Origin: Modestobacter sp. VKM Ac-2984
GTDB lineage: Bacteria; Actinomycetota; Actinomycetes; Mycobacteriales; Geodermatophilaceae
Direction: 5' to 3'
Assembly (NCBI RefSeq): GCF_026967985.1
Contig: NZ_JAPVBJ010000001.1
Span: 124,001-188,000, forward strand
Length of the DNA: 64,000 bases
Below, in pieces: positions 1 through 64,000 of the stretch (position 1 is its first letter; every line of letters starts with the position of its first letter). The position numbers were made by a program, and so were the translations under genes. Under the pieces are notes generated by a model. The model was not told the DNA's origin and did not search any database. It worked only from the letters and a program-made list of their open reading frames with translations.

Positions 1-275
1 CGCTCCCGGGTGGCGGCGCTGGTGACCGCGCCGCCGCCGAGGGCCAGGACGCCGTCGTGCTCGGCCAGCGCACGGGCCACGGCCTGCTCCTCCAGCGCCC
101 GGAAGTGCGGTTCGCCCTGCTGCACGAAGAGGTCGGCCACCGTGGTCCCGGTCTGGGCCTCCACGTCGGCGTCGGTGTCCCGGAACGGCAGGTCGAGGGC
201 CCGCGCGACCGCTGCGCCCACCGTCGTCTTGCCCGACGCGGGCGGCCCCACCACGACCAGCGCGGGGCCGCTCAC
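1..275 (-). CDS. aroK: Shikimate kinase (N-terminal part, runs off the left edge)
   Basis: Phosphorylates shikimate with ATP in the shikimate pathway. About 91 N-terminal residues are visible. They hold a Walker A loop, GPPASGKT, at residues 10-17, the DTD motif near 33-35 that binds Mg/shikimate, and a GGGAV motif near residue 80 typical of shikimate kinases. The start is a GTG at 275 that overlaps the stop codon of chorismate synthase (GTGA), so the two are probably translationally coupled. The gene continues beyond base 1, so its C-terminal lid and length cannot be judged. Confidence 0.92.
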
Positions 276-1450
276 CGGTAGGTCAGGGCGTCGAGGTAGC
301 CCTGCACGTTCCGGCGGGTCTCCGGCACCGAGTCCCCGCCGAACTTCTCCAGCACCGCGTCGGCGAGCACCAGGGCGACCATCGCCTCCATGACCACGCT
401 GCCGCGGGGCACGGCACAGGCGTCGCTGCGCTGGTTGATCGCGACCGCGGCCTCACCGGTGGCGGTGTCGATGGTGGCCAGCGCACGCGGCACCGTGCTG
501 ATCGGCTTCATCGCGGCGCGCACCCGCAGCACCTCGCCGTTGGTCATGCCGCCCTCGATGCCGCCGGCCCGGTCGGTGCGCCGGGACAGCCGGTCGCCGT
601 CCACGTCGATCTCGTCGTGGGCGACCGAGCCGCGCCGGCGGGCGGTCTCCAGCCCGTCACCCACCTCGACGGCCTTGACCGACTGCACGCCCATCAGCGC
701 CCCGGCCAGCCGGGAGTCCAGCCGGCGGTCCCAGTGCACGTGGCTGCCCAGGCCCGGCGGCAGGCCGTGGACGACCACCTCGATCACCCCGCCCAGGGTG
801 TCGCCGGACTTGCGGGCGTCGTCGATCTCGGCGGTCATCCGCGCACTGGTGGCCGGGTCGGCACAGCGCACCGGGTCCTCGTCCACCCGCGGGTTGTCCT
901 CCGGCCCGGGCAGCACCCCGTCGGGGACGGCGACCGGCCCGATCGCGACCACGTGGCTGACCACCCGCACCCCGAGCACCTGGTGCAGGAAGGCCTGCGC
1001 CACGGTGCCCAGCGCGACGCGGGCGGCGGTCTCCCGCGCGCTCGCCCGCTCCAGCACGGGGCGGACGTCGTCGAAGCCGTACTTCTGCATGCCGGCGAGG
1101 TCGGCGTGACCGGGGCGCGGGCGGGTGAGCGGGGCGTTGCGCGCCTGGCCATCCAGCACGTCCGGGTCGACCGGGTCCGCGGCCATCACGCTCTGCCACT
1201 TCGGCCATTCGGTGTTGCCGACCTGGACGGCGATCGGCCCACCCTGGGTCACCCCGTGCCGGACGCCGCCGGTGAGGGTGACGACGTCCTCCTCGAAGCT
1301 CATCCGCGCACTGCGGCCGTGGCCGAGGCGGCGGCGGGAGAGCTGGGCGTCGAGGTCGGTGGTCTGCACCCGCACCCCGGCGGGCAGCCCCTCCAGGATG
1401 GCGGTGAGCTGTTGACCGTGCGACTCACCTGCGGTCAACCAGCGCAACAT
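272..1450 (-). CDS. aroC: Chorismate synthase
   Basis: Converts 5-enolpyruvylshikimate-3-phosphate to chorismate, using reduced FMN; last common step of aromatic amino acid synthesis. 392 residues, normal for the family. The N-terminal signature GESHG lies at residues 8-12, a basic [12 protein letters not shown] segment at about 39-50, and the C-terminal [15 protein letters not shown] signature is present. It precedes shikimate kinase with a 4-nt overlap and follows aroE and a prepilin peptidase, the same order as M. tuberculosis aroF/aroK. Start ATG at 1450; the 35-nt gap to the upstream gene shows no clear structure. Confidence 0.97.
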
Positions 1451-1485
1451 GCCGGCGATTCTGCCAGTCGACGGCGCACCTCCCG

Positions 1486-2142
1486 TCAGGGCATGGGCAT
1501 CGCGGCAGCCAGCCCCAGGGCGACGTAGGCGCCCACCAGCAACGGCGGGCCGAACGCCACGGCCGTGCGCCAGCCGACTCGGCCCAGGGCGATGAGCAGC
1601 AGCGAGCCCAGCGCGCCGAGCACGAACCCGGCCAGCACCCCCGCCACCAGCACGCTCCAGCCCACCCAGCCCAGGAGGAGGGCGAGCAGGCCGAGCAGCT
1701 TGACGTCGCCGCCGCCGAGACCGCCGGGGTGGACGACCCGCGCGAGGGTGCCCAGGCCGAACACCACCGCGGCGGCGACGACCCCCCGGGCCAGCGCGGG
1801 CCAGGTGCCCAGCACCGCGGCGTCCACGAGCAGGGCGAGGGCGCAGGCAGCGACCGCCGGGAAGGTGACCCGGTCGGGCAGCCGGTGCCGGGCCAGGTCG
1901 ACCCCGGCCAGCACCACCGCGGCCGCCCCGAACCAGGCGAACGCGACGGTGGCCGGCCGCAGACCGGCCAGTGCCGGTGCGGCGGCGAGCGCCACGGCGG
2001 CGCCGACCGCCGTCACCACCACCCGCCCGGACGACGGACGCGCCACCGGGTCACGCTCGGCCAGCCGCACCGTGACGGTCGCCAGCCACGGGCCGAGCAG
2101 CAGCCCCAGGACGGCGGCAGCCCCGGTGAGCACCCCGGTCAC
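1486..2142 (-). CDS. Prepilin peptidase, A24 family
   Basis: Membrane aspartyl protease that cleaves type IV pilin or Flp-type pilin leader peptides. 218 residues, strongly hydrophobic with about six membrane segments. The two catalytic Asp motifs are visible: [12 protein letters not shown] (first Asp, near residue 82) and GGGDVKL (second Asp, near 145). It lacks the N-terminal cysteine-rich N-methyltransferase domain of classical PilD, as in the short actinobacterial enzymes. It lies 10 nt downstream of aroE and 35 nt upstream of aroC. No pilin genes occur in this window, so its substrate must be encoded elsewhere. Confidence 0.88.
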
Positions 2143-2152
2143 CTGGGTGCGG

Positions 2153-2944
2153 TCAGGCGTCCAGCGCGGCGCGCATGGCCTCGATCGGCGCCGGCCGGCC
2201 GGTCATCAGCTCGACCTGGGCGGTGGCCTGCCAGAAGAGCACCTCCAGGCCGCTGATGGTCCGCCCGCCGGCCGCCTGCACGCGCTGGGCCAGCGGGGTG
2301 GGCCAGCCGGCGTAGAGCACGTCCAGCACCGTCTGTCCGCGACGCCAGGTGAGGTCGGCGACGGCGGCCTGGCCGCCGGCGGGGACCGTGCTGACCACCA
2401 CCGGCGCGGTGACCGTGCCGGTGCGGTCCAGCCGCTGGACGTCGGCGCTGACCCCGAGGGCGGCCAGCACCCGGAGCAGGTCGGCGGCACGGGCGGGCTC
2501 CCGGACGACGACGTCCACCTGCTGGGCGCCGAGGGAGGCGAGCGCGGTGGCCGCTGCGGCCGCCGTCCCCCCGGCCCCGAGGACGGCGGCGTGCTCGACC
2601 TGCTCCACGCCGCCCAGCTGGAGAGCCATCCCCACACCGGCGACGTCGGTGTTCTCCGCGCGCCAGCCGGCGTCGGTGCGCAGCAGGGTGTTCGCCGCGC
2701 CCAGCAGCCGCGGCAGTTGGTCGACGTCGTCGGCGACCGCCACCGCCGCCTGCTTGCACGGCATGGTCACCGAGAACCCGCGCCACTCCGGGCCGAGTCC
2801 GGCCAGCAGCACCGGCAGGTCCTCGGCCCCGACGTCCAGGGCGTCGTAGGTCCAGTCGTCCAGGCCGAGTGCGGCGTAGGCGGCCCGGTGCAGCCGGGGT
2901 GACAGGGAGTGCCCGACCGGCCGGCCGAGGACGGCTGCCCTCAT
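2153..2944 (-). CDS. aroE: Shikimate dehydrogenase
   Basis: NADPH-dependent reduction of 3-dehydroshikimate to shikimate. 263 residues. The N-terminal substrate domain shows GHSLSPRLHRA (11-21), the catalytic lysine in VTMPCK (K64) and the partner aspartate in ENTD (D100). The Rossmann loop VLGAGGTAAA follows near residue 120. Start ATG at 2944 gives the canonical MRAAVLGRPVGHSL opening. It lies between mltG and the prepilin peptidase on the same strand, as in M. tuberculosis (Rv2551c-Rv2553c). Confidence 0.95.
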   Translation of the reverse strand: MRAAVLGRPVGHSLSPRLHRAAYAALGLDDWTYDALDVGAEDLPVLLAGLGPEWRGFSVTMPCKQAAVAVADDVDQLPRLLGAANTLLRTDAGWRAENTDVAGVGMALQLGGVEQVEHAAVLGAGGTAAAAATALASLGAQQVDVVVREPARAADLLRVLAALGVSADVQRLDRTGTVTAPVVVSTVPAGGQAAVADLTWRRGQTVLDVLYAGWPTPLAQRVQAAGGRTISGLEVLFWQATAQVELMTGRPAPIEAMRAALDA

Positions 2945-2972
2945 GCCGGCCGGACCGGGTCGCGACGGTGCG

Positions 2973-5015
2973 TCAATTGCCCGGGTTGTCCCGCAGCCAC
3001 TGCTGGAAGACCAGCACGTTCCGCTGGTGCTCCTCGACCGTCTCCGCGAACGCCGACTCGCCGGTCTCCGGGTTGGTCAGCACGAAGAACCGCCAGGGCC
3101 CCTCGGTCGGGGACTGGACCGCGCGCAGCGCCGCCTCACCGGGGTTGCCGATGGGGCCCGGCGGCAGGCCGGCGTTCGCGTAGGTGTTGTACGGCGAGGG
3201 GTTGGCCCGGTCCTCCGGGGTGGTGAGGAGCCCGGTCTCGCCGCTGGCGTAGTTGACGGTGCTGTCCATCTGCAGCCGCATGCCGTCCATCAACCGGTTC
3301 TCGATCACCCGGGCGACCTTGCCCATGTCCTCCACGGTGCCGGCCTCGGCCTGCACGATGCTGGCCTCGGTCAGCGCCGCCAGGCGCTGCTCGACCGGGA
3401 TCTGCAGGTCCGTGAGGACCTGGTCGGTGCGCGCCACCATCCTGCTGAGCACGTCGACGGCCGTCTGGCCGGGCTCGATGTCGTAGGTGGCCGGGAAGAG
3501 GAACCCCTCCAGCGAGCCGTTGGCGTAGGCCGGCAGGCCCAGCTGCGCCGGGTCGGCGGCGGCGGCCTCCAGGTCGGCGAGCGGCAGCCCGCCCTCGTCG
3601 GCCAGCCGCTGGAGCACCTGGGTGACCTGCAGGCCCTCGGGCACGGTGACCCGGGTGACCTGCCGGGACGCCGGGTCCAGGAGCAGGTCCAGCGCGGCCT
3701 GGCCGGACATCTGCTCGCGCAGGCGGTAGACGCCGGGCTGGATGCCGGTCGCGGCCGGGTTGGCCTCCGCGGCGTCGGTGAACGGCGGCACCGAGGCGAT
3801 GACGCCGGCCTCCACCAGCGTGTCGCCGATGGCCCGCAGCGAGTCACCCGACTCGACGCGGACGTCGACCTCGCCGGTACCCGCGCCCGCATAGTCCTCG
3901 GCCACCGGGTTCACCTGCTCCCAGAGGGCCTTGCCACCGAGGAAGATCCCCGCCACCAGCGCGGCCAGGACGACCAGGGACAGACCGACGACCACCGGGC
4001 CCCGGCGTCGGCGCCCACCCCGGCCGCTGCCGGTCGCCCCGCCGTGTTCGTCGGCGTGGACGTCGTCGTACTCGTCGTGGTGCTCGTCGTGGTCACCGCC
4101 GCCGATGACGTCGAGGCCACCGGTCTCGGGGGCCGCGTCGGCTGCCGGCACGACGGTGCCGTCGTCGTGGGGGTCGAGATGGGCAGGATCGAGGTCGCCC
4201 TCGTCGCTCCCGTGCCGCTCGGAGGCCATCCGCCAATGCTCCTCGTCCGGGTCGAGCTCGTCGGCGGGCAGTGCGGCGTGCACCACCGTGGCCGGCTCCT
4301 CGACAGGCGTGTCCCGAGATGCGTTGCGCACCTCGGCGCCGCCCTGCCCGGTGACGAGCCCGGCGAGTGCACCGGAGGGCCCGTGCGCCGGGACCGGCGA
4401 CGGTCCGGCCGACCCGGGGACGGGACGGCTGGATGCCGACAGCCAACCAGGGTCGGTCCCGGCGTCGGCGAACCGGTCCGCCCGGACGTGGTCGGCGGTG
4501 GTGGGTTCGGCGGGCGGCCGCGGGGTCGGGACCCGCCGGCCGGCCGCCGGACCGGGCCCGTGTGCGGTCGCCCCGAGGCTGGGGACGGCCGGCGGCGCGG
4601 CCGGCATCTCGGCGGTCTGCGGGACGGCCACCTGCCGGGCTGCTGTGCCCTGGACGGCCCCGTCCGGGCGCTGCCCGAGTCCGGGGGCCGCCGGGCCCGT
4701 GGTCCGCCGGCCGAGGTCGAAGGCGCTCACGTCGAGGCCTGCGGCGGCGAGGCCGACGTCGGCGATGCCGGAGGCGGCCAGGCCGGTGATCTCCACGTCC
4801 GCCACGTCGACGCTCCCACCCGCCGAGCGGGCGCGGGCGTCGGTGTCGGCCACGTACCGGCGGCGCCGGCGCGGGCGCAGGGTCGCGTCGTCGTCGGGGA
4901 GCTGCAGGGTCGCAGCGCCCGCCCACGCGGCCAACAGGTCGGCGGCCGGGCGTCCGGCGCCGGTGTCGGACTGGGAGTGGCGACCGCGGGCATGCGGCTG
5001 GGTCGGCTCCGTCAC
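2973..5015 (-). CDS. mltG: Endolytic transglycosylase MltG with long cytosolic extension
   Basis: Cuts nascent peptidoglycan strands at the membrane and so helps set glycan length. 680 residues, about twice the E. coli enzyme. Residues 1-338 are low-complexity, rich in Ala/Pro/Gly/Asp, and end in a His/Asp/Glu-rich patch at about 301-325. One membrane helix follows a GRRRR anchor at 340-360, then the YceG/MltG domain. The catalytic Glu is probably E557 in ASIVQAE, and FLFPATYDI and QMDSTVNY are conserved motifs. The ATG overlaps the ruvX stop (ATGA). The extension should face the cytoplasm; its role is unknown. Confidence 0.93.
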   Translation of the reverse strand: MTEPTQPHARGRHSQSDTGAGRPAADLLAAWAGAATLQLPDDDATLRPRRRRRYVADTDARARSAGGSVDVADVEITGLAASGIADVGLAAAGLDVSAFDLGRRTTGPAAPGLGQRPDGAVQGTAARQVAVPQTAEMPAAPPAVPSLGATAHGPGPAAGRRVPTPRPPAEPTTADHVRADRFADAGTDPGWLSASSRPVPGSAGPSPVPAHGPSGALAGLVTGQGGAEVRNASRDTPVEEPATVVHAALPADELDPDEEHWRMASERHGSDEGDLDPAHLDPHDDGTVVPAADAAPETGGLDVIGGGDHDEHHDEYDDVHADEHGGATGSGRGGRRRRGPVVVGLSLVVLAALVAGIFLGGKALWEQVNPVAEDYAGAGTGEVDVRVESGDSLRAIGDTLVEAGVIASVPPFTDAAEANPAATGIQPGVYRLREQMSGQAALDLLLDPASRQVTRVTVPEGLQVTQVLQRLADEGGLPLADLEAAAADPAQLGLPAYANGSLEGFLFPATYDIEPGQTAVDVLSRMVARTDQVLTDLQIPVEQRLAALTEASIVQAEAGTVEDMGKVARVIENRLMDGMRLQMDSTVNYASGETGLLTTPEDRANPSPYNTYANAGLPPGPIGNPGEAALRAVQSPTEGPWRFFVLTNPETGESAFAETVEEHQRNVLVFQQWLRDNPGN

Positions 5016-5623
5016 GAGTGGCGCCCCCTGAGGTCGGGGCCAGTGCGTCGTCGCTCGTCGAGATGGCTCTGCAGGATGACCACGGCGGCTGCTTGGTCGA
5101 TCACCGAACGCTGGCGGCGGGCATCGATGCCACCGGCGCGCAGATGACCCGCTGCGGTCACCGTGGAGAGCCTCTCGTCGACGAGGTGCACCGGGACGTT
5201 CCCAATGCGACTGGCCAGGGCTTCAGCGTATGCACTGGCATCTCTTGCCGACGCGCCCGACGCTCCGGACAGATGCTTTGGCAATCCCACAACCACCTCG
5301 ACCACCTCGTGTGTCACAACCAGCTCAGCGAGGTGGTCCAAGTCGCGTTGGTCCTTCGCCCGCCGGATCGTCTCCAGGGGGCTGGCGAGCATGCCGGTGG
5401 CGTCGGAGAGGGCCACGCCGACCCGCACGGTCCCGACGTCGACGCCCAGTCGCCGGCCGGGCATCCAGGCCGGTGGGCCGCTCTCCGGCGGGGCGTCGTG
5501 CGGTGGCGCATCGTGCGGTGGCGGGTCGTCCGGCGGGGCGGCTGCGGGCGCCGGCGGGCGGCCGGACCGGCTGGTCCGCCCCGCCACCGGCCCGCCACCG
5601 GGTCCGTCGGACGCCCCGCTCAC
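5012..5623 (-). CDS. ruvX: YqgF/RuvX family putative Holliday junction resolvase
   Basis: RNase H-fold protein of the YqgF family, implicated in Holliday junction cleavage or 16S rRNA 5' processing; the actual role in actinobacteria is unsettled. 203 residues. The RNase H start GVDVGTVRVGVALSD is at about 59-73, after a Pro/Ala-rich, poorly conserved N-terminus of about 50 residues. VGLPKHLSG and the LVDERLST motif follow. The start overlaps alaS by 4 nt and the stop overlaps mltG by 4 nt, forming a tight alaS-ruvX-mltG-aroE run, as in M. tuberculosis Rv2555c-Rv2552c. Confidence 0.93.
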   Translation of the reverse strand: MSGASDGPGGGPVAGRTSRSGRPPAPAAAPPDDPPPHDAPPHDAPPESGPPAWMPGRRLGVDVGTVRVGVALSDATGMLASPLETIRRAKDQRDLDHLAELVVTHEVVEVVVGLPKHLSGASGASARDASAYAEALASRIGNVPVHLVDERLSTVTAAGHLRAGGIDARRQRSVIDQAAAVVILQSHLDERRRTGPDLRGRHS

Positions 5624-8289
5624 GTCGTGGCCGCTCCGATCATCTGCTCGACAGCCGCCAGGGCTGCGGGGATGCCGGCGGGATCGGTCCCGCCACCCTG
5701 AGCCACGTCGGCCTTGCCACCGCCGCGACCACCCACGGCCGGCGCTGCCGCCCGCAGCAGGTCGTTCGCCGACAGGCCCTGCTGCTGGGCCGCCGGGTTC
5801 ACGGTGGCCACCAGGGCCACCTTGCCGTCTGCGGCCGAGGCCAGCAACACGGCCGCCGGCCGCTCGCCGAGCCGGCCGCGCACGTCCAGGGCGAGGCTGC
5901 GCAGGTCCCCACCGGACAGCCCCGCCGGTGCACCGGTCACGACGGCGACGCCGCCCAGCTCTCGGGCGCCGGCCGCGAGGTCGCCGGCGGCGGCCAGGGT
6001 CTGCCGGGCGCGCAGGTCGGCCAGCTCCTTGTCGGCCTCCCGCAGCCGCTCCAGCATGCTGCTCACCCGGTCGGCGACGCCGTCCTGCGGGGTCTTGAGC
6101 AGGTCGGCGAGCTGGCGGACCAGGTCACGTTCGCGGGCCAGGTACCGGAAGCCCTCCAGGCCCACGGCGGCCTCCACCCGACGAGAGCCGGAGCCGACCG
6201 AGCTCTCGCCGGTCAGCGCCAGGGTGCCGATCTGGGCGCTGCCGTGCACGTGGGTGCCACCGCAGAGCTCCCGCGACCACTCACCGCCGATCTCCACGAC
6301 GCGGACCTGCTCGCCGTAGGTCTCCCCGAACAGCGCGAGCGCACCGAACTCCCGCGCCTCCGGCAGCGTCATGTAGAGCGCGCGGACCCCGTGGTCGGCC
6401 CGGACGGCGGCGTTGGCGACGTCCTCGACGTCGATCCGCTGCTGCGCGGACAGCGCGCCCTGCCAGGCGAAGTCCAGCCGCAGGTGGCCGGGCCGGTTGT
6501 AGGAGCCGGACTGCAGCGCCTGCGGGCCGAGCACCTGGCGCAGCGCCGCGTGCAGCACGTGCGTGCCGGAGTGCGCCTGGCAGGCCGAGAGCCGCCACTC
6601 GCGGTCGACCTGGGCGGTGAGCTCGGTGCCGGCCCGCAGCTCCCCCTCCAGCACCCGGACCTGGTGGGCGACCAGGCCCTTGACCGGGCGCTGCACGTCG
6701 ATGACCTCGGCCCGACCGCCGTCCCAGGTCAGCTCGCCGGCGTCGGCGACCTGGCCACCGGACTCGGCGTAGAACGGCGTGCGGTCCAGCACGACCCGGG
6801 TGACCGAGCCGGGACCGACGACCGGCTCGCCGTCGGTGTCCTCCTCGTCGACCACGCCGAGGACGCGGGAGTCGGTGTGCAGCGTGTCGTAGGCCCGCCA
6901 GTCGGTGGGGCCGTGCTCGGCCAGCAGCCGCCGGTAGGCCAGCACGTCGACCGCGCCGGTGCGCTTGGCGCGCGCGTCGGCCCGGGCGCGGTCCCGCTGC
7001 TCCTTCATCAGGGCCCGGAAGCCCTCCTCGTCGACGCTGACGCCCTGCTCGGCGGCCATCTCCAGGGTCACGTCGATGGGGAAGCCGTAGGTGTCGTGCA
7101 GCGAGAAGGCCTGCTCACCCGACAGGGCCGGGGTGCCCGCCTTCTTCGCCTGGCCGACGGCGGTGTCGAACAGCGCCGTCCCGGCGGTGAGGGTGCGCCG
7201 GAACGCCTCCTCCTCGGCGTAGGCGATCCCGGAGATGCGGGCGAAGTCGGTGGCCAGCTCGGGGTAGCTGGGGCTCATCGCGTCGCGGGAGACCGGCAGC
7301 AGCTCCGGCAGCGACGCCTCCTCGACCCCGAGCAGCTTCATCGAGCGGACCGCCCGGCGCAGCAGCCGGCGCAGGATGTACCCGCGCCCCTCGTTGCCCG
7401 GGGTCACCCCGTCGCCGATCAGCATCAGGCCGCTGCGCACGTGGTCGGCGACCACCCGCAGCCGGACGTCGGCCTCGTGGTCGGCGCCGTAACGCACGCC
7501 GGCGAGCTCCGCGGCCCGGTGCAGGACCGGCGCGACCTGGTCGATCTCGTACATGTTGTCGACGCCCTGGAGCAGGAAGGCCACCCGCTCCAGGCCCATG
7601 CCGGTGTCGATGTTCTTCCTCGGCAGCTCGCCGAGGATCGGGAACTCCTTGCCCTCCCCCGGCCCCCGCTCGTACTGCATGAAGACCAGGTTCCAGATCT
7701 CCAGGAACCGGTCGCCGGTGGGATCGGCCTCCGGCCCGCCGTCGGGGCCGTACGCCGGCCCGCGGTCGTAGTGGATCTCCGAGCACGGCCCGGCCGGGCC
7801 GGCCGCACCGGTGGACCAGTAGTTGTCGTCCTTGCCGCGGCGCTGGATGCGCTCGGCCGGGACGTAGGCCCGCCAGGCGTCGAACGCCTCGTCGTCGTCG
7901 AGGTAGACCGTCGGCCAGATCCGCTCCGCGTCCAGCCCCAGGCCGCCGTCGGCCACCGCGCCGGTCACCAGCTCCCAGGCGAAGGCGATCGCCTCGGCCT
8001 TGAAGTAGTCGCCGAAGGAGAAGTTGCCGTTCATCTGGAAGAACGTGCCGTGCCGGGTGGTCTTGCCCACCTCCTCGATGTCGAGGGTGCGCACGCACTT
8101 CTGCACGCTGGTCGCGCGCGGGTACGGCGCCGGCTCACGACCGGTCAGGTACGGGATGAACGGCACCATCCCGGCGACGGTGAACAGCAGTGAGGGGTCC
8201 GGCGACACCAGCGAGGCGCTGGGGACGACGGTGTGCCCACGCTTCTCGAAGTGCTCCAGGAAGCGGCGGCGGATCTCGGCGGTCTGCAT
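5620..8289 (-). CDS. alaS: Alanine--tRNA ligase
   Basis: Charges tRNA-Ala and edits mischarged Ser/Gly. 889 residues, full length. The class II catalytic domain opens with EIRRRFLEHFEKRGH and includes the RHGTFFQMNGNFSFGDYFK motif region. The editing domain has the zinc ligands HSGTHVLH and CGGTHV, and the C-terminal C-Ala domain ends with the Gly-rich GGRGGGKADVAQGG segment. Start ATG at 8289. It heads the alaS-ruvX-mltG-aroE run. No T-box or other leader structure is evident in the 59 nt upstream. Confidence 0.98.
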   Translation of the reverse strand: MQTAEIRRRFLEHFEKRGHTVVPSASLVSPDPSLLFTVAGMVPFIPYLTGREPAPYPRATSVQKCVRTLDIEEVGKTTRHGTFFQMNGNFSFGDYFKAEAIAFAWELVTGAVADGGLGLDAERIWPTVYLDDDEAFDAWRAYVPAERIQRRGKDDNYWSTGAAGPAGPCSEIHYDRGPAYGPDGGPEADPTGDRFLEIWNLVFMQYERGPGEGKEFPILGELPRKNIDTGMGLERVAFLLQGVDNMYEIDQVAPVLHRAAELAGVRYGADHEADVRLRVVADHVRSGLMLIGDGVTPGNEGRGYILRRLLRRAVRSMKLLGVEEASLPELLPVSRDAMSPSYPELATDFARISGIAYAEEEAFRRTLTAGTALFDTAVGQAKKAGTPALSGEQAFSLHDTYGFPIDVTLEMAAEQGVSVDEEGFRALMKEQRDRARADARAKRTGAVDVLAYRRLLAEHGPTDWRAYDTLHTDSRVLGVVDEEDTDGEPVVGPGSVTRVVLDRTPFYAESGGQVADAGELTWDGGRAEVIDVQRPVKGLVAHQVRVLEGELRAGTELTAQVDREWRLSACQAHSGTHVLHAALRQVLGPQALQSGSYNRPGHLRLDFAWQGALSAQQRIDVEDVANAAVRADHGVRALYMTLPEAREFGALALFGETYGEQVRVVEIGGEWSRELCGGTHVHGSAQIGTLALTGESSVGSGSRRVEAAVGLEGFRYLARERDLVRQLADLLKTPQDGVADRVSSMLERLREADKELADLRARQTLAAAGDLAAGARELGGVAVVTGAPAGLSGGDLRSLALDVRGRLGERPAAVLLASAADGKVALVATVNPAAQQQGLSANDLLRAAAPAVGGRGGGKADVAQGGGTDPAGIPAALAAVEQMIGAATT

Positions 8290-8348
8290 GCGGGTGGTCT
8301 CGGTCCTTCAGCGCGGGGTGGGCGCGCGCGGCGCCCGGAGGGGATGGC

Positions 8349-8645
8349 TCAGCTGTCCGCGGCGTGGGCGCCGCGGCGGGGCAGCGCGTTCGACAGGGAG
8401 GCCTGGCTGCTGTCCGGCAGCGGGGCGTCGAGGCCGGTGCCGGCGCGCAGCTCGTCCTCCCGGAGGGCGGCCGCGGCGCGGACGTCGGCACCGAAGTCGC
8501 CGATCGCGTCGGCCAGTTCGCGCAGCCCGTCGGCGAGGTTGCCGGCCAGGCTCTGCGGGGTCAGCTTCTCCGCCGTCTCGGACAGCTTGCGGACGACGAG
8601 CACACCGATGGTGATGCCCATGGCCAGCCAGAACAGCCGGCGCAT
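8349..8645 (-). CDS. Small membrane-anchored protein, DUF6167-like
   Basis: 98 residues of unknown function. An N-terminal hydrophobic helix (about residues 4-19, LFWLAMGITIGVLVVRK) is followed by an amphipathic Leu/Ala-rich region and a polar tail ending in PRRGAHAADS. Small proteins like this commonly sit directly upstream of alaS in actinobacteria, which I recognise as the DUF6167 family. The start is adjacent to or overlapping the stop of the upstream DUF948 gene, suggesting one transcript with alaS. No catalytic motif is seen. Confidence 0.75.
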   Translation of the reverse strand: MRRLFWLAMGITIGVLVVRKLSETAEKLTPQSLAGNLADGLRELADAIGDFGADVRAAAALREDELRAGTGLDAPLPDSSQASLSNALPRRGAHAADS

Positions 8646-9070
8646 CAGGCGGCCCGCCGGGCGCTGCGGCGAGCCCGCCGCTCGGCCTTGTCGCGGGCGG
8701 CGGCGTCGGCGACGGCCTGGCCCTCCCGCTTCTTCCGGGAGGCGCTGCGGACCCCGTAGCTGAAGGCGGCGACCTTGATCAGCGGGCTGCCGAGGGTGGC
8801 GGCGAACACGCTGGTGAGGGCGGCGACGTTGCTGGAGACGTTCGCGGCGTTGCCGGTGATGTCGTCGACCCGCTCGAGGTTGGCGTTGACGTGGGTGACC
8901 GTCGTGGACGCCTGGCTCAGGATCGGCTGGCTCTGCTCCCGGACCTGGCGGATCGTCAGCGTCGTCTCGTCCAGCGTCCGCCCGAGCTTGAGCAGCGGCA
9001 CCGCCACCAGGATCACGAGCAGCACCAGTGCGCCGGCGGCGATGAGCCCGGCGATCTCTCCTGCGGACAC
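8645..9070 (-). CDS. DUF948 domain membrane protein
   Basis: About 141 residues if translation starts at the GTG at 9070, which has a good ribosome binding site (AAGGGG about 8 nt upstream); the open frame extends to an ATG at 9118. One N-terminal membrane helix (GLIAAGALVLLVILVAVPLL) is followed by a heptad-like, coiled-coil region (TLTIRQVREQSQPIL...) typical of DUF948, and a very basic C-terminus (KAERRARRSARRAA). Function unknown; often a general-stress or envelope-associated protein. It is coupled to the DUF6167-like gene and alaS. Confidence 0.78.
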   Translation of the reverse strand: MSAGEIAGLIAAGALVLLVILVAVPLLKLGRTLDETTLTIRQVREQSQPILSQASTTVTHVNANLERVDDITGNAANVSSNVAALTSVFAATLGSPLIKVAAFSYGVRSASRKKREGQAVADAAARDKAERRARRSARRAA

Positions 9071-9174
9071 TCGAGGGTCCCCTTCGTCGTCTCGTGCACG
9101 TTCCCGGTGAGTGGCCACCGGTCGCGCAACACTAGCCGCCGGGGCACCGGCCCGACCGCCAGCGCCGGGGAGCG

Positions 9175-10536
9175 TCAGCTGCGACGCCGGACGATCGCCC
9201 GCAGCTTGGCCAGCCGGGCGGCGATCTGCGCCTCCACCCCGCGCCCGGTCGGCCGGTAGTAGTCGCGCCCGACCAGCGCATCGGGCGGGTACTGCTGCGG
9301 GACGACGCCGTCGGGGTGGGCGTGCGGGTAGACGTAGGTCGCGCCGTGCCCGAGCTTCTTCGCGCCCGCGTAGTGGGCGTCGCGCAGCCCGGCCGGCACC
9401 GGCCCGGCCAGCCCGGCCCGGACGTCGGCGACCGACTCCCCCATCGCCGTGGTGATCGCGTTGGACTTCGGCGCCGTGGCCAGGTGGACGACGGCGTGCG
9501 CCAGCGGGAAGTGCCCCTCCGGCATGCCGATGAAGGCGACCGCGTCGGCGGCGGCGACCGCGGTGAGCAGCGCGGTCGGGTCGGCCATGCCGATGTCCTC
9601 GCTGGCGGAGATGACCAGCCGGCGGGCGATGAAGCGCGGGTCCTCCCCCGCCTCCACCATCCGCGCCAGGTAGTGCAGCGCCGCGTCGACGTCGCTGCCC
9701 CGGATGCTCTTGATCAGCGCGCTGGCGATGTCGTAGTGCTGGTCGCCGGAGCGGTCGTAGCGCACCGCCGCCTGGGCGACCGCCGTCTCCAGGGTGGCCA
9801 GGTCCAGGACGTCGGAGCCGGCCGCGCGGGCCGCCCCGGCGCCGCTCTCCAGCGCGGTCAGCGCCTTGCGGGCGTCGCCGCCGGCCACCCGCAGCAGGTG
9901 CTCCTCGGCCTCGGCGGTCAGCGTCACCGCGCCGTCCAGCCCACGGTCGCTGGTCAGCGCCCGGCGCAGCACGGTGCGCACGTCCTCGTCGTCCAGTGAC
10001 TGCAGCGCGAGCACCAGGCTGCGGGACAGCAGCGGGCTGACCACGGAGAAGAACGGGTTCTCGGTGGTCGCAGCGATCAGGCTGACGATCCGGTCCTCGA
10101 CCGCGGACAGCAGCGAGTCCTGCTGGGTCTTGGAGAAACGGTGCACCTCGTCGATGAACAGCACGGTGCGCCGGCCGGCGTGGGTCAGCTCGCGCTTGGC
10201 GTTCGCGATGACCGCGCGGACCTCCTTGACCCCGGAGTCCAGCGCGGACAGCTGCACGAAAGAGCGCTGGGTGGCCAGCGAGATGACGTGCGCCAGCGTC
10301 GTCTTCCCGGTGCCGGGCGGGCCGTAGAGCACCAGGGACATCGGCTCGTCGGCCTCGACCAGCCGGCGCAGCGGGGCCCGCGGGCCGAGCAGGTGCTGCT
10401 GGCCGACCACCTCGTCCAGCGACCGCGGCCGCATCCGGACCGCCAGCGGCGCTCCCGGGTCGACCGGTGGCGGCCCCTCGGCCGGGTCGGGGTCGAAGAG
10501 CCCGCCCCCGAACAGCCGCGCGTCACCTGCCGTCAC
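9175..10536 (-). CDS. rarA: Replication-associated recombination protein A (AAA+ ATPase)
   Basis: RarA/MgsA/Mgs1 family ATPase acting at stalled replication forks. 453 residues from a GTG at 10536; a longer open frame to 10719 would run into the divergent reductase and is unlikely. Walker A GPPGTGKT lies at about 72-79, Walker B FIDEVH near 124, and the sensor region TTENPFF and conserved [19 protein letters not shown] segment are clear. The C-terminal domain has the family's YPHAHP and PQQYPP motifs. Its 5' end is only 34 nt from the divergent aldo/keto reductase, so both promoters share this short gap. Confidence 0.93.
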
Positions 10537-10570
10537 GGTTGCGACGCTACCCGTGGGGCACGAGGGTCCC

Positions 10571-11428
10571 ATGCAGAAGCGACGCATCGGGAACCGGACC
10601 GTCAGCGCAGTGGGGCTCGGGGCGATGCCCCTGTCCACCAAGGACCCCCGCCCCGCGCCGGAGGAGGCCGCGGCCGTGGTGCACGCCGCGCTGGACGCCG
10701 GCGTCACGCTGATCGACACCGCGGACGCCTACTCGCACACCGAGGCGGACTTCGGCCACAACGAGGAGCTCGTCGCCCGCGCGCTGGCCTCCTACGGCTC
10801 CGTGGACGACGTGCTGGTGGCGACCAAGGGCGGGCACACCCGGCACGGCGCCGAGTGGGGCCTCGACGGCTCACCGGCGTACCTGCGCCGGGCCTGCGAG
10901 GCCTCGCTGCGCCGGCTGGGCGTCGAGGCGATCGGGCTGTACCAGTTCCACCGGCCCGACCCGGCGACGCCGTGGGAGGAGTCGATGGGGGCGCTCCGCG
11001 GACTGGTGGACGACGGGCTGGTGCAGCTGGCCGGGATCTCGAACGCCGACGTCGACCAGATCGACACGGCCCGGGAGATCGTCGGCGATGCGCTGTTCAG
11101 CGTGCAGAACCAGTTCTCCCCCGACTGGCGCTCCTCCGCCGATGAGCTGGCGCACTGCGCGGAGCACGGGCTGGCCTTCCTGCCGTGGAGCCCGTTCGGC
11201 GGGGTGTCGGCGGCCAAGTCGCTGGGTTCGACGGCCCAGGAGTTCGCGGCGGTCGCCGACGAGCTGGGCGTGTCGGTGTACCGGGTGACGGTCGCCTGGC
11301 ACCTCGCCCAGGCCGACGTTGTCCTGCCCATCCCCGGCGCCTCCCGCAAGGAGTCGATCACCGACTCGGCCGCCGCGGCAGACCTGACCCTCACCACCGC
11401 CCAGCTCGCCCGCCTCAACACCGCCTGA
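10571..11428 (+). CDS. Aldo/keto reductase
   Basis: NAD(P)H-dependent oxidoreductase of the aldo/keto reductase superfamily, physiological substrate unknown. 285 residues from the ATG at 10571, preceded by GAGGG. The catalytic tetrad is visible: Asp and Tyr in IDTADAYSH, Lys in VATKGGH, and His in YQFHRPDP. The C-terminal cofactor segment [10 protein letters not shown] is conserved. Start chosen because [17 protein letters not shown] matches the family opening; an in-frame codon 18 nt upstream is less likely. It is divergent from rarA. A 63-nt hairpin follows 30 nt after its stop. Confidence 0.9.
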
Positions 11429-11458
11429 CCCTCAACCTCAGCTTCACGCTCAGACTCC

Positions 11459-11521
11459 GTTGATCATCGGCATCTGGCTGCCGACCCCGGCGTGTCGACC
11501 AGCCAGATGCCGATGATCAAC
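11459..11521. repeat. 63-nt perfect hairpin, copy 1 of a pair flanking the DUF559 gene
   Basis: Perfect 22-bp inverted repeat (11459-11480 against 11500-11521) around a 19-nt loop. Both ends carry the 13-nt sequence GTTGATCATCGGC and its complement. The second copy (12489-12551) has the same total length and the same 13-nt ends but different inner arms that also pair perfectly. It lies after the aldo/keto reductase and before the DUF559 gene. It could act as a terminator for the reductase, although no T-tract follows, or be a dispersed repetitive palindrome. Confidence 0.85.
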
Positions 11522-11623
11522 GCTGGCCAGCCGCCGGGACGGCGCCGTCCACAGGAGCACGGCGGGTCCACAGATGCACGGAGGCACTCCCGTTGAGCGG
11601 GGGCAGCGCTGACGGTGCTAGGC

Positions 11624-12493
11624 ATGGCACCGCAGCTCTTCACTACAGCCACCGCACGTTCCGCTGGCCTCAGCCGGTCGGTCCTACGCGGACCTTCCTT
11701 CGTCCGACTGGCACATGGGGTGGTGGTGCGTCTCGACGACGCCATCGACGAACGCGAGAGACTCGGACTGCTGTCCACCGTGCTGCCGGCGGACGCCGCC
11801 TTCAGCCACCAGACGGCCGCTGTGCTGCTCGGGGCGCCGATACCCGCGCCACCCCGCCCACATGTCGCGCTGACCCCGCGCCGGGTGCTCCCCCAGCACG
11901 CGGGACTGGTGGTGCACGGTCGACGACTGGAGGCCGAGGACGTGGTCCTGGACCGGGGCCTCCGGATCACCTCAGGGGCGCAGACCTTCCTGGACGTGTC
12001 TGCCGTGCTCCCACCCCAGGAACTGGTGGCCGTCGGAGACGCCCTGCTGCGCGCCGGCCATCTGGACAGAGCACGCCTCGACGCGCGCCTTGAGCGCGCC
12101 GACCGGGTGCGCGGCGTGGTGCGGGCCCGCGCCTGCGCCCCGCTGCTCAGCCCGCTGGCCCAGTCCCGACCGGAGAGCGTGATGCGGTACTGGCTGGTCG
12201 TCAGCGACCTGCCCGATCCTGAACCCCAGGTGCCGGTGACCGACCGACGGGGCCGCGAGGTGGCGCACGGCGACCTGGGGTACCGCGAGTGGAAGCTGCT
12301 GCTCGAGTACGAGGGACGGCAGCACGCCGACCCGGAGCAGTTCGCCCGAGACGTCGACCGGTACTCGCTGATGGCCGCGGACGGGTGGCTTGTGCTCCGG
12401 TTCGCGCGGACGCACCTGCTCCGTCCGCACGTCGTCGTCGACCGGACCCGCCGCGCCCTGCTCAGCCGCGGCTGGCGGCCTCAGCAGAGTTGA
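11624..12493 (+). CDS. DUF559-type endonuclease-fold protein with winged-helix-like N-terminus
   Basis: 289 residues from the ATG at 11624; a GTG 9 nt upstream is an alternative. The N-terminal half resembles the AbiEi-like antitoxin/winged-helix arrangement found in many actinobacterial DUF559 proteins. The C-terminal half has the Vsr-like PD-(D/E)XK pattern: SRPESVMRYWL, then the acidic GDLGYREWKLLLEYEG core, DVDRYSLMAADGW and a terminal RF. Function is unknown; the fold suggests DNA cleavage or binding. Its stop codon lies inside the left arm of hairpin copy 2, and hairpin copy 1 lies upstream, so it is bracketed by related palindromes. Confidence 0.75.
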   Translation: MAPQLFTTATARSAGLSRSVLRGPSFVRLAHGVVVRLDDAIDERERLGLLSTVLPADAAFSHQTAAVLLGAPIPAPPRPHVALTPRRVLPQHAGLVVHGRRLEAEDVVLDRGLRITSGAQTFLDVSAVLPPQELVAVGDALLRAGHLDRARLDARLERADRVRGVVRARACAPLLSPLAQSRPESVMRYWLVVSDLPDPEPQVPVTDRRGREVAHGDLGYREWKLLLEYEGRQHADPEQFARDVDRYSLMAADGWLVLRFARTHLLRPHVVVDRTRRALLSRGWRPQQS

Positions 12494-12551
12494 TCATCGG
12501 CGAGTGGTCGCCCGACACGCTGGTGCGAGCAACCACTCGCCGATGATCAAC
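12489..12551. repeat. 63-nt perfect hairpin, copy 2 of the pair flanking the DUF559 gene
   Basis: Perfect 20-bp inverted repeat (12489-12508 against 12532-12551) with a 23-nt loop. It shares length and the outer 13 nt (GTTGATCATCGGC) with copy 1, while inner arm bases differ in a compensating way. It overlaps the DUF559 stop codon and ends 6 nt before the aspS stop on the other strand, so it occupies a convergent junction and may terminate both transcripts. Confidence 0.85.
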
Positions 12552-12557
12552 CCACGG

Positions 12558-14336
12558 TCACTTCTTGGACGGGTCGGTCGGGCCGGGGGCGCCGGGCTCG
12601 CCCGGGGCCGGCTCGGCGTCGGGATCGACGTCGATCCCGGCCTCGGTGCGCTGGGCTGCGGTGATCGGCGTGGGGGCACCGGTCAGCGGGTCGAAGCCGG
12701 CGCCGGTCTTCGGGAAGGCGATGACCTCCCGGATCGAGTCGACGCCGGCCAGCAGCGCCACCGTCCGGTCCCAGCCGATGGCCGCACCGGCGTGCGGCGG
12801 CGGGCCGTAGTCGAAGGCCTCCAGGAACCAGCCGAACTGCGCCCGGGCTTCCTCCTGGGTCATGCCCAGGGTCTGGAACACCCGCTCCTGCAGTGCGGCG
12901 TCGGCGATGCGGACCGAGCCGCTCATCAGCTCGTTGCCGTTGCAGACCAGGTCGTAGGCGTCGGACAGCGCCGCGCCCTTGTCCTCGGTGAAGCGCTCCC
13001 GCCACTCCGGGGTGGGCGAGGTGAACGGGTGGTGCATGAAGGTCCAGTCGCCGTCCTCGGTCTCCTCGAACATCGGGAAGTCGACGACGAACAGGAACGA
13101 CCAGGACCCGGGGGCGATGAGCTCGAGCCGCTTGGCGATCTCGTTGCGCGCGGCCCCGAGCAGCTCCTGGGCACCGCGGCGGGGGCCGGCGGCGAAGAAG
13201 ACGCAGTCCCCGGGCTGTGCCCCGACGGCCTCGACCAGGCCGGCCCGCTCGGACTCGGAGATGTTCTTCGAGACCGGACCGCCGAGCGTGCCGTCCTCGG
13301 CGATGGTCACGTACGCCAGGCCCTTGTGGCCCCGCGAGCGGGCCCAGTCCTGCCAGGCGTCGAACGCCCGCCGCGGCTGCGAGCCGCCGCCGGGCATCAC
13401 GATCGCGCCGACGTAGGGCGCCTGGAACACCCGGAACGGCGTGTCCGCGAAGTACGACGTCAGTTCGGTGAGCTCGATGCCGAAGCGCAGGTCGGGCTTG
13501 TCGGAGCCGAACCGGTCCATCGCCTCGCGGTAGGTCATCCGCGGGATCTCCGGCACCTCGTAGGAGGCCAGCTCCTGCCACAGCGCCCGGATGACGTCCT
13601 CGGCGATCGCGAGCACGTCGTCCCGGTCGACGAAGCTCATCTCGAAGTCCAGCTGGGTGAACTCCGGCTGCCGGTCGGCCCGGAAGTCCTCGTCCCGGAA
13701 GCAGCGGGCGATCTGGTAGTACCGCTCCAGCCCGCCGATCATCAGCAGCTGCTTGAACAGCTGCGGTGACTGCGGCAGGGCGTACCAGTGCCCCGGCTGC
13801 AGCCGCACCGGGACGACGAAGTCCCGGGCGCCCTCGGGGGTGGAGCGGGTCAGCGACGGCGTCTCCACCTCGACGAACCCGTGGCCGGCCATCACGCCGC
13901 GGGCGATCCGGTTGACCTCGCTGCGCAGCCGCAGCACCGACGCCGGACCCTGGCGGCGCAGGTCCAGGTAGCGGTGGGCGTACCGGACGTCGTCGCCGGC
14001 GGCCTGCGCCGTCTCGATCGGGAACGGCAGCGGCGCGGACGCCGAGAGCACCTGCAGCGTGCTGGCGACGACCTCGATCTCCCCGGTGGGCAGCTCGGCG
14101 TTCTCGTTGCCGGCCGGACGCCGCTGGACGTCACCGGTCACGAGCACGCAGTACTCGTTGCGGAGCGCGTGCGCCTCCTCCTCGCGGACGACGACCTGGG
14201 CGTAGCCCGAGGCGTCACGCAGGTCGAGGAAGACGACCCCGCCGTGGTCGCGCCGGCGGGCGACCCAGCCGGCGAGGGTGACCGTGGAACCGGCGTCGGT
14301 CGCGCGGAGCGTGCCGGCGTCGTGGGTGCGGAGCAA
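12558..14336 (-). CDS. aspS: Aspartate--tRNA(Asp/Asn) ligase
   Basis: Class II aminoacyl-tRNA synthetase. 592 residues, with N-terminal OB-fold anticodon domain ([19 protein letters not shown]), the long catalytic domain with [22 protein letters not shown] split over motif 2, a GAD-type insertion containing [10 protein letters not shown], and motif 3 [11 protein letters not shown]. Bacterial-type AspRS; in actinobacteria it is usually non-discriminating and works with GatCAB, which is inference here. The start is a TTG at 14336 (AAAGG upstream). The C-terminus ends in a Pro/Asp-rich tail. It ends beside hairpin copy 2. Confidence 0.97.
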
Positions 14337-14392
14337 GGGAGTGCCTTTCTCAGGAGGTGCGCTGTCTCAGGGGGTGCGGAGCGAGGAGGTGG

Positions 14393-15418
14393 TCACCAGC
14401 GGTCGTGCACGTGGGCGCGGATGCGCTCGTCGTACACGCGCTCGAGGTCGGCGAGCTGGCCGGCGCTCAGCGGCGGCAGCGCTGCGGCGGCGACGTTGCC
14501 CAGCGCCTGCTGCACGTTCCGCGCGCCCGGGATCACGGTGGTGACGCCCGGCTGGTCGATGACCCAGCGCAGCGCGAAGGCCGCGGTGGTGACGTCGGGG
14601 CCGGCGATCTCGGCGACCTCGCGGGCGGCGGCGACACCGACCTCGAAGGGCACCCCGGCGAAGGTCTCGCCGACGTCGAAGGCCTCACCGTTGCGGTTGA
14701 AGTTCCGGTGGTCGTCGGCGGCGAAGGTCGTGTCGGTGGAGTACTTCCCCGACAGCAGCCCGCTGGCCAGCGGCACCCGGGCCAGGATGCCGACCTCGGC
14801 GCGCTGGGCGGCGGGCAGCAGCTGCTCCAGCGGCTTGCGCCGGAAGACGTTGAGGATGACCTGGATCGACTGCACGCCCGGGTGCTGCAGGGCGGTCAGG
14901 CCCTCGGCAACGGTCTCGACCGAGACGCCGTAGGCCGCGATCGCCTGCTCCTCGACCAGCGCGTCGAGGGTCTCGTAGACCCGCTCGTCGGAGTAGACGG
15001 CCGGCGGCGGGCAGTGCAGCTGCACCAGGTCCAGGGTGTCGACGCCGAGGTTGCGGCGGCTCCGGTCGATCCAGGCGCGCAGGTTCTCCGGGGTGTAGGT
15101 CTCCGCGGCGAACGGGTCGGCGCGGCGGCCGGCCTTGGTGGCCACGAAGGGGCGCTCGCCCCGGGCGGCCAACGCCTTGCGGATGCGCTCCTCGGAACGG
15201 CCGTCGCCGTAGACGTCGGCGGTGTCCAGCAGCGTGACGCCGGCGTCGAGCGCGGCGTCGAGGACGGCGGCGGCGTCGTCCTCGGAGACGTTCCCCCAGT
15301 CACCGCCCAGCTGCCAGGTGCCCAGGCCGACGACGGAGACGTCGGCGCCGGTGCGGCCCAGCGGCCGGGTCTCGAGGGGCGTGTTGGCGGATTCGGCGAT
15401 CCCATCGGTCACAGTCAC
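14393..15418 (-). CDS. Aldo/keto reductase
   Basis: 341 residues, NADPH-type aldo/keto reductase related to general stress protein 69/YhdN. Catalytic residues appear in [15 protein letters not shown] (Asp, Tyr), FVATKAGRR (Lys) and LVQLHCPPP (His). The C-terminal cofactor motif is [14 protein letters not shown]. It sits between hisS and aspS on the same strand; the start overlaps the hisS stop by 4 nt. It differs clearly from the reductase at 10571 (longer, different active-site context), so they are not a recent duplication. Substrate unknown. Confidence 0.9.
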
Positions 15419-16680
15419 GCACTCACCGTCGCACGCACCCGGTCGAACAGCTCGGCCAGGGGGACGGCGACCTGCTCGTGCGACCGCAGGTCGCGCAGCT
15501 GGGCCACCCCCTCGGCCAGGTCGCGGTCACCGAGCACCACCGCGTGCGAGGCACCGGACCGATCGGCGGCCTTCATCGCGCCCTTGAGCCCGCGGTCGCC
15601 GTAGACGGTGTCGGCGGAGACCCCGGCCTCCCGCAGCTGCCCGACGAGCTTCACCGCTAGCCGCTTGGCCTCCGCGCCCAGCGGGACGACGAACGCCTGC
15701 ACGCCGGAGGACGTCACGACGTCCAGCCCCTCCGCCTGCACCGCCAGCAGCGTGCGATCGACACCCACGGCGTAGCCGATGCCGGAGAGGTCGGGCCCGC
15801 CGAGGGCCGCGGACAGCCCGTCGTAGCGGCCGCCGCCACCGATCGCCGACTGGGAGCCGAGCCCGGAGTGCACGAACTCGAAGGTCGTCTTCGTGTAGTA
15901 GTCCAGCCCACGCACCAGCCGGGGCGCCTCCGTCCAGCTCACACCGAGGTCGGTGAGGTGCTCACGGACGGCGTCGTAGTGGGCCTTGGTGGAGTCGGAG
16001 AGGTGGTCGACCATCAGCGGGGCGTCGTCCAGCTGGGCCTGCACCTCGGGCCGCTTGTCGTCGAGCACCCGCAGCGGGTTGATCTCCGCCCGGCGCCGGG
16101 TGTCCTCGTCCAGGTCCAGCTCGGCCAGGAAGTCGACCAGCAGCTCGCGGTACTGCGGACGGCAGGTGGCGTCACCGAGCGAGGTCAGCAGCAGCTCGAA
16201 GTCGCGCAGGCCCAGGTCGCGGAACCCCTGCACGCCCAGCGCCACGATCTCCGCATCCAGCGCCGGGTCGTCCACGCCGAGGGCCTCGCAGTCGACCTGG
16301 GTGAAGTGCCGGTAGCGGCCCGCCTGCGGGCGCTCGTAGCGGAACGCCGACCCGACCGCCCACAGCTTCACCGGCAGGGCACCGGCGTAGAGCCGGTGCT
16401 CGATGAACGACCGCATCAGCCCGGCGGTGAGCTCGGGCCGCAGCGTCAGCGACCGGCCACCGCGGTCGGTGAACGTGTACATCTCCTTGGAGACGACGTC
16501 GGTGGACTCCCCCACCCCGCGGGAGAACACCGCGGTGTCCTCGAACGTCGGCGTCTCGATGTAGCCGTAGCCCGCCCGGCGCAGCGGCGCGGTCAGGGTG
16601 TCGCGGACGGCGAGGAACTGCGCCGAGTCGGGGGGCAGCGTGTCGAACGTGCCCTTCGGAGCCCGCATGGGCTCGGTCAT
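15415..16680 (-). CDS. hisS: Histidine--tRNA ligase
   Basis: Class II synthetase for tRNA-His. 421 residues from ATG at 16680 ([16 protein letters not shown]); the longer open frame upstream only overlaps the metallo-hydrolase. Motif 2 [18 protein letters not shown] and the two His-specific signatures, [14 protein letters not shown] and a GGGGRYDGL loop, are present, with a C-terminal anticodon-binding domain. The start shares one base with the stop of the upstream metallo-hydrolase (TGATG). M. tuberculosis has the same pair (Rv2580c-Rv2581c). Confidence 0.97.
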
Positions 16681-17363
16681 CAGAGTCCTCGTCCCTTCGG
16701 CGCACTCGCGGCCTCCGCGAGGTACGGGTTGGTGGCGCGTTCGCGCCCGATCGTGGTGGCCGGGCCGTGCCCGGGGAGGACGACGGTCTCGTCGTCCAGC
16801 GGCAGGACGACGTCGCGCAGCGAGCCGAGCATGTCCTCCCACGAGCCGCCGGGGAGGTCGACCCGGCCGACCGAGCCGGCGAAGAGCACGTCACCGGCGA
16901 GCAGGCCGGGGGCCTCCCCCAGGTCCAGGGAGAAGACCACCGAGCCCCGGGTGTGCCCCGGCGCGTGCCGCACGGTCAGGTCGACGCCGGCCAGCGAGAT
17001 CGTCGTCCCGTCGGCCAGCGGCAGGACGTCGGCGGGGTCCGGCAGCTGCACGCCGGTGATCAGCGGGGCGAGCTGCGGACCGTGCCAGCGCGCCGGGTCC
17101 GACAGCATGCCGGTGTCCTCGGGGTGCAGGTAGGCGGGGATGTCGTAGCCGGAGCAGACCGGCAGCACGGAGAAGGTGTGGTCGAGGTGGCCGTGGGTCA
17201 GCACGACGGCGACCGGCTTGAGCCCGTCGTCGGCGAGCATCCGGGCCAGCGGCTCGACCGCGTCCATCCCCGGGTCGACGACGACGCACTCCTGCCCGGG
17301 CCCGGAGGCGACGGCGTAGCAGTTGGTGCCGAACGCGCCGGCGGGGAAGGAGCGGATGAGCAC
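16680..17363 (-). CDS. MBL-fold metallo-hydrolase (glyoxalase II-like)
   Basis: 227 residues of the metallo-beta-lactamase fold. The HxHxDH zinc motif is [10 protein letters not shown], near residues 65-70. Further ligands appear in [13 protein letters not shown] and the C-terminal LPGHGPATT. It resembles the actinobacterial glyoxalase II-like proteins that precede hisS (Rv2581c); whether it hydrolyses thioesters of mycothiol or another substrate is unknown. ATG start at 17363 ([16 protein letters not shown]). Confidence 0.87.
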
Positions 17364-17524
17364 CCGTGCAGGTTACGCGGGCGGGATCCACCCACCTGGC
17401 GCTCCCAGGGTCCGGACAGACGACCCACCTACACTCCGCACTCGACACACACCGCGGTGTGGGCACGCGGCCCGGGCCGCGCGCCGCCGGCGGCAGAGCG
17501 CAGAGCCCGAGGAGCCCGAGAAGA

Positions 17525-18328
17525 GTGCCGACCAACAAGCAGCGTCGTCAGGCCGCGCAGCGACGGCTGCAGCGGCAGCTCGAGCGCCGCGAGGAGATCG
17601 CCCAGAAGCGCCGGCGCAACACCCTGATCGGGGTGGCCGTCCTGGCCGTCCTCGCCGTGGCCGGGGCGGTCTTCATCGTCATCGGCCTGGGCGACGACGA
17701 GCCCGCGGACGCCACGGCCACCCCCGAGGCCACCACCGCGGCCCCGGTCGTCGACGGCAGCGACGGGACCTGCGACTTCGTCCCGGACACCTCCGGCAGC
17801 GAGACCCTCACCGACGTCGGCATCCCGCCGGCCGAGGTCCCGGCGGCCGGCACCACCGACCTGACGCTGGCCACCTCCGCCGGTGACATCGGCCTGACCC
17901 TGGATCAGGCGAACGCCCCCTGCGCCTCGGCGAGCATGGTCTACCTGGCGGAGCAGGGCTTCTTCGAGGACACGCCCTGCCACCGGCTGACCAGCGGCGG
18001 CCTGAGCGTGCTGCAGTGCGGTGACCCCAGCGGCACCGGCACCGGCGGCCCCACCTACGACTTCCCGACCCAGGTGACCGGCTCGGAGACCTACCCCCGC
18101 GGCACGCTGGCGATGGCCAACGCCGGGCAGGGCACCGACGCCAGCCAGTTCTTCCTGGTCTACGCCGACAGCCAGCTGCAGCCGGACTACACCGTCGTCG
18201 GCACCATCGACGAGGCCGGGCTGGCGACGCTGGACGCCATCGCGGCCGCCGGCATCGAGGGTGGCGCCTCCGACGGTCCGCCGGCCCAGCCGGTGACGAT
18301 CGAGTCGACGACCGTCGCCGCACCCTGA
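17525..18328 (+). CDS. Membrane-anchored cyclophilin-type peptidyl-prolyl isomerase
   Basis: Peptidyl-prolyl cis-trans isomerase on the outer face of the membrane. 267 residues from the GTG at 17525 (VPTNKQRRQAAQRRL). A basic, coiled N-terminus (about 1-31) leads into one membrane helix (about 33-55), a Thr/Ala-rich spacer and the cyclophilin domain (about 105-260). The domain has the truncated-type features FEDTPCHRL, GTLAMANAG and SQFFLVYAD. Corresponds by position to M. tuberculosis PpiB (Rv2582c), here on the opposite strand from hisS and rel. Confidence 0.9.
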   Translation: MPTNKQRRQAAQRRLQRQLERREEIAQKRRRNTLIGVAVLAVLAVAGAVFIVIGLGDDEPADATATPEATTAAPVVDGSDGTCDFVPDTSGSETLTDVGIPPAEVPAAGTTDLTLATSAGDIGLTLDQANAPCASASMVYLAEQGFFEDTPCHRLTSGGLSVLQCGDPSGTGTGGPTYDFPTQVTGSETYPRGTLAMANAGQGTDASQFFLVYADSQLQPDYTVVGTIDEAGLATLDAIAAAGIEGGASDGPPAQPVTIESTTVAAP

Positions 18329-18369
18329 CCGTTCGCGGGGCGACGCCGCCGCCCGCACACTGAGGCGCG

Positions 18370-19014
18370 ATGGACGCCGACCCGTACGCCGGCTTCCCGC
18401 CGGGCTTCTTCGACCGCAGCGACGATGGGCCGGACGCCGGGTTCTACGACCGGCCCCGGCTCGTCACGCACATCGACGAGGGCGCGATCACCGCCGTCGG
18501 TGAGCTGTACTCCGAGCTGGGCATCGACGGCGCTGCGCCCCGGCCGACGCGGGTGCTGGACCTGATGTCCTCGTGGGTGTCGCACTTCCGCACGCCCCCC
18601 GCCGAGCTCGTGGTGCTCGGCATGAACGACGAGGAGCTGGCCGCCAACCCGGCGGCCACGCAGCGGCTGGTGCACGACCTGAACGCCGACCCGCGCATCC
18701 CGCTGCCCGACGACGACGTCGACGCCGCGGTGTGCTGCGTGTCGATCGACTACCTCACCCGGCCCGTCGAGGTGCTCGCCGACGTGGGCCGGGTCCTGCG
18801 CCCCGGCGGCCGGCTGGCGGTCACCTTCTCCAACCGCTGCTTCCCCACCAAGGCCGTCCACGGCTGGCTGGCCACCGACGACCAGCAGCACGGGGCCGTC
18901 GTCGCCGAGCTGGTGCGGCGCAGCGGGCGGTTCACCGAGCCGACGATCACGCTGCGCACCCCACCGGGCGTCGGCGACCCGCTGTACGCCGTCGTCGCCA
19001 CCCGCCTCGGCTGA
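18370..19014 (+). CDS. SAM-dependent methyltransferase-like protein
   Basis: 214 residues. The class I methyltransferase pattern is visible in VLDLMSSWVSHF (motif I-like, although without the usual GxGxG), an acidic LPDDDVDAAVCCVSIDYL segment and VLRPGGRLAVTFSNRCF (motif post-II). The weak glycine loop leaves catalytic competence open. The N-terminal DPYAGFPPGFFDRSDDGP region is a recognisable family feature. It is convergent with the small coupled gene at 19034, with only 19 nt between their stops. Confidence 0.8.
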   Translation: MDADPYAGFPPGFFDRSDDGPDAGFYDRPRLVTHIDEGAITAVGELYSELGIDGAAPRPTRVLDLMSSWVSHFRTPPAELVVLGMNDEELAANPAATQRLVHDLNADPRIPLPDDDVDAAVCCVSIDYLTRPVEVLADVGRVLRPGGRLAVTFSNRCFPTKAVHGWLATDDQQHGAVVAELVRRSGRFTEPTITLRTPPGVGDPLYAVVATRLG

Positions 19015-19033
19015 CCGACCGTCGGCCCGGCCG

Positions 19034-19306
19034 TCAACGGGACGGCGTGAGCCGCACGAGCCCGCGGTCGCCGGGCACGTGGTCGACGACGACGAACACC
19101 TCGAACCAGTCGGCGCGGCGTTCTCCCGCCTGCTCGGCGGCCCAGGCGAGCACCGACGCCGCGGCCACGTCGGGACCGGTGAGCTCGTACTCGTCGCAGA
19201 CTCGCATGCCCACCGGGTCGGCCGAGTCGGTCCAGAAGTACACCCGGTACCCCGGCTGATCAACCTCCCAGCGCACGTCCCGCGGGTCGACCCCCCGGAC
19301 GTCCAT
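19034..19306 (-). CDS. Conserved small protein coupled to rel
   Basis: 90 residues from an ATG at 19306 whose A is also the last base of the rel stop codon (TGATG), so translation is probably coupled. The sequence begins [20 protein letters not shown] and has a compact alpha/beta look, with many acidic and aromatic residues (YRVYFW, RADWFEVFVVVDH) and no membrane segment or signal peptide. I do not recognise the family. Codon usage matches the neighbours (high third-position GC). It lies downstream in the same transcript as the (p)ppGpp enzyme. Confidence 0.7.
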   Translation of the reverse strand: MDVRGVDPRDVRWEVDQPGYRVYFWTDSADPVGMRVCDEYELTGPDVAAASVLAWAAEQAGERRADWFEVFVVVDHVPGDRGLVRLTPSR

Positions 19307-21711
19307 CAGGCGGTGACGCGCTCCACGTCGAACACGCCATCGACGTTGCGAACGGTCTGCAGCACCGCGCCCAGGTGCGCCGGGTCGGCCAGCTCGAAGG
19401 TGAACCGACTGATCGCCACCCGGTCGCGGCTGGTCTGCACCGAGGCGGAGAGGATGTTGACCCGTTCGTCGGCCAGCGCCCGCGTGACGTCGGAGAGCAG
19501 CCGGTGCCGGTCCAGCGCCTCCACCTGGATCGCGACCAGGAACACCGCGCCGGGCTGGGAGGCCCAGTCGACCTCGACCAGCCGCTCGGGCTTGGCCTGC
19601 AGGTCCGCGGCGTTGGTGCAGTCGGTGCGGTGCACGCTCACGCCGCCACCGCGGGTCACGAAGCCGAGGATCTCGTCGCCGGGCACCGGCGTGCAGCACT
19701 TGGCGAGCTTGGCCCACACGTCGGTCATGCCGTGCACGACGACGCCCGGGTCGCCGCTGGCGGTGCGGGCGACGGTGCGCTTGGTCGGGATCGCCGTCTC
19801 GGCGATGTCCTCGGCCGCGCCCTCCGACCCGCCCAGCGCGGTGATCAGCTTCTCGACCAGCGAGTGCGCCGAGACCTGGTTCTCCCCCACCGCCGCGTAC
19901 AGCGCGCTGACGTCGGGGTAGTGCAGGTCGGCGGCGAGGGTGGCCAGCGACTCCCCGCCGAGCAGGCGCTGCAGCGGCAGGCCGGCCTTGCGCATCGCCT
20001 TGGTCAGCGCGTCCTTGCCCGCCTCGACGGCGTCCTCGCGACGCTCCTTGGTGAACCACTGGCGGATCTTGGTGCGCGCCCGGGAGCTGCCGACGAAGGT
20101 CAGCCAGTCCTTCGACGGGGCGGCGCTCGGCGACCGGGAGGTGAACACCTCCACGACGTCGCCGTTGGACAGCCGGCTGTCCAGGGACACCAGGTTGCCG
20201 TTGACCCGGGCGCCGATGCACCGGTGCCCGACCTCGGTGTGCACCGCGTAGGCGAAGTCGACCGGGGTCGACTCCCCCGGCAGGCTGATCACGTCGCCCT
20301 TGGGCGTGAAGACGAAGACCTCCTGCGGACCGAGGTCGTAGCGCAGCGTCTCCAGGAACTCGCCGGGCTCCTGCGCCTCGCGCTGCCAGTCCAGCAGCTG
20401 GCGCAGCCACAGCATGTCGTCGCCCGGGGCGCCCGGGGCCGGGGTGAGGTCGGCCTTGCCGCCCGCGGCCCGGGCCTTCTCCTTGTACTTCCAGTGCGCC
20501 GCGATCCCGTACTCGGCGGTGCGGTGCATGTCGTGGGTGCGGATCTGCAGCTCCACCGGCTTGCCCTGCGGGCCGATCACCGTGGTGTGCAGCGACTGGT
20601 ACATGTTGAACTTCGGCATCGCCACGAAGTCCTTGAACCGGCCGGGTACCGGCTGCCAGTGCGCGTGCATGATGCCGAGTGCGGCGTACACGTCCCGGAC
20701 GGACTCGACCAGGATCCGGATGCCGACCAGGTCCCAGATGTCGGTGAAGTCCCGGCCGCGGACGATCATCTTCTGGTAGATCGAGTAGTAGTGCTTGGGC
20801 CGCCCGGTGACGGCGGCCTCGATCTTGGCCGCCTTGAGCTGCTCGGTCACCGCCGAGGTGACCTCGGCCAGGTAGGTGTCCCGGGACGGCGCCCGCTCGG
20901 CCACCAGCCGCACGATCTCGTCGTACCGCTTGGGGTAGAGGGTGGCGAAGGCGAGGTCCTCGAGCTCCCACTTGATCGTGTTCATGCCCAGCCGGTGGGC
21001 CAGCGGGGCGAGGATCTCCAGCGTCTCGCGCGCCTTCTTCTCCTGCTTCTCCGGCGGGAGGAAGCGCAGCGTGCGCATGTTGTGCAGCCGGTCGGCGAGC
21101 TTGATGACCAGCACCCGCGGGTCGCGGGACATCGCGACGATCATCTTGCGGATCGTCTCGGCCTGCGCGCCGTCCCCGAACTTGACCTTGTCGATCTTGG
21201 TGACGCCGTCGACGAGGTGCGCCACCTCGGGGCCGAAGTCGGCGGTGATCGACTCCAGCGTGGTGCCGGTGTCCTCGACCGTGTCGTGCAGCAGGGCGGC
21301 GACCAGCGTCGTGGTGTCCATGCCCAGGCCGGCGAGCACGGTGGCGACGGCGAGCGGATGGGTGATGTAGGGGTCGCCGCTCTTGCGCTTCTGCTCGGCG
21401 TGCGCCTCCTCGGCGACGTCGTAGGCGCGCTGCAGCAGGGCGAGGTCGGCCTTCGGGTGGCTCTGCCGGTGCAGCACCGAGAGCGGCTCCAGCACCGGAC
21501 GGATGCCGGTGGAGCGCTGACCGGCGACGATCCGCCGGGCCAGCCGGTCGCGGACCCGGCGGCGGGGCGCGGTCTCGGCCTCCCCGCCCGGCTCGGGGGC
21601 CACGTCGTCGGGGCGACGGACGGCGGGCCGCTCGGGCAGCGGCACGCGGGGCGGCGCCTCCTCGACGGCGGGCGCGCCGGACGTCTGCGGTGCGACGACG
21701 TCAGAGGCCAC
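19306..21711 (-). CDS. rel: Bifunctional (p)ppGpp synthetase/hydrolase (RSH family)
   Basis: Makes and degrades the stringent-response alarmone. About 801 residues from a GTG at 21711 preceded by CAGGAG; an ATG at 21750 is the alternative. After a Pro-rich N-terminus come the HD hydrolase domain ([26 protein letters not shown]), the synthetase domain with the RFKD motif that marks bifunctional enzymes rather than RelA-only forms, a TGS domain ([12 protein letters not shown]) and a C-terminal ACT domain. Order apt-rel-(small gene) matches Rv2584c-Rv2583c. It is coupled to the 90-aa gene downstream. Confidence 0.95.
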
Positions 21712-21811
21712 GGGTGCTCCTGCACTGTTGAGGAGGTAGACCCTGCCCATGCTAGCCGCGCCCCACCGGGTCGCGCCCCCCGCGCTCACCCGGGATGGGG
21801 TGAGGTCGGGC

Positions 21812-22399
21812 TCAGACCCGCCAGAGCGCGTGCACCGGGTGCGGGGACAGCCGCTCCCGGCCGCCGAGGGCCATGAGCTCCACCACGACGGCGACCGCGG
21901 TGACCACCCCGCCGAGCTGTTCGACCAGCGCGATGGCCGCCGCCAGCGTGCCGCCGGTGGCCAGGACGTCGTCGACCAGCAGCACCCGCTGGCCGGGGGT
22001 GATCGAGTCGGCGTGCAGCTCGAGGGTCGCCGTCCCGTACTCCAGCACGTACTCGGCCGAGACCACCTCGCGGGGCAGCTTGCCCGCCTTGCGCACCGGG
22101 AGGACGCCGGTCCCGGCGTCCAGGGCGACGGCGGCCGCGAGAAGGAAGCCCCGCGCCTCGACGCCGGCCACGACGTCGAAGCCCGGCCCGCCGTCGGCCC
22201 GGCCCAGCGCAGCCGCCCGCGGGTCGACGTCGGCGGGCTCGGTGAGCGCGTCGACGACCCGCCGGAACGCCCCGGCATCGGCGAAGACCGGCGTCAGGTC
22301 CCGGAACAGCACGCCGTGCTCGGGGAAGTCGGGCACGTCCACCGAGAAGCTGGCGATCAGCTCCTCGATCGGCAGCTCACCGTCCTGGACGGCGCTCAC
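21812..22399 (-). CDS. apt: Adenine phosphoribosyltransferase
   Basis: Salvages adenine to AMP using PRPP. 195 residues from a GTG at 22399 that overlaps the secF stop (GTGA). The PRPP-binding motif [13 protein letters not shown] lies near residues 130-142; the family opening [16 protein letters not shown] and [12 protein letters not shown] are present. The run secD-secF-apt-rel is conserved in actinobacteria. About 100 nt separate its stop from the likely rel start. Confidence 0.94.
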
Positions 22400-23985
22400 C
22401 GTCGCTTCCGACCTGCCGGGCGCTGCCCCTGCCCCGGCCGGCTCGGCCGCTGACCGGGCCGGGGGGTCGTGGTCCCGCCCCGGGCGCTCGGGCGCACCGA
22501 GGCCGGCGACTCGATCTGCACGTCGGCCATCGGCTGGCTCGGCAGGGCCTCCTCCCGCTCGGCGACCGCCACCGCGCTGCGACGGGTGGCCCCGCTCCCC
22601 CGCCGGGCCGTCGCCACGGGGGCGTCGACCCGCGCACCGCCCTGGCGGGCCTCGGCCGACCGGCGGGCCAGCACCCGCCGGCGCAGCGCCTGCTGCTCGG
22701 GCCGGCGTTCCTCCAGCTCGGCGAGCACCGGCGTGGCCAGGAAGATGGAGCTGTAGGTGCCGGCGGCCAGACCGACGAAGAGGACCAGGGCGAGGTCCTT
22801 CAGCGTGCCGGCCCCGAGCAGCCCGGCGCCGACGAACAGCAGCCCGGCCACCGGCAGCAGCGCGATGACCGAGGTGTTGATCGAGCGCATCAGCGTCTGG
22901 TTCACCGCGAGGTTCGCGGCCTCGCCGTAGGTCGATCGGGCGCTCTTGTCGAGGTCCTTGGTGTTCTCGTCGACCTTGTCGAACACCACGACGGTGTCGT
23001 AGAGCGAGAAGCCCAGGATCGTCAGCAGCCCGATGACCGTCGAGGGCGAGACCTCGAAGCCGATCAGTGCGTAGATCCCCGCAGTGACGACGATGTCGTG
23101 CAGCAGCGCGACGATGGCGGCGATCGCCATCGTCGGCCGGAACCGCACGGCGAGGAACGCCACCACAGCGACCAGGAAGACGGCCAGCGCGATCAGCGCC
23201 TGGTTGGTGACGTTGCCGCCCCAGTCCGCGCTCACCGACTGCGGGCTGACCTCGGAGGGGTCGACGCCGGCAGCGTCGGCGACCGCGGCGACCACGGCCG
23301 TCTCGGTCTCGTTGTCCAGCGCACTGGTGCGCAGCAGGACGGAGTCGCCACCGACCACCTGGGCGCTGGAGACCTGGGCTCCCGCGTCCTCGGCGGCCTC
23401 GCGGACCTCGCCGAGCTCGGCGCTGGTGGCCGGCACCCGCACACTGTTCCCGCCGGCGAACTCGATGCCGAAGTTGAAGCCGCGGAACACCATCGCCGCG
23501 ACGCACAGCAGCATCACGACGGCGGTGACCCGGAACCAGAAGCGCCGCCGGCCGACCACGTCGAGGCCGACCTCGCCGTTGTAGAGCCGGTGCGCCAGGG
23601 ACGCCCGGGGGCGTGCCCGGGCGGCACCCGGGATCGTCCCCTCGGCGGGGAGCCCGGCATCGGCGAGCGCCTGGTCGCCGGTGCTGTCACCGGCCGCCTC
23701 GTCGCGGACGTCGGTGTCGTCGACCTCCTCGCCGTCCAGCTCCTCGCCGGCCGACTGGTCCACCGACCCGGCAGTGTCGTCCGGGTCTGTGGCGTCCGGG
23801 GCTGTGGCGTCCGGGTCTGTGGCGTCCGGGTCTGTGGCGTCGGAGGCGGTGGCGTCGGGGGCGGTGGCGTCCGGGGCAGGAGCCGCCGGGCGCACCTCCG
23901 GGCCCTGCGCCTCCGGCGCGTCCTCTCCCAGGCCGTGGCCCTGGGGGCCGACGCCGTCGGCGCCGGTGCGGTCGCGGGGGGTCAT
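22396..23985 (-). CDS. secF: Protein translocase subunit SecF
   Basis: Partner of SecD that uses the proton gradient to aid SecYEG export. 529 residues, longer than usual because of a cytosolic N-terminal tail of about 120 residues. The tail holds seven DAT(D/A)P-like pentapeptides (about 39-73). The first membrane helix follows RRRFWFRVTAVVMLL, then FNFGIEFAGGNSVRV, the external domain and five more helices with GFSLYDTVVVFDKVDEN and the repeated RSINTS segment. The C-terminus is basic and disordered. Start overlaps the secD stop by 4 nt; stop overlaps apt by 4 nt. Confidence 0.95.
   Translation of the reverse strand: MTPRDRTGADGVGPQGHGLGEDAPEAQGPEVRPAAPAPDATAPDATASDATDPDATDPDATAPDATDPDDTAGSVDQSAGEELDGEEVDDTDVRDEAAGDSTGDQALADAGLPAEGTIPGAARARPRASLAHRLYNGEVGLDVVGRRRFWFRVTAVVMLLCVAAMVFRGFNFGIEFAGGNSVRVPATSAELGEVREAAEDAGAQVSSAQVVGGDSVLLRTSALDNETETAVVAAVADAAGVDPSEVSPQSVSADWGGNVTNQALIALAVFLVAVVAFLAVRFRPTMAIAAIVALLHDIVVTAGIYALIGFEVSPSTVIGLLTILGFSLYDTVVVFDKVDENTKDLDKSARSTYGEAANLAVNQTLMRSINTSVIALLPVAGLLFVGAGLLGAGTLKDLALVLFVGLAAGTYSSIFLATPVLAELEERRPEQQALRRRVLARRSAEARQGGARVDAPVATARRGSGATRRSAVAVAEREEALPSQPMADVQIESPASVRPSARGGTTTPRPGQRPSRPGQGQRPAGRKRR
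23767..23871. repeat. 15-nt tandem repeat inside secF
   Basis: Seven degenerate copies of a 15-nt unit; on the plus strand a typical unit is GCGTCCGGGTCTGTG. They encode pentapeptides such as DATDP, DATAP and DATAS in the cytosolic N-terminal tail of SecF. The unit is very similar to the 15-nt repeat inside the adjacent secD gene. Confidence 0.85.
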
Positions 23986-25616
23986 CGGTTGCTCCCGTTC
24001 GTGCTGCTGCTGCCGGTGGCGGCGCCGACCAGCTCGCGCTCGCTCCGTGACGGCTGGACCGGTCGCCGGCTGTGGTCCACCCGGCCCAGGCCGGAGAAGC
24101 GGTTCGTCCCGAACCCCTTGAACCGACTGAGCACCACCATCAGGGGGTGGGTGAAGAGGAAGACGACGATCAGGTCGAGCACCGTGGACAGGCCCAGGGT
24201 GAACGCGAAGCCCTTCACGTCACCGATGGCCAGCCAGTACAGGATGGCCGCGGCGAGGAAGCTCACCGCATCGGCGGACAGGATCGTCCGGCGGGCCCGC
24301 ACCCAGGCCCGCGGCGTGGCGCTGCGCAGGCTGCGCCCCTCGCGCACCTCGTCCTTGAGCCGCTCGAAGTAGACGACGAACGAGTCGGCCGTGATGCCGA
24401 TGGACACGATGAAGCCGGCGATCCCGGCGAGGCTCAGCGCGAAGCCGATCTCCCGGCTCAGCAGCACGAGGCTGGCGTAGACCACGACCGCTGACAGCAC
24501 CAGGCTGGCGATCATCACCAGGCCGAGCAGGCGGTAGTAGAGCAGCGCGTACACGAACACGAGCGCGACGCCGATCCCACCGGCGATGAGCCCGGCGCGC
24601 AGTTGCTCGCTGCCCAGCTCGGTGGTGATGGTCTGGGCCGTCGCCTGGCTGAACGTCAGGGGCAGGGCGCCGTACCGGAGCTGGTTGGCCAGCTCGGTGG
24701 CGGCGGCCTGGTCGAAGCTGCCGGTGATCTGGGTGGTGCCACCGACGATGGCCGAGTTGATCGTCGGCGCCGAGACGACCCGCCCGTCGAGGGTGATCGC
24801 CACGTTGTTGCCGACGTTGGCCGTCGTGTACTCCGCCCAGGCGGCCGAACCCGAGGACGTGAAGTCGAGATTGACGACCCACTCACCGGTGCCGACCTCC
24901 GTGCCGGACGTGGCGTCGGCGACGTCGGTGCCCTCGATGACCGCCGGCCCGAGCAGGAACTTCGCGGTGCCGTCGTCGGAACACGCGGCGATGTAGGACC
25001 CGGGCTGGTCGACCTCGGTGGTCGTCGTGTCGCAGGTGAGCGTCGCGTACTCGGCGAGCGCCTCCTCCTGGGTGACGACGGGTGCATCCGGGTCGGCAGC
25101 AGCAGGTTCGGTGGCCGCGGGGTCCGTGGCCGCGGGGTCGGTCGCCGGGTCGGTCGCCGCGGGGTCGGTCGCTGCCGGGTCCGTGGCAGCCGGGTCCGTG
25201 GCGGCCGGGTCCGTGGCAGCCGGGTCCGTGGCCGGAGCGGCCGGCTCGGGACCGACGAGCACCGGACGGAAGCGCAGCTGCGCGGTGGCCCCCAGTTCAC
25301 GGGCCTGGTCGCCGTCCTCGCCCGGCACCGAGATGACGATGTTGCTGTTGCCCTCGGTGACGACCTCGGCCTCGGCGACGCCCAGGCCGTTGACGCGCTG
25401 CTCGATGATCTCGCGGGCGAGGTCGAGGTCCTCGGGGTCGGGCGCCTGACCGTCGGGCGTGCGGGCCGCGAGGGTCACCGTCGTCCCGCCCTGCAGGTCC
25501 AGACCGAGCTGCGGCGTGCGCTGGTCGCCGGTGAGGAAGACCAGGGAGTACAGCCCGGCGACGATCAGGAGGAACGCCGCGAAGTACCGGCGGGCGGGGA
25601 GCTGACGGGCGGCCAT
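23982..25616 (-). CDS. secD: Protein translocase subunit SecD
   Basis: Membrane subunit of the SecDF accessory complex. 544 residues. An N-terminal helix (about 10-28) is followed by the LGLDLQGGTTVTL signature, a large external P1 region and five C-terminal helices with ITADSFVVYFERLKDE and AAAILYWLAIGDVKGFA. The P1 head is expanded by a TDPAA pentapeptide repeat (about residues 129-172), unlike E. coli SecD. Upstream is yajC, downstream secF with a 4-nt overlap, as in most actinobacteria. Confidence 0.96.
   Translation of the reverse strand: MAARQLPARRYFAAFLLIVAGLYSLVFLTGDQRTPQLGLDLQGGTTVTLAARTPDGQAPDPEDLDLAREIIEQRVNGLGVAEAEVVTEGNSNIVISVPGEDGDQARELGATAQLRFRPVLVGPEPAAPATDPAATDPAATDPAATDPAATDPAATDPATDPAATDPAATEPAAADPDAPVVTQEEALAEYATLTCDTTTTEVDQPGSYIAACSDDGTAKFLLGPAVIEGTDVADATSGTEVGTGEWVVNLDFTSSGSAAWAEYTTANVGNNVAITLDGRVVSAPTINSAIVGGTTQITGSFDQAAATELANQLRYGALPLTFSQATAQTITTELGSEQLRAGLIAGGIGVALVFVYALLYYRLLGLVMIASLVLSAVVVYASLVLLSREIGFALSLAGIAGFIVSIGITADSFVVYFERLKDEVREGRSLRSATPRAWVRARRTILSADAVSFLAAAILYWLAIGDVKGFAFTLGLSTVLDLIVVFLFTHPLMVVLSRFKGFGTNRFSGLGRVDHSRRPVQPSRSERELVGAATGSSSTNGSNR
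25101..25232. repeat. 15-nt tandem repeat inside secD
   Basis: Roughly eight to nine copies of a 15-nt unit (plus-strand form GCAGCCGGGTCCGTG), one of them 12 nt long, encoding repeated TDPAA in the extracytoplasmic P1 domain of SecD. Units differ mainly at third codon positions, so selection on the protein sequence is likely. Such tandem DNA can gain or lose units in frame. Confidence 0.88.
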
Positions 25617-25629
25617 GCGTCGACCCGGC

Positions 25630-25965
25630 TCAGCGGGTGCGGTCGGTGGGGTTGCCGTCGCCGTCGATGGTGCCGGTGGCCCCCTCGGGCGGAACGGCGC
25701 CGGACGCCGGCTGGCGGATCTCCATGACCGCCGGGCGGGCGACGGTGATGACGACCCCCGGGGCGACCTCCAGGCCGACGGTGCCCTCGCCGAGCGAGGC
25801 GACCGTGCCGTGGATCCCGCTGGTCAGCATGACCGGGGTGCCCACGGTCAGTGAGGACTGCAGCGCTTCGGCCTTCGCCTGCAGCTTCTTGCGCTGCCGG
25901 GCGGGCAGCACGATCAGCAGGCCGAAGGCCAGGACGAGCAGGATCAACGGGAAGAACTGTTCCAC
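25630..25965 (-). CDS. yajC: Preprotein translocase subunit YajC
   Basis: Small accessory subunit of the SecDF-YajC complex. 111 residues: an N-terminal helix (FFPLILLVLAFGLLIVLPARQRKK, split by its basic stop-transfer end), then the conserved core VGTPVMLTSGIHGTVASLGE and EVAPGVVITVARPAV, then a polar tail. ATG at 25965. It precedes secD by 13 nt on the same strand. Order yajC-secD-secF equals Rv2588c-Rv2586c. Confidence 0.94.
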   Translation of the reverse strand: MEQFFPLILLVLAFGLLIVLPARQRKKLQAKAEALQSSLTVGTPVMLTSGIHGTVASLGEGTVGLEVAPGVVITVARPAVMEIRQPASGAVPPEGATGTIDGDGNPTDRTR

Positions 25966-26071
25966 GACGGGTGAGCCTCTCTACCGCAGCGAGTCGCGCG
26001 GTGGGTGCGGCCCGGGATCGGGCCGCTCGGGTACATCGGCGCCGGCGCACGCCCGCCTGCGCAGGGTGGCT

Positions 26072-26100
26072 CCGGGGCGGGGCGCCCCGGCTGCAGCCGG
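26072..26100 (-). terminator. GC-rich hairpin downstream of ruvB
   Basis: An 8-bp stem CCGGGGCG/CGCCCCGG (26072-26079 against 26083-26090) partly overlaps a perfect palindrome CCGGCTGCAGCCGG (26087-26100). It lies between the ruvB stop (26124) and yajC, and could end the ruvCAB transcript. No T-tract is seen, which is common in high-GC actinobacteria. The remaining ~160 nt of this gap holds nothing else I can identify. Confidence 0.4.
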
Positions 26101-26123
26101 GTTGCGCGCCAGCGCCGAGGAGT

Positions 26124-27251
26124 CTATGCGTCGAAGAGGGTCTGTGACGACGGTGTGTCCGACGGCGGGTCGGTTGTGAGGCCGCTGAGCGGCAGGCCGC
26201 CCCGCGGCACGGTGTGCCCGAGATGACGGAAGGCCGCCTCGGTCGCCACCCGCCCGCGCGAGGTGCGGGCCAGCAGCCCGGCCCGCACGAGGAACGGCTC
26301 GCAGACCTCCTCGACCGTGTGCGGCTCCTCCCCCACGGCCACCGCGAGGGTGGCCACCCCCACCGGTCCACCGCCGAAGCGGACGACGAGGGCCTCGAGG
26401 ACCGACCGGTCCAGCCGGTCCAGCCCGAGGTCGTCCACGTCGTAGAGGGCCAGCGCCGCCTGGGCGACGTCCCGGGTGATCCGGCCGTCGGCCCGCACCT
26501 CGGCGTAGTCGCGGACCCGGCGGAGCAGCCGGTTGGCGATCCGCGGGGTGCCGCGGGAGCGCCCGGCGATCTCCGCCGAGCCGTCGTCGGTGAGGTGGAC
26601 CCCCAGCAGGTCGGCGCTGCGCGATAGCACCCGCTCCAGGTCGGCGACCTCGTAGAACTCCATCTGCCCGACGAAGCCGAACCGGTCGCGCAGCGGCCCG
26701 GTCAGCAGCCCGGCGCGGGTGGTGGCGCCGACCAGGGTGAACGGGTGGATCTCCAGCGGGATCGCCGTGGCACCCGGCCCCTTGCCGACGACGACGTCGA
26801 CCCGGAAGTCCTCCATCGCCATGTAGAGCAGTTCCTCGGCCGGCCGGGCGATGCGGTGGATCTCGTCGATGAACAGCACGTCACCGGGGCCGAGGTTGGA
26901 CAGCATCGCGGCGAGGTCGCCGGAGCGTTCGATCGCCGGTCCGCTGGTGATCTTCACGGCGGTGCCGAGCTCGGTGCCGATGATCAGCGCGAGGCTGGTC
27001 TTGCCCAGCCCGGGTGGGCCGGAGAGCAGCACGTGGTCCGGCGGCCGGCCGCGGCGCTTGGCGCCCTCCAGCACGAGGTCGAGCTGGCGGGCGACCTTGG
27101 GCTGGCCGATGAAGTCGGTCAGCGAGTTCGGGCGCAGCGCCGACTCGACGACCCGCTCCTCGTCGCCGGCCCGGGGGTCGACCGCGTCGTCGGGGAACCG
27201 GCCCGGCCCGGCGTCGGCGGCGGACAGCCCGCGGTCGAACGGGGTGCTCAC
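26124..27251 (-). CDS. ruvB: Holliday junction branch migration ATPase RuvB
   Basis: AAA+ motor that drives branch migration with RuvA. 375 residues from the GTG at 27251, which overlaps the ruvA stop (GTGA); the longer open frame is just read-through of ruvA in another frame. Walker [10 protein letters not shown] and Walker B LFIDEIHR are clear. The family motifs [30 protein letters not shown] and [18 protein letters not shown] are present, followed by the winged-helix domain. Third gene of a coupled ruvCAB operon with an SOS box upstream. Confidence 0.97.
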
Positions 27252-27883
27252 GACCGGCCCAGGATCTGCAGCGCCTGGCGCAGGAGGACCGCGACCTGGA
27301 CGCCGCCGGCCAGCTGCTGCTCCTCGGCCACCGGCTCGAGGGCGGAGAGCGCGGTGTCCGCCTCCCGGCTCGACCAGCCCAGCCCGACCAGGGCCGCGGT
27401 GAGCTGGTCCCGCCAGGGGGCCACCGGGGTGACCGCGCCGAGACCGGCGACGGGCGGGCCGTCCAGCGAGGTGTCCGACGTCGTCGTGCCCAGCCGGTCG
27501 CGCAGCTCCAGCACCAGCCGCTCGGCGCCCTTCTTGCCGATCCCGGGCACCTGCATCAGCGCCTTCAGGTCGCCCATCGACACCGCCCGGCGCACCTCGC
27601 GGGGCGGGTGGATGGCCAGCACCGCCTGGGCGAGCCGGGGGCCCACGCCGTTGGCGGTCTGCAGCAGCTCGAACAGCTGGCGCTCGTCGTCGTCGGCGAA
27701 GCCGTAGAGGGTGAGGGAGTCCTCGCGGACCACCAGGCTGGTCGACAGTCGGGCCTGCTCCCCCACCGCCAGCCGGGCGATCGTGCCGGGGGTGCACTGC
27801 ACGGACAGCCCCACGCCACCGACCTCGACGACCGCGCCGTCGGGCGAGACCGCGGCCACCCGGCCGTTCACCGAGGCGATCAT
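27248..27883 (-). CDS. ruvA: Holliday junction DNA-binding protein RuvA
   Basis: Tetrameric junction-binding partner of RuvB. 211 residues from the ATG at 27883. N-terminal OB fold ([16 protein letters not shown]...), central helix-hairpin-helix motifs ([16 protein letters not shown] and [20 protein letters not shown]), flexible linker, and a C-terminal UBA-like domain that contacts RuvB ([20 protein letters not shown]). ATGA overlap with ruvC upstream and GTGA overlap with ruvB downstream. Confidence 0.96.
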
Positions 27884-28449
27884 CGGGGCGTCACCCCCGT
27901 CCAGCGGGGCAGCGTCGCCGGCCGGACGGGGGCGCCGATGCCGCCGGCCAGGGCCGCGACCCGCAGCCGCTGCTGCGCCGGCCCCCGCCACACGTGGCAG
28001 ACGGCCAGCGCCAGGGCGTCGGCGGCGTCGGCGGGCTTGGGCGCGGTGGCGAGCCCGAGGACCCGGGTGACCATCATCGTGACCTGGTCCTTGTCCGCGC
28101 GGCCGTTGCCGGAGATGGCGGCCTTGACCTCACTGGGCGTGTGCCAGGCGACCGGCACGTCGGCCTGCGCCGCGGCCAGGGCGGCGACGCCGGCTGCCTG
28201 CGCGGTGCCGGTCGCCGTCCCCTTGTTGTTCTGGGTGAACACCCGCTCGATGGCGACCGCGGTGGGCCGGTGCTCGCGCAGCAGTGCGGTCACGGCGGTG
28301 TGCACCTCCAGCAGACGCAGTTCCAGGTCGAGGTCGGGCGAGGTGCGGACGACGCCCACCCCCAGGGCCACCGGTCGAGCACCGGGGCGCCCCTCGACCA
28401 CGCCCCACCCACACCGGGTGAGCCCCGGGTCGATGCCGAGCACCCGCAT
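27880..28449 (-). CDS. ruvC: Crossover junction endonuclease RuvC
   Basis: Resolves Holliday junctions by symmetric cleavage. 189 residues from the ATG at 28449, which has a strong GGAGG site. The RNase H-fold acidic residues are seen in [12 protein letters not shown] (D7), [10 protein letters not shown] (Glu) and [12 protein letters not shown] (Asp pair). A C-terminal extension of about 30 residues after the catalytic core is less conserved. First gene of ruvCAB, with a LexA-type operator 22 nt upstream of the start. Confidence 0.96.
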
Positions 28450-28470
28450 GAGGACCTCCACCAGCCGACG

Positions 28471-28484
28471 CGAACACGTGTTCG
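28471..28484. promoter_or_regulatory. SOS box (LexA operator) upstream of ruvCAB
   Basis: The sequence CGAACACGTGTTCG is a perfect 14-nt palindrome and fits exactly the Gram-positive/actinobacterial LexA consensus CGAACRNRYGTTYG. It is 21 nt from the ruvC start codon, and a TTAGC sequence that could be part of a -10 element lies just upstream (28491-28496 on the minus strand). LexA bound here would block ruvCAB transcription until DNA damage. No other match to this consensus was noticed in the window. Confidence 0.9.
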
Positions 28485-28544
28485 AACCACGCTAACCGCC
28501 GAGGTCGAACGCACCCGCCTCCGACACGCTGGTGACGGGCTGGA

Positions 28545-28600
28545 ACGGCCCTGCTGCAGGGACCCGCCGCGAGCCTGCGAGTGGTGGGGGGCAGCAGGCA
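28545..28600 (+). repeat. Structured intergenic repeat (GAGCYYGCGAG family), inverted copy next to yebC
   Basis: On the plus strand it reads CGGCCC, then arm CCTGCTGC (28550-28557), core CGAGCCTGCGAG (28570-28581), a TGGTGGGGGG stretch, and pairing arm GCAGCAGG (28591-28598). It aligns closely with the minus-strand reading of the element at 50815-50875. It lies back-to-back with the copy at 28601-28656, in opposite orientation. Confidence 0.6.
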
Positions 28601-28654
28601 GAAGGACCCCCTCCCACGAGCCCTTCGCGAGCTCAGGCCACGACCGGAGGGGGC

Positions 28655-28656
<2 letters not shown>
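28601..28656 (-). terminator. Structured repeat/terminator after yebC (GAGCYYGCGAG family)
   Basis: In the minus (yebC) direction: the TAG stop runs into arm GGCCCCCTCC, core TGAGCTCGCGAA (28623-28634 region), returning arm GGAGGGGGTCC and then a pyrimidine-rich TTCTGCC tail. Arms pair over 10-11 bp with one bulge (28603-28614 against 28646-28656). Position directly at the yebC stop and the tail fit a transcription terminator. Same core and layout as 47994-48049 and 50815-50875. Confidence 0.65.
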
Positions 28657-29403
<747 letters not shown>

Positions 29404-29407
<4 letters not shown>

Positions 29408-30102
29408 GACGTTCTCCCCTCACTGCCCGCGTCCGCTCCGGCGCCGGCACTGCTCGCATGGTCTCGTGCCCTCATCGCCGTTGCCTCCGGCACCAGCTCC
29501 ACGACCTCCCGCACCAGCTCCACGAACAGAGCGTGCACCCGGGTGTCCCCGGTCAGCTCGGGGTGGAAGCTGGTGGCCACCAGCCGGCCCTGACGGACGG
29601 CGACGATCTTACCGTCGGCCGGTCCGCCCTCCACCCGGCCGAGCACCTCGACGTCCGGCCCGGCCTCCTCGACCCATGGCGCCCGGATGAACACCGCGTG
29701 CAGCGGCGGCCCGGGGACCCCGGCCAGCTGCACCTCGGTCTCGAAGGAGTCGACCTGCCGGCCGAAGGCGTTGCGGCGCACCGTCACGTCCAGGCCACCG
29801 ATCGTCTCCTGGTCGGCCGGGGCGTCGAGCACCGTGTCGGCCAGCAGGATCATCCCGGCGCACGACCCGTAGGCGGGGAGCCCGGCGCGGACGGCGTCCC
29901 GCAGCGGCTGCAGCATGCCGAACCGCCCGGCGAGCTTGGCCATCGTGGTGGACTCCCCGCCGGGCAGGACCAGCCCGTCGACCTCGGCCAGCTCACCGGG
30001 CCGGCGCACCGGCCGCGCCTCGGCGCCGGCCGCCCGCAGCGCGGCGAGGTGCTCGCGGACGTCGCCCTGCAGGGCGAGCACCCCGATCGTCGGCGGGGTC
30101 AC
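29404..30102 (-). CDS. pdxT: Pyridoxal 5'-phosphate synthase, glutaminase subunit
   Basis: Supplies ammonia to PdxS for de novo vitamin B6 synthesis. 232 residues. The class I glutamine amidotransferase triad is present: VLPGGEST (oxyanion region), catalytic Cys in YGSCAGMI, and His-Glu in SFHPEL. A polar C-terminal tail of about 30 residues exceeds the usual length. GTG start at 30102 overlaps the pdxS stop, and its own stop overlaps yebC, giving a coupled pdxS-pdxT-yebC run. Confidence 0.95.
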
Positions 30103-31004
30103 CAGCCGCGCTTGGCGTACTGCTCGCTCTCCGGCAGCGTGCTGACGTTGATGCCGACCATGGCCTCACCGAGCCCGCGGGAGACCTTGGCGATCACGTC
30201 GGGGTCGTCGAAGAAGGTGGTGGCCTGCACGATCGCGGCAGCACGCTGGGCCGGGTCGCCGGACTTGAAGATGCCCGAGCCGACGAAGACGCCCTGGGCG
30301 CCCAGCTGCATCATCATCGCGGCGTCCGCCGGGGTGGCGATGCCGCCGGCGGTGAACAGGACGACGGGGAGCGCACCGGTGCGGGCCACCTCGACCACGA
30401 GGTCGTACGGCGCCCGCAGCTCCTTGGCGGCGACGAACAGCTCGGTCTCGTCCAGGGTGCCCAGCCGCTTGATGCCGGCCCGGATGGCCCGCATGTGCCG
30501 GGTGGCCTCGACGACGTTGCCGGTGCCGGCCTCGCCCTTGGAGCGGATCATCGCCGCGCCCTCGGAGATCCGGCGCAGTGCCTCCCCGAGGTCGGTGGCG
30601 CCGCAGACGAAGGGCACGGTGAACGCGCTCTTGACGATGTGGTGCGCCTCGTCGGCCGGGGTGAGCACCTCGGACTCGTCGACGTAGTCGACGCCGAGCG
30701 CCTGCAGCACCTGCGCCTCGACGAAGTGGCCGATCCGGGCCTTGGCCATCACCGGGATGGAGACCGCGCCGATGATGCCCTCGATCATGTCGGGGTCGCT
30801 CATCCGGGCGATGCCGCCCTCGACGCGGATGTCGGCGGGCACCCGCTCCAGGGCCATCACCGCGACCGCGCCGGCGTCCTCGGCGATCTTGGCCTGCTCG
30901 GGGGTGACGACGTCCATGATGACGCCGCCCTTCAGCTGCTCGGCCATCCCGCGCTTGACGCGCTCGGTGCCGGTGCCGGTGGGCTCACTGTGGTTCAGGG
31001 ACAT
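30099..31004 (-). CDS. pdxS: Pyridoxal 5'-phosphate synthase, lyase subunit
   Basis: Condenses ribose 5-phosphate, glyceraldehyde 3-phosphate and ammonia to PLP. 301 residues from the ATG at 31004. Strongly conserved: [18 protein letters not shown], the catalytic lysines in [13 protein letters not shown] and [16 protein letters not shown], and the C-terminal phosphate-binding [19 protein letters not shown] region. PdxS/PdxT forms the DXP-independent B6 route. 64 nt upstream lies the LemA-like gene. Confidence 0.97.
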
Positions 31005-31068
31005 GCTGCTGCCTCGCAGGTCGTCGGGCCGGGGACCGGCGGGAGGGGACGTCCCAGCGTACGGCGGA

Positions 31069-31605
31069 TCAGCCAACCGGCCGTGCGGTGCCGGAGCCCG
31101 GACCGGTGAGCACCGCGTCCAGGCCGTCGTCGATGTCGAAGTACCGGGGCAGCGGACGGTCGCCGTGCAGCCGCAGCACCCGGGACAGCCGCCCCCGGCG
31201 CAGCGTCCGGGTGTCCCGGACGGCGTCGTTGTAGAACCGCCGGGCCAGGCCCACCCGCATGCCGGCGTCCTCGAGCTCCGAGGGGAGCACCTCAGCGGGG
31301 ACCCGGCGGAGCAGCCGGCCGAGCGCGTTCTCGGCGGCCTCCCGGTCCCCGGCCGACGGTGCCCGGGCCCCGGCCGCGGCCGCGGCCAGGGCACCGGCGA
31401 GGTCGGCACCGAGGTCGTCGGCGCGTTCCCGGGCCAGCGCGGCCCCCAGCTCGGCCCGGCGCAGCAGCCCGGCGTCGAGCACCTCCCTCGCCCGGCGGAC
31501 CCGCCCGGCCAGCCGGCGCAGGCGAGTGAGCGTCCAGACCGTCCAGAGGAGCACCAGGGCGACCAGGAACCCGGCGGCGAACAGCAGCCAGGTCGCGGTG
31601 GTCAT
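31069..31605 (-). CDS. LemA-like membrane-anchored protein
   Basis: 178 residues. One N-terminal membrane helix (about 5-25, [19 protein letters not shown]), a helical, Ala/Arg-rich region and the segment [17 protein letters not shown], which matches the LemA signature (RxxYNdxVxdyN). The C-terminal part is shorter than in typical LemA. Function of LemA proteins is poorly known. It lies between pimA (11 nt) and pdxS on the same strand. Confidence 0.65.
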
Positions 31606-31616
31606 GACGTACCAGG

Positions 31617-32843
31617 CTAGCGGTGCACCCGCCTGCGGAAGGGCCCTGACGCCGCGGGTCCGCCGATCGCGTCGGGGAGGTCACCCAGGAGGGCGGCGTC
31701 GGCCGCGGTGGAGGCGGTCACCCCGGTGCCGCCCGGCGGGGCGACCGTCTCGTAGACGGCGAGGATCCGCTGGGCGACCACGGCCCAGTCGTAGTCGGCG
31801 ACGGCCCGCCGGCCGGCCGCCTGCAGCTCCGCCCGCCGGGCGGGGTCGGCCAGCAGGCCGCCGAGCGCTGCGGCCAGCGCGGCCGCGTCCCCGCGCCGGA
31901 CCAGCACCCCGGCGGCGCCGTCCGCCAGGACCCGGGCGAAGGCGTCGAGGTCGCTGGCGACCACCGGCGCGCCGGCGCCCATCGCCTCCAGCAGGATCAC
32001 CCCGAAGGACTCCCCCAGCAGGTTCGGGGCGCAGTAGACGTCGATCGACCGGAGGAAGGCCGCCTTCGCCGGTTCGTCCAGCTCCCCGAGGACCGTGACG
32101 TGCGGGCGCAGGTCGTCGGTCAGCAGCTCGTCCAGCTCGTCGGGGTCGCCGCGGCCGGCGATGAGCAGCCGGGCCCGCGGGTGTCCGGCGACCACGGTCC
32201 GCATCGCCTCCAGGAGCACCGGAAGGCCCTTGCGCGGCTCGTCGTAGCGGCCGAGGAAGCCGATCGTCGGGGCGTCGGTGCCCCGCCGGTAGCCGGCCAG
32301 CGTCGGCCCCTCGGCGAAGGCCGCGACGTGCACCCCGTTCGGGATGACCACCGCATCGCCACCCAGGTGCTCGACCTGCACGCGGCGGGCGAAGTCGGAG
32401 ACGGCGATCCGGCCGGACACCTTCTCCAGCCACGGGCGTGCCCACGGCCCGAGCGCCGCGAGCACCTTGGACCGGGTGGTCGCCGCGTGGAAGGTGGCCA
32501 CGATCGGGCCCTCGGCGATGATGCAGACCAGCAGCGACAGCGACACCGACGCCGGCTCGTGCACGTGGACGACGTCGAAGTGCCCGTCCCGCAGCCAGCG
32601 GCGCGCCCGGGCGGCGGAGACCAGGCCGAAGGAGATGCTGGCCATCGAGCCGTTGTAGGGCACCGGCACCGCGCGACCGGCCCACGTCACGTGCTCGGCG
32701 GGCAGCGACTCCTCGTGCAGTGCCGGGGTCAGGACCTCCACGTGGTGTCCGAGCCCGCGCAGCGTCTCGGCGAGGTCGCGCACGTGGTACTGCACGCCAC
32801 CGGGGACGTCCCACTGGTAGGGGCAGACCAGCCCGATCCGCAT
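31617..32843 (-). CDS. pimA: Phosphatidyl-myo-inositol mannosyltransferase (GT4)
   Basis: Adds the first mannose of phosphatidylinositol mannosides from GDP-mannose at the inner membrane face. 408 residues from the ATG at 32843. GT-B fold: N-terminal MRIGLVCPYQWDVPGGVQYH, acceptor-side VVHVHEPASVSL, then GFLGRYDEPRKGLPVLLEAM and the GT4 EX7E motif region GESFGVILLEAMGAG. Its ATG shares a base with the acyltransferase stop (TGATG). The set pgsA-acyltransferase-pimA is the standard PIM cluster (Rv2612c-Rv2610c). Confidence 0.94.
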   Translation of the reverse strand: MRIGLVCPYQWDVPGGVQYHVRDLAETLRGLGHHVEVLTPALHEESLPAEHVTWAGRAVPVPYNGSMASISFGLVSAARARRWLRDGHFDVVHVHEPASVSLSLLVCIIAEGPIVATFHAATTRSKVLAALGPWARPWLEKVSGRIAVSDFARRVQVEHLGGDAVVIPNGVHVAAFAEGPTLAGYRRGTDAPTIGFLGRYDEPRKGLPVLLEAMRTVVAGHPRARLLIAGRGDPDELDELLTDDLRPHVTVLGELDEPAKAAFLRSIDVYCAPNLLGESFGVILLEAMGAGAPVVASDLDAFARVLADGAAGVLVRRGDAAALAAALGGLLADPARRAELQAAGRRAVADYDWAVVAQRILAVYETVAPPGGTGVTASTAADAALLGDLPDAIGGPAASGPFRRRVHR

Positions 32844-33805
32844 CACCCCACCTCCGCCGCCGGCGTGGACACGGCCGAGGGCGCCGGGAGACGACCCTCG
32901 GGGCCGACCTCGGGCCAGACCCGGCCGAGCACGTGCCAGTCCTCGGGACGCTCGGCGATCGTCGTGGCGAAGGCGTCGGCGACCTGCTGGGTGGCGCTGG
33001 TCACCCGGTCCCGCAGCCGGCCCGGCCCGTCGAGCGGCACCGGGGGGTGGACGACGAACTGCCACCCCGCCCCGTCGAACTGGCAGACGGCGGGCAGCAG
33101 GGTGGCCCCGGTCTGGGCCGCGACCAGGGCCGGGCCGCCGGGCATCGTCGTCCGGCGGCCGAAGAAGGTGACCGGCACACCACTGCCGGACAGGTCGCGG
33201 TCCATCAGCAGGCAGGCGGTCCCGCCGTCGGCCAGCCACTCGCGCAGCACCGCCGAGCTGGGCCGCTCGCCGCCGGTGAGCGGCACGACCCGCATGCCCA
33301 GCCGTTCCCGGAAGGCGACGAACCGGCGGTACAGCGACTCCGGCCGCAGCCGCTCGGCGACGGTCAGGAAGGGCCCGCCGAGCCAGGCGATCAGCCACAC
33401 CCCGGCGGCGTCCCAGTTCCCGCTGTGCGGCAGGGCGAGGACGATGCCGCGGCCCTGGGCACGCGCGGCCTCCAGGTGCTCCCGGCCGCGCAGCTCCGAG
33501 CCGGCGAGGATGCGCTCGCTGGACAGCGTGGGCAGCCGGAAGGCCTCCTGCCAGTAGCGGGCGTAGGACTGCATCGCCTGCCGGGTGAGGTCGTCCAGCG
33601 CGGCGTCGTCCAGGCCGCCGCCGGTGACGACGTCCAGGTTGGCCCGCAACTGCCGGGCACCCCGACCGCCGCGGCGCACGGCGAGCGCGCCGCCCGCTGC
33701 GAAGCCGGCTCGGGCCACCGGCTCGGGCAGCAGCCGGACGGCCCGCCAGCCGGCTGCGTACCCGGCGTCGGTGAGCCGGGCGAGCAGGTCGACGCGGCGG
33801 CTCAC
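32843..33805 (-). CDS. Phosphatidylinositol mannoside acyltransferase (PatA-type, LPLAT family)
   Basis: Transfers an acyl chain to the mannose of PIM1/PIM2. 320 residues from the GTG at 33805. The HX4D-type acyltransferase motif is LPHSGNWDAAG (His and Asp four apart, near 125-131). LLMDRDLSGSGVPVTFFGR corresponds to the conserved substrate region. Start overlaps the pgsA stop (GTGA) and stop overlaps pimA. Its context between pgsA and pimA makes the PIM role likely; it belongs to the LpxL/HtrB-like group. Confidence 0.9.
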   Translation of the reverse strand: MSRRVDLLARLTDAGYAAGWRAVRLLPEPVARAGFAAGGALAVRRGGRGARQLRANLDVVTGGGLDDAALDDLTRQAMQSYARYWQEAFRLPTLSSERILAGSELRGREHLEAARAQGRGIVLALPHSGNWDAAGVWLIAWLGGPFLTVAERLRPESLYRRFVAFRERLGMRVVPLTGGERPSSAVLREWLADGGTACLLMDRDLSGSGVPVTFFGRRTTMPGGPALVAAQTGATLLPAVCQFDGAGWQFVVHPPVPLDGPGRLRDRVTSATQQVADAFATTIAERPEDWHVLGRVWPEVGPEGRLPAPSAVSTPAAEVG

Positions 33806-34455
33806 GGGGCGGGGCGCTCGGACGGCTGGTCGGGGGGCGACGTCGGCAGTCGACGTCCGTGGGCTTCCCGGCGGACTGCGGCGAACCGCTGCGCGACCGT
33901 CACGGCACTGCCCACGAGCAGCACCCACAGCGCGACGTGGACCGCGTACGGGATGCCCAGGCCGGTGAACCCGGTGCCGACCAGCACCAGGATCAGCCGT
34001 TCGGTGCGCTCGACGATCCCCACGTCGGCCGACAGCCCGACCCCCTCGGCGCGGGCCTTGATGTAGGAGGTGAGCACCCCGAGCACCAGGCACAGCAGCG
34101 CGAGCAGCACCAGCAGCCGGTTGTCGCCGACACCGGAGAACCACCAGACCAGCCCGCCGAAGATGGCGGCGTCGGCGGCCCGGTCACCGGCGGAGTCCAG
34201 CACCGCACCGAAGACCGAACCGCCCCCACGGGCCCGGGCGAGGGCGCCGTCGAGCATGTCCAGCAGCACGAAGACGGTCACGGCCAGGGCGCCCCAGAAC
34301 AGCTGCCCGTTCCCGATCAGGAAGACCGCGGAGACGACCGCCCCGAGGGTGCCGGTGAGGGTCACCGCGTCCGCGGTGACGCCGGCCCGGACCAGGCCGC
34401 GCACCACGGGCGCCCAGAAGCGGCCGACGGCCGGCCGGAGGTTGACGCCGAGCAC
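33802..34455 (-). CDS. pgsA: Phosphatidylinositol phosphate synthase (CDP-alcohol phosphatidyltransferase)
   Basis: Makes phosphatidylinositol phosphate from CDP-diacylglycerol and inositol phosphate, the first lipid of the PIM pathway. 217 residues with about six membrane helices. The CDP-alcohol signature DG-x2-AR-x8-G-x3-D-x3-D is complete: DGALARARGGGSVFGAVLD then DRAAD, near residues 68-90. GTG start at 34455 directly abuts the stop of the HIT gene (TGAGTG). Confidence 0.93.
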   Translation of the reverse strand: MLGVNLRPAVGRFWAPVVRGLVRAGVTADAVTLTGTLGAVVSAVFLIGNGQLFWGALAVTVFVLLDMLDGALARARGGGSVFGAVLDSAGDRAADAAIFGGLVWWFSGVGDNRLLVLLALLCLVLGVLTSYIKARAEGVGLSADVGIVERTERLILVLVGTGFTGLGIPYAVHVALWVLLVGSAVTVAQRFAAVRREAHGRRLPTSPPDQPSERPAP

Positions 34456-35082
34456 TCAGGCCACCGTCGGGTGCGGGGCGGGGCCGGCCCCCTGGCCGGC
34501 AGCTGGCCAGGCGCCGGCCAGCAGGGCCCGGGTCTCGGCCAGCACCTGCGGCAGCACCCGGGTCAGCCCGACCACCGGCATGAAGTTGGTGTCCCCGCCC
34601 CAGCGCGGCACCGCGTGCTGGTGCAGGTGGTCGGCGATGCCGGCGCCGGCGACCGAGCCCTGGTTCATCCCGATGTTGAACCCGTGCGCGCCGCTGACCG
34701 ACCGCACCACGCGCATCGCCGTCTGGGTGAAGGCGCCGAGCTCGGCCACCTCGGTGATGGTCAGGTCGGTGTAGTCGGGCACGTGCCGGTACGGCACGAC
34801 CATCAGGTGGCCGGCGTTGTACGGGTAGAGGTTGAGCACGGCGAACACCGTCTCGCCCCGGGCCACGATCAGCCCGTCCTCGTCCGACATCGCCGGGATC
34901 AGGCAGAACGGGCAGTCGTGGTCGCCGGTCGGCTTGTTCTCCCCGCGGATGTAGGCCATCCGGTAGGGCGTCCACAGGTGCTCGAAGCCCGAGGTCGGCC
35001 CGTCGTCGTCGTTGCGCAGCGGCACCCGGTAGGCGACCGGCTCCTCGCCCATGCCCGTCCCAGTGCCCGCGCCCCCGGTCAT
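34456..35082 (-). CDS. HIT family hydrolase/phosphorylase
   Basis: 208 residues from ATG at 35082; a second ATG at 35052 is possible. The HIT motif [10 protein letters not shown] is near residue 150, and a PFCLIPAM segment recalls the CxxC-like zinc region, here with a single Cys. The family includes diadenosine tetraphosphate phosphorylase; the mycobacterial counterpart at this place (Rv2613c) is an AP4A phosphorylase. Start overlaps the thrS stop (ATGA), fitting a role in clearing AP4A made by synthetases, though that link is inference. Confidence 0.9.
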
Positions 35083-37142
35083 CCGGCCACCATCGGGGTC
35101 TCCGCGGTCGGGTCGCTGTTGTGCCGACCCTCGACCCAGGCGGCCACCTGGGCCACCGCCTCGGCCACCGGGACGCCGTTGCGCTGCGAGCCGTCGCGGT
35201 AGCGGAAGGAGACCGCCCCCGCCTCGGCGTCGGTGGCCCCGGCGATCAGCACGAAGGGCACCTTCTGCTTGCTGGCGGTGCGGATCTTCTTCTGCATCCG
35301 GTCGTCGGAGTCGTCGACCTCCACCCGGATGCCGCGCTGGCGCAGCTGCAGGGCGACGTCGGTCAGGTACGGCACCTGCTCGTCGGTGATCGGGATGCCG
35401 ACCACCTGGACCGGGGCGAGCCAGGCCGGGAAGGCGCCGGCGTAGTGCTCGGTCAGCACGCCGAAGAACCGCTCGATGGAGCCGAACTTCGCCGAGTGGA
35501 TCATGACCGGCTGCTGCCGGGTGCCGTCGGCGGCGCTGAACTCCAGGCCGAAGCGGGCCGGCTGGTTGAAGTCGTACTGGATGGTGGACATCTGCCAGGT
35601 GCGGCCGATGGCGTCGCGGGCCTGGACGGAGATCTTCGGGCCGTAGTAGGCCGCACCACCGGGGTCCGGGACGAGCTCCAGGCCGGTCTCCCGGGCCGCC
35701 TCCTCCAGCACCGCGGTGGCGGTGGCCCACTCCTCGTCGGAGCCGATGAACTTCGGGCCGTCGTCCCGGGTGGACAGCTCCAGGTAGTAGTCGTCCAGGC
35801 CGAAGTCGCGCAGCAGGCCGAGGACGAAGGCCAGCAGGTGCCGGACCTCCCCGGGCGCCTGCTGCGGGGTGACGTAGCTGTGCGAGTCGTCCTGGGTCAG
35901 CCCGCGGACGCGGGTCAGGCCGTGCACGACGCCGGACTTCTCGTACCGGTACACCGAGCCGAACTCGAAGAACCGCAGCGGCAGCTCGCGGTAGGACCGC
36001 CCGCGCGACCGGAAGATCAGGTTGTGCATCGGGCAGTTCATCGCCTTGAGGAAGTACTCGCTGTTCTCCAGCTCCATGGCCGGGAACATCGTCTCCTCGT
36101 AGTACGGCAGGTGCCCGGAGGTCTCGAAGAGCCCGCGCTTGCTGATGTGCGGGGTGCCGACGTAGTCGAACCCCTCCTCCAGGTGCCGGCGGCGGACGTA
36201 GTCCTCCATCTCCCGCTTCACCACCCCGCCCTTGGGGTGGAAGACGGCGAGGCCCGAGCCGATCTCGTCGGGGAAGCTGAACAGGTCGAGCTCGACGCCG
36301 AGCTTGCGGTGGTCGCGGCGCTCGGCCTCGGCGACCTGCTCCAGGTACGCCTTGTGCGCGTCCTTGCTCTCCCAGGCGGTGCCGTAGACCCGCTGCAGCT
36401 GCGGGTTCTTCTCGCTCCCCCGCCAGTAGGCGGCGGCGCTGCGGGTGAGGGAGAACGCCGGGATGGTGCTGGTCCGCGGCAGGTGCGGACCACGGCACAG
36501 GTCGGTCCACAGCCGGTCGCCGGTGCGCGGGTCGAGGTTGTCGTACATGGTCAGCTGAGCGCCGCCCACCTCGACGTCGGCGCCCTCGGCGACCTCCTCG
36601 CCGGCCCCGTCCTGGCCGGCCCCGTCCTGGCCGGCACCGCCCTTGAGCCCGATCAGCTCCAGCTTGTACGGCTCGTGCGCCAGCTCGGCCCGCGCCTCGT
36701 CGTCACCGATCTCCCGGCGGCTGAAGTTCTGCCCCTGCTTCACGATCGCCTGCATGCGCTTCTCCAGCGCCTGCAGGTCCTCCGGGGTGAACGGCCGCTC
36801 GGGGTCGAAGTCGTAGTAGAAGCCGTTCTCCACCGGCGGGCCGATGCCCAGCCGGGTGCCCGGGAAGAGGTCCTGCACGGCCTGGGCCAGCACGTGCGCG
36901 GTGGAGTGCCGGATGACCGCGCGACCGTCGGGGCTGGCGGCGGGAACCGGCTCGACCTCCGCGTCGGCTTCCGGGGCCCAGCCGAGGTCCTTGAGGTCGC
37001 CGGCGACCACGTCCCGGACGACGACCGCGCCGTCCGGGCCCTTCAGCGGCACCCCGGCGTCCTTGAGCGCTTGGAGGGCCGTCGTCCCGGCCGGCACCCG
37101 GATCGCGGCAGTGGCGGCGGTGGGCGGAGGCGGGCTGGACAC
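35079..37142 (-). CDS. thrS: Threonine--tRNA ligase
   Basis: Charges tRNA-Thr. 687 residues: N-terminal TGS domain (about 8-70), editing domain with [10 protein letters not shown] and the [10 protein letters not shown] region, catalytic core with [44 protein letters not shown] (class II motif 2 region) and motif 3 [13 protein letters not shown], then the anticodon-binding domain. It contains a short GQDGAG duplication near residue 170. Stop overlaps the HIT gene start. Confidence 0.97.
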
Positions 37143-37224
37143 GAGAGCTCCCGGAGGTCAGGCGACGGGCCCGACCGGTCGGCCGGGCGCAGTCGAGACT
37201 AGTGCGCCGGGACGACGGTCCCGG

Positions 37225-38418
37225 TCAGCCGGGGACGATCGCCAGCCCGGCGGCGACCGCGCCCCGCGCGTCGAGCACCGCACCGATCCGCGCGGCGCTC
37301 TCCGGGTCGGCGGGCACCAGGCGGACGGCGGCACCGCCGGCGTCGGCAGCCCCGACCTCGATCCGCACCGGCACCGCCTCGGCCTGCGACACGGTGAACC
37401 GGCCGTCCTCGCCCCGGGTGAAGGTGAACCGGGCGATCACCGAGTCCTCGGTGTCGTACCCACGGGTGCTGTGCTCGGCGAGGTGGTTGCCCAGGCCGTA
37501 GGCCACCCACTCGCCGCCGATCTGCTCGAACGGCTGGACGACGTGCGCGTGGTGCCCGAGCACCAGGTCGACGTCCGGTGAGGCGAGCAGCGTGCGCACC
37601 GCCTCCTCCTGCGCCGCCGTCGGCGCGTGGTCGTACTCGGCGCAGCAGTGCACGCTGGCCACCACCACCTCCGCGCCCGCCGCCCGGGCAGCGGCCGCAT
37701 CGGCCAGCACCTCGCTGACGTCGGGCACCGCGAAGGTGTCCACCGCCCAGGGCGCGTCGGCCGGCAGCGGGACCCCGTTGAGCGAGAAGGTCGTGGCCAC
37801 GTGCCCGACCTGGACTCCCCCGACGTCGACGACCACGGGCTGCTCGCTCTCCGCCGAGCTGCGGTGGGTGCCGGTGTGCGCGATGCCCGCCGCATCGAGG
37901 GCGTCCAGGGTGCGCACCAGCCCGTCGAAGCCGTCGTCCAGGGAGTGGTTGGAGGCGGTCGAGCACAGGTCGTACCCGGCGTCGGCGAGGGCGTCGACGA
38001 TCTCGGGCTGGACGGCGAAGGACGGGTACCCCGAGTACGGCCCGCCGACCGGTGCGACCGGCGTCTCCAGGTGGCAGATCGCCAGGTCGGCGGCCTGCAG
38101 GACCGGCGCCACCCCGGCGAAGACGGCGGAGAAGTCCCAGCTGCCGTCGGGCTGCTGGGCGCCGGAGGTCAGCGCGCGACCCTGGTGCACCAGGACGTCC
38201 CCGGTCGCGACGAGGGTGAACGAGTCCGGCGCCGGCGGGGGCGCTGCCGACGACGGAGCGGCCGACGGGGCCGACGACGACGGGGCCGGCGCCTCCGCGA
38301 CCGGGGACTCCACGTCAGCGCCACAGCCGGCCAGCAGCGCCACGCACAGGGCCACCGCAGCTCTCCTGGTCACGGTCTGGAGGGTAGCGACCGCGGAGCC
38401 CGGGACGGGTCTGCCCAC
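37225..38418 (-). CDS. CapA-family (PGA_cap) lipoprotein
   Basis: Calcineurin-like metallophosphoesterase-fold protein of the CapA family (poly-gamma-glutamate export partners), here probably a surface lipoprotein. 397 residues from a GTG at 38418; a GTG at 38373 is an alternative. Lipobox LLAGC near residue 32, then a Ser/Pro/Ala linker. The domain has FTLVATGDVLVHQGR, AICHLETPVAPVGG, SNHSLDDG and GHHAHVVQPFE. It starts 1 nt after the MOSC gene stop. True substrate unknown; no capsule genes are nearby. Confidence 0.87.
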   Translation of the reverse strand: MGRPVPGSAVATLQTVTRRAAVALCVALLAGCGADVESPVAEAPAPSSSAPSAAPSSAAPPPAPDSFTLVATGDVLVHQGRALTSGAQQPDGSWDFSAVFAGVAPVLQAADLAICHLETPVAPVGGPYSGYPSFAVQPEIVDALADAGYDLCSTASNHSLDDGFDGLVRTLDALDAAGIAHTGTHRSSAESEQPVVVDVGGVQVGHVATTFSLNGVPLPADAPWAVDTFAVPDVSEVLADAAAARAAGAEVVVASVHCCAEYDHAPTAAQEEAVRTLLASPDVDLVLGHHAHVVQPFEQIGGEWVAYGLGNHLAEHSTRGYDTEDSVIARFTFTRGEDGRFTVSQAEAVPVRIEVGAADAGGAAVRLVPADPESAARIGAVLDARGAVAAGLAIVPG

Positions 38419-38419
38419 G

Positions 38420-38977
38420 TCAGTCGAGCAGCTGGACCTCGTCCCCCTCGGCGACCAGGCCCGGGGTGCGGACCTCGGCGTAGACGCCGAGGCAGTGCTT
38501 GGGCGTGCGGACCACGTCGAGCTCCGCGGTGCCGATCCGCAGCCGCCGGCCGACCCAGGACCGCTCGTCCTGCCCGTCGGGCAGGTGCAGCAGCAGGTTG
38601 GCGCGCGGGTCGTCGGCCGAGCAGCCCTCGGGCACGTCGCCCTCCGCGGCCCGCGCGACGGCCTCGCGGGACACCAGGTGGACGGCGGCGGCGTCGACCT
38701 GTGGGCCTCCCGCAGCAGCAGCCAGCCGGACCGGTCGCCCCAGCACCTCGGTGAGGGTGAGGGTGTCGGCCTCGCTGTCGCCGGTGGGCACGACCTCGCT
38801 CAACCGGGGGGTGGTCTTCACGGTGACCCGCTCGCCGGTGTCGACCTCGACCACCGACCACGCCCGGTCCCCGTGCAGGCCGGCGTCCTCGACCTCCACG
38901 GCCGGGACCACCCGCCCGGCCAGGGACTTCACCGGGTACACCGAGATCTGGCCGACCTTGCCCACCGCATCGCTCAC
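38420..38977 (-). CDS. MOSC domain protein
   Basis: About 185 residues from a GTG at 38977 (VSDAVGKVGQISVYPVKSL); the open frame extends further upstream but overlaps the HNH gene. N-terminal MOSC beta-barrel segment (VYPVKSLAGR), GLHGDRAWSVVEVDTG, and the conserved cysteine in TPKHCLGVYAEV. Related to the C-terminal domain of molybdenum cofactor sulfurase and YcbX/YiiM; probably handles sulfur or N-hydroxylated substrates with a molybdenum cofactor. The partner is not encoded here. Confidence 0.82.
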   Translation of the reverse strand: MSDAVGKVGQISVYPVKSLAGRVVPAVEVEDAGLHGDRAWSVVEVDTGERVTVKTTPRLSEVVPTGDSEADTLTLTEVLGRPVRLAAAAGGPQVDAAAVHLVSREAVARAAEGDVPEGCSADDPRANLLLHLPDGQDERSWVGRRLRIGTAELDVVRTPKHCLGVYAEVRTPGLVAEGDEVQLLD

Positions 38978-38987
38978 CTCGCCGACG

Positions 38988-39404
38988 CTACGCGGGGCGC
39001 GACCGGGCGGCCTGCCCGGCCGACGGGCTCCCCCGGCGCCGCAGTCGCCGCAGCTGCGCCTCCACGTGCGGACGGGCCCGACGCTGCCCCCCACGCTCGG
39101 CGATGGCCTCGTCCAGTGCGACGAGCACCCGGGTCAGCCGGAGCTCGTCGGGGTGCCAGCCGCGGCGCTCGCACTCCTCCAGCCACGGGACCGGCGCGGT
39201 GTGCCCGCGCTCGGAGTTGCAGCGGCGGCAGGCGGCCACCTCGTTCTCCAGCCAGGACGGCCCGCCCTTGACCCGTGGCACCACGTGCTCGGTGGTCGGG
39301 ACCACCTGCCCGCCGAACGTCCGGCCGCACCACACGCAGGTGGGTCCGTCGCGCTGCACGGCGACCCGTAGTCGGGCAGCCCGGTCCAGTGCCATCGCGT
39401 CCAT
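38988..39404 (-). CDS. HNH endonuclease
   Basis: 138 residues from ATG at 39404 (MDAMALDRAARL). A compact HNH nuclease: CVWCGRTFGG (first zinc Cys pair), TTEHVVPRVKGGPS (catalytic His region), then ENEVAACRRCNSERGH (Asn and second Cys pair). A basic C-terminal tail follows. Such free-standing HNH proteins are common in actinobacteria; role unclear. It begins 100 nt downstream of tRNA-Val on the same strand, but no integrase or other mobile gene accompanies it. Confidence 0.83.
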   Translation of the reverse strand: MDAMALDRAARLRVAVQRDGPTCVWCGRTFGGQVVPTTEHVVPRVKGGPSWLENEVAACRRCNSERGHTAPVPWLEECERRGWHPDELRLTRVLVALDEAIAERGGQRRARPHVEAQLRRLRRRGSPSAGQAARSRPA

Positions 39405-39502
39405 GGTGCGCCCGTTGGGGACGGGCGCGCCGGTCCAGGGACCCCCGGGACGACGAAGGGCCAGGCTCCCCGTCTCCGGGTTCACCTGGCCCTTGCATCC
39501 GG

Positions 39503-39574
39503 TGGGCGATACTGGGATCGAACCAGTGACCTCTTCGGTGTGAACGAAGCGCTCTACCGCTGAGCCAATCGCCC
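39503..39574 (-). tRNA. tRNA-Val (CAC)
   Basis: 72-nt cloverleaf on the minus strand. Acceptor GGGCGAT pairs with ATCGCCC, discriminator A. Anticodon stem CTTCG/CGAAG encloses loop TTCACAC, giving anticodon CAC, which reads GUG. The T arm is CTGG-TTCGATC-CCAG. CCA is not encoded. It shares its last 36 nt, including the T arm and acceptor, with the tRNA-Val(GAC) at 42681 on the other strand. Confidence 0.96.
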
Positions 39575-39601
39575 GGGTGCGTCGAACATCTTGCCAGACG
39601 C

Positions 39602-40093
39602 TCAACGCCAGAGTGGCACCCACCCCGGCACCCAGTCCGGGACGCCGGTCATGTGCAGGGTCACGATCAGCACGGCCACCACGAACGCCGCGGTCAGGGC
39701 GGCGATGGCCAGGCGGACGACCAACTGCTGGCGGTTCAGCCAGTCCGACCACCGGGCGACGTGCATCCGGGTGAACTCCAGCACCCGTTCGGCCCAGGTG
39801 AACTCGGTGGCGAGCAGGAACAGCCCGGCGATCACGGTCAGCCACCCGGGCCCCGGGAGCGGGATGGTGACGATGCCGAAGGTCACGACCAGGCCGCCCA
39901 CCAGCCCGACCGCGCCCCGGTAGGGGGTGTCCATGCTGCGGCGGGCGGCGATCCACCGGCGCCAGCTCGCCTCGGCGACCCGCTCCCGCAGGCTGTGCAC
40001 CTCGTCGGCGTCGTAGCGGGCACGGCGCTGCTCGGCGGTCTCGGGCAGGTCCGGGTCCGCCGGACCCGGCACGTGCTCACCCGGGGCTGCCAT
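39602..40093 (-). CDS. PGPGW-motif transmembrane protein (TIGR02611-like)
   Basis: 163 residues. A charged cytosolic N-terminus of about 50 residues precedes a hydrophobic region with the diagnostic motif IPLPGPGWLTVIAGL near residue 78, then AERVLEFTRMHVARWSDWL and a final pair of membrane helices. About four membrane segments. Function unknown; the family is widespread in actinobacteria. It lies downstream of the anti-sigma gene on the same strand, with a 14-nt gap, so may share its transcript. Confidence 0.8.
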   Translation of the reverse strand: MAAPGEHVPGPADPDLPETAEQRRARYDADEVHSLRERVAEASWRRWIAARRSMDTPYRGAVGLVGGLVVTFGIVTIPLPGPGWLTVIAGLFLLATEFTWAERVLEFTRMHVARWSDWLNRQQLVVRLAIAALTAAFVVAVLIVTLHMTGVPDWVPGWVPLWR

Positions 40094-40107
40094 CGTGTCC
40101 TGTCCGT

Positions 40108-41010
40108 TCAGCTGGTCACCTGCCCGGTCGCGACGATGTCCGTCGGTTCCGACGGAGCCTGTCGACCGGGCTCGATGCTGACGCCGTAGGCGGGGTACTC
40201 GTCGAGTCCGGTCGCCGCTGAGCCTACGGTTCGCAGGTCGATCTCTGAAGTGACCACGTCGAACGTGCCGATGGCCACCGGGGGACCATCGGGCAACCCC
40301 CAGACGACGTAGGTGCTCTCGCTGGGGTCGTTGACCGGCAGTCCGTCGGCCAGCACCTGCAGCTGACCGTCCCGGGCGACGACCGTGGCGAGCTCCGGTC
40401 CGTCCTCGTCCCCGGCGAGCGGGGCGATGGTGGCCTGCCCCGGCTCCAGGAGCGCGTCCAGCACCTGTGCCCGCTCGGCCGCTGCGGCCACGGCCTCGTC
40501 GCGGGCACTGGTGAGCGCGACGTTCCAGGCGCCCAGCGCCAGCACCGCAGCCACCCCGGCGGCGACCAGCGCGGTCGGCAGCACCCGCTTCCAGGCCGGG
40601 CGCGGGTCGGCGAACCGGGTGGGCAGGGGCAGCTGCAGGTCCCGGGCGGAGGTGCTGCCCGTGCCGGCGCCGGAGGGGGCCGACCGGGCAGCGGGACGGG
40701 CCGCCGCAGCCGGGGACTGCTCACGCCGACGCGCGGGGCGGGTGTTCTGCGGCAGCTGCTCGGTCTCCTCGACCGCGGCGCGCAGCCGGTCGCGCAGGGT
40801 GTCCGACGGCTCCGCCTGGGGCAGGTCGCTGGACATCGCCGTCATGACCTCGGCGGTCTCGGCGACCGTGTCCGCGCAGCGGTCGCAGTCGGCGAGGTGG
40901 GCGGCGAAGACGTCCTCGTCCTCGGGCTCGAGGGCGTGCAGCGCCCAGCCGACGGCGAGCTCCTCCCAGCGCCGGTGCTCGTCGTCCCGGCCGTTCGTCG
41001 GTGCGGTCAT
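40108..41010 (-). CDS. Anti-sigma factor (RskA-like, zinc-binding)
   Basis: Membrane-spanning inhibitor of the ECF sigma factor encoded just upstream. 300 residues. The N-terminal zinc anti-sigma motif is Hx3Cx2C (H38, C42, C45 in AAHLADCDRCADT). A disordered basic linker leads to one membrane helix (about 141-163) and an extracytoplasmic RskA-like domain rich in beta strands (TYVVWGLPDGPPVAIGTF). Start overlaps the sigma gene stop by 4 nt, the usual sigma/anti-sigma arrangement. Release probably depends on regulated proteolysis, as for RskA. Confidence 0.92.
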   Translation of the reverse strand: MTAPTNGRDDEHRRWEELAVGWALHALEPEDEDVFAAHLADCDRCADTVAETAEVMTAMSSDLPQAEPSDTLRDRLRAAVEETEQLPQNTRPARRREQSPAAAARPAARSAPSGAGTGSTSARDLQLPLPTRFADPRPAWKRVLPTALVAAGVAAVLALGAWNVALTSARDEAVAAAAERAQVLDALLEPGQATIAPLAGDEDGPELATVVARDGQLQVLADGLPVNDPSESTYVVWGLPDGPPVAIGTFDVVTSEIDLRTVGSAATGLDEYPAYGVSIEPGRQAPSEPTDIVATGQVTS

Positions 41011-41633
41011 CGGGAGGTCCCGTCGGCCGGCGTGATCCCGGGCAACCCCGTGCCGAGCGTCTCCTTGAGCCGGCGCATGCCGGCCAGCATCCGGGTCTTG
41101 ACCGTCCCCAGCGGGGTGCCGGTCAGGGCGGCCACCTCCCGCTGGGTGTACCCGCCGTAGTAGGCCAACGTCAGCGCCTCCCGTTGCGGATCGGGCAGGG
41201 AGCGCAGCGCCGTCCGCACGCGACCGGCCTCCACCCGCTCCCAGGCCTCGTCCTCGACGTCGTGTGTCTCGGTCGGTGCCGCGAGGGCCATGTCCTCCTC
41301 GGCCCGTGCCGTGCGGCGGCGATGCGACTCCTCACGTCGGACGGCGTCCACCGCCTTGTGGTGGACCATCGTCAGCACCCAGGAGGCGACGCTGCCCCGG
41401 CTGCCGTCGAAGGCGCCGGGGTTGCGCCAGATGCCCAGGAAGACGTCCTGGAGCACGTCCTCGGCCAGCACCTCGTCGGCCAGCACCCGGCGGGCGAGGG
41501 CGAAGGCCGGGCGCCGGAAGCGCAGGTAGAGGTCGTCGACCGCCGTGCGGTCACCAGCCGCCATCCGGCGGACCAGTTCGAGGTCGGCTGCGCCGTCCTC
41601 GGGACTGCGCACTGGTCGGCTCACGAGGCCCAT
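41007..41633 (-). CDS. ECF RNA polymerase sigma factor (SigK-like)
   Basis: 208 residues from ATG at 41633; GTGs at 41624 and 41639 are also possible and no good ribosome site distinguishes them. Region 2 (DDLYLRFRRPAFALARRVL, LAEDVLQDVFLGIWRNPGAF) and region 4 (RSLPDPQREALTLAYYGGYT, TPLGTVKTRMLAGMRRLKE) are clear. Sequence and coupling with an RskA-like anti-sigma place it near the SigK/ECF19 group. The target genes are not evident. It is divergent from the SsgA-like gene, with a 174-nt gap between them. Confidence 0.92.
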   Translation of the reverse strand: MGLVSRPVRSPEDGAADLELVRRMAAGDRTAVDDLYLRFRRPAFALARRVLADEVLAEDVLQDVFLGIWRNPGAFDGSRGSVASWVLTMVHHKAVDAVRREESHRRRTARAEEDMALAAPTETHDVEDEAWERVEAGRVRTALRSLPDPQREALTLAYYGGYTQREVAALTGTPLGTVKTRMLAGMRRLKETLGTGLPGITPADGTSR

Positions 41634-41807
41634 GGTCACACGCGGCGTTCGGCGCGTCGGCGCTGATCGGTTCACCACCTCGTGCGACGGGCTGGGCGCC
41701 GGCGACGGGCCGTGTCGGGTGTCGCCTCCTGGGGCGCATGTGACGGGTGTGGCGCGACACGCCGAGACCATGCGTGACCAAGGGCCGTTCTGGGTCGTTA
41801 AGGAGGC

Positions 41808-42323
41808 ATGCCTCGCCACTCGATGTCCGGCTGCACCGCTCGGACGACGTTCCACCTCATCGGCCCCCAGTCCTGGACGGCCGTCCCGGCCGCCCTCGTC
41901 TACGACTCCACCGACCCGTTCGCCGTGCGCGTCCGCTTCGGCGACGACAGCGGTGAGGTGGTCGACGTCCACGACGACGAGGCGGCGGCCCAGGCGCCCG
42001 GCCTCGACGACGCAGACCCGGACGACGAGGGCAGCGTCGAGTGGCTGCTCAGCCGTGACCTGCTGCGGGCCGGCCTGATCGGACCGGTCGGCGAGGGCGA
42101 CGTCCGGCTGTGGCCGGCCCGCAACGGGTTGGACGTGCTCTTCCTCCAGCTGCGCGCTCCGTCGGGCGAGGCGCTGTTCGAGGTGTCCGGCGCCGCGGTC
42201 GGCCAGTTCCTGCGCGAGACGGACGCCCTCGTGCCGGTCGGCGCGGAGAGCGAGCTCCTGCAGGTCGACGAGGAGCTCACCGCGCTGCTGCGCGGCGGCA
42301 CCGACAACCCCACGTCGCACTGA
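41808..42323 (+). CDS. SsgA-like sporulation/cell division regulator
   Basis: 171 residues with an excellent ribosome site (GGAGG, 1-2 nt longer than needed, before ATG at 41808). SsgA-like features: AALVYDSTDPFAVRVRFGD, SVEWLLSRDLLRAGLIGPVGEGDVRLWP, and FLRETDALVPVGAESELL near the end. An acidic insert (DDEAAAQAPGLDDADPDDEG) lies in the middle. SsgA-like proteins in streptomycetes recruit FtsZ and guide septum placement and spore wall synthesis. In a Geodermatophilaceae-like host, a role in multiseptate growth is plausible. Divergent from the ECF sigma gene. Confidence 0.82.
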   Translation: MPRHSMSGCTARTTFHLIGPQSWTAVPAALVYDSTDPFAVRVRFGDDSGEVVDVHDDEAAAQAPGLDDADPDDEGSVEWLLSRDLLRAGLIGPVGEGDVRLWPARNGLDVLFLQLRAPSGEALFEVSGAAVGQFLRETDALVPVGAESELLQVDEELTALLRGGTDNPTSH

Positions 42324-42383
42324 CCTCCACGCGCCGCTGACCAGCGAAGATCCCCGTCCCGACACTCCTCGGACCCCCCCGGT

Positions 42384-42412
42384 TTGGAGGCCCGAATCGG
42401 GTCGGTTAGAGT
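42384..42412 (+). promoter_or_regulatory. Promoter of the tRNA-Gly/Cys/Val cluster
   Basis: A -35 TTGGAG (42384-42389) and a -10 TAGAGT (42407-42412) are separated by exactly 17 nt, close to the primary sigma consensus. Transcription would start near 42420, about 23 nt before tRNA-Gly. Confidence 0.7.
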
Positions 42413-42442
42413 TCTCCCCGTAACGCGGACTTGATCCGCAAC

Positions 42443-42514
42443 GCGGACGTGGCTCAGTGGTAGAGCATCACCTTGCCAAGGTGAGGGTCGCGGGTTCGAA
42501 TCCCGTCGTCCGCT
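42443..42514 (+). tRNA. tRNA-Gly (GCC)
   Basis: 72 nt. Acceptor GCGGACG pairs with CGTCCGC, discriminator T. Anticodon loop TTGCCAA inside stem TCACC/GGTGA gives GCC. T arm GCGGG-TTCGAAT-CCCGT. First of three tRNA genes on this strand. Confidence 0.97.
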
Positions 42515-42556
42515 CGGAACCCCGGGCGTTGGTCTCTGGATCGGCGCCCGGTGTGC

Positions 42557-42627
42557 GGTGGAGTGGCCGAGAGGCGAGGCAACGGCCTGCAAAGCCGTCT
42601 ACACGGGTTCAAATCCCGTCTCCACCT
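42557..42627 (+). tRNA. tRNA-Cys (GCA)
   Basis: 71 nt. Acceptor GGTGGAG pairs with CTCCACC, discriminator T. Anticodon loop CTGCAAA inside ACGGC/GCCGT gives GCA. T arm ACGGG-TTCAAAT-CCCGT. 42 nt after tRNA-Gly. Confidence 0.97.
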
Positions 42628-42680
42628 CGTCTCCTCCACGGAGCACGGGTGTGGAGGCAGGCCGGTCGGCAGACCGGTAC

Positions 42681-42752
42681 GGGCGATTGGCGCAGCGGTA
42701 GCGCGCTTCCCTGACACGGAAGAGGTCACTGGTTCGATCCCAGTATCGCCCA
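42681..42752 (+). tRNA. tRNA-Val (GAC)
   Basis: 72 nt. Acceptor GGGCGAT/ATCGCCC, discriminator A, followed by an encoded CCA (42753-42755). Anticodon loop CTGACAC inside CTTCC/GGAAG gives GAC. Its last 34 nt plus two following bases are identical to the minus-strand tRNA-Val(CAC) at 39503-39574. A short stem GGTCCACG/CGTGGACC-like repeat after it (around 42768-42790) could end transcription. Confidence 0.97.
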
Positions 42753-42848
42753 CCAGCTCCAGCAGGCCCCAGGTCCACGGACCTGGGGCCTGTCGTCGTC
42801 TCGACCACAGCTCTGCGGGTGGTCCGGGCCTGCTGTGACGATCCCCAC

Positions 42849-43364
42849 TCAGCCGACCGGCACACCGTCCGCGGCAGCGCCCGGCACACCGTCCGCGGCA
42901 GCGCGGAGCGCCGCCACGTCCAGCTTCCGCATGCCGAGCATCGCCTGCACGGCACGCTGCGCCCGCGCCGGGTCGGGGTCGGCGAAGACCTCGGCCATGC
43001 CGGCCGGGACCACCTGCCAGGACAGTCCGTACCGGTCCTTGAGCCACCCGCACTGGCCCTCCTCTCCCCCGTCGCCGACGAGCCGGTCCCAGTACCGGTC
43101 GACCTCGGCCTGGTCGGCGCAGTCGATCTGGAACGAGACGGCCTCGGTGAAGGGGAACTGGGGACCACCGTTGATCCCGACGAGCCGCTGGCCGGCCAGC
43201 TCGAACTCCACGGTCATCACCGACCCGGCCGGGCCGGGCGCCCCCTCCGGGTACCGGGTGACGTCGAGCACCCGCCCCGTGCCGAAGACGTCGATGTAGT
43301 ACTGCGCCGCCTCCTCGGCCTGGGTGTCGAACCACAGGTTCGGGACGATCTTCTGCTGGGCCAT
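42849..43364 (-). CDS. VOC-family protein (PhnB-like glyoxalase fold)
   Basis: 171 residues from ATG at 43364 with GGAG upstream. PhnB/3-demethylubiquinone methyltransferase-like VOC domain: MAQQKIVPNLWFDTQAEEA, DVFGTGRVLDVTRYP, VEFELAGQRLVGINGGPQF, and CADQAEVDRYWDRL with CGWLKDRYGLSWQVVP. These proteins often lack known enzymatic roles. The C-terminus ends with a repeated AAADGVPG caused by a perfect 24-bp tandem duplication (42857-42904), which may have lengthened the tail. Confidence 0.88.
   Translation of the reverse strand: MAQQKIVPNLWFDTQAEEAAQYYIDVFGTGRVLDVTRYPEGAPGPAGSVMTVEFELAGQRLVGINGGPQFPFTEAVSFQIDCADQAEVDRYWDRLVGDGGEEGQCGWLKDRYGLSWQVVPAGMAEVFADPDPARAQRAVQAMLGMRKLDVAALRAAADGVPGAAADGVPVG
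42857..42904. repeat. Perfect 24-bp tandem duplication in the VOC gene
   Basis: 42857-42880 is repeated exactly at 42881-42904 (unit begins CCGGCACACCGTCCGCGGCA). It encodes two copies of AAADGVPG at the very C-terminus of the VOC protein. Identity at every base, including silent positions, suggests a recent slippage event. Confidence 0.9.
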
Positions 43365-43447
43365 CTCCACTCCGCTCCTCGACCGGCACCCCGCACCGGG
43401 GGGCCTGCAGGGAGGACTGCACCGGCCGCCGGAACTCATCGCCGCGG

Positions 43448-44044
43448 TCAGCGCGTCGCCGGCTCCACCCGCTCGGACCAGAACCGCTGCACCTGCTCCG
43501 CCAGCGCCTCCGGTCCACCGTCGTTGTGCAGCACGACGTCGGCGACCGCACGGCGCTCCTCGTCGGTGGCCTGGCTGGCGATCCGTGCCCGCGCGTCGGC
43601 GGCGGACAGGCCCCGGTCCACCAGCCGGGCCACCCGGGTCTCCGGATCGGTCTCCACGACCAGCACGAGGTCGAAGGAGCCCGCCTGGCCGGTCTCGACC
43701 AGCAGGGGCACGTCCTGCACCACGACCGACCCCGGCGGCGCGGCGGCGGCCAGCTCAGCGGCCCGGGCGCGGACCCGGGGGTGGACGATCGCGTCCAGCC
43801 GGGCCCGAGCGGCGGGATCGGCGAAGACGACCGCGGCGAGCGCGGCCCGGTCCAACGCGCCGTCCCCGGCCAGCACGTCGGGCCCGAACTCCTCGGCGAT
43901 CGCCGCCAGACCCGGCGTGCCGGGCGCCACGACCTCCCGAGCCAGTCGATCGGCGTCCACGACGACCGCACCGCGTTCGGCCAGCAGAGCCGCCACGGTG
44001 CTCTTCCCCGAACCGATGCCCCCGGTCAACCCGATCCTCAACAC
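43448..44044 (-). CDS. coaE: Dephospho-CoA kinase
   Basis: Last step of coenzyme A synthesis, phosphorylating dephospho-CoA. 198 residues. Walker A GGIGSGKST at residues 8-16, then VVDADRLAREVVAPGTPG (nucleoside site) and VVQDVPLLVETG. Shorter than the mycobacterial CoaE, which carries an extra C-terminal domain; here that domain is absent. Downstream of rpsA on the same strand as in M. tuberculosis (Rv1630-Rv1631), but separated by a small plus-strand open frame. Confidence 0.94.
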   Translation of the reverse strand: MLRIGLTGGIGSGKSTVAALLAERGAVVVDADRLAREVVAPGTPGLAAIAEEFGPDVLAGDGALDRAALAAVVFADPAARARLDAIVHPRVRARAAELAAAAPPGSVVVQDVPLLVETGQAGSFDLVLVVETDPETRVARLVDRGLSAADARARIASQATDEERRAVADVVLHNDGGPEALAEQVQRFWSERVEPATR

Positions 44045-44196
44045 GGGCCGACCTTAGGAGGGCGCACCCCACCCGCAGGTCTCGGGGAGGTCACGGCGAC
44101 GGCACCCTCGGCGCGTCGCACCAGTCACACCAGTCACAGGACCTACCTTTCGTCCCGGTGGACTTCCCCCGCCACAGGAGAGAGGCAGAACCGACC

Positions 44197-44454
44197 ATGT
44201 CCCGTTCCACGCTCGATGGCGCACTGTCGGCCGCTGGCACTCCCCGCCGTGGTCGGCACCGGCTCGACAACCCTGCCGGGGTGCGCTGCTCGGACCTGCC
44301 GGGCGTGCGCGAGCGCCTGCCGCAGAGCCGCCGGGGGACCGCGTTCCTCCGCGCCCTGATGCCCAGCGTCCGCTCCGGCCGGCACACCTGGGACTTCCTG
44401 GCCAACGCCGGCGGCCGTCCGCGGACCGCATTCGCCATCATCCTCAGCCTCTGA
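44197..44454 (+). CDS. Small protein of unknown function
   Basis: 85 residues from ATG at 44197. Basic, Arg/Leu-rich, no membrane segment. Codon third positions are GC-rich from start to stop, and GGAG/GAGG purine runs lie 12-20 nt upstream, longer than ideal. An antisense open frame of similar size exists (44091-44441), so coding status is uncertain. No recognisable family. Upstream DNA holds a short direct repeat CACCAGTCA. It is followed by a possible terminator hairpin and a sequence with the GAGCTCGCGAGG core. Confidence 0.45.
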   Translation: MSRSTLDGALSAAGTPRRGRHRLDNPAGVRCSDLPGVRERLPQSRRGTAFLRALMPSVRSGRHTWDFLANAGGRPRTAFAIILSL

Positions 44455-44477
44455 CGCAGGGCTTCCTGCCAGCACCC

Positions 44478-44489
44478 CTCGCGAGCTCA
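44478..44489. repeat. Weak member of the GAGCYYGCGAG repeat family
   Basis: Contains the core CTCGCGAGCTCA just after the small open frame, flanked by CCCC and CGAGTGGGG, which can form a short bulged stem. Arms are much poorer than in the copies at 28601, 47994 and 50815, so it may be a decayed copy or chance. Confidence 0.35.
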
Positions 44490-44616
44490 CGAGTGGGGCG
44501 CGGCTGGAGCGCAGGACCGCGGGCTGAGGCGCTCCGGCTGCCCGCCCGCCAACGGCTCACGGACGAGCCGGCACGCACCCACCGTCCGACAGCTCAGGGC
44601 TGAGCCTCGAACGGCC

Positions 44617-44651
44617 ACGACCCCGTCGACCTCCATGGTCGACGGGGTCGT
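44617..44651 (+). terminator. 14-bp perfect hairpin between the small gene and rpsA
   Basis: ACGACCCCGTCGAC (44617-44630) pairs perfectly with 44638-44651 around loop CTCCATG. It stands in the 314-nt gap 44455-44768 between convergent genes and could stop transcription from the plus strand. Apart from this, the rpsA hairpin and the weak repeat core, I see nothing in that gap. Confidence 0.65.
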
Positions 44652-44702
44652 CGCGGTCCGGGCAACGCCTCTGGCGAGGTCGGGTCACCCTCCGGCACAG
44701 AC

Positions 44703-44742
44703 GACCGTGCGCCGCCCACCCGGAGGTGGACGGCGCACGGTC
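44703..44742 (-). terminator. rpsA transcription terminator
   Basis: Seventeen-base arms (44703-44719 against 44726-44742) pair with a single mismatch around a 6-nt loop, starting 27 nt after the rpsA stop. A long GC stem without a T-tract, typical of actinobacteria. Confidence 0.75.
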
Positions 44743-44768
44743 AGGTGCTGCTCAGCCGAGCTGCTGGG

Positions 44769-46235
44769 TCACTCGCCGCCGGCGAGCTTGGCCCGCAGGG
44801 CCGCCAGTGCCTCGTCGGAGGCGAGGGTGCCACCGGTCGAGGGGGCGTCCGGCGTGTCCTCCGGCTCGCTGGAGTAGCTGCCGCCGGCCGCAGCCTCGGC
44901 GTCGGCCTCCTTGGCCGCCGCGATCTGCTTGCGGTGCGCCTCGAACCGGGCCTGCGCCTCGGCGTACTGCCGCTCCCACGTCTCGCGGGCCTCGTCGTAG
45001 CCCTCGAGCCACTCGCCGGTGGAGGCGTCGAAGCCCTCGGGGTAGACGTAGTTGCCCTGCTCGTCGTACTGCGCGGCCATGCCGTAGGCGGCCGGGTCGA
45101 ACTGCTCCTCGTCGCCGACGACGCCCTCGTTGGCCTGCTTGAGCGACAGCGAGATGCGCCGACGGTCCAGGTCGATGTCGATGACCTTGACCAGGATCTC
45201 GTCGCCGACCTGCACGACCTGCTCCGGGATCTCCACGTGGCGCTCGGCCAGCTCGGAGATGTGCACCAGGCCCTCGATGCCCTCGTCGACGCGCACGAAC
45301 GCACCGAAGGGGACCAGCTTGGTGACCTTGCCCGGCACGACCTGACCGATCTGGTGCGTGCGGGCGAACTGACGCCACGGGTCTTCCTGCGTCGCCTTCA
45401 GCGACAGCGAGACCCGCTCACGGTCCAGGTCGACGTCGAGGACCTCGACGGTGACCTCCTGGCCGACCTCGACGACCTCGGACGGGTGGTCGATGTGCTT
45501 CCAGGACAGCTCGGAGACGTGCACCAGGCCGTCGACGCCACCGAGGTCCACGAAGGCACCGAAGTTGACGATCGAGGAGACGACGCCCGTGCGGACCTGG
45601 CCCTTGGCGAGCTTGTTGAGGAACTCGCTGCGGACCTCGGACTGGGTCTGCTCCAGCCACTGACGACGGGAGAGGACGACGTTGTTGCGGTTCTTGTCGA
45701 GCTCGATGATCTTCGCCTCGAGCTCGCGGCCCACGTAGGGCTGCAGGTCGCGGACGCGACGCATCTCGACCAGCGAGGCGGGGAGGAAGCCGCGCAGGCC
45801 GATGTCGAGGATGAGACCGCCCTTGACGACCTCGATGACGGTGCCGGTGACGACCTCGTCGGCTTCCTTCTTGGCCTCGATCGTGCCCCAGGCGCGCTCG
45901 TACTGAGCCCGCTTCTTGGACAGGATGAGCCGGCCTTCCTTGTCCTCCTTCTGGAGGACGAGGGCTTCCACCTCGTCGCCGACCTTGACGACCTCGGTCG
46001 GGTCGACGTCGTGCTTGATGGACAGCTCACGCGAGGGGATGACGCCCTCGGTCTTGTAGCCGATGTCCAGCAGCACCTCGTCCCGGTCGACCTTGACGAT
46101 GATGCCTTCGACGATGTCGCCGTCGTTGAAGTACTTGATCGTCTGGTCGATCGCGGCGAGGAAGTCCTCGGCGGTGCCGATGTCGTTCACCGCGATCTGG
46201 GGGGTGCTGTCGGGACGGACCTGAGTGGAGGTCAT
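44769..46235 (-). CDS. rpsA: 30S ribosomal protein S1
   Basis: Binds mRNA at the ribosome to help initiation. 488 residues with four S1 domains (about 36-105, 122-188, 208-277 and 294-363), fewer than the six of E. coli, as usual in actinobacteria. Domain repeats show EGLVHISEL-type motifs ([32 protein letters not shown]). A C-terminal tail of ~110 acidic and Gln/Glu-rich residues ends in [23 protein letters not shown], split here. ATG at 46235. A long hairpin follows the stop. Confidence 0.97.
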
Positions 46236-46465
46236 GTGGTCGAGTGCTCCGGACGGGGGATGCGTAGGGACAGGATCACCCGCGGCCGAGGACGACCGCG
46301 GGGAGGTTCACGGGAGACGGCGATGCCGACCCCCGCACAGGGAGGTCGACGCCACAGACCTCTGGCGTGATCCCCATCGTACGGACCCGGCGAGGGCCGG
46401 TCCACCAGGGGTGCGGCCCGGCCGGGACGGTCACCCACCCGGCGGCGTGTCACCATCGGCGCGTC

Positions 46466-47326
46466 ATGGACAGCACCCCCGCGCGCCCCTCCTCCACCCC
46501 ACTGCCGCTGGCCGAGGACGGGTACCCGGCGGCCGGTGGGGTGACCCGCCGTGCGGCCGGCCCGGCCGAGTCCGCCCGGGCCAACCGGGGCTGGTGGGAC
46601 GCCGCCGCACCGGCCTACCTCGCCGAGCACGGCAGCGACCTCGGCGACGCCGACTTCCTCTGGTGCCCCGAGGGGCTGCGGGAGGCCGACGCGCACCTGC
46701 TGGGCGAGGTCGCTGGGCGGCGGGTGCTGGAGATCGGCTGCGGGTCGGCCCCCTGCGCCCGCTGGCTGCGGACGGCCGGCGCCTCCCCGGTGGGGTTCGA
46801 CGTGTCCGGGGGCATGCTCGCCCGCGCGGCGGAGCTGAACCGGTCCACCGGCATCGACGTCCCGCTGCTGCAGGCCGACGCGGGGGCGCTGCCGCTGGCG
46901 GACGCGAGCGTGGACCTGGCCTGCTCGGCCTTCGGCGGCCTCCCCTTCGTCGCCGACGCGCGGGCCGTGCTCGCCGAGGTCGCCCGCGTGCTGCGCCCGG
47001 GCGGGCGGCTGGTCGCCTCGGTGAACCACCCGATGCGGTGGCCGATGCCCGACTCCCCCGACCCGGCGGACCTGCGCGTCGTCTCCTCCTACTTCGACCG
47101 TGCGCCGTACGTGGAGACCGACGGGGACGGGACGACGGTCTACGTCGAGCACCACCGCACGATCGGCGACTGGGTGCGGGCCGTCGTCGGCGCCGGGTTC
47201 GTGCTGCGCGACCTCCTCGAACCGGAGTGGACGCCCGGGAGGACCGAGACCTGGGGGCAGTGGTCCCCGGAGCGCGGTGCGCTGATGCCCGGGACGCTCA
47301 TCCTGGTCTGCGACCTGCCCGGCTGA
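46466..47326 (+). CDS. Class I SAM-dependent methyltransferase
   Basis: 286 residues from ATG at 46466 (MDSTPARPSS). SAM-binding motif I VLEIGCGSAPCARWL (about 92-106), GFDVSGGMLARA (motif II), DASVDLACSAFGGLPF and VLRPGGRLVASVNHPMRW. The N-terminal SARANRGWWDAAAPAYLAEHG is shared by a family of small-molecule methyltransferases in actinobacteria. Substrate unknown. Divergent from rpsA with a 230-nt gap that should contain both promoters. Confidence 0.88.
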   Translation: MDSTPARPSSTPLPLAEDGYPAAGGVTRRAAGPAESARANRGWWDAAAPAYLAEHGSDLGDADFLWCPEGLREADAHLLGEVAGRRVLEIGCGSAPCARWLRTAGASPVGFDVSGGMLARAAELNRSTGIDVPLLQADAGALPLADASVDLACSAFGGLPFVADARAVLAEVARVLRPGGRLVASVNHPMRWPMPDSPDPADLRVVSSYFDRAPYVETDGDGTTVYVEHHRTIGDWVRAVVGAGFVLRDLLEPEWTPGRTETWGQWSPERGALMPGTLILVCDLPG

Positions 47327-47424
47327 TCCGCCGTCGACCTGCCGATCGGGGCGCGGACCTGCCAGGCTGTCCAGCGACACCGGCCCCGCCCGGTGACGCC
47401 GGAACGGAGCGAGGGAGCCGCGCG

Positions 47425-47991
47425 GTGGACCAGAGTGCACAGTCCGTCCTGGGCGATGCGACCGAGAGCGCCGTGGTGCTGTTGGTCCCGGACGCCGAAC
47501 CGCTGGTCGACCCGCACCGCCAGCAGTTCGACGTCTCCGCGTCGTGGGGGGTCCCGGCCCACCTGTCGCTGATCTACCCCTTCGTCACCCCACGCCAGGT
47601 GGACGACGCCGTGCTGACCGGCCTGGCCGACCTGCTCGCCGCCGAGTCCCCGTTCGACTGCACGTTCACCAAGACCGCGTGGTTCGGGGACGAGATGCTC
47701 TACCTCGTCCCCGAACCGGACGAGCCGTTCCGCCGGCTGACCCGCATCGTCGCCGAGGCGTTCCCCGACCACCCTCCCTACCGCGGTGCGCACGGCGATC
47801 CGGTGCCGCACCTGAGCATCGGGCAGCGCCGGCAGGGCGACTTGGCCGGGCTCGAGCAGGCCCAGGAGGTGCTGTGCGCGGCGATGCCGCTGCGCACCCG
47901 CATCGACACCGCCGCGCTCTACGCCGGCACCCGGGAAGCCGGGTCCTGGCAGCAGGTCTGCACCTTTCCCCTGGGCCGCCCCACCCGCTGA
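47425..47991 (+). CDS. 2'-5' RNA ligase/2H phosphoesterase family protein
   Basis: 188 residues from GTG at 47425 with GAGGGAG upstream. Two HxS motifs characteristic of 2H phosphoesterases: HLSLIYPF (near residue 50) and HLSIGQR (near 131). Members act on cyclic or 2'-5' RNA phosphodiester ends; substrate here unknown. It ends 58 nt before the polA stop, and the whole gap is filled by a structured repeat. Confidence 0.85.
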   Translation: MDQSAQSVLGDATESAVVLLVPDAEPLVDPHRQQFDVSASWGVPAHLSLIYPFVTPRQVDDAVLTGLADLLAAESPFDCTFTKTAWFGDEMLYLVPEPDEPFRRLTRIVAEAFPDHPPYRGAHGDPVPHLSIGQRRQGDLAGLEQAQEVLCAAMPLRTRIDTAALYAGTREAGSWQQVCTFPLGRPTR

Positions 47992-47993
47992 GG

Positions 47994-48049
47994 AAGGACC
48001 TCGTCCCCCTCCCCCCTCGCAAGCTCGGGCGAGCCTCCGGACGAGGCCG
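47994..48049. terminator. Structured repeat/terminator between the 2H gene and polA (GAGCYYGCGAG family)
   Basis: Arm GGACCTCGTCC (47996-48006) pairs with GGACGAGGCC (48039-48048) with one bulge; core CTCGCAAGCTCG (48016-48027) lies in the loop. In the polA direction the stem begins 1 nt after the stop codon and ends in TTCCTC. It fills the convergent gap and could stop both transcripts. Confidence 0.7.
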
Positions 48050-50800
48050 TCAGTGGGCGGCGTCGTCCCAGCTGGTGCCGAAGCCGACCGAGACCTCCAG
48101 CGGCACCGACAGCTGGGCCGCGCCGGCCATCTCCCGCCGCACCAGCGCCTCCAGGGTCTCCCGCTCCCCCGGCGCCACCTCGAGCACCAGCTCGTCGTGG
48201 ACCTGCAGCAGCATCCGTGAGCTCAGCCCCTCGGCCGCGATGGCCCGCTCCACGTTCAGCATCGCCACCTTGATGACGTCGGCGGCCGACCCCTGGATCG
48301 GGGCGTTGAGCGCCATCCGCTCGGCCATCTCCCGGCGCTGCCGGTTGTCGCTGGTCAGGTCCGGCAGGTAGCGGCGGCGACCCAGCGTCGTCTCGGTGTA
48401 GCCGGTCTGCCGGGCGTCGTCCACGACCCCGTCGAGGTAGTCGCGGATGCCGCCGAACCGCTCGAAGTAGGCGTGCATCTGACCGCGCGCCTCCTCCGGG
48501 GTGATCCGCAGCTGCTGGGACAGCCCGTAGGCGCTCAACCCGTAGGCCAGGCCGTAGCTCATCGCCTTGATCCGCCGGCGCATCTCCGGGTCGACCTGCT
48601 CGATCGGGATGTCGAATGCCCGCGACGCGACGAAGGAGTGCAGGTCCTCCCCGGAGGTGAACGCCTCGATCAGGCCGGCGTCCTCGGACAGGTGGGCCAT
48701 GATCCGCATCTCGATCTGGCTGTAGTCGGCGGTCAGCAGCGACTCGTATCCGGCGCCGACGACGAAGGCCTGCCGGATCCGGCGCCCCTCGGCGCTGCGG
48801 ATCGGGATGTTCTGCAGGTTCGGGTCGGTCGAGGAGAGCCGGCCGGTCGCCGCGATCGTCTGCTGGAACGTGGTGTGGATGCGGCCCCCGTCGTCGACCA
48901 TGGGGATGAGCCCGTCGATCACGGTGCGCAGCCGGGTGACGTCGCGGTGCCGCAGCAGGTGCTCCAGGAACGGGTGCCCGGTCGAGGCCAGCAGCGTGGT
49001 CAGCGCCTCGGCGTCGGTGGTGTAGCCCGTCTTGTTCTTCTTCGTCTTGGGCAGGCCGAGCTCGTCGAACAGCACCGCCTGCAGCTGCTTGGGCGACCCC
49101 AGGTTGATCTCCTTGCCAATGACGGCGTAGGCCTCCTGGGCGGCGTCGGCGACCGCGGCGGCGAACTCCTGCTGCAGCTCGTGCAGGGAGTCCAGGTCGG
49201 CGGCGATGCCGCGGTGCTCCATCGCGGCCAGCACCCGGGTCAGCGGCAGCTCGATGTCCCCGAGCAGCTGGCCGCCGCCCTTCTGGCCCAGCACCTGCTC
49301 CAGGGCGTCGGAGAGGTCGTTGACCGCGACCGCCTTGAGGACGTCGGCGTGTGCGGCGGCCGCGGCGACGTCGTCCTCGGTGGGGCCGAGCCCGTCCAGG
49401 GTGAGCTGGACCTCCGGCTCGGCGGCGTCCTTGAGCTCCCGGCGCAGGTAGCGCACCGCCAGGTCGCCCAGGTCGAAGGACCGCTGCCCCGGCAGCGCGA
49501 GGTAGGCGGCCAGCGCGGTGTCGCTGACCATCCCGGCCAGCTCCCAGCCGCGGCTCCAGACGGCCAGCAGCGGGCCCTTCACCTCGTGCACGACCTTGGG
49601 CGAGGCCGGGTCGGCGAGCCAGCCGGCCAGCGCCTGCTCGTCGGCGACGTCGAGGTCGGGGCCCAGGTCGACGAAGGTGGCGTGGTCGTCGGCCGCGGCC
49701 AGCGCGATGCCGGTGAGCTCGCCGGTGCCCCGCCCCCAGCTCCCGCGGAAGACCAGCCCGGTGTGGCCGGTGCGCGCATGCGCGTCCAGCCACTCCCGCA
49801 GCCCCCCGGGGCCCACCTGGTCGGCGGTCACGTCGAAGCCGCCGTCGACCTCCGGCGCCGGGGTGGCCAGGGTGGCGAACAACCGGTCGCGCAGCACCCG
49901 GAACTGCAGGTTGTCGAAGAGGGTGTGCACCTCGTTGCGGTCCCAGGGCTGGACGGCCAGGTCCTGCGGCCCGACCTCCAGCGGGACGGCGCGGTCCAGC
50001 TCGGTGAGCCGGCGGTTCTGCAGCACCGAGGAGAGGTGCTCCCGCAGCTTCTCCCCCACCTTCCCCTTCACCGTGTCCACCTGGTCGACCAGCGCGTCCA
50101 GCGACCCGTACTCGCGCACCCACTTGGCGGCGGTCTTCTCCCCCACGCTCGGGATGTTGGGCAGGTTGTCGCTGGGGTCGCCGCGCAGCGCGGCGAAGTC
50201 GGGGTACTGGGTGGGGGTCAGGCCGTACTTGGCCTCCACCTCCTCGGGGGTGAACCGGGTGAGGTCGGAGACGCCCTTGCGTGGGTAGAGCACCGTGACG
50301 TGGGAGTTGACCAGCTGCAGCGCGTCCCGGTCGCCGGTGCAGATCAGCACGTCCATGCCCTGCTCGACCGCCTGCACGGTCAGGGTGGCGATGACGTCGT
50401 CGGCCTCGTAGTTCTCCGCGGTGATCACCGGGACGTGCAGCGCACCGAGGACCTCCTGCACCAGGCTCACCTGGCCGCGGAAGTCGGTCGGGCTCTCGGC
50501 GCGGTTGGCCTTGTAGTCGGCGTAGATCTCGCTGCGGAAGGTCTTTCGGCTGACGTCGAAGGCCACCGCGAGGTGGCTGGGCTTCTCGTCGCGCAGCACG
50601 TTGATCAGCATCGACGTGAAGCCGTAGACGGCGTTGGTCGGCTGCCCGGTGGTGGTCGAGAAGTTCTCCACCGGCAGGGCGAAGAAGGCCCGGTACGCCA
50701 GCGAGTGGCCGTCGAGCAGCAGCAGCCGCGGACGGACCCCGGAGGCCGGGTCGGAGGCGGACGCTGGGCTGCTGGCTGAGGTGCTCACCGGTGCGGACAT
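48050..50800 (-). CDS. polA: DNA polymerase I
   Basis: Repair and Okazaki-fragment polymerase. 916 residues from ATG at 50800; an in-frame extension upstream is not needed. Domains: 5' nuclease (about 20-310: RLLLLDGHSLAYRAFFAL, CTGDRDALQLV, GDPSDNLPNIPSVGEKTA), a 3'-5' exonuclease-like domain (about 325-510) that lacks the acidic exo motifs, and the polymerase domain with motif A DYSQIEMRIMAHL, motif B RRIKAMSYGLAYGLS and motif C QVHDELVLEV. Proofreading is probably lost, as in mycobacterial PolA. Downstream is a structured repeat. Confidence 0.97.
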   Translation of the reverse strand: MSAPVSTSASSPASASDPASGVRPRLLLLDGHSLAYRAFFALPVENFSTTTGQPTNAVYGFTSMLINVLRDEKPSHLAVAFDVSRKTFRSEIYADYKANRAESPTDFRGQVSLVQEVLGALHVPVITAENYEADDVIATLTVQAVEQGMDVLICTGDRDALQLVNSHVTVLYPRKGVSDLTRFTPEEVEAKYGLTPTQYPDFAALRGDPSDNLPNIPSVGEKTAAKWVREYGSLDALVDQVDTVKGKVGEKLREHLSSVLQNRRLTELDRAVPLEVGPQDLAVQPWDRNEVHTLFDNLQFRVLRDRLFATLATPAPEVDGGFDVTADQVGPGGLREWLDAHARTGHTGLVFRGSWGRGTGELTGIALAAADDHATFVDLGPDLDVADEQALAGWLADPASPKVVHEVKGPLLAVWSRGWELAGMVSDTALAAYLALPGQRSFDLGDLAVRYLRRELKDAAEPEVQLTLDGLGPTEDDVAAAAAHADVLKAVAVNDLSDALEQVLGQKGGGQLLGDIELPLTRVLAAMEHRGIAADLDSLHELQQEFAAAVADAAQEAYAVIGKEINLGSPKQLQAVLFDELGLPKTKKNKTGYTTDAEALTTLLASTGHPFLEHLLRHRDVTRLRTVIDGLIPMVDDGGRIHTTFQQTIAATGRLSSTDPNLQNIPIRSAEGRRIRQAFVVGAGYESLLTADYSQIEMRIMAHLSEDAGLIEAFTSGEDLHSFVASRAFDIPIEQVDPEMRRRIKAMSYGLAYGLSAYGLSQQLRITPEEARGQMHAYFERFGGIRDYLDGVVDDARQTGYTETTLGRRRYLPDLTSDNRQRREMAERMALNAPIQGSAADVIKVAMLNVERAIAAEGLSSRMLLQVHDELVLEVAPGERETLEALVRREMAGAAQLSVPLEVSVGFGTSWDDAAH

Positions 50801-50814
50801 CGACCGCGATCCTA

Positions 50815-50875
50815 GAAGGACCCGGCTGCCCCCCACGCCTCGCGAGCTCGGCGCAGGCCCCTGCAGCCGGGCCGC
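50815..50875. repeat. Structured intergenic repeat between divergent polA and thioesterase genes (GAGCYYGCGAG family)
   Basis: Arm GGACCCGGCTGC (50818-50829) pairs with GCAGCCGGGCC (50863-50873) with one bulge; core CTCGCGAGCTCG (50839-50850) lies between. Same layout as copies after yebC and polA, but this one lies between divergent genes, 14 nt from the polA start, so it cannot be a simple terminator of either gene. Confidence 0.7.
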
Positions 50876-50890
50876 AACTACGGTGCGTGC

Positions 50891-51298
50891 ATGACCACCG
50901 CGCGTCCCGACTGGCTGCCGTCCGACACCCAGGGCCCGCTGGACGACAAGCTCGGGATCCAGATCACCGACTACTCCCCCGACCGGCTGGTGGCGACCAT
51001 GCCGGTGGCCGGCAACGAACAGCCCTTCGGCCTGCTGCACGGCGGGGCCACCTGCGCCCTGGCGGAGAGCGTCGGGTCGTGGGCGGCGATGCTGCACGCC
51101 GGGCCCGGCGGGACGGTGGTCGGCATCGAGCTGAACGCCAGCTACCTGCGGGCGGCCACGTCCGGCCTGGTCACCGCGGTCTGCACACCGGTCCGGCGGG
51201 GTCGGACCCTGGCGACCTTCCTGATCGCGGTGAGCGACGAGGCCGGCCGGCCGACCGCCAGCGCACGGCTCACCTGCCTGATCCGCCCCGCCCGGTGA
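50891..51298 (+). CDS. PaaI-type hotdog thioesterase
   Basis: Probably hydrolyses aryl- or acyl-CoA thioesters. 135 residues, single hotdog domain: LGIQITDYSPDRLVATMPV, QPFGLLHGGATCALAESVGS (the HGG motif around the central helix) and VGIELNASYLRAATSG. Closest families are PaaI and DHNA-CoA thioesterases; the substrate cannot be decided. ATG at 50891. It lies between polA (divergent) and the liv operon; a 193-nt gap follows. Confidence 0.88.
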   Translation: MTTARPDWLPSDTQGPLDDKLGIQITDYSPDRLVATMPVAGNEQPFGLLHGGATCALAESVGSWAAMLHAGPGGTVVGIELNASYLRAATSGLVTAVCTPVRRGRTLATFLIAVSDEAGRPTASARLTCLIRPAR

Positions 51299-51491
51299 AC
51301 CCGGCGCGGGCCTGCCCCGCCCCCGGTCCGGGCGGCGCCGGGCCGCGCGCGCGGGCGACACGTCGCCCCTGGACTACCGGCGAGTAGCACATCGGCGTGT
51401 CGCAGAAGGGTCACAGTGTGTCCCAGCAGGTCGATGCCCGTAACAGCAGTGGGTTACTGTCCCGGCTCACATCCAACGGCTGGGAGGTCGA

Positions 51492-52859
51492 GTGACGCAC
51501 GCGCCCCACCGTGCCGCGAGGTGCGGGGAACGCAGCTCCACCCGGGAGGACCCACCCGGACACCGGCGGAGCCCTCGCCGGTGGCACAGCGCCCACCGTC
51601 CACTGGTGCTGGTCCTGCTCCTCGCCGCCTTCGGGATGGCCTTCGCCACCCTGGCGCCCGGCGTCGCCTCCGCAGCCGAGGCGGGCGAGCAGGTGCGCGG
51701 CACCCTGCAGACCAGCCTGAGCGGCCCGATCGAAGGGGTCACCGTCGAGGTGGCCACCCCCGACGGCGAGATCGTGGACACCGTCCAGACCGGCGAGGAC
51801 GGCCGGTGGGAGGTCGACCTCCCGGGTCCCGGCCAGTACGTCGTGAGCGTCGACCCCGACGACCTGCCGGAGGGCGTCGAGGTCAACGGCGAGCCGAGCC
51901 GGACCGTCACCGTCGACGCCGGGCGCGCGCAGCCGGTCAACATCGGCCTGAACGACGGCAGCCGCAACGACGGGGGCGGCACCGTCCGCGCCGTCCAGCT
52001 GTTCGTCGACGGCCTGCGGTTCGGGCTCCTGATCGCCATGGCAGCGGTCGGCCTGTCGTTGATCTACGGCACCACCGGGCTGACCAACTTCGCCCACGGC
52101 GAGCTGGTCACCATCGGCGCCATCGCGGCCTGGTACATCAACGTGCAGGGCGGGGTACCGCTCATCCCCGCCGCCCTCCTGGCGATGGTGGTCGGCGGGG
52201 TCGTCGGCGCCCTCAACGAGCTGATCATCTGGCGGCCGCTGCGGCGCCGCGGCACCGGGCTCATCGCGGCGCTGGTCGTCTCGATCGGGCTCTCCCTGGC
52301 GCTGCGCTACACCTACCAGATCTTCTACGGCGGGTTCTCCAACCCCTACGCCGACTACCAGGGCCAGCGGGCGCGGAGCTACGGCCTGTTCACCCTGCAG
52401 GACCGGGACATCGCCTCGATCGTCATCGCGGTCGTCGTGCTCGTGCTGGTGGCGCTCATGCTGCAGCGCACCAAGATCGGCAAGGCGATGCGGGCGGTGT
52501 CGGACAACCGCGACCTGGCGGCGTCCTCCGGCATCGACGTCAACCGGGTGGTCCTCTTCGTCTGGGTGCTCGGCGGTGCGCTCGCCGCGCTCGGTGGCGT
52601 GCTCCTGGGCCTCTCCGACCAGGTCCAGTGGGACATGGGCTTCCGGCTGCTGCTGCTGATGTTCGCCGGGGTCACCCTCGGTGGGCTCGGGACCGCCTAC
52701 GGCGCCCTGCTCGGCAGCCTCATCGTCGGCGTCTTCGTGCAGATGTCCACCCTCGTCATCCCGAATGACATGAAGTACGTCGGAGGCCTGCTCCTCTTGA
52801 TCGTCATCCTCGTCATCCGTCCCCAGGGCATCCTGGGCAGCCGCGCCAGGATCGGCTGA
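51492..52859 (+). CDS. livH: Branched-chain amino acid ABC transporter permease LivH with an extra N-terminal extracellular domain
   Basis: Membrane subunit of a HAAT-type ABC importer. 455 residues from GTG at 51492 (GGGAGG upstream). Unusually, residues 1-35 are basic, 36-62 form a signal-peptide-like helix ending ASAAEA, and 66-150 form an all-beta carboxypeptidase-regulatory/CNA-B-like domain (GVTVEVATPDGEIVDTVQ, EDGRWEVDLPGPGQYVVSV). The LivH core begins near 175 (GLRFGLLIAMAAVGLSLIYG) and has the EAA-like region KIGKAMRAVSDNRDLAASSG. Four nt before livM. Confidence 0.93.
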   Translation: MTHAPHRAARCGERSSTREDPPGHRRSPRRWHSAHRPLVLVLLLAAFGMAFATLAPGVASAAEAGEQVRGTLQTSLSGPIEGVTVEVATPDGEIVDTVQTGEDGRWEVDLPGPGQYVVSVDPDDLPEGVEVNGEPSRTVTVDAGRAQPVNIGLNDGSRNDGGGTVRAVQLFVDGLRFGLLIAMAAVGLSLIYGTTGLTNFAHGELVTIGAIAAWYINVQGGVPLIPAALLAMVVGGVVGALNELIIWRPLRRRGTGLIAALVVSIGLSLALRYTYQIFYGGFSNPYADYQGQRARSYGLFTLQDRDIASIVIAVVVLVLVALMLQRTKIGKAMRAVSDNRDLAASSGIDVNRVVLFVWVLGGALAALGGVLLGLSDQVQWDMGFRLLLLMFAGVTLGGLGTAYGALLGSLIVGVFVQMSTLVIPNDMKYVGGLLLLIVILVIRPQGILGSRARIG

Positions 52860-52862
52860 CCG

Positions 52863-53861
52863 ATGGCCGACCTCCTCAACGCGTTCGCGATCGCCGGCAA
52901 GGCGTTCTTCGGGTTCCAGGCGATCTTCTTCGCCCTGCTCGCCATCGGGCTCAACGTGCACTTCGGGTACACGGGCCTGCTCAACTTCGGCCAGATCGCC
53001 TTCGCCATGCTCGGCGGTTTCGGCATCGCCATCTCGGTGAGCCAGTGGGGGCTGCCGTTCTGGGTCGGCGTCCTCGTCGGGGTGCTCGCCGCCGTCGTGC
53101 TCGCTCTGCTGCTCGGCCTGCCGACGCTGCGCCTGCGCGCCGACTACCTCGCCATCGTCACCATCGCCACGGCCGAGGGGCTGAGACTGGTCTTCCGATC
53201 CGTCTCCGCCACCCCGGTCACCGGTGGCACCCGGGGCCTGTCGGCGTTCAACCGCGACTTCGTCGCGCTGGCTCCCTGGGACACCGGTCGCCGGTACGAC
53301 CTGATCGGCACCACCTGGAGCGGCAGCGAGCTCTGGGTCGTCACCATCGGGTGGATCCTGGTCGCGCTGTGCTCGCTGCTCGTCTGGGCGCTCATGCGCT
53401 CTCCGTGGGGGCGGGTGGTGAAGGCCATCCGGGAGGACGAGGACGCCGTCCGCTCGCTGGGCAAGAACGTCTACGCCTACAAGATGCAGGCCCTGGTCCT
53501 CGGCGGGATCTTCGGCGCCTTCGGCGGCATGGTGTACGCCATCGGCACCGGTTCGGCGATCCCCGACCAGTACCAGAACGCCAACACCTTCCTGGCCTAC
53601 GCGGCGCTGATCCTCGGTGGTGCGGCGCGGGTGCTCGGCCCCGTCATCGGGTCCATGCTGCTGCTGTTCATCCTGCAGTTCGCCGACACCGGGCTGCGCT
53701 CCCTGATCGCCAACGGGGTCATCCCCGCGGAACTGCTCTCCTCCACCGACGTCGCGCAGCTGCGCTACGTGCTGGTCGGGATCGGGCTCATGCTGTTGTT
53801 GGTGTTCCGGCCCCAGGGCATCTTCGGTGACCGACGAGAGGTGATGCTCGATGCCCGCTGA
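52863..53861 (+). CDS. livM: Branched-chain amino acid ABC transporter permease LivM
   Basis: Second permease subunit. 332 residues with about eight membrane helices. Family markers: GLNVHFGYTGLLNFGQIAF, LRLRADYLAIVTIATAEG, the ABC-coupling SPWGRVVKAIREDEDAVRSLGKNVYAYK segment (split in two runs) and LGGAARVLGPVIGSML. ATG 3 nt after the livH stop; its end overlaps livG by 11 nt. Works with LivH, LivG and LivF; the binding protein is probably the 56396-57724 product. Confidence 0.95.
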   Translation: MADLLNAFAIAGKAFFGFQAIFFALLAIGLNVHFGYTGLLNFGQIAFAMLGGFGIAISVSQWGLPFWVGVLVGVLAAVVLALLLGLPTLRLRADYLAIVTIATAEGLRLVFRSVSATPVTGGTRGLSAFNRDFVALAPWDTGRRYDLIGTTWSGSELWVVTIGWILVALCSLLVWALMRSPWGRVVKAIREDEDAVRSLGKNVYAYKMQALVLGGIFGAFGGMVYAIGTGSAIPDQYQNANTFLAYAALILGGAARVLGPVIGSMLLLFILQFADTGLRSLIANGVIPAELLSSTDVAQLRYVLVGIGLMLLLVFRPQGIFGDRREVMLDAR

Positions 53862-54894
53862 CCCCGCTCCCCACGGCGCGCACGCCGCACGGTCCGAGGA
53901 GGCCACGGTCCCGGCCGGCGGTGCCGCCCCGGCCGGCGCCACGCGCGCTCAGCCCCAGCGGGTGGCCCAGGCCGCCCTCCGGGACGTCCCCTGGGAGGTC
54001 GGCGTCGCCAAGCCCGACCCGGCGATCGTCGTCGACCACGTCACCCGCACGTTCGGCGGCCTCACCGCGGTGTCGGTCGACCACCTGGAGATCCAGCGCG
54101 GCGGGATCACCGGGCTGATCGGCCCCAACGGTGCCGGGAAGACGACGCTGTTCAACCTGCTCACCGGGTTCGACCAGCCCAACACCGGCACCTGGTCGTT
54201 CAACGGCCGCGACCTGGGCAAGCTGAGCCCGCACCAGGTCGCCCGGCTCGGCGTCGTCCGCACCTTCCAGCTGACCAAGGCGCTGTCCCGGCTCACCGTG
54301 CTGCAGAACATGCTGCTCGGCGCCCAGGGGCAGCGCGGGGAGAGCTTCCTCCGTGCCCTGGTGCCCGGCACCTGGAAGGCGCAGGAGAAGGCCAACACCG
54401 AGCGGGCGATGGACCTCCTGCGGCGGTTCAAGCTCGACGCCAAGAAGGACGACTTCGCCGGCAGCCTGTCCGGCGGCCAACGCAAGCTGCTGGAGATGGC
54501 CCGCGCGCTCATGAGCGAGCCGCAGGTGGTGATGCTCGACGAGCCGATGGCCGGGGTGAACCCGGCGCTGACCCAGAGCCTGCTGGGCCACGTCAAGGAC
54601 CTCCGCGAGGAGGGCATGACGGTCATCTTCGTCGAGCACGACATGGACGTCGTCCGGGACATCAGCGACTGGGTCGTCGTCATGGCCGCCGGGAAGGTCA
54701 TCGCCGAGGGCGCACCGGACTCCATCAGCCAGAACAAGGCCGTCGTCGACGCCTACCTCGGCGCGCACCACGACGCCCCGCTGTCCGAGGAGGAGGAGGA
54801 CCGCTTCCTCGCCGAGGACCAGGCGGCCGAACGTGCCCGGCGAGAGGACGTCATCAGCTCCGACCGGGGCCGCAAGAGGAGGACAGGACGATGA
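53851..54894 (+). CDS. livG: Branched-chain amino acid ABC transporter ATP-binding protein LivG
   Basis: 347 residues, with an N-terminal Ala/Pro-rich extension of about 50 residues before the ABC domain. Walker A GPNGAGKTT, LivG-type Q-loop region RTFQLTKALSRLTVLQNML, signature LSGGQRKLLEMARAL, Walker B VVMLDEPMAGVNP, and H-loop VIFVEHDMDVV. An acidic C-terminal tail of about 45 residues follows. Stop overlaps the livF start by 4 nt. Confidence 0.95.
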   Translation: MPADPAPHGAHAARSEEATVPAGGAAPAGATRAQPQRVAQAALRDVPWEVGVAKPDPAIVVDHVTRTFGGLTAVSVDHLEIQRGGITGLIGPNGAGKTTLFNLLTGFDQPNTGTWSFNGRDLGKLSPHQVARLGVVRTFQLTKALSRLTVLQNMLLGAQGQRGESFLRALVPGTWKAQEKANTERAMDLLRRFKLDAKKDDFAGSLSGGQRKLLEMARALMSEPQVVMLDEPMAGVNPALTQSLLGHVKDLREEGMTVIFVEHDMDVVRDISDWVVVMAAGKVIAEGAPDSISQNKAVVDAYLGAHHDAPLSEEEEDRFLAEDQAAERARREDVISSDRGRKRRTGR

Positions 54895-55778
54895 GCACCG
54901 CCGACGTACCAGGTCCGCCGGAGGACCGCAGGTTCTCGGTCCCGGAGTCCGAGCAGGACCGGCCGGTCGCCGAGGAGCCCGGGGCCGCCACCGCGGCGGC
55001 CATGTCGCCCGCGGAGAAGGCAGCCACCCGGGAGGAGCACCTGCGGCTCGCCGAGGGTGCACTGGTCCGCGCCGACGACCTGGTGGCGGGCTACGTGCCC
55101 GGGGTCAACATCCTCAACGGCTGCGACTTCTACCTCGCCGACGGCGAGCTCGTCGGGATCATCGGCCCCAACGGCGCCGGCAAGTCCACGCTGCTCAAGG
55201 CGTTGTTCGGGCTGATCCCGGTCCGGTCCGGCGCGGTGACGCTCCGCGGGGAGGACATCACGTCGGCCCCGGCCCACCGGCTGGTCTCCCTGGGCGTCGG
55301 CTACGTGCCGCAGAACAACAACGTGTTCCCCTCGCTCACCATCGAGGAGAACATGCAGATGGGCGTTTACCTGCGTCCGAAGTCGTTCAAGGAGCGCTTC
55401 GACTACGTCGCCGACCTGTTCCCGCTCCTCGGTGACCGGCGGAAGGGCAAGGCCGGCGCCCTCTCCGGTGGCGAGCGGCAGATGGTGGCCATGGGCCGCG
55501 CACTCATGATGGACCCCTCCGTGCTGCTCCTGGACGAGCCCTCGGCGGGCCTCTCCCCGGTGCTGCAGGACGAGGTGTTCATCCGCTGCCGGCGGATCAA
55601 CGCCACCGGCGTCTCGATCATCATGGTCGAGCAGAACGCCCGGCGGTGCCTGCAGATCTGCCACCGTGGCTACGTGCTCGACCAGGGCCGCAACGCCTAC
55701 ACCGACACCGGCAAGTCGCTGATGAACGACCCGAAGGTGATCGAGCTCTACCTGGGGACCCTCGCCAAGGCCCAGTGA
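54891..55778 (+). CDS. livF: Branched-chain amino acid ABC transporter ATP-binding protein LivF
   Basis: 295 residues with a ~55-residue Ala/Glu-rich N-terminal extension. Walker A GPNGAGKST, GYVPQNNNVFPSLTIEENM (LivF-type), signature LSGGERQMVAMGRAL, Walker B VLLLDEPSAGLSP and IIMVEQNARRCL. Last gene of livHMGF; a strong terminator hairpin follows. Confidence 0.95.
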   Translation: MSTADVPGPPEDRRFSVPESEQDRPVAEEPGAATAAAMSPAEKAATREEHLRLAEGALVRADDLVAGYVPGVNILNGCDFYLADGELVGIIGPNGAGKSTLLKALFGLIPVRSGAVTLRGEDITSAPAHRLVSLGVGYVPQNNNVFPSLTIEENMQMGVYLRPKSFKERFDYVADLFPLLGDRRKGKAGALSGGERQMVAMGRALMMDPSVLLLDEPSAGLSPVLQDEVFIRCRRINATGVSIIMVEQNARRCLQICHRGYVLDQGRNAYTDTGKSLMNDPKVIELYLGTLAKAQ

Positions 55779-55786
55779 CACCACCG

Positions 55787-55820
55787 CGACGGCCGGTCTC
55801 CCCTGGGAGGCCGGCCGTCG
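55787..55820 (+). terminator. Terminator of the livHMGF operon
   Basis: A 16-bp stem (55787-55802 against 55805-55820, one G-T wobble) with a 2-nt loop begins 8 nt after the livF stop. GTCGTCGTCC follows instead of a T-tract. Confidence 0.85.
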
Positions 55821-55857
55821 TCGTCCCCGGTGCCATCGGGCGAGGCAGACTCACGCG

Positions 55858-56274
55858 GTGCTCCTCCTCGTCCACCTGATCGCGGTCAGCGCGTACGCCG
55901 GCTTCCAGTGGACCGTGCGGGTGCTCGTCTACCCCCAGTTCGACCAGGTGCCCGCGGCTGCCTTCCCCGCCTACGAGCGTGCGCACCAGCGCCGGGTGGC
56001 CCGGGTGGTGGGGCCCCTCTTCGCCGCGCAGGCGGTGACCAGCGGCTGGCTGCTCGTCGACCCGCCGGCCGGGACGCCGTGGGGCCTGGCCCTCGCCGCG
56101 GCCACGGTGACCGCCCTGGTCCTGCTGGTGACCGCGCTCGGCGCCGTGCCGCTGCACCGCCGCCTGGACGCCGGCTGGGACGCCGCCGTCCACCGTCGGC
56201 TGCTCCGCGTGGACGCCCTCCGGGTGGGCCTGGCGACCGCCGGCGTCGTCCTCGCCGTGCTGCTGGTCGGCTGA
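55858..56274 (+). CDS. Small integral membrane protein, function unknown
   Basis: 138 residues from GTG at 55858. Four predicted membrane helices (about 1-20, 49-69, 75-95 and 118-137) with a conserved-looking YPQFDQVPAAAFPAYERAHQRR loop, reminiscent of DUF1772-type membrane proteins. No ribosome site is obvious, and the upstream terminator leaves only 38 nt for a promoter. Codon usage fits the genome. Confidence 0.7.
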   Translation: MLLLVHLIAVSAYAGFQWTVRVLVYPQFDQVPAAAFPAYERAHQRRVARVVGPLFAAQAVTSGWLLVDPPAGTPWGLALAAATVTALVLLVTALGAVPLHRRLDAGWDAAVHRRLLRVDALRVGLATAGVVLAVLLVG

Positions 56275-56302
56275 GGGCCGGTCCGCCGTGCCCCGCCCAG
56301 CA

Positions 56303-56337
56303 CTGCGGCCCGGCACCTCGAGGGTGCCGGGCCGCAG
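56303..56337. terminator. Bidirectional terminator between the membrane protein and the binding protein
   Basis: Perfect 15-bp stem (56303-56317 against 56323-56337) with a 5-nt loop in the 121-nt convergent gap. It can end both the plus-strand membrane gene and the minus-strand binding-protein gene. Confidence 0.82.
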
Positions 56338-56395
56338 CCTGGAACGGGGTGGAACAGCCTCAGCGCTGCACGATCACAGCGCCTCGTGCCTCAGC

Positions 56396-57724
56396 TCAGC
56401 GCTGGGGCCCGATGCCCTGGGCGTTGAGGCCCTGGATGATCCGCGAGGACTCCTCGAAACCGATGACCACGACGGCGTCGGGGTTGAAGTCCACCATCTG
56501 CTGGACCTCGGAGTCGAAGTTCGCCGCCTGCGGGTCGTAGGTGACGTACTTGATGCTGTCCTCGGACAGACCACCGGCGATCAGGTTGTCGCGGGTGTTC
56601 TCGGCCAGACCCGTGCCGTACGGGTCGTTGATCGCCAGGATGCCGACGGTGTTGTTGCCGTCCTCGGCGATCAGGTCGGCCAGCGCACGGGCCTGCAGCG
56701 TGTCCGGGGGCGCAGTGCGGAAGTACAGGCCGTTGTCGGCGTACTCGGTGAACTGGTCGGAGGTGTTCGCCGGCGAGATCTGCAGGACACCGGCACCGGT
56801 GATGGTGTCGATGACGGTGAGGCTCACCCCGGACGACGCGGCACCGACGATGGCGTCGACGTTGGACTGCAGCAGCCGGTCGACCGTCTGGGTGGCGGTG
56901 TCGGTCGAGGCGTCACCGGAGTCACCCTCGACGAGCTGCACCGGCTGGCCGAGCACGCCACCGGCCTCGTTGACCTCGTTGACCGCCAGCTGTGCAGCGG
57001 CGACCTCGGGCGGGCCGAGGAAGGCCAGGTTCCCGGTCAGCGGCAGCAAGGTGCCGATCACCAGGGGGTCACCCGTGGCGCCCGCCGGCGCGTAGGCCGG
57101 GCCCTCGTCGGTGGCGGCGTTGGCCTCGTCACCGGCGATGACGAAGTCGGTCTCCGCGTCGTCGAGGGCGTTGTCCTCACCGAACTGGAGGATGCCGAAG
57201 CTGGCCTGGGCCGGCTCCCCGGCCTCGGCGAAGCTCAGCGGCCCGCTGACACCGTCGTAGTCGACGTTGCCACCGGCGTTGATGATCTCCAGGCAGGCGC
57301 TGTAGCTGTCGCAGGCCTCTCCACCGAAGGTCAGCCCGTTGAGGTACGGCGCGAACACGGTGGCGTCACTGCTGCCGGCGGCCTGGGCCGCCAGCGCGGT
57401 CAGGATGACGGCGTCGTAGGTCTCACCGGCGTAGTTGTAGTCCTGCAGGTCCGGGTCGATCGCGAGCAGCCGCTCGGTGAAGTCGCCGGAGAGCTCGGTC
57501 AGCGGCGTGGTGCCGCTCATCCCGACGAGCGCACCCTCGTCCGAGAAGTCCTCGCCGAGGGCGTTGCCCATGTTGCCGTCGGTGCCGTAGATGTTGACCT
57601 GCTTCTCGCCGCTCGCATCCTCAGCAGCGGTACCGCCGTCCTCGTCGCTGCCGCCACAGGCGGTCAGCGCGAGGAGGGCAGCGCCGGAGAGGGCGGTCGC
57701 GCGGGCAAATGTGCCTGTGCGCAT
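56396..57724 (-). CDS. Branched-chain amino acid binding lipoprotein, apparently circularly permuted
   Basis: 442 residues from ATG at 57724 (GGGAG upstream). Lipobox LTAC with Cys23. Residues 41-190 correspond to the usual C-terminal half of a LivK-type binding protein (VNIYGTDGNMGN, YNYAGETYDAVILTALA, a CDSYSAC disulfide, DGVSGPLSF). Residues 220-442 correspond to the usual N-terminal half (LVIGTLLPLTGNLAFLGPPE, VNEAGGVLGQPVQLV, VDAIVGAASSGV, ending QGLNAQGIGPQR). Joining the present C-terminus to residue 41 restores normal family order. Probable partner of LivHMGF; function of the permuted form is unproven. Confidence 0.88.
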   Translation of the reverse strand: MRTGTFARATALSGAALLALTACGGSDEDGGTAAEDASGEKQVNIYGTDGNMGNALGEDFSDEGALVGMSGTTPLTELSGDFTERLLAIDPDLQDYNYAGETYDAVILTALAAQAAGSSDATVFAPYLNGLTFGGEACDSYSACLEIINAGGNVDYDGVSGPLSFAEAGEPAQASFGILQFGEDNALDDAETDFVIAGDEANAATDEGPAYAPAGATGDPLVIGTLLPLTGNLAFLGPPEVAAAQLAVNEVNEAGGVLGQPVQLVEGDSGDASTDTATQTVDRLLQSNVDAIVGAASSGVSLTVIDTITGAGVLQISPANTSDQFTEYADNGLYFRTAPPDTLQARALADLIAEDGNNTVGILAINDPYGTGLAENTRDNLIAGGLSEDSIKYVTYDPQAANFDSEVQQMVDFNPDAVVVIGFEESSRIIQGLNAQGIGPQR

Positions 57725-57760
57725 CAAGGAACTCCCAGTGAGGTGTGTGCTCCACGCTCT

Positions 57761-57784
57761 CCGACAGGCCCCATTGCCTGTCGG
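57761..57784 (-). promoter_or_regulatory. Hairpin in the leader of the binding-protein gene
   Basis: CCGACAGGC (57761-57769) pairs with GCCTGTCGG (57776-57784) around a 6-nt loop, 37 nt upstream of the start codon. It may stabilise the mRNA or regulate expression. TAGGTT upstream on the minus strand (near 57808) is a possible -10. No other feature is seen in this 223-nt gap. Confidence 0.4.
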
Positions 57785-57947
57785 GGAGCCGATCAGTGCG
57801 GAGAACCTAACTGCCGGTTGCGCGGGTCGGACCACCCTCGACCGCACCGTGATGGGGTTGTGACCTGCACGTTGCGCAGTCGCCACACCGGTGGCGCGGG
57901 CGACACACCGGCGCAACGCGCCGGGAGCTGTTCCCCGGCGCCGCGGC

Positions 57948-58568
57948 TCAGGAGTCGGCGGGAGCGGTCGGGCTGGGGTCTCCGGTCGGCTGCGCGTCGG
58001 TGGCCAGGATCGCCTGCGCCAGGGCCTTCATCGACGTGCGCTCGTTCATCGCCGTCCGCTGGATCCAGCGGAAGGCCTCCGCCTCGGTCATGCCGCGCTC
58101 GGACATGAGCCGGCCCTTGGCCTGCTCGACGACCTTGCGGGTCTCCAGCCGCTCCTTCAGGTCGCTCACCTCGGCGTCCAGGGCGTGCATCTCCTGGAAC
58201 CGGCCCACCGCCACCTCGATCGCGGGCACCAGGTCGTTCTTGGAGAACGGCTTCACCAGGTAGGCCATCGCACCGGCGTCCCGGGCGCGCTCGACGAGCT
58301 CCCGCTGGCTGAAGGCCGTCAGCACGATCACCGGCGCGATGCGCGCGGCAGCGATCTGCTCGGCCGCGGCGATCCCGTCGAGGACGGGCATCTGGACGTC
58401 GAGGACGACGAGGTCCGGGCGCAGCAGCTGCGCCTGTTCCACGGCGGCCTGCCCGTCGCCGACTTCAGCGACGACGACGTAGCCCTCCTCCTCCAGCATC
58501 TCCTTGAGGTCCAGGCGGATGAGGGCCTCGTCCTCTGCGATGAGGACCCGGGTCGGTGCGTTGGTCAC
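57948..58568 (-). CDS. ANTAR-domain response regulator (PdtaR-like)
   Basis: Two-component output protein that binds RNA hairpins to prevent termination. 206 residues. Receiver domain (about 1-125) with acidic pocket EDE near residue 12, phospho-acceptor Asp in VVLDVQMP (near 57), Thr in VLTAFS and Lys in LVKPFS. A coiled-coil linker leads to the ANTAR domain (about 140-195) with KVVEQAKGRLMSERGMTEAEAF, split here. Homologous in position to M. tuberculosis Rv1626. Its sensor kinase is not in the window. Confidence 0.93.
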   Translation of the reverse strand: MTNAPTRVLIAEDEALIRLDLKEMLEEEGYVVVAEVGDGQAAVEQAQLLRPDLVVLDVQMPVLDGIAAAEQIAAARIAPVIVLTAFSQRELVERARDAGAMAYLVKPFSKNDLVPAIEVAVGRFQEMHALDAEVSDLKERLETRKVVEQAKGRLMSERGMTEAEAFRWIQRTAMNERTSMKALAQAILATDAQPTGDPSPTAPADS

Positions 58569-58636
58569 CGGGTGATCCTATCGGCCGCACGAGGCCGGAC
58601 CCCGCCAGATACCCTGCTGCTCACCCGGTTGAGCTG

Positions 58637-58710
58637 GCCCCCGTACCCCAATCGGCAGAGGGAGCGGATTCAAAACCCGCGCAGTGTGCGTTCGAGTCGC
58701 ACCGGGGGCA
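58637..58710 (+). tRNA. tRNA-Leu-like gene (anticodon CAA) without a long variable arm
   Basis: 74 nt. Acceptor GCCCCCG pairs with CGGGGGC, discriminator A, no CCA. Anticodon arm GCGGA-TTCAAAA-CCCGC gives anticodon CAA but has an A-C mismatch closing the loop. Variable region is only five bases (GCAGT) where tRNA-Leu normally has a class II arm. T arm GTGCG-TTCGAGT-CGCAC is perfect. The D arm CCCC/GGGA pairs imperfectly. Either an unusual tRNA-Leu or a tRNA-like RNA. Confidence 0.75.
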
Positions 58711-58784
58711 CCCGAACACCAGCAGGAGCACGGGCCGGACGACCCACCGCCGCGACGGGCGTCACCGGCCAATACGGTGGCCCA

Positions 58785-60635
58785 GTGACCGGCCACTTGA
58801 CCCCTGAGGAGTTCCGCCAGCACGGCCACGAGGTCGTCGACTGGATCGCCGACTACTGGACGGGAATCGCCGCCCACCCGGTCCGGTCGCGGGTCTCCCC
58901 CGGCGATGTCCGGGCCATGCTGCCGGCGACGGCCCCCGAGCAGGGCGAGCCGGTCTCCGCCGTCCTGGCGGACCTGGAGCGGATCGTGCTGCCCGGGGTG
59001 ACGCACTGGCAGCACCCGGGCTTCTTCGGCTACTTCCCGGCCAACACCTCCGGCCCCTCCGTCCTCGGCGACCTGCTCTCCGCGGGCCTCGGCGTCCAGG
59101 GCATGTCCTGGGTGACCAGCCCGGCGGCCACCGAACTCGAGCAGCACGTCATGGACTGGTTCGCCGACCTGCTCGGCCTGCCCGGGTCCTTCACGTCCAC
59201 CGGCACCGGCGGCGGCGTGGTGCAGGACTCCAGCTCCGGGGCCAACCTGGTGGCCCTGCTGGCTGCACTGCACCGGGTGAGCAAGGGCGCGACGCTGCGG
59301 CAGGGGGTCCGGCCGGAGGAGCACACCGTCTACGTCTCCGCCGAGACGCACAGCTCGATGGAGAAGGCGGCCCGGATCGCCGGGCTGGGCACCGACTCGA
59401 TCCGCGTGGTCGAGGTCGACTCCGAACTGGCGATGAGCCCCCACGCCCTCCAGCAGCGGCTGGAGCGGGACGTGGCCCGCGGGTTCGTCCCGGTCCTGGT
59501 CTGCGCGACGGTCGGTACGACGTCGACCACCGCGATCGACCCGCTGGCCGAGATCGGCCCGATCTGCCAGCGCTTCGGGGTGTGGCTGCACGTGGACGCC
59601 GCCTACGCCGGGGTCGCCGCCGTCGCGCCGGAGCTCCGTCCGCTGCAGGCCGGTGTCGAGTGGGCCGACAGCTACACCACCGACGCGCACAAGTGGCTGC
59701 TGACCGGCTTCGACGCGACGCTCTTCTGGGTCGCCGACCGGGCCGCCCTCACCGGGGCCCTGTCGATCCTCCCCGAGTACCTGCGCAACGCGGCCACCGA
59801 CACCGGCGCGGTCGTCGACTACCGCGACTGGCAGATCGAGCTGGGTCGCCGCTTCCGGGCCCTCAAGCTGTGGTTCGTGGTGCGCTGGTACGGCGCCGAG
59901 GGGCTGCGGGAGCACGTCCGCGGCCACGTCGCGCTCGCCCAGGAGCTGGCCGGCTGGGCGCAGGCCGACGACCGGTTCGACGTCGTCGCCCCCCACCCGC
60001 TGTCGCTGGTCTGCCTGCAGCCGCGCTGGCCGCGCGGCGTGGACGCCGACGTCGCCACCATGACCCTGCTGGACCGGCTCAACGACGGCGGCGAGGTCTT
60101 CCTGACCCACACCACCGTGGCCGGCCGGGCGGTGCTCCGGGTCGCGATCGGTGCCCCGTCGACCACCCGGGCGCACGTGGAGCGGCTGTGGACGTTGCTG
60201 TGCGAGGGCCACGACTGGCTGGCCAACGACTTCGCCGAGCAGCAGGCCGAGCAGCGGGCCCGCGAGCTGGCCGAGCGCCAGGCCGCCGCCGAGCGGGCCG
60301 CCGCCGACGCAGCCGCGGCCGCGGCCGAGCAGGCAGCGGCCGAGCAGGCGGACGCAGCTGCCGGAGCGGCCCCGGAGACCGAGCCGAGCACCGAACTCGC
60401 GGCAGAGGACACGTCCGGCACCCCGGACATCGACACCCCGACCACCGAGGCGCCCGACGTCGAGACCCCGACTGCGGAACCCTCGGACGCCGAGAAGCCG
60501 ACCACGGGTACCCCGGACGCCGGGACCCCCACCGTGGAGACCCCCGCCGCAGGCGACGAGACGGCCACCCAGGCGGGCGCACAGGCCGACCTGGACGTCC
60601 CGACCCCGGCGGCCCCGGAGCACCCGGCCCGCTGA
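58785..60635 (+). CDS. Pyridoxal-dependent (aromatic) amino acid decarboxylase with disordered tail
   Basis: Group II PLP decarboxylase, probably acting on an aromatic L-amino acid; substrate not determined. 616 residues from GTG at 58785. Catalytic domain (about 1-480): HPGFFGYFPANTSGPSVLGD, VQDSSSGANLVALLAAL, HSSMEKAARIAGLG, HVDAAYAG and the PLP lysine K303 in TTDAHKWLLTG. After residue 485 comes a Glu/Ala coiled coil and then a Pro/Thr/Asp-rich tail (DTPTTEAPDVETPTAEP) of about 130 residues, absent from usual family members. Confidence 0.9.
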   Translation: MTGHLTPEEFRQHGHEVVDWIADYWTGIAAHPVRSRVSPGDVRAMLPATAPEQGEPVSAVLADLERIVLPGVTHWQHPGFFGYFPANTSGPSVLGDLLSAGLGVQGMSWVTSPAATELEQHVMDWFADLLGLPGSFTSTGTGGGVVQDSSSGANLVALLAALHRVSKGATLRQGVRPEEHTVYVSAETHSSMEKAARIAGLGTDSIRVVEVDSELAMSPHALQQRLERDVARGFVPVLVCATVGTTSTTAIDPLAEIGPICQRFGVWLHVDAAYAGVAAVAPELRPLQAGVEWADSYTTDAHKWLLTGFDATLFWVADRAALTGALSILPEYLRNAATDTGAVVDYRDWQIELGRRFRALKLWFVVRWYGAEGLREHVRGHVALAQELAGWAQADDRFDVVAPHPLSLVCLQPRWPRGVDADVATMTLLDRLNDGGEVFLTHTTVAGRAVLRVAIGAPSTTRAHVERLWTLLCEGHDWLANDFAEQQAEQRARELAERQAAAERAAADAAAAAAEQAAAEQADAAAGAAPETEPSTELAAEDTSGTPDIDTPTTEAPDVETPTAEPSDAEKPTTGTPDAGTPTVETPAAGDETATQAGAQADLDVPTPAAPEHPAR

Positions 60636-60641
60636 CCCGGC

Positions 60642-60700
60642 GGCGGTCGTGCGCTCAGCGGGGTCGCCGGAGGCCGGTCACCCCGCTGAGCGCACGACCG
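60642..60700. terminator. 22-bp perfect hairpin between convergent decarboxylase and thioesterase genes
   Basis: Arms 60642-60663 and 60679-60700 are exact complements (left arm begins GCGGTCGTGCGCTCAGCGGG); the 15-nt loop can itself fold (CCGG/CCGG). It lies 6 nt after one stop and 20 nt before the other, so it fits a bidirectional terminator; its size is like the 63-nt repeats but its sequence is different. Confidence 0.8.
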
Positions 60701-60720
60701 CGCGCCTGGAGCCGCGGGCG

Positions 60721-61608
60721 TCAGCCGAGGGAGCGGATGAGGCCCTCCTGGGCCACGGTCGCCACGTGCGTGCCGTCGGCGGCCCAGATCTGACCGAAGC
60801 ACAGCGCGCGCCCACTGGCGGCCGCGGGGCTGTCGGTCTCGTAGAGGAACCACTCGTCAGCGCGCACCGGCCGGTGGAACCAGACGGCGTGGTCGAGGCT
60901 GGCGCCCACGATCGACCCGCCCCAGCCGCCACCGTTGCGCGCCAGCCCGGCCGACAGCAGCGTCAGGTCGCTGACGAAGGTCAGCGCGGCTGCGTGCACG
61001 TGGTCGTCGTCGGGGAGCCGGCCGGCCACCCGGAACCACACCCGGAAGGCGGTGTCCGGGGGCAGCCGCGGCTGCGGGTCGAACGGGTCGGCCAGGTACC
61101 GCTGCTCCACCGCGCGCCCGATCGCCGCGGACGCCGCGCCCTGGTCGGGGTGCGCCGCGGTCACCTCGGCGAGCCCGGGCAGGCCGTCGGGCCCGGGCAC
61201 CTCGGGCATCGGCAGGGAGTGCTCGACCACGGCGCGCTCCCCCGCGGTGAAGTCCGCGGTCAGCGCGAAGATCGCGACGTCCTCCCCCTTGCGGGTCTGC
61301 CGGGCCACCACCCGGCGGGTGCTGAACGAGCGACCTTCCCGGATGCGGTCGACCTCGTAGCGGATCTCCTCGTGCGGGTCCCCGGGGCGCAGGAAGTACG
61401 AGTGCAGCGAGTGCACCACCCGCCCCGGCCCGACCGTCGCGTTGGCGGCGGTCAGGGCCTGGGCGGCGACCTGACCGCCGAAGATCCGCTGCAACGGCGT
61501 GCTGGGGGTCTGGCCGACGTAGACGTCCGGGCCCCGTTCCTCCAGGTCCAGGACGATCATCAGCTCCGCAGCCGGGGTCTCCCCCGGCTGCGCGACCCCG
61601 GCCGTCAC
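60721..61608 (-). CDS. tesB: Acyl-CoA thioesterase II
   Basis: Hydrolyses acyl-CoA to free acid and CoA. 295 residues, double hotdog fold: N-terminal half with RIFGGQVAAQALTAA and VHSLHSYFLRPGDP, C-terminal half with ASLDHAVWFHRPVRADEWFLY and GRALCFGQIWAADG. The Asp of the TesB catalytic set is in SLDHAVWFH. Start overlaps the pyk stop by 4 nt; in M. tuberculosis pykA-tesB1 (Rv1617-Rv1618) are likewise adjacent. Confidence 0.94.
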   Translation of the reverse strand: MTAGVAQPGETPAAELMIVLDLEERGPDVYVGQTPSTPLQRIFGGQVAAQALTAANATVGPGRVVHSLHSYFLRPGDPHEEIRYEVDRIREGRSFSTRRVVARQTRKGEDVAIFALTADFTAGERAVVEHSLPMPEVPGPDGLPGLAEVTAAHPDQGAASAAIGRAVEQRYLADPFDPQPRLPPDTAFRVWFRVAGRLPDDDHVHAAALTFVSDLTLLSAGLARNGGGWGGSIVGASLDHAVWFHRPVRADEWFLYETDSPAAASGRALCFGQIWAADGTHVATVAQEGLIRSLG

Positions 61609-63020
61609 GCCTCGGTCCCCACCTCGTGCACCCGCACCAGGTTCGTGGAGCCGGCGGTGTTCGGCGGGCTGCCGGCGACGATGACGACCTTGTCGCCCTC
61701 CTTCAGCCGACCGATGGACAGCAGCGAGAAGTCGACCTGGCCGACCATGTCGTCGGTGTGGGTCACCTCGGGCACGAGGAAGGTCTCCACGCCCCAGGAC
61801 AGCGCCAGCCGGCTGCGGACCGCCGGGTCGGTGGTGAAGGCGAGGATCGGCAGCCGGGTGTGCAGGGCGGCGAGCAGCTGGGCGGTCTTGCCGGTGAGCG
61901 TGAACGCGGCCAGCGCGGCGACGTCGAGGGCCTCACCGATGTCCTTGGCGGCCCGCACGATGGCCCCGGAGCGCTGACGCGGCGGCACCAGCAGCTCGGG
62001 CACCCGCACGGCGTCGGACTCGACCGCATCGATGATCCGCTCCATCGTCTTGACCGCGACGACGGGGTACTTGCCCACCGAGGTCTCCCCCGACAGCATC
62101 ACCGCGTCCGCACCGTCCAGGACGGCGTTGGCGACGTCGGAGGCCTCGGCCCGGGTGGGCCGGGAGGCGCTGATCATCGACTCGAGCATCTGGGTGGCGA
62201 CGATGACCGGCTTGTTCCGCTCCCGGGCCACCTGCACCGCACGCTTCTGCACCAGCGGGACCTGCTCCAGCGGCAGCTCGACGCCCAGGTCGCCGCGGGC
62301 CACCATGACGCCGTCGAACGCCTCGACGATCGCCTCGAGGTTCTCGACCGCCTCCGGCTTCTCCAGCTTGGCGATCACCGGCACCTCGACGTCCTCCTGG
62401 CGCATGATCTCGCGCACCAGCTCGACGTCCTTGGCGTGCCGCACGAACGACAGCGCGATGAAGTCGACGCCCAGGGAGAGCGCGAAGCGCAGGTCCTCGG
62501 CGTCCTTCTCCGACAGGGCCGGGACGCTGACGGCGACGCCGGGCAGGGACAGGCCCTTGTTGTTGGAGACGGGGCCGCCCTCGAGCACCAGGCACCACAC
62601 GTCGGGGCCGTCGACCTCGACCACGGTGAGGGCGAGCTTGCCGTCGTCGATCAGCAGGCGGTCACCGACCCGCACGTCGTTGGCGAGGTCCTTGTAGGTG
62701 GTGGAGACCCGCTCGGCGGTGCCCGGGACGTCCTCCACGGTCACGCACACCCGGCTGCCGGCGGCCCAGACGACCGGGCCGTCGGCGAAGGTGCCGAGCC
62801 GGATCTTCGGGCCCTGCAGGTCGGCCAGGATGGCGACGGCGCGGCCCACCTTGTCGGAGGCCTCCCGCACGTGCCGGTAGGCCGTCTCGTGGTCGGCGTG
62901 CTTCCCGTGGCTGAAGTTGAGGCGGGCGACGTCCATCCCCGCCTCGACGAGGGCGGTGATCTGGTCCAGGGAACCGGTCGCCGGGCCCAGGGTGCAGACG
63001 ATCTTCGCGCGACGAGACAT
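61605..63020 (-). CDS. pyk: Pyruvate kinase
   Basis: Last step of glycolysis, phosphoenolpyruvate to pyruvate with ATP formation. 471 residues. Opens MSRRAKIVCTLGPATGS; domain A has LNFSHGKHADHE, the catalytic Lys in VIAKLEKPEAVENL and metal ligand region MVARGDLGVELPLEQVP; the RPTRAEASDVANAVLDGADA loop and C-terminal allosteric domain are complete. Coupled to tesB downstream. The 129-nt gap upstream only shows a short CCGACCAGCG repeat. Confidence 0.97.
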   Translation of the reverse strand: MSRRAKIVCTLGPATGSLDQITALVEAGMDVARLNFSHGKHADHETAYRHVREASDKVGRAVAILADLQGPKIRLGTFADGPVVWAAGSRVCVTVEDVPGTAERVSTTYKDLANDVRVGDRLLIDDGKLALTVVEVDGPDVWCLVLEGGPVSNNKGLSLPGVAVSVPALSEKDAEDLRFALSLGVDFIALSFVRHAKDVELVREIMRQEDVEVPVIAKLEKPEAVENLEAIVEAFDGVMVARGDLGVELPLEQVPLVQKRAVQVARERNKPVIVATQMLESMISASRPTRAEASDVANAVLDGADAVMLSGETSVGKYPVVAVKTMERIIDAVESDAVRVPELLVPPRQRSGAIVRAAKDIGEALDVAALAAFTLTGKTAQLLAALHTRLPILAFTTDPAVRSRLALSWGVETFLVPEVTHTDDMVGQVDFSLLSIGRLKEGDKVVIVAGSPPNTAGSTNLVRVHEVGTEA

Positions 63021-63149
63021 GAGGCAAAACTAGTCGCCCCTCGGGCGGGCACGGCGGACCGGGTCCGTCGTGTCCCCCCGAGGGGCAGCAGTCGTCAGGG
63101 ACGTCTCATCCCCGCGATGACCAGCGCCGACCAGCGGCCGACCAGCGGG

Positions 63150-64000
63150 TCAGCGCAGCGGGACGGCGTGCGGGGTGACCGGACGGGGCAGCATCGAGTT
63201 GCCGGTCAGCCAGGTGTCGACGGCGGCGGCCGCGGCGCGCCCCTCGGCGATGGCCCAGACGATCAGCGACTGGCCCCGGCCCATGTCCCCGGCCACGAAC
63301 ACCCCGGGGACGCTGGACATGTATTCGTCGTCGCGCGCCACCCGGCCCCGCTCGTCCACGCCGCAGCCCAGCTCCTCGACCAGACCGGTGGTCTCCGGCC
63401 CGGTGTAGCCCAGCGCCAGGAGGACCAGGTCGGCCGGCAGCTCCCGGGTGCTCCCGGGCTTGGGCCGGCGCCTGCCGTCGACGACCTCGATCTCGACGAC
63501 CTCGATCGCCCGGACCCGGCCCTGCTCGTCGCCGAGGAAGGCCTCGGTGTTGACGGCGAACAGCCGCTCGCCGCCCTCCTCGTGCGCCGGGGAGACCCGC
63601 AGGACCATCTCGTAGGTCGGCCAGGGGTTGTCCTCGGGCCGGGTGCCCGACGGCGCCGGCTTGTAGTCCAGCTGGGCCACCGAGGCCGCGCCCTGGCGGT
63701 GCGCGGTGCCCAGGCAGTCCGCCCCGGTGTCGCCGCCGCCGATGATGACCACGTTCTTGCCCTTGGCCGACAACGGCGGGTCGTCGAGTTCGCCGAGCGC
63801 CTCGCGGTTGCCGTGCGGCAGGTACTCCATGGCGAAGTGCACGCCGTCCAGCTGCCGGCCCGGCAGCGGCAGGTCCCGGGCCACCGGGGTGCCGATCGCC
63901 AGCACGACGGCGTCGTGCTCGGCCCGCAGCTGCTCGGTGCTCAGGCTGCCCGCGCTGCCGCCGACGGTGACGTCGGTGACGAAGCGGGTGCCCTCGGCGC
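63150..64000 (-). CDS. gltD: Glutamate synthase small (beta) subunit, C-terminal part
   Basis: NADPH-dependent flavin subunit that feeds electrons to the large subunit GltB. The reading frame is open to the right edge, so the N-terminal iron-sulfur region is missing; about 283 residues are seen. Visible: VVLAIGTPVARDLPLPGR, the NADPH Rossmann loop VVIIGGGDTGADCLGTA, LVLLALGYTGPE and the C-terminal FAD motif VPGVFVAGDMGRGQSLIVWAIAEGR, split here. gltB would be expected upstream, outside the window. Confidence 0.93.
   Translation of the reverse strand, partial: AEGTRFVTDVTVGGSAGSLSTEQLRAEHDAVVLAIGTPVARDLPLPGRQLDGVHFAMEYLPHGNREALGELDDPPLSAKGKNVVIIGGGDTGADCLGTAHRQGAASVAQLDYKPAPSGTRPEDNPWPTYEMVLRVSPAHEEGGERLFAVNTEAFLGDEQGRVRAIEVVEIEVVDGRRRPKPGSTRELPADLVLLALGYTGPETTGLVEELGCGVDERGRVARDDEYMSSVPGVFVAGDMGRGQSLIVWAIAEGRAAAAAVDTWLTGNSMLPRPVTPHAVPLR

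Follow-up and report, generated by a model that had tools for sequence, protein, structure and literature searches.

Most natural circular permutations of proteins happened once and long ago, and neither their intermediates nor their causes survive. Among type I ABC binding lipoproteins, a natural permutation has been described in TpMglB-2 (Tp0684), one of the "Type Ic" ligand-binding proteins, and the available part of that report proposes membrane anchoring as a possible reason for it (Brautigam et al. 2016, PMC4990184). Permutation by duplication has also been reviewed, with documented intermediates, in a source whose available part names DNA methyltransferases and saposin/swaposin (PMC3320104). 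A literature search that took in few subscription journals found no report of repeated permutation at one locus or of any permutation in the LivK family. Here we describe a permuted LivK-type substrate-binding lipoprotein (SBP) from Modestobacter sp. VKM Ac-2984 (Geodermatophilaceae), encoded in a stretch of 64,000 nucleotides referred to below as the window.

TpMglB-2 resembles the window SBP in being a two-lobed type I protein with a natural permutation, and it still binds and closes (PMC4990184, available part). It differs in being a relative of the sugar-binding MglB, in carrying the first three strands of the N-lobe at its C-terminus, and in having gained a fourth crossover; its permuted part matches only weakly by sequence, and in the available part of the report the related permuted proteins appear without normal-order orthologues at the same locus (PMC4990184). 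The shift of TpMglB-2 was not found in the window SBP, where everything before the final lobe 2 strand comes after the linker. LivJ/LivK and HAAT-type proteins (Peripla_BP_6; 4n0q, 3ipc, and 4gnr) share with it both half-sequences, the two-lobed fold, and LivHMGF partners, and those of Gram-positive bacteria are likewise lipoproteins; the window SBP departs from them in its chain order, in a tether that sits on the other lobe, and in a linker between the old termini. With the reviewed permutation-by-duplication families it shares the proposed genetic route, but it differs from what the available part of that review describes in having several changes in one orthologous gene, a fixed locus, two preferred cuts, and no fused intermediate (PMC3320104). 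TpMglB-2 is a precedent for natural permutation in a type I SBP, although its cut and ligand class are different; what is unusual here is the recurrence.

RESULTS

The two halves of a LivK-type lipoprotein are encoded in swapped order

The SBP gene (Table 1) starts with an ATG at position 57724 and ends with a stop codon at 56396-56398. The intact frame, lipobox, and ribosome-binding site claimed by a first-pass annotation of the window were all recovered, as a 442-aa open reading frame (ORF), the motif LTAC with Cys23, and GGGAG 7 nt before the start. We take LTAC to be the lipobox, Cys23 being the presumed lipidated residue. The same annotation spoke of a cleavage between the halves, which was not borne out: the ORF is continuous, with no sign of processing past the signal peptide.

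Table 1. Features of the SBP gene and its neighbors, in window coordinates
Feature	Position	Strand	Basis
livH permease with N-terminal exported CarboxypepD_reg-like domain	51447..52856	+	PF13620; putative start
livM permease	52863..53861	+	Pfam
livG ATPase	53851..54894	+	Pfam
livF ATPase, convergent with SBP gene	54891..55778	+	locus comparison and Pfam
138-aa ORF between livF and SBP gene, weakly Anthrone_oxy-like	55858..56274	+	match below cutoff
LivK-type substrate-binding lipoprotein (SBP), permuted, 442 aa plus stop	56396..57724	-	ORF, profiles, family conservation, AlphaFold2
New SBP C-terminus GPQR, first side of breakpoint	56399..56410	-	junction comparison
SBP residues 219-438, the family N-terminal half in second place	56411..57070	-	own profile
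SBP linker, 33 residues (186-218), old C-terminus to old N-terminus	57071..57169	-	clade members
SBP residues 43-185, the family C-terminal half in first place, starts VNIYGTDGNMGN	57170..57598	-	own profile and ANF_receptor
Low-complexity SBP tether, residues 24-40, now joined to lobe 2	57605..57655	-	sequence
Lipoprotein signal peptide with lipobox LTAC, residues 1-23	57656..57724	-	sequence
GGGAG, ribosome-binding-site-like, 7 nt before SBP ATG	57732..57736	-	sequence
ANTAR-domain response regulator, pdtaR-like, upstream of SBP gene	57948..58568	-	locus comparison and Pfam

Profile searches placed the parts of the protein in reverse of the family order. Residues 221-440 matched positions 2-217 of the 343 positions of Pfam Peripla_BP_6 (E = 3.3e-36), while residues 39-186 alone matched positions 227-350 of the 353 of ANF_receptor (E = 1.1e-5) with 25.1 bits, just below the curated cutoff of 25.4. 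The colinear match of normal-order family members, such as the relative L252, which covered positions 3-338 of 343 of Peripla_BP_6 in one stretch, was absent from the SBP: profile positions 2-217 come after 227-350, and half-profiles of our own agreed. Both halves are thus homologous by profile comparison to those of the relatives, in reversed order within a single frame. This upholds the swap reported at first pass, whose half boundaries (41-190 and 220-442) lie within a few residues of the profile boundaries, as well as its view that nothing was lost, since all family parts are retained.

In searches with the single sequence, solved Leu/Ile/Val-binding proteins matched the second part of the SBP only. 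A profile of normal-order relatives aligned with LivJ/LivK-type structures over both halves and in family order, and its DG motif fell on the DG of 3ipc, whose acid we take to bind the amino group of the ligand. AlphaFold2 modeled the permuted SBP as one confident two-lobed fold (pLDDT 90.4, pTM 0.88), as the first-pass reading had anticipated; residues 1-15 of the mature chain had pLDDT below 50. Structural comparison of the model covered the N-half only, because the aligner is sequential. On these comparisons of sequence, the window SBP is a LivK-type binding protein that has been circularly permuted in nature.

Linkers of the permuted clade were 30-41 residues long, 33 being the commonest length. 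By eye, the linker seemed to be made up of three pieces: the tail of the old C-terminus, a spacer, and the former mature N-terminus, which ends in GDG. In the C-half, Cys116 and Cys122 of the mature protein were invariant across the aligned permuted proteins, and two cysteines were also present in normal-order SBPs; because of this conservation, a disulfide between the two C-half cysteines of the SBP is likely.

Lineages of Actinomycetota alternate between the two chain orders

Full-length permuted SBPs were found in 22 of 23 genomes of the same genus, its own genome counted, and in 92 of 112 Geodermatophilaceae genomes; the remainder of the family gave fragments in 3 genomes and no match in 17 (E 1e-20). 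The search for the same order in related genomes, recommended at first pass, thus spoke for the permutation and against a mis-assembly. Compared with seven relatives, dN/dS was below 0.5 in every part of the SBP where it was computable. Within the source genome the permuted SBP is the only close homologue, the next SBP matches being distant and confined to the N-half. Three genomes of the same genus contain a normal-order paralogue, with 45-47% and 38% identity in the halves; for L033/L034 from this genus, the values are 46-47% and 38%.

Outside the family, permuted SBPs were present in approximately 99 of 150 sampled Micromonosporaceae genomes (a count of rows), 16 of 245 Nocardioidaceae genomes, 4 of 4 genomes from the order of family f39, and 12 of 85 genomes of the small family f49, all of these in genus g157 (10 full-length and 2 partial). 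An even sample of the class contained at least 11 in 394 genomes, and one of the phylum contained 8 in 396. A form with a second cut, described below, was found in 7 of 247 genomes in the class of G1114 (Acidimicrobiia) and in 2 of 35 genomes of family f68. In a plasmid collection, 487 records matched the SBP, and one place reached at least 80% query coverage, a two-piece, normal-order-like match in Nonomuraea. Our half-profiles classed 143 of 274 distinct ORFs as permuted; near-identical rows were removed by hand-made lists ahead of counting and tree building. As far as these searches reach, permuted and normal SBP forms alternate across Actinomycetota.

The chain is cut at one of two sites flanking the DG strand

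Of 126 distinct permuted SBPs with the first cut, 98 have a chain that stops 4 residues past the N-half (range, 2 to 6), and 4 residues join the halves in 105 of 114 normal-order relatives; these junction counts omit the cut-off ORFs L181, L210, L128, and L256, and from L211 and L190 only one half was obtained. This cut sits just before the conserved DG strand. The first-pass annotation would have counted normal-order relatives with identical junctions against a permutation. Such relatives do exist, but they are separate genes or belong to other lineages, and they mark the cut and refute nothing.

Three groups share the loop of the first cut, and Acidimicrobiia and family f68 are cut 20-22 residues further on. 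The second-cut loci of Acidimicrobiia and relatives comprise L223, L230, L231, L241, L247, L248, L251, and L263, with G1114 and others. In their SBPs the DG strand remains C-terminal, and all 14 sequences have a tail of either 24 or 26 residues. The 274 distinct ORFs with both halves included no intermediate built of three parts (N-C-N or C-N-C).

The SBP gene mostly adjoins livF in both orders

In the window, the SBP gene is convergent with livF of a livHMGF operon (Table 1). Loci were compared by probing with the neighbor genes of the window, some of the loci being short. On this basis, livF lies convergent next to the SBP gene in 42 of 46 first-cut, 8 of 8 second-cut, and 49 of 58 normal-order loci, and a pdtaR-like gene (the name pdtaR for the response regulator being our assumption) flanks the SBP gene opposite livF in 39 of 46, 0 of 8, and 28 of 58, respectively. 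Most of the Actinomycetota loci examined have a normal-order SBP beside livF, and a permuted SBP occupies that place in several separate lineages. N-terminal CarboxypepD_reg/Ig-like extensions were seen by eye to precede LivH in permuted and normal-order loci alike. Some loci of Geodermatophilaceae have the 138-aa ORF, which can point either way.

All states are found in genus g157: G451 has the permuted gene, G910 the normal gene, and G909 (L196) the permuted followed by the normal gene in tandem, the sole such pair among the loci read. The G909 pair (contig 374, 1056-3989) contains a divergent permuted copy (branch length, 1.47) with a different leader. Two or three normal-order copies stand in tandem beside livF in Streptosporangiaceae (L204, L276, L279, and L285). 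In the Micromonosporaceae loci L036, L258, and L259, the permuted gene is distant from the liv genes; it is a normal-order gene that adjoins livF in this family. The neighbors of the permuted gene are conserved between these three loci, and those in L036 and L258 include an ORF that we take to be 3-hydroxyacyl-CoA-dehydrogenase-like. A contig labeled as a Bifidobacterium breve metagenome-assembled genome (L284), probably mis-binned, contains a normal-order gene that groups with an f49 protein (L201).

Trees conflict with a single origin of the permuted order

SBP halves were cut by profile, re-linearized to family order, and aligned for tree building. The permuted proteins were assigned to five groups: A, Geodermatophilaceae and Micromonosporaceae; B, f39 and f49; C, Nocardioidaceae; D, Acidimicrobiia; and E, f68. 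L183_PERM (branch length, 1.47) was dropped after the 93-row tree, the long-branched L033-L035 were absent from the 97-row tree and half-trees, and L248, whose C-half breaks off with an apparent frameshift, was kept out of all trees.

In the 93-row tree the permuted label changed three times, each time on a supported branch. With Acidimicrobiia added, the normal label needed four changes, and the best 97-row tree, which included more members of the phylum, contained five order changes, all forced by well-supported branches. Approximately unbiased (AU) tests rejected one clade of first-cut permuted proteins (p = 2.8e-5), the pairings A+B (p = 7e-4), B+C (p = 1e-3), and A+C (p = 5e-6), and one clade of all 45 permuted rows, second-cut groups included (p = 1e-83). 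A single permuted clade was likewise rejected for each half alone (p = 1.3e-6 and 1.6e-5), and in the half-trees the permuted Nocardioidaceae fell with normal-order Nocardioidaceae (support, 100/100 and 97/96). In quick half-trees, groups A and C were not recovered as single clades, nor was B in the C-half. A tree rooted with seven distant outgroups required six changes, one equally short reading being four gains and two reversals; the outgroup attached near clade B via long branches, and the direction and number of order changes near the root are uncertain. Because the trees and AU tests must be weighed against the half-trees and the rooting, we regard three to four separate order changes as well supported by the sequences and five as the best estimate, with groups C and E appearing as the clearest gains of permutation.

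Leader sequences were compared as well. In five of the six permuted f49 proteins, the leader shares 21-23 of 24 residues with normal-order f49 leaders, against 12-13 of 24 with leaders from other permuted clades; in G909, the sixth, it has no close likeness to the normal-order f49 leaders. Leader similarity weakly favors normal genes of the same family in Nocardioidaceae and does not do so in Geodermatophilaceae. The f49 leaders are as expected if the mature domain was rearranged while the local leader stayed in place, or if recombination acted locally.

Alternative histories and roles

It is possible, though we consider it rather unlikely, that an ancestor of groups A and D had the DG strand at both ends and was later trimmed to the two cuts, the normal-order genes of family f8 then being a reversal. 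Such an ancestor accords with a branch (99/90) that has groups A and D together with the normal-order f8 genes on one side, and an A+D clade was only weakly rejected (p = 0.030), as was D+E (p = 0.020). No protein of this kind was seen, however: first-cut tails are 2-6 residues long in 126 of 126 sequences and second-cut tails 24 or 26, and for a reversal in f8 the chain would have to be permuted once more, at its old ends.

A single ancient permutation seems to us quite unlikely. It would require an early tandem pair of permuted and normal genes, differential loss, and gene conversion that made permuted copies mimic the local normal gene. Gene conversion between tandem copies could indeed mimic separate origins in groups that share a cut; the G909 locus holds the two forms side by side, linker lengths are alike across groups (mostly 32-34 residues), and the f49 leaders look shared or converted. 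In addition, the long-branched permuted copy of G909 joins the other permuted f49 proteins (100/96). Against this, conversion would have to span nearly the whole mature protein in Nocardioidaceae, because both halves of the proteins there fall with the local normal genes, and with high support. Nor does conversion explain the 20-22-residue offset of the second cut, and the loci read provide just the one permuted-normal tandem pair.

That the permuted SBP is an orphan receptor, no longer feeding the transporter, we consider improbable. The displaced genes in the three Micromonosporaceae loci fit this idea, but livF adjoins nearly all first-cut genes, and the source genome has no other close homologue. 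An assembly error, a local inversion, or chance resemblance is practically excluded, because the order is conserved across the genomes of the genus and family under the low dN/dS given above.

DISCUSSION

We are confident in the overall reading that the window encodes a working SBP of LivHMGF, permuted behind its lipoprotein leader, whose order switched several times, probably via duplication, with a move of the tether to lobe 2 as the likely effect. We infer both its role in transport and its substrate: the SBP would serve the neighboring LivHMGF importer, binding the ligand in the usual cleft and delivering it to LivHM. The mature domain, predicted to form an ordinary two-lobed Venus flytrap, appears to have been permuted while the lipoprotein signal peptide ahead of it stayed of the same type. 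Its chain would start in lobe 2, immediately ahead of the DG-motif strand, and proceed to the old C-terminus; a linker of approximately 33 residues would then lead to the old N-terminus, and the chain would end at the cut loop. The order changes seem always to have used one of the two cuts, 20-22 residues apart, that flank the DG strand.

The likeliest route would be permutation by duplication, which is suggested because tandem SBP copies occur, once as a permuted gene beside a normal one. An SBP gene would duplicate in tandem and the copies would fuse, after which the redundant first N-half and last C-half would be lost. The likeliest effect would be a membrane tether on lobe 2 in place of lobe 1, where it precedes the first strand close to the ligand loop, with the binding site unchanged.

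With somewhat less assurance, we favor the reading that one importer gene, at a mostly fixed locus, underwent approximately five in-place switches at two preferred cuts. Such recurrent convergence in topology would have been favored because it puts the lipid tether on lobe 2 instead of lobe 1 while the binding site stays intact.

Permuted and normal orthologues occur together in close relatives, even within genus g157, at one locus. This coexistence makes possible direct tests of how permutations originate, which cuts are tolerated, and whether the position of the tether is under selection. More permuted proteins may go unnoticed, because profile-based annotation detects one half only. The natural cuts also show designers of biosensors where LivK-type proteins can be reopened.
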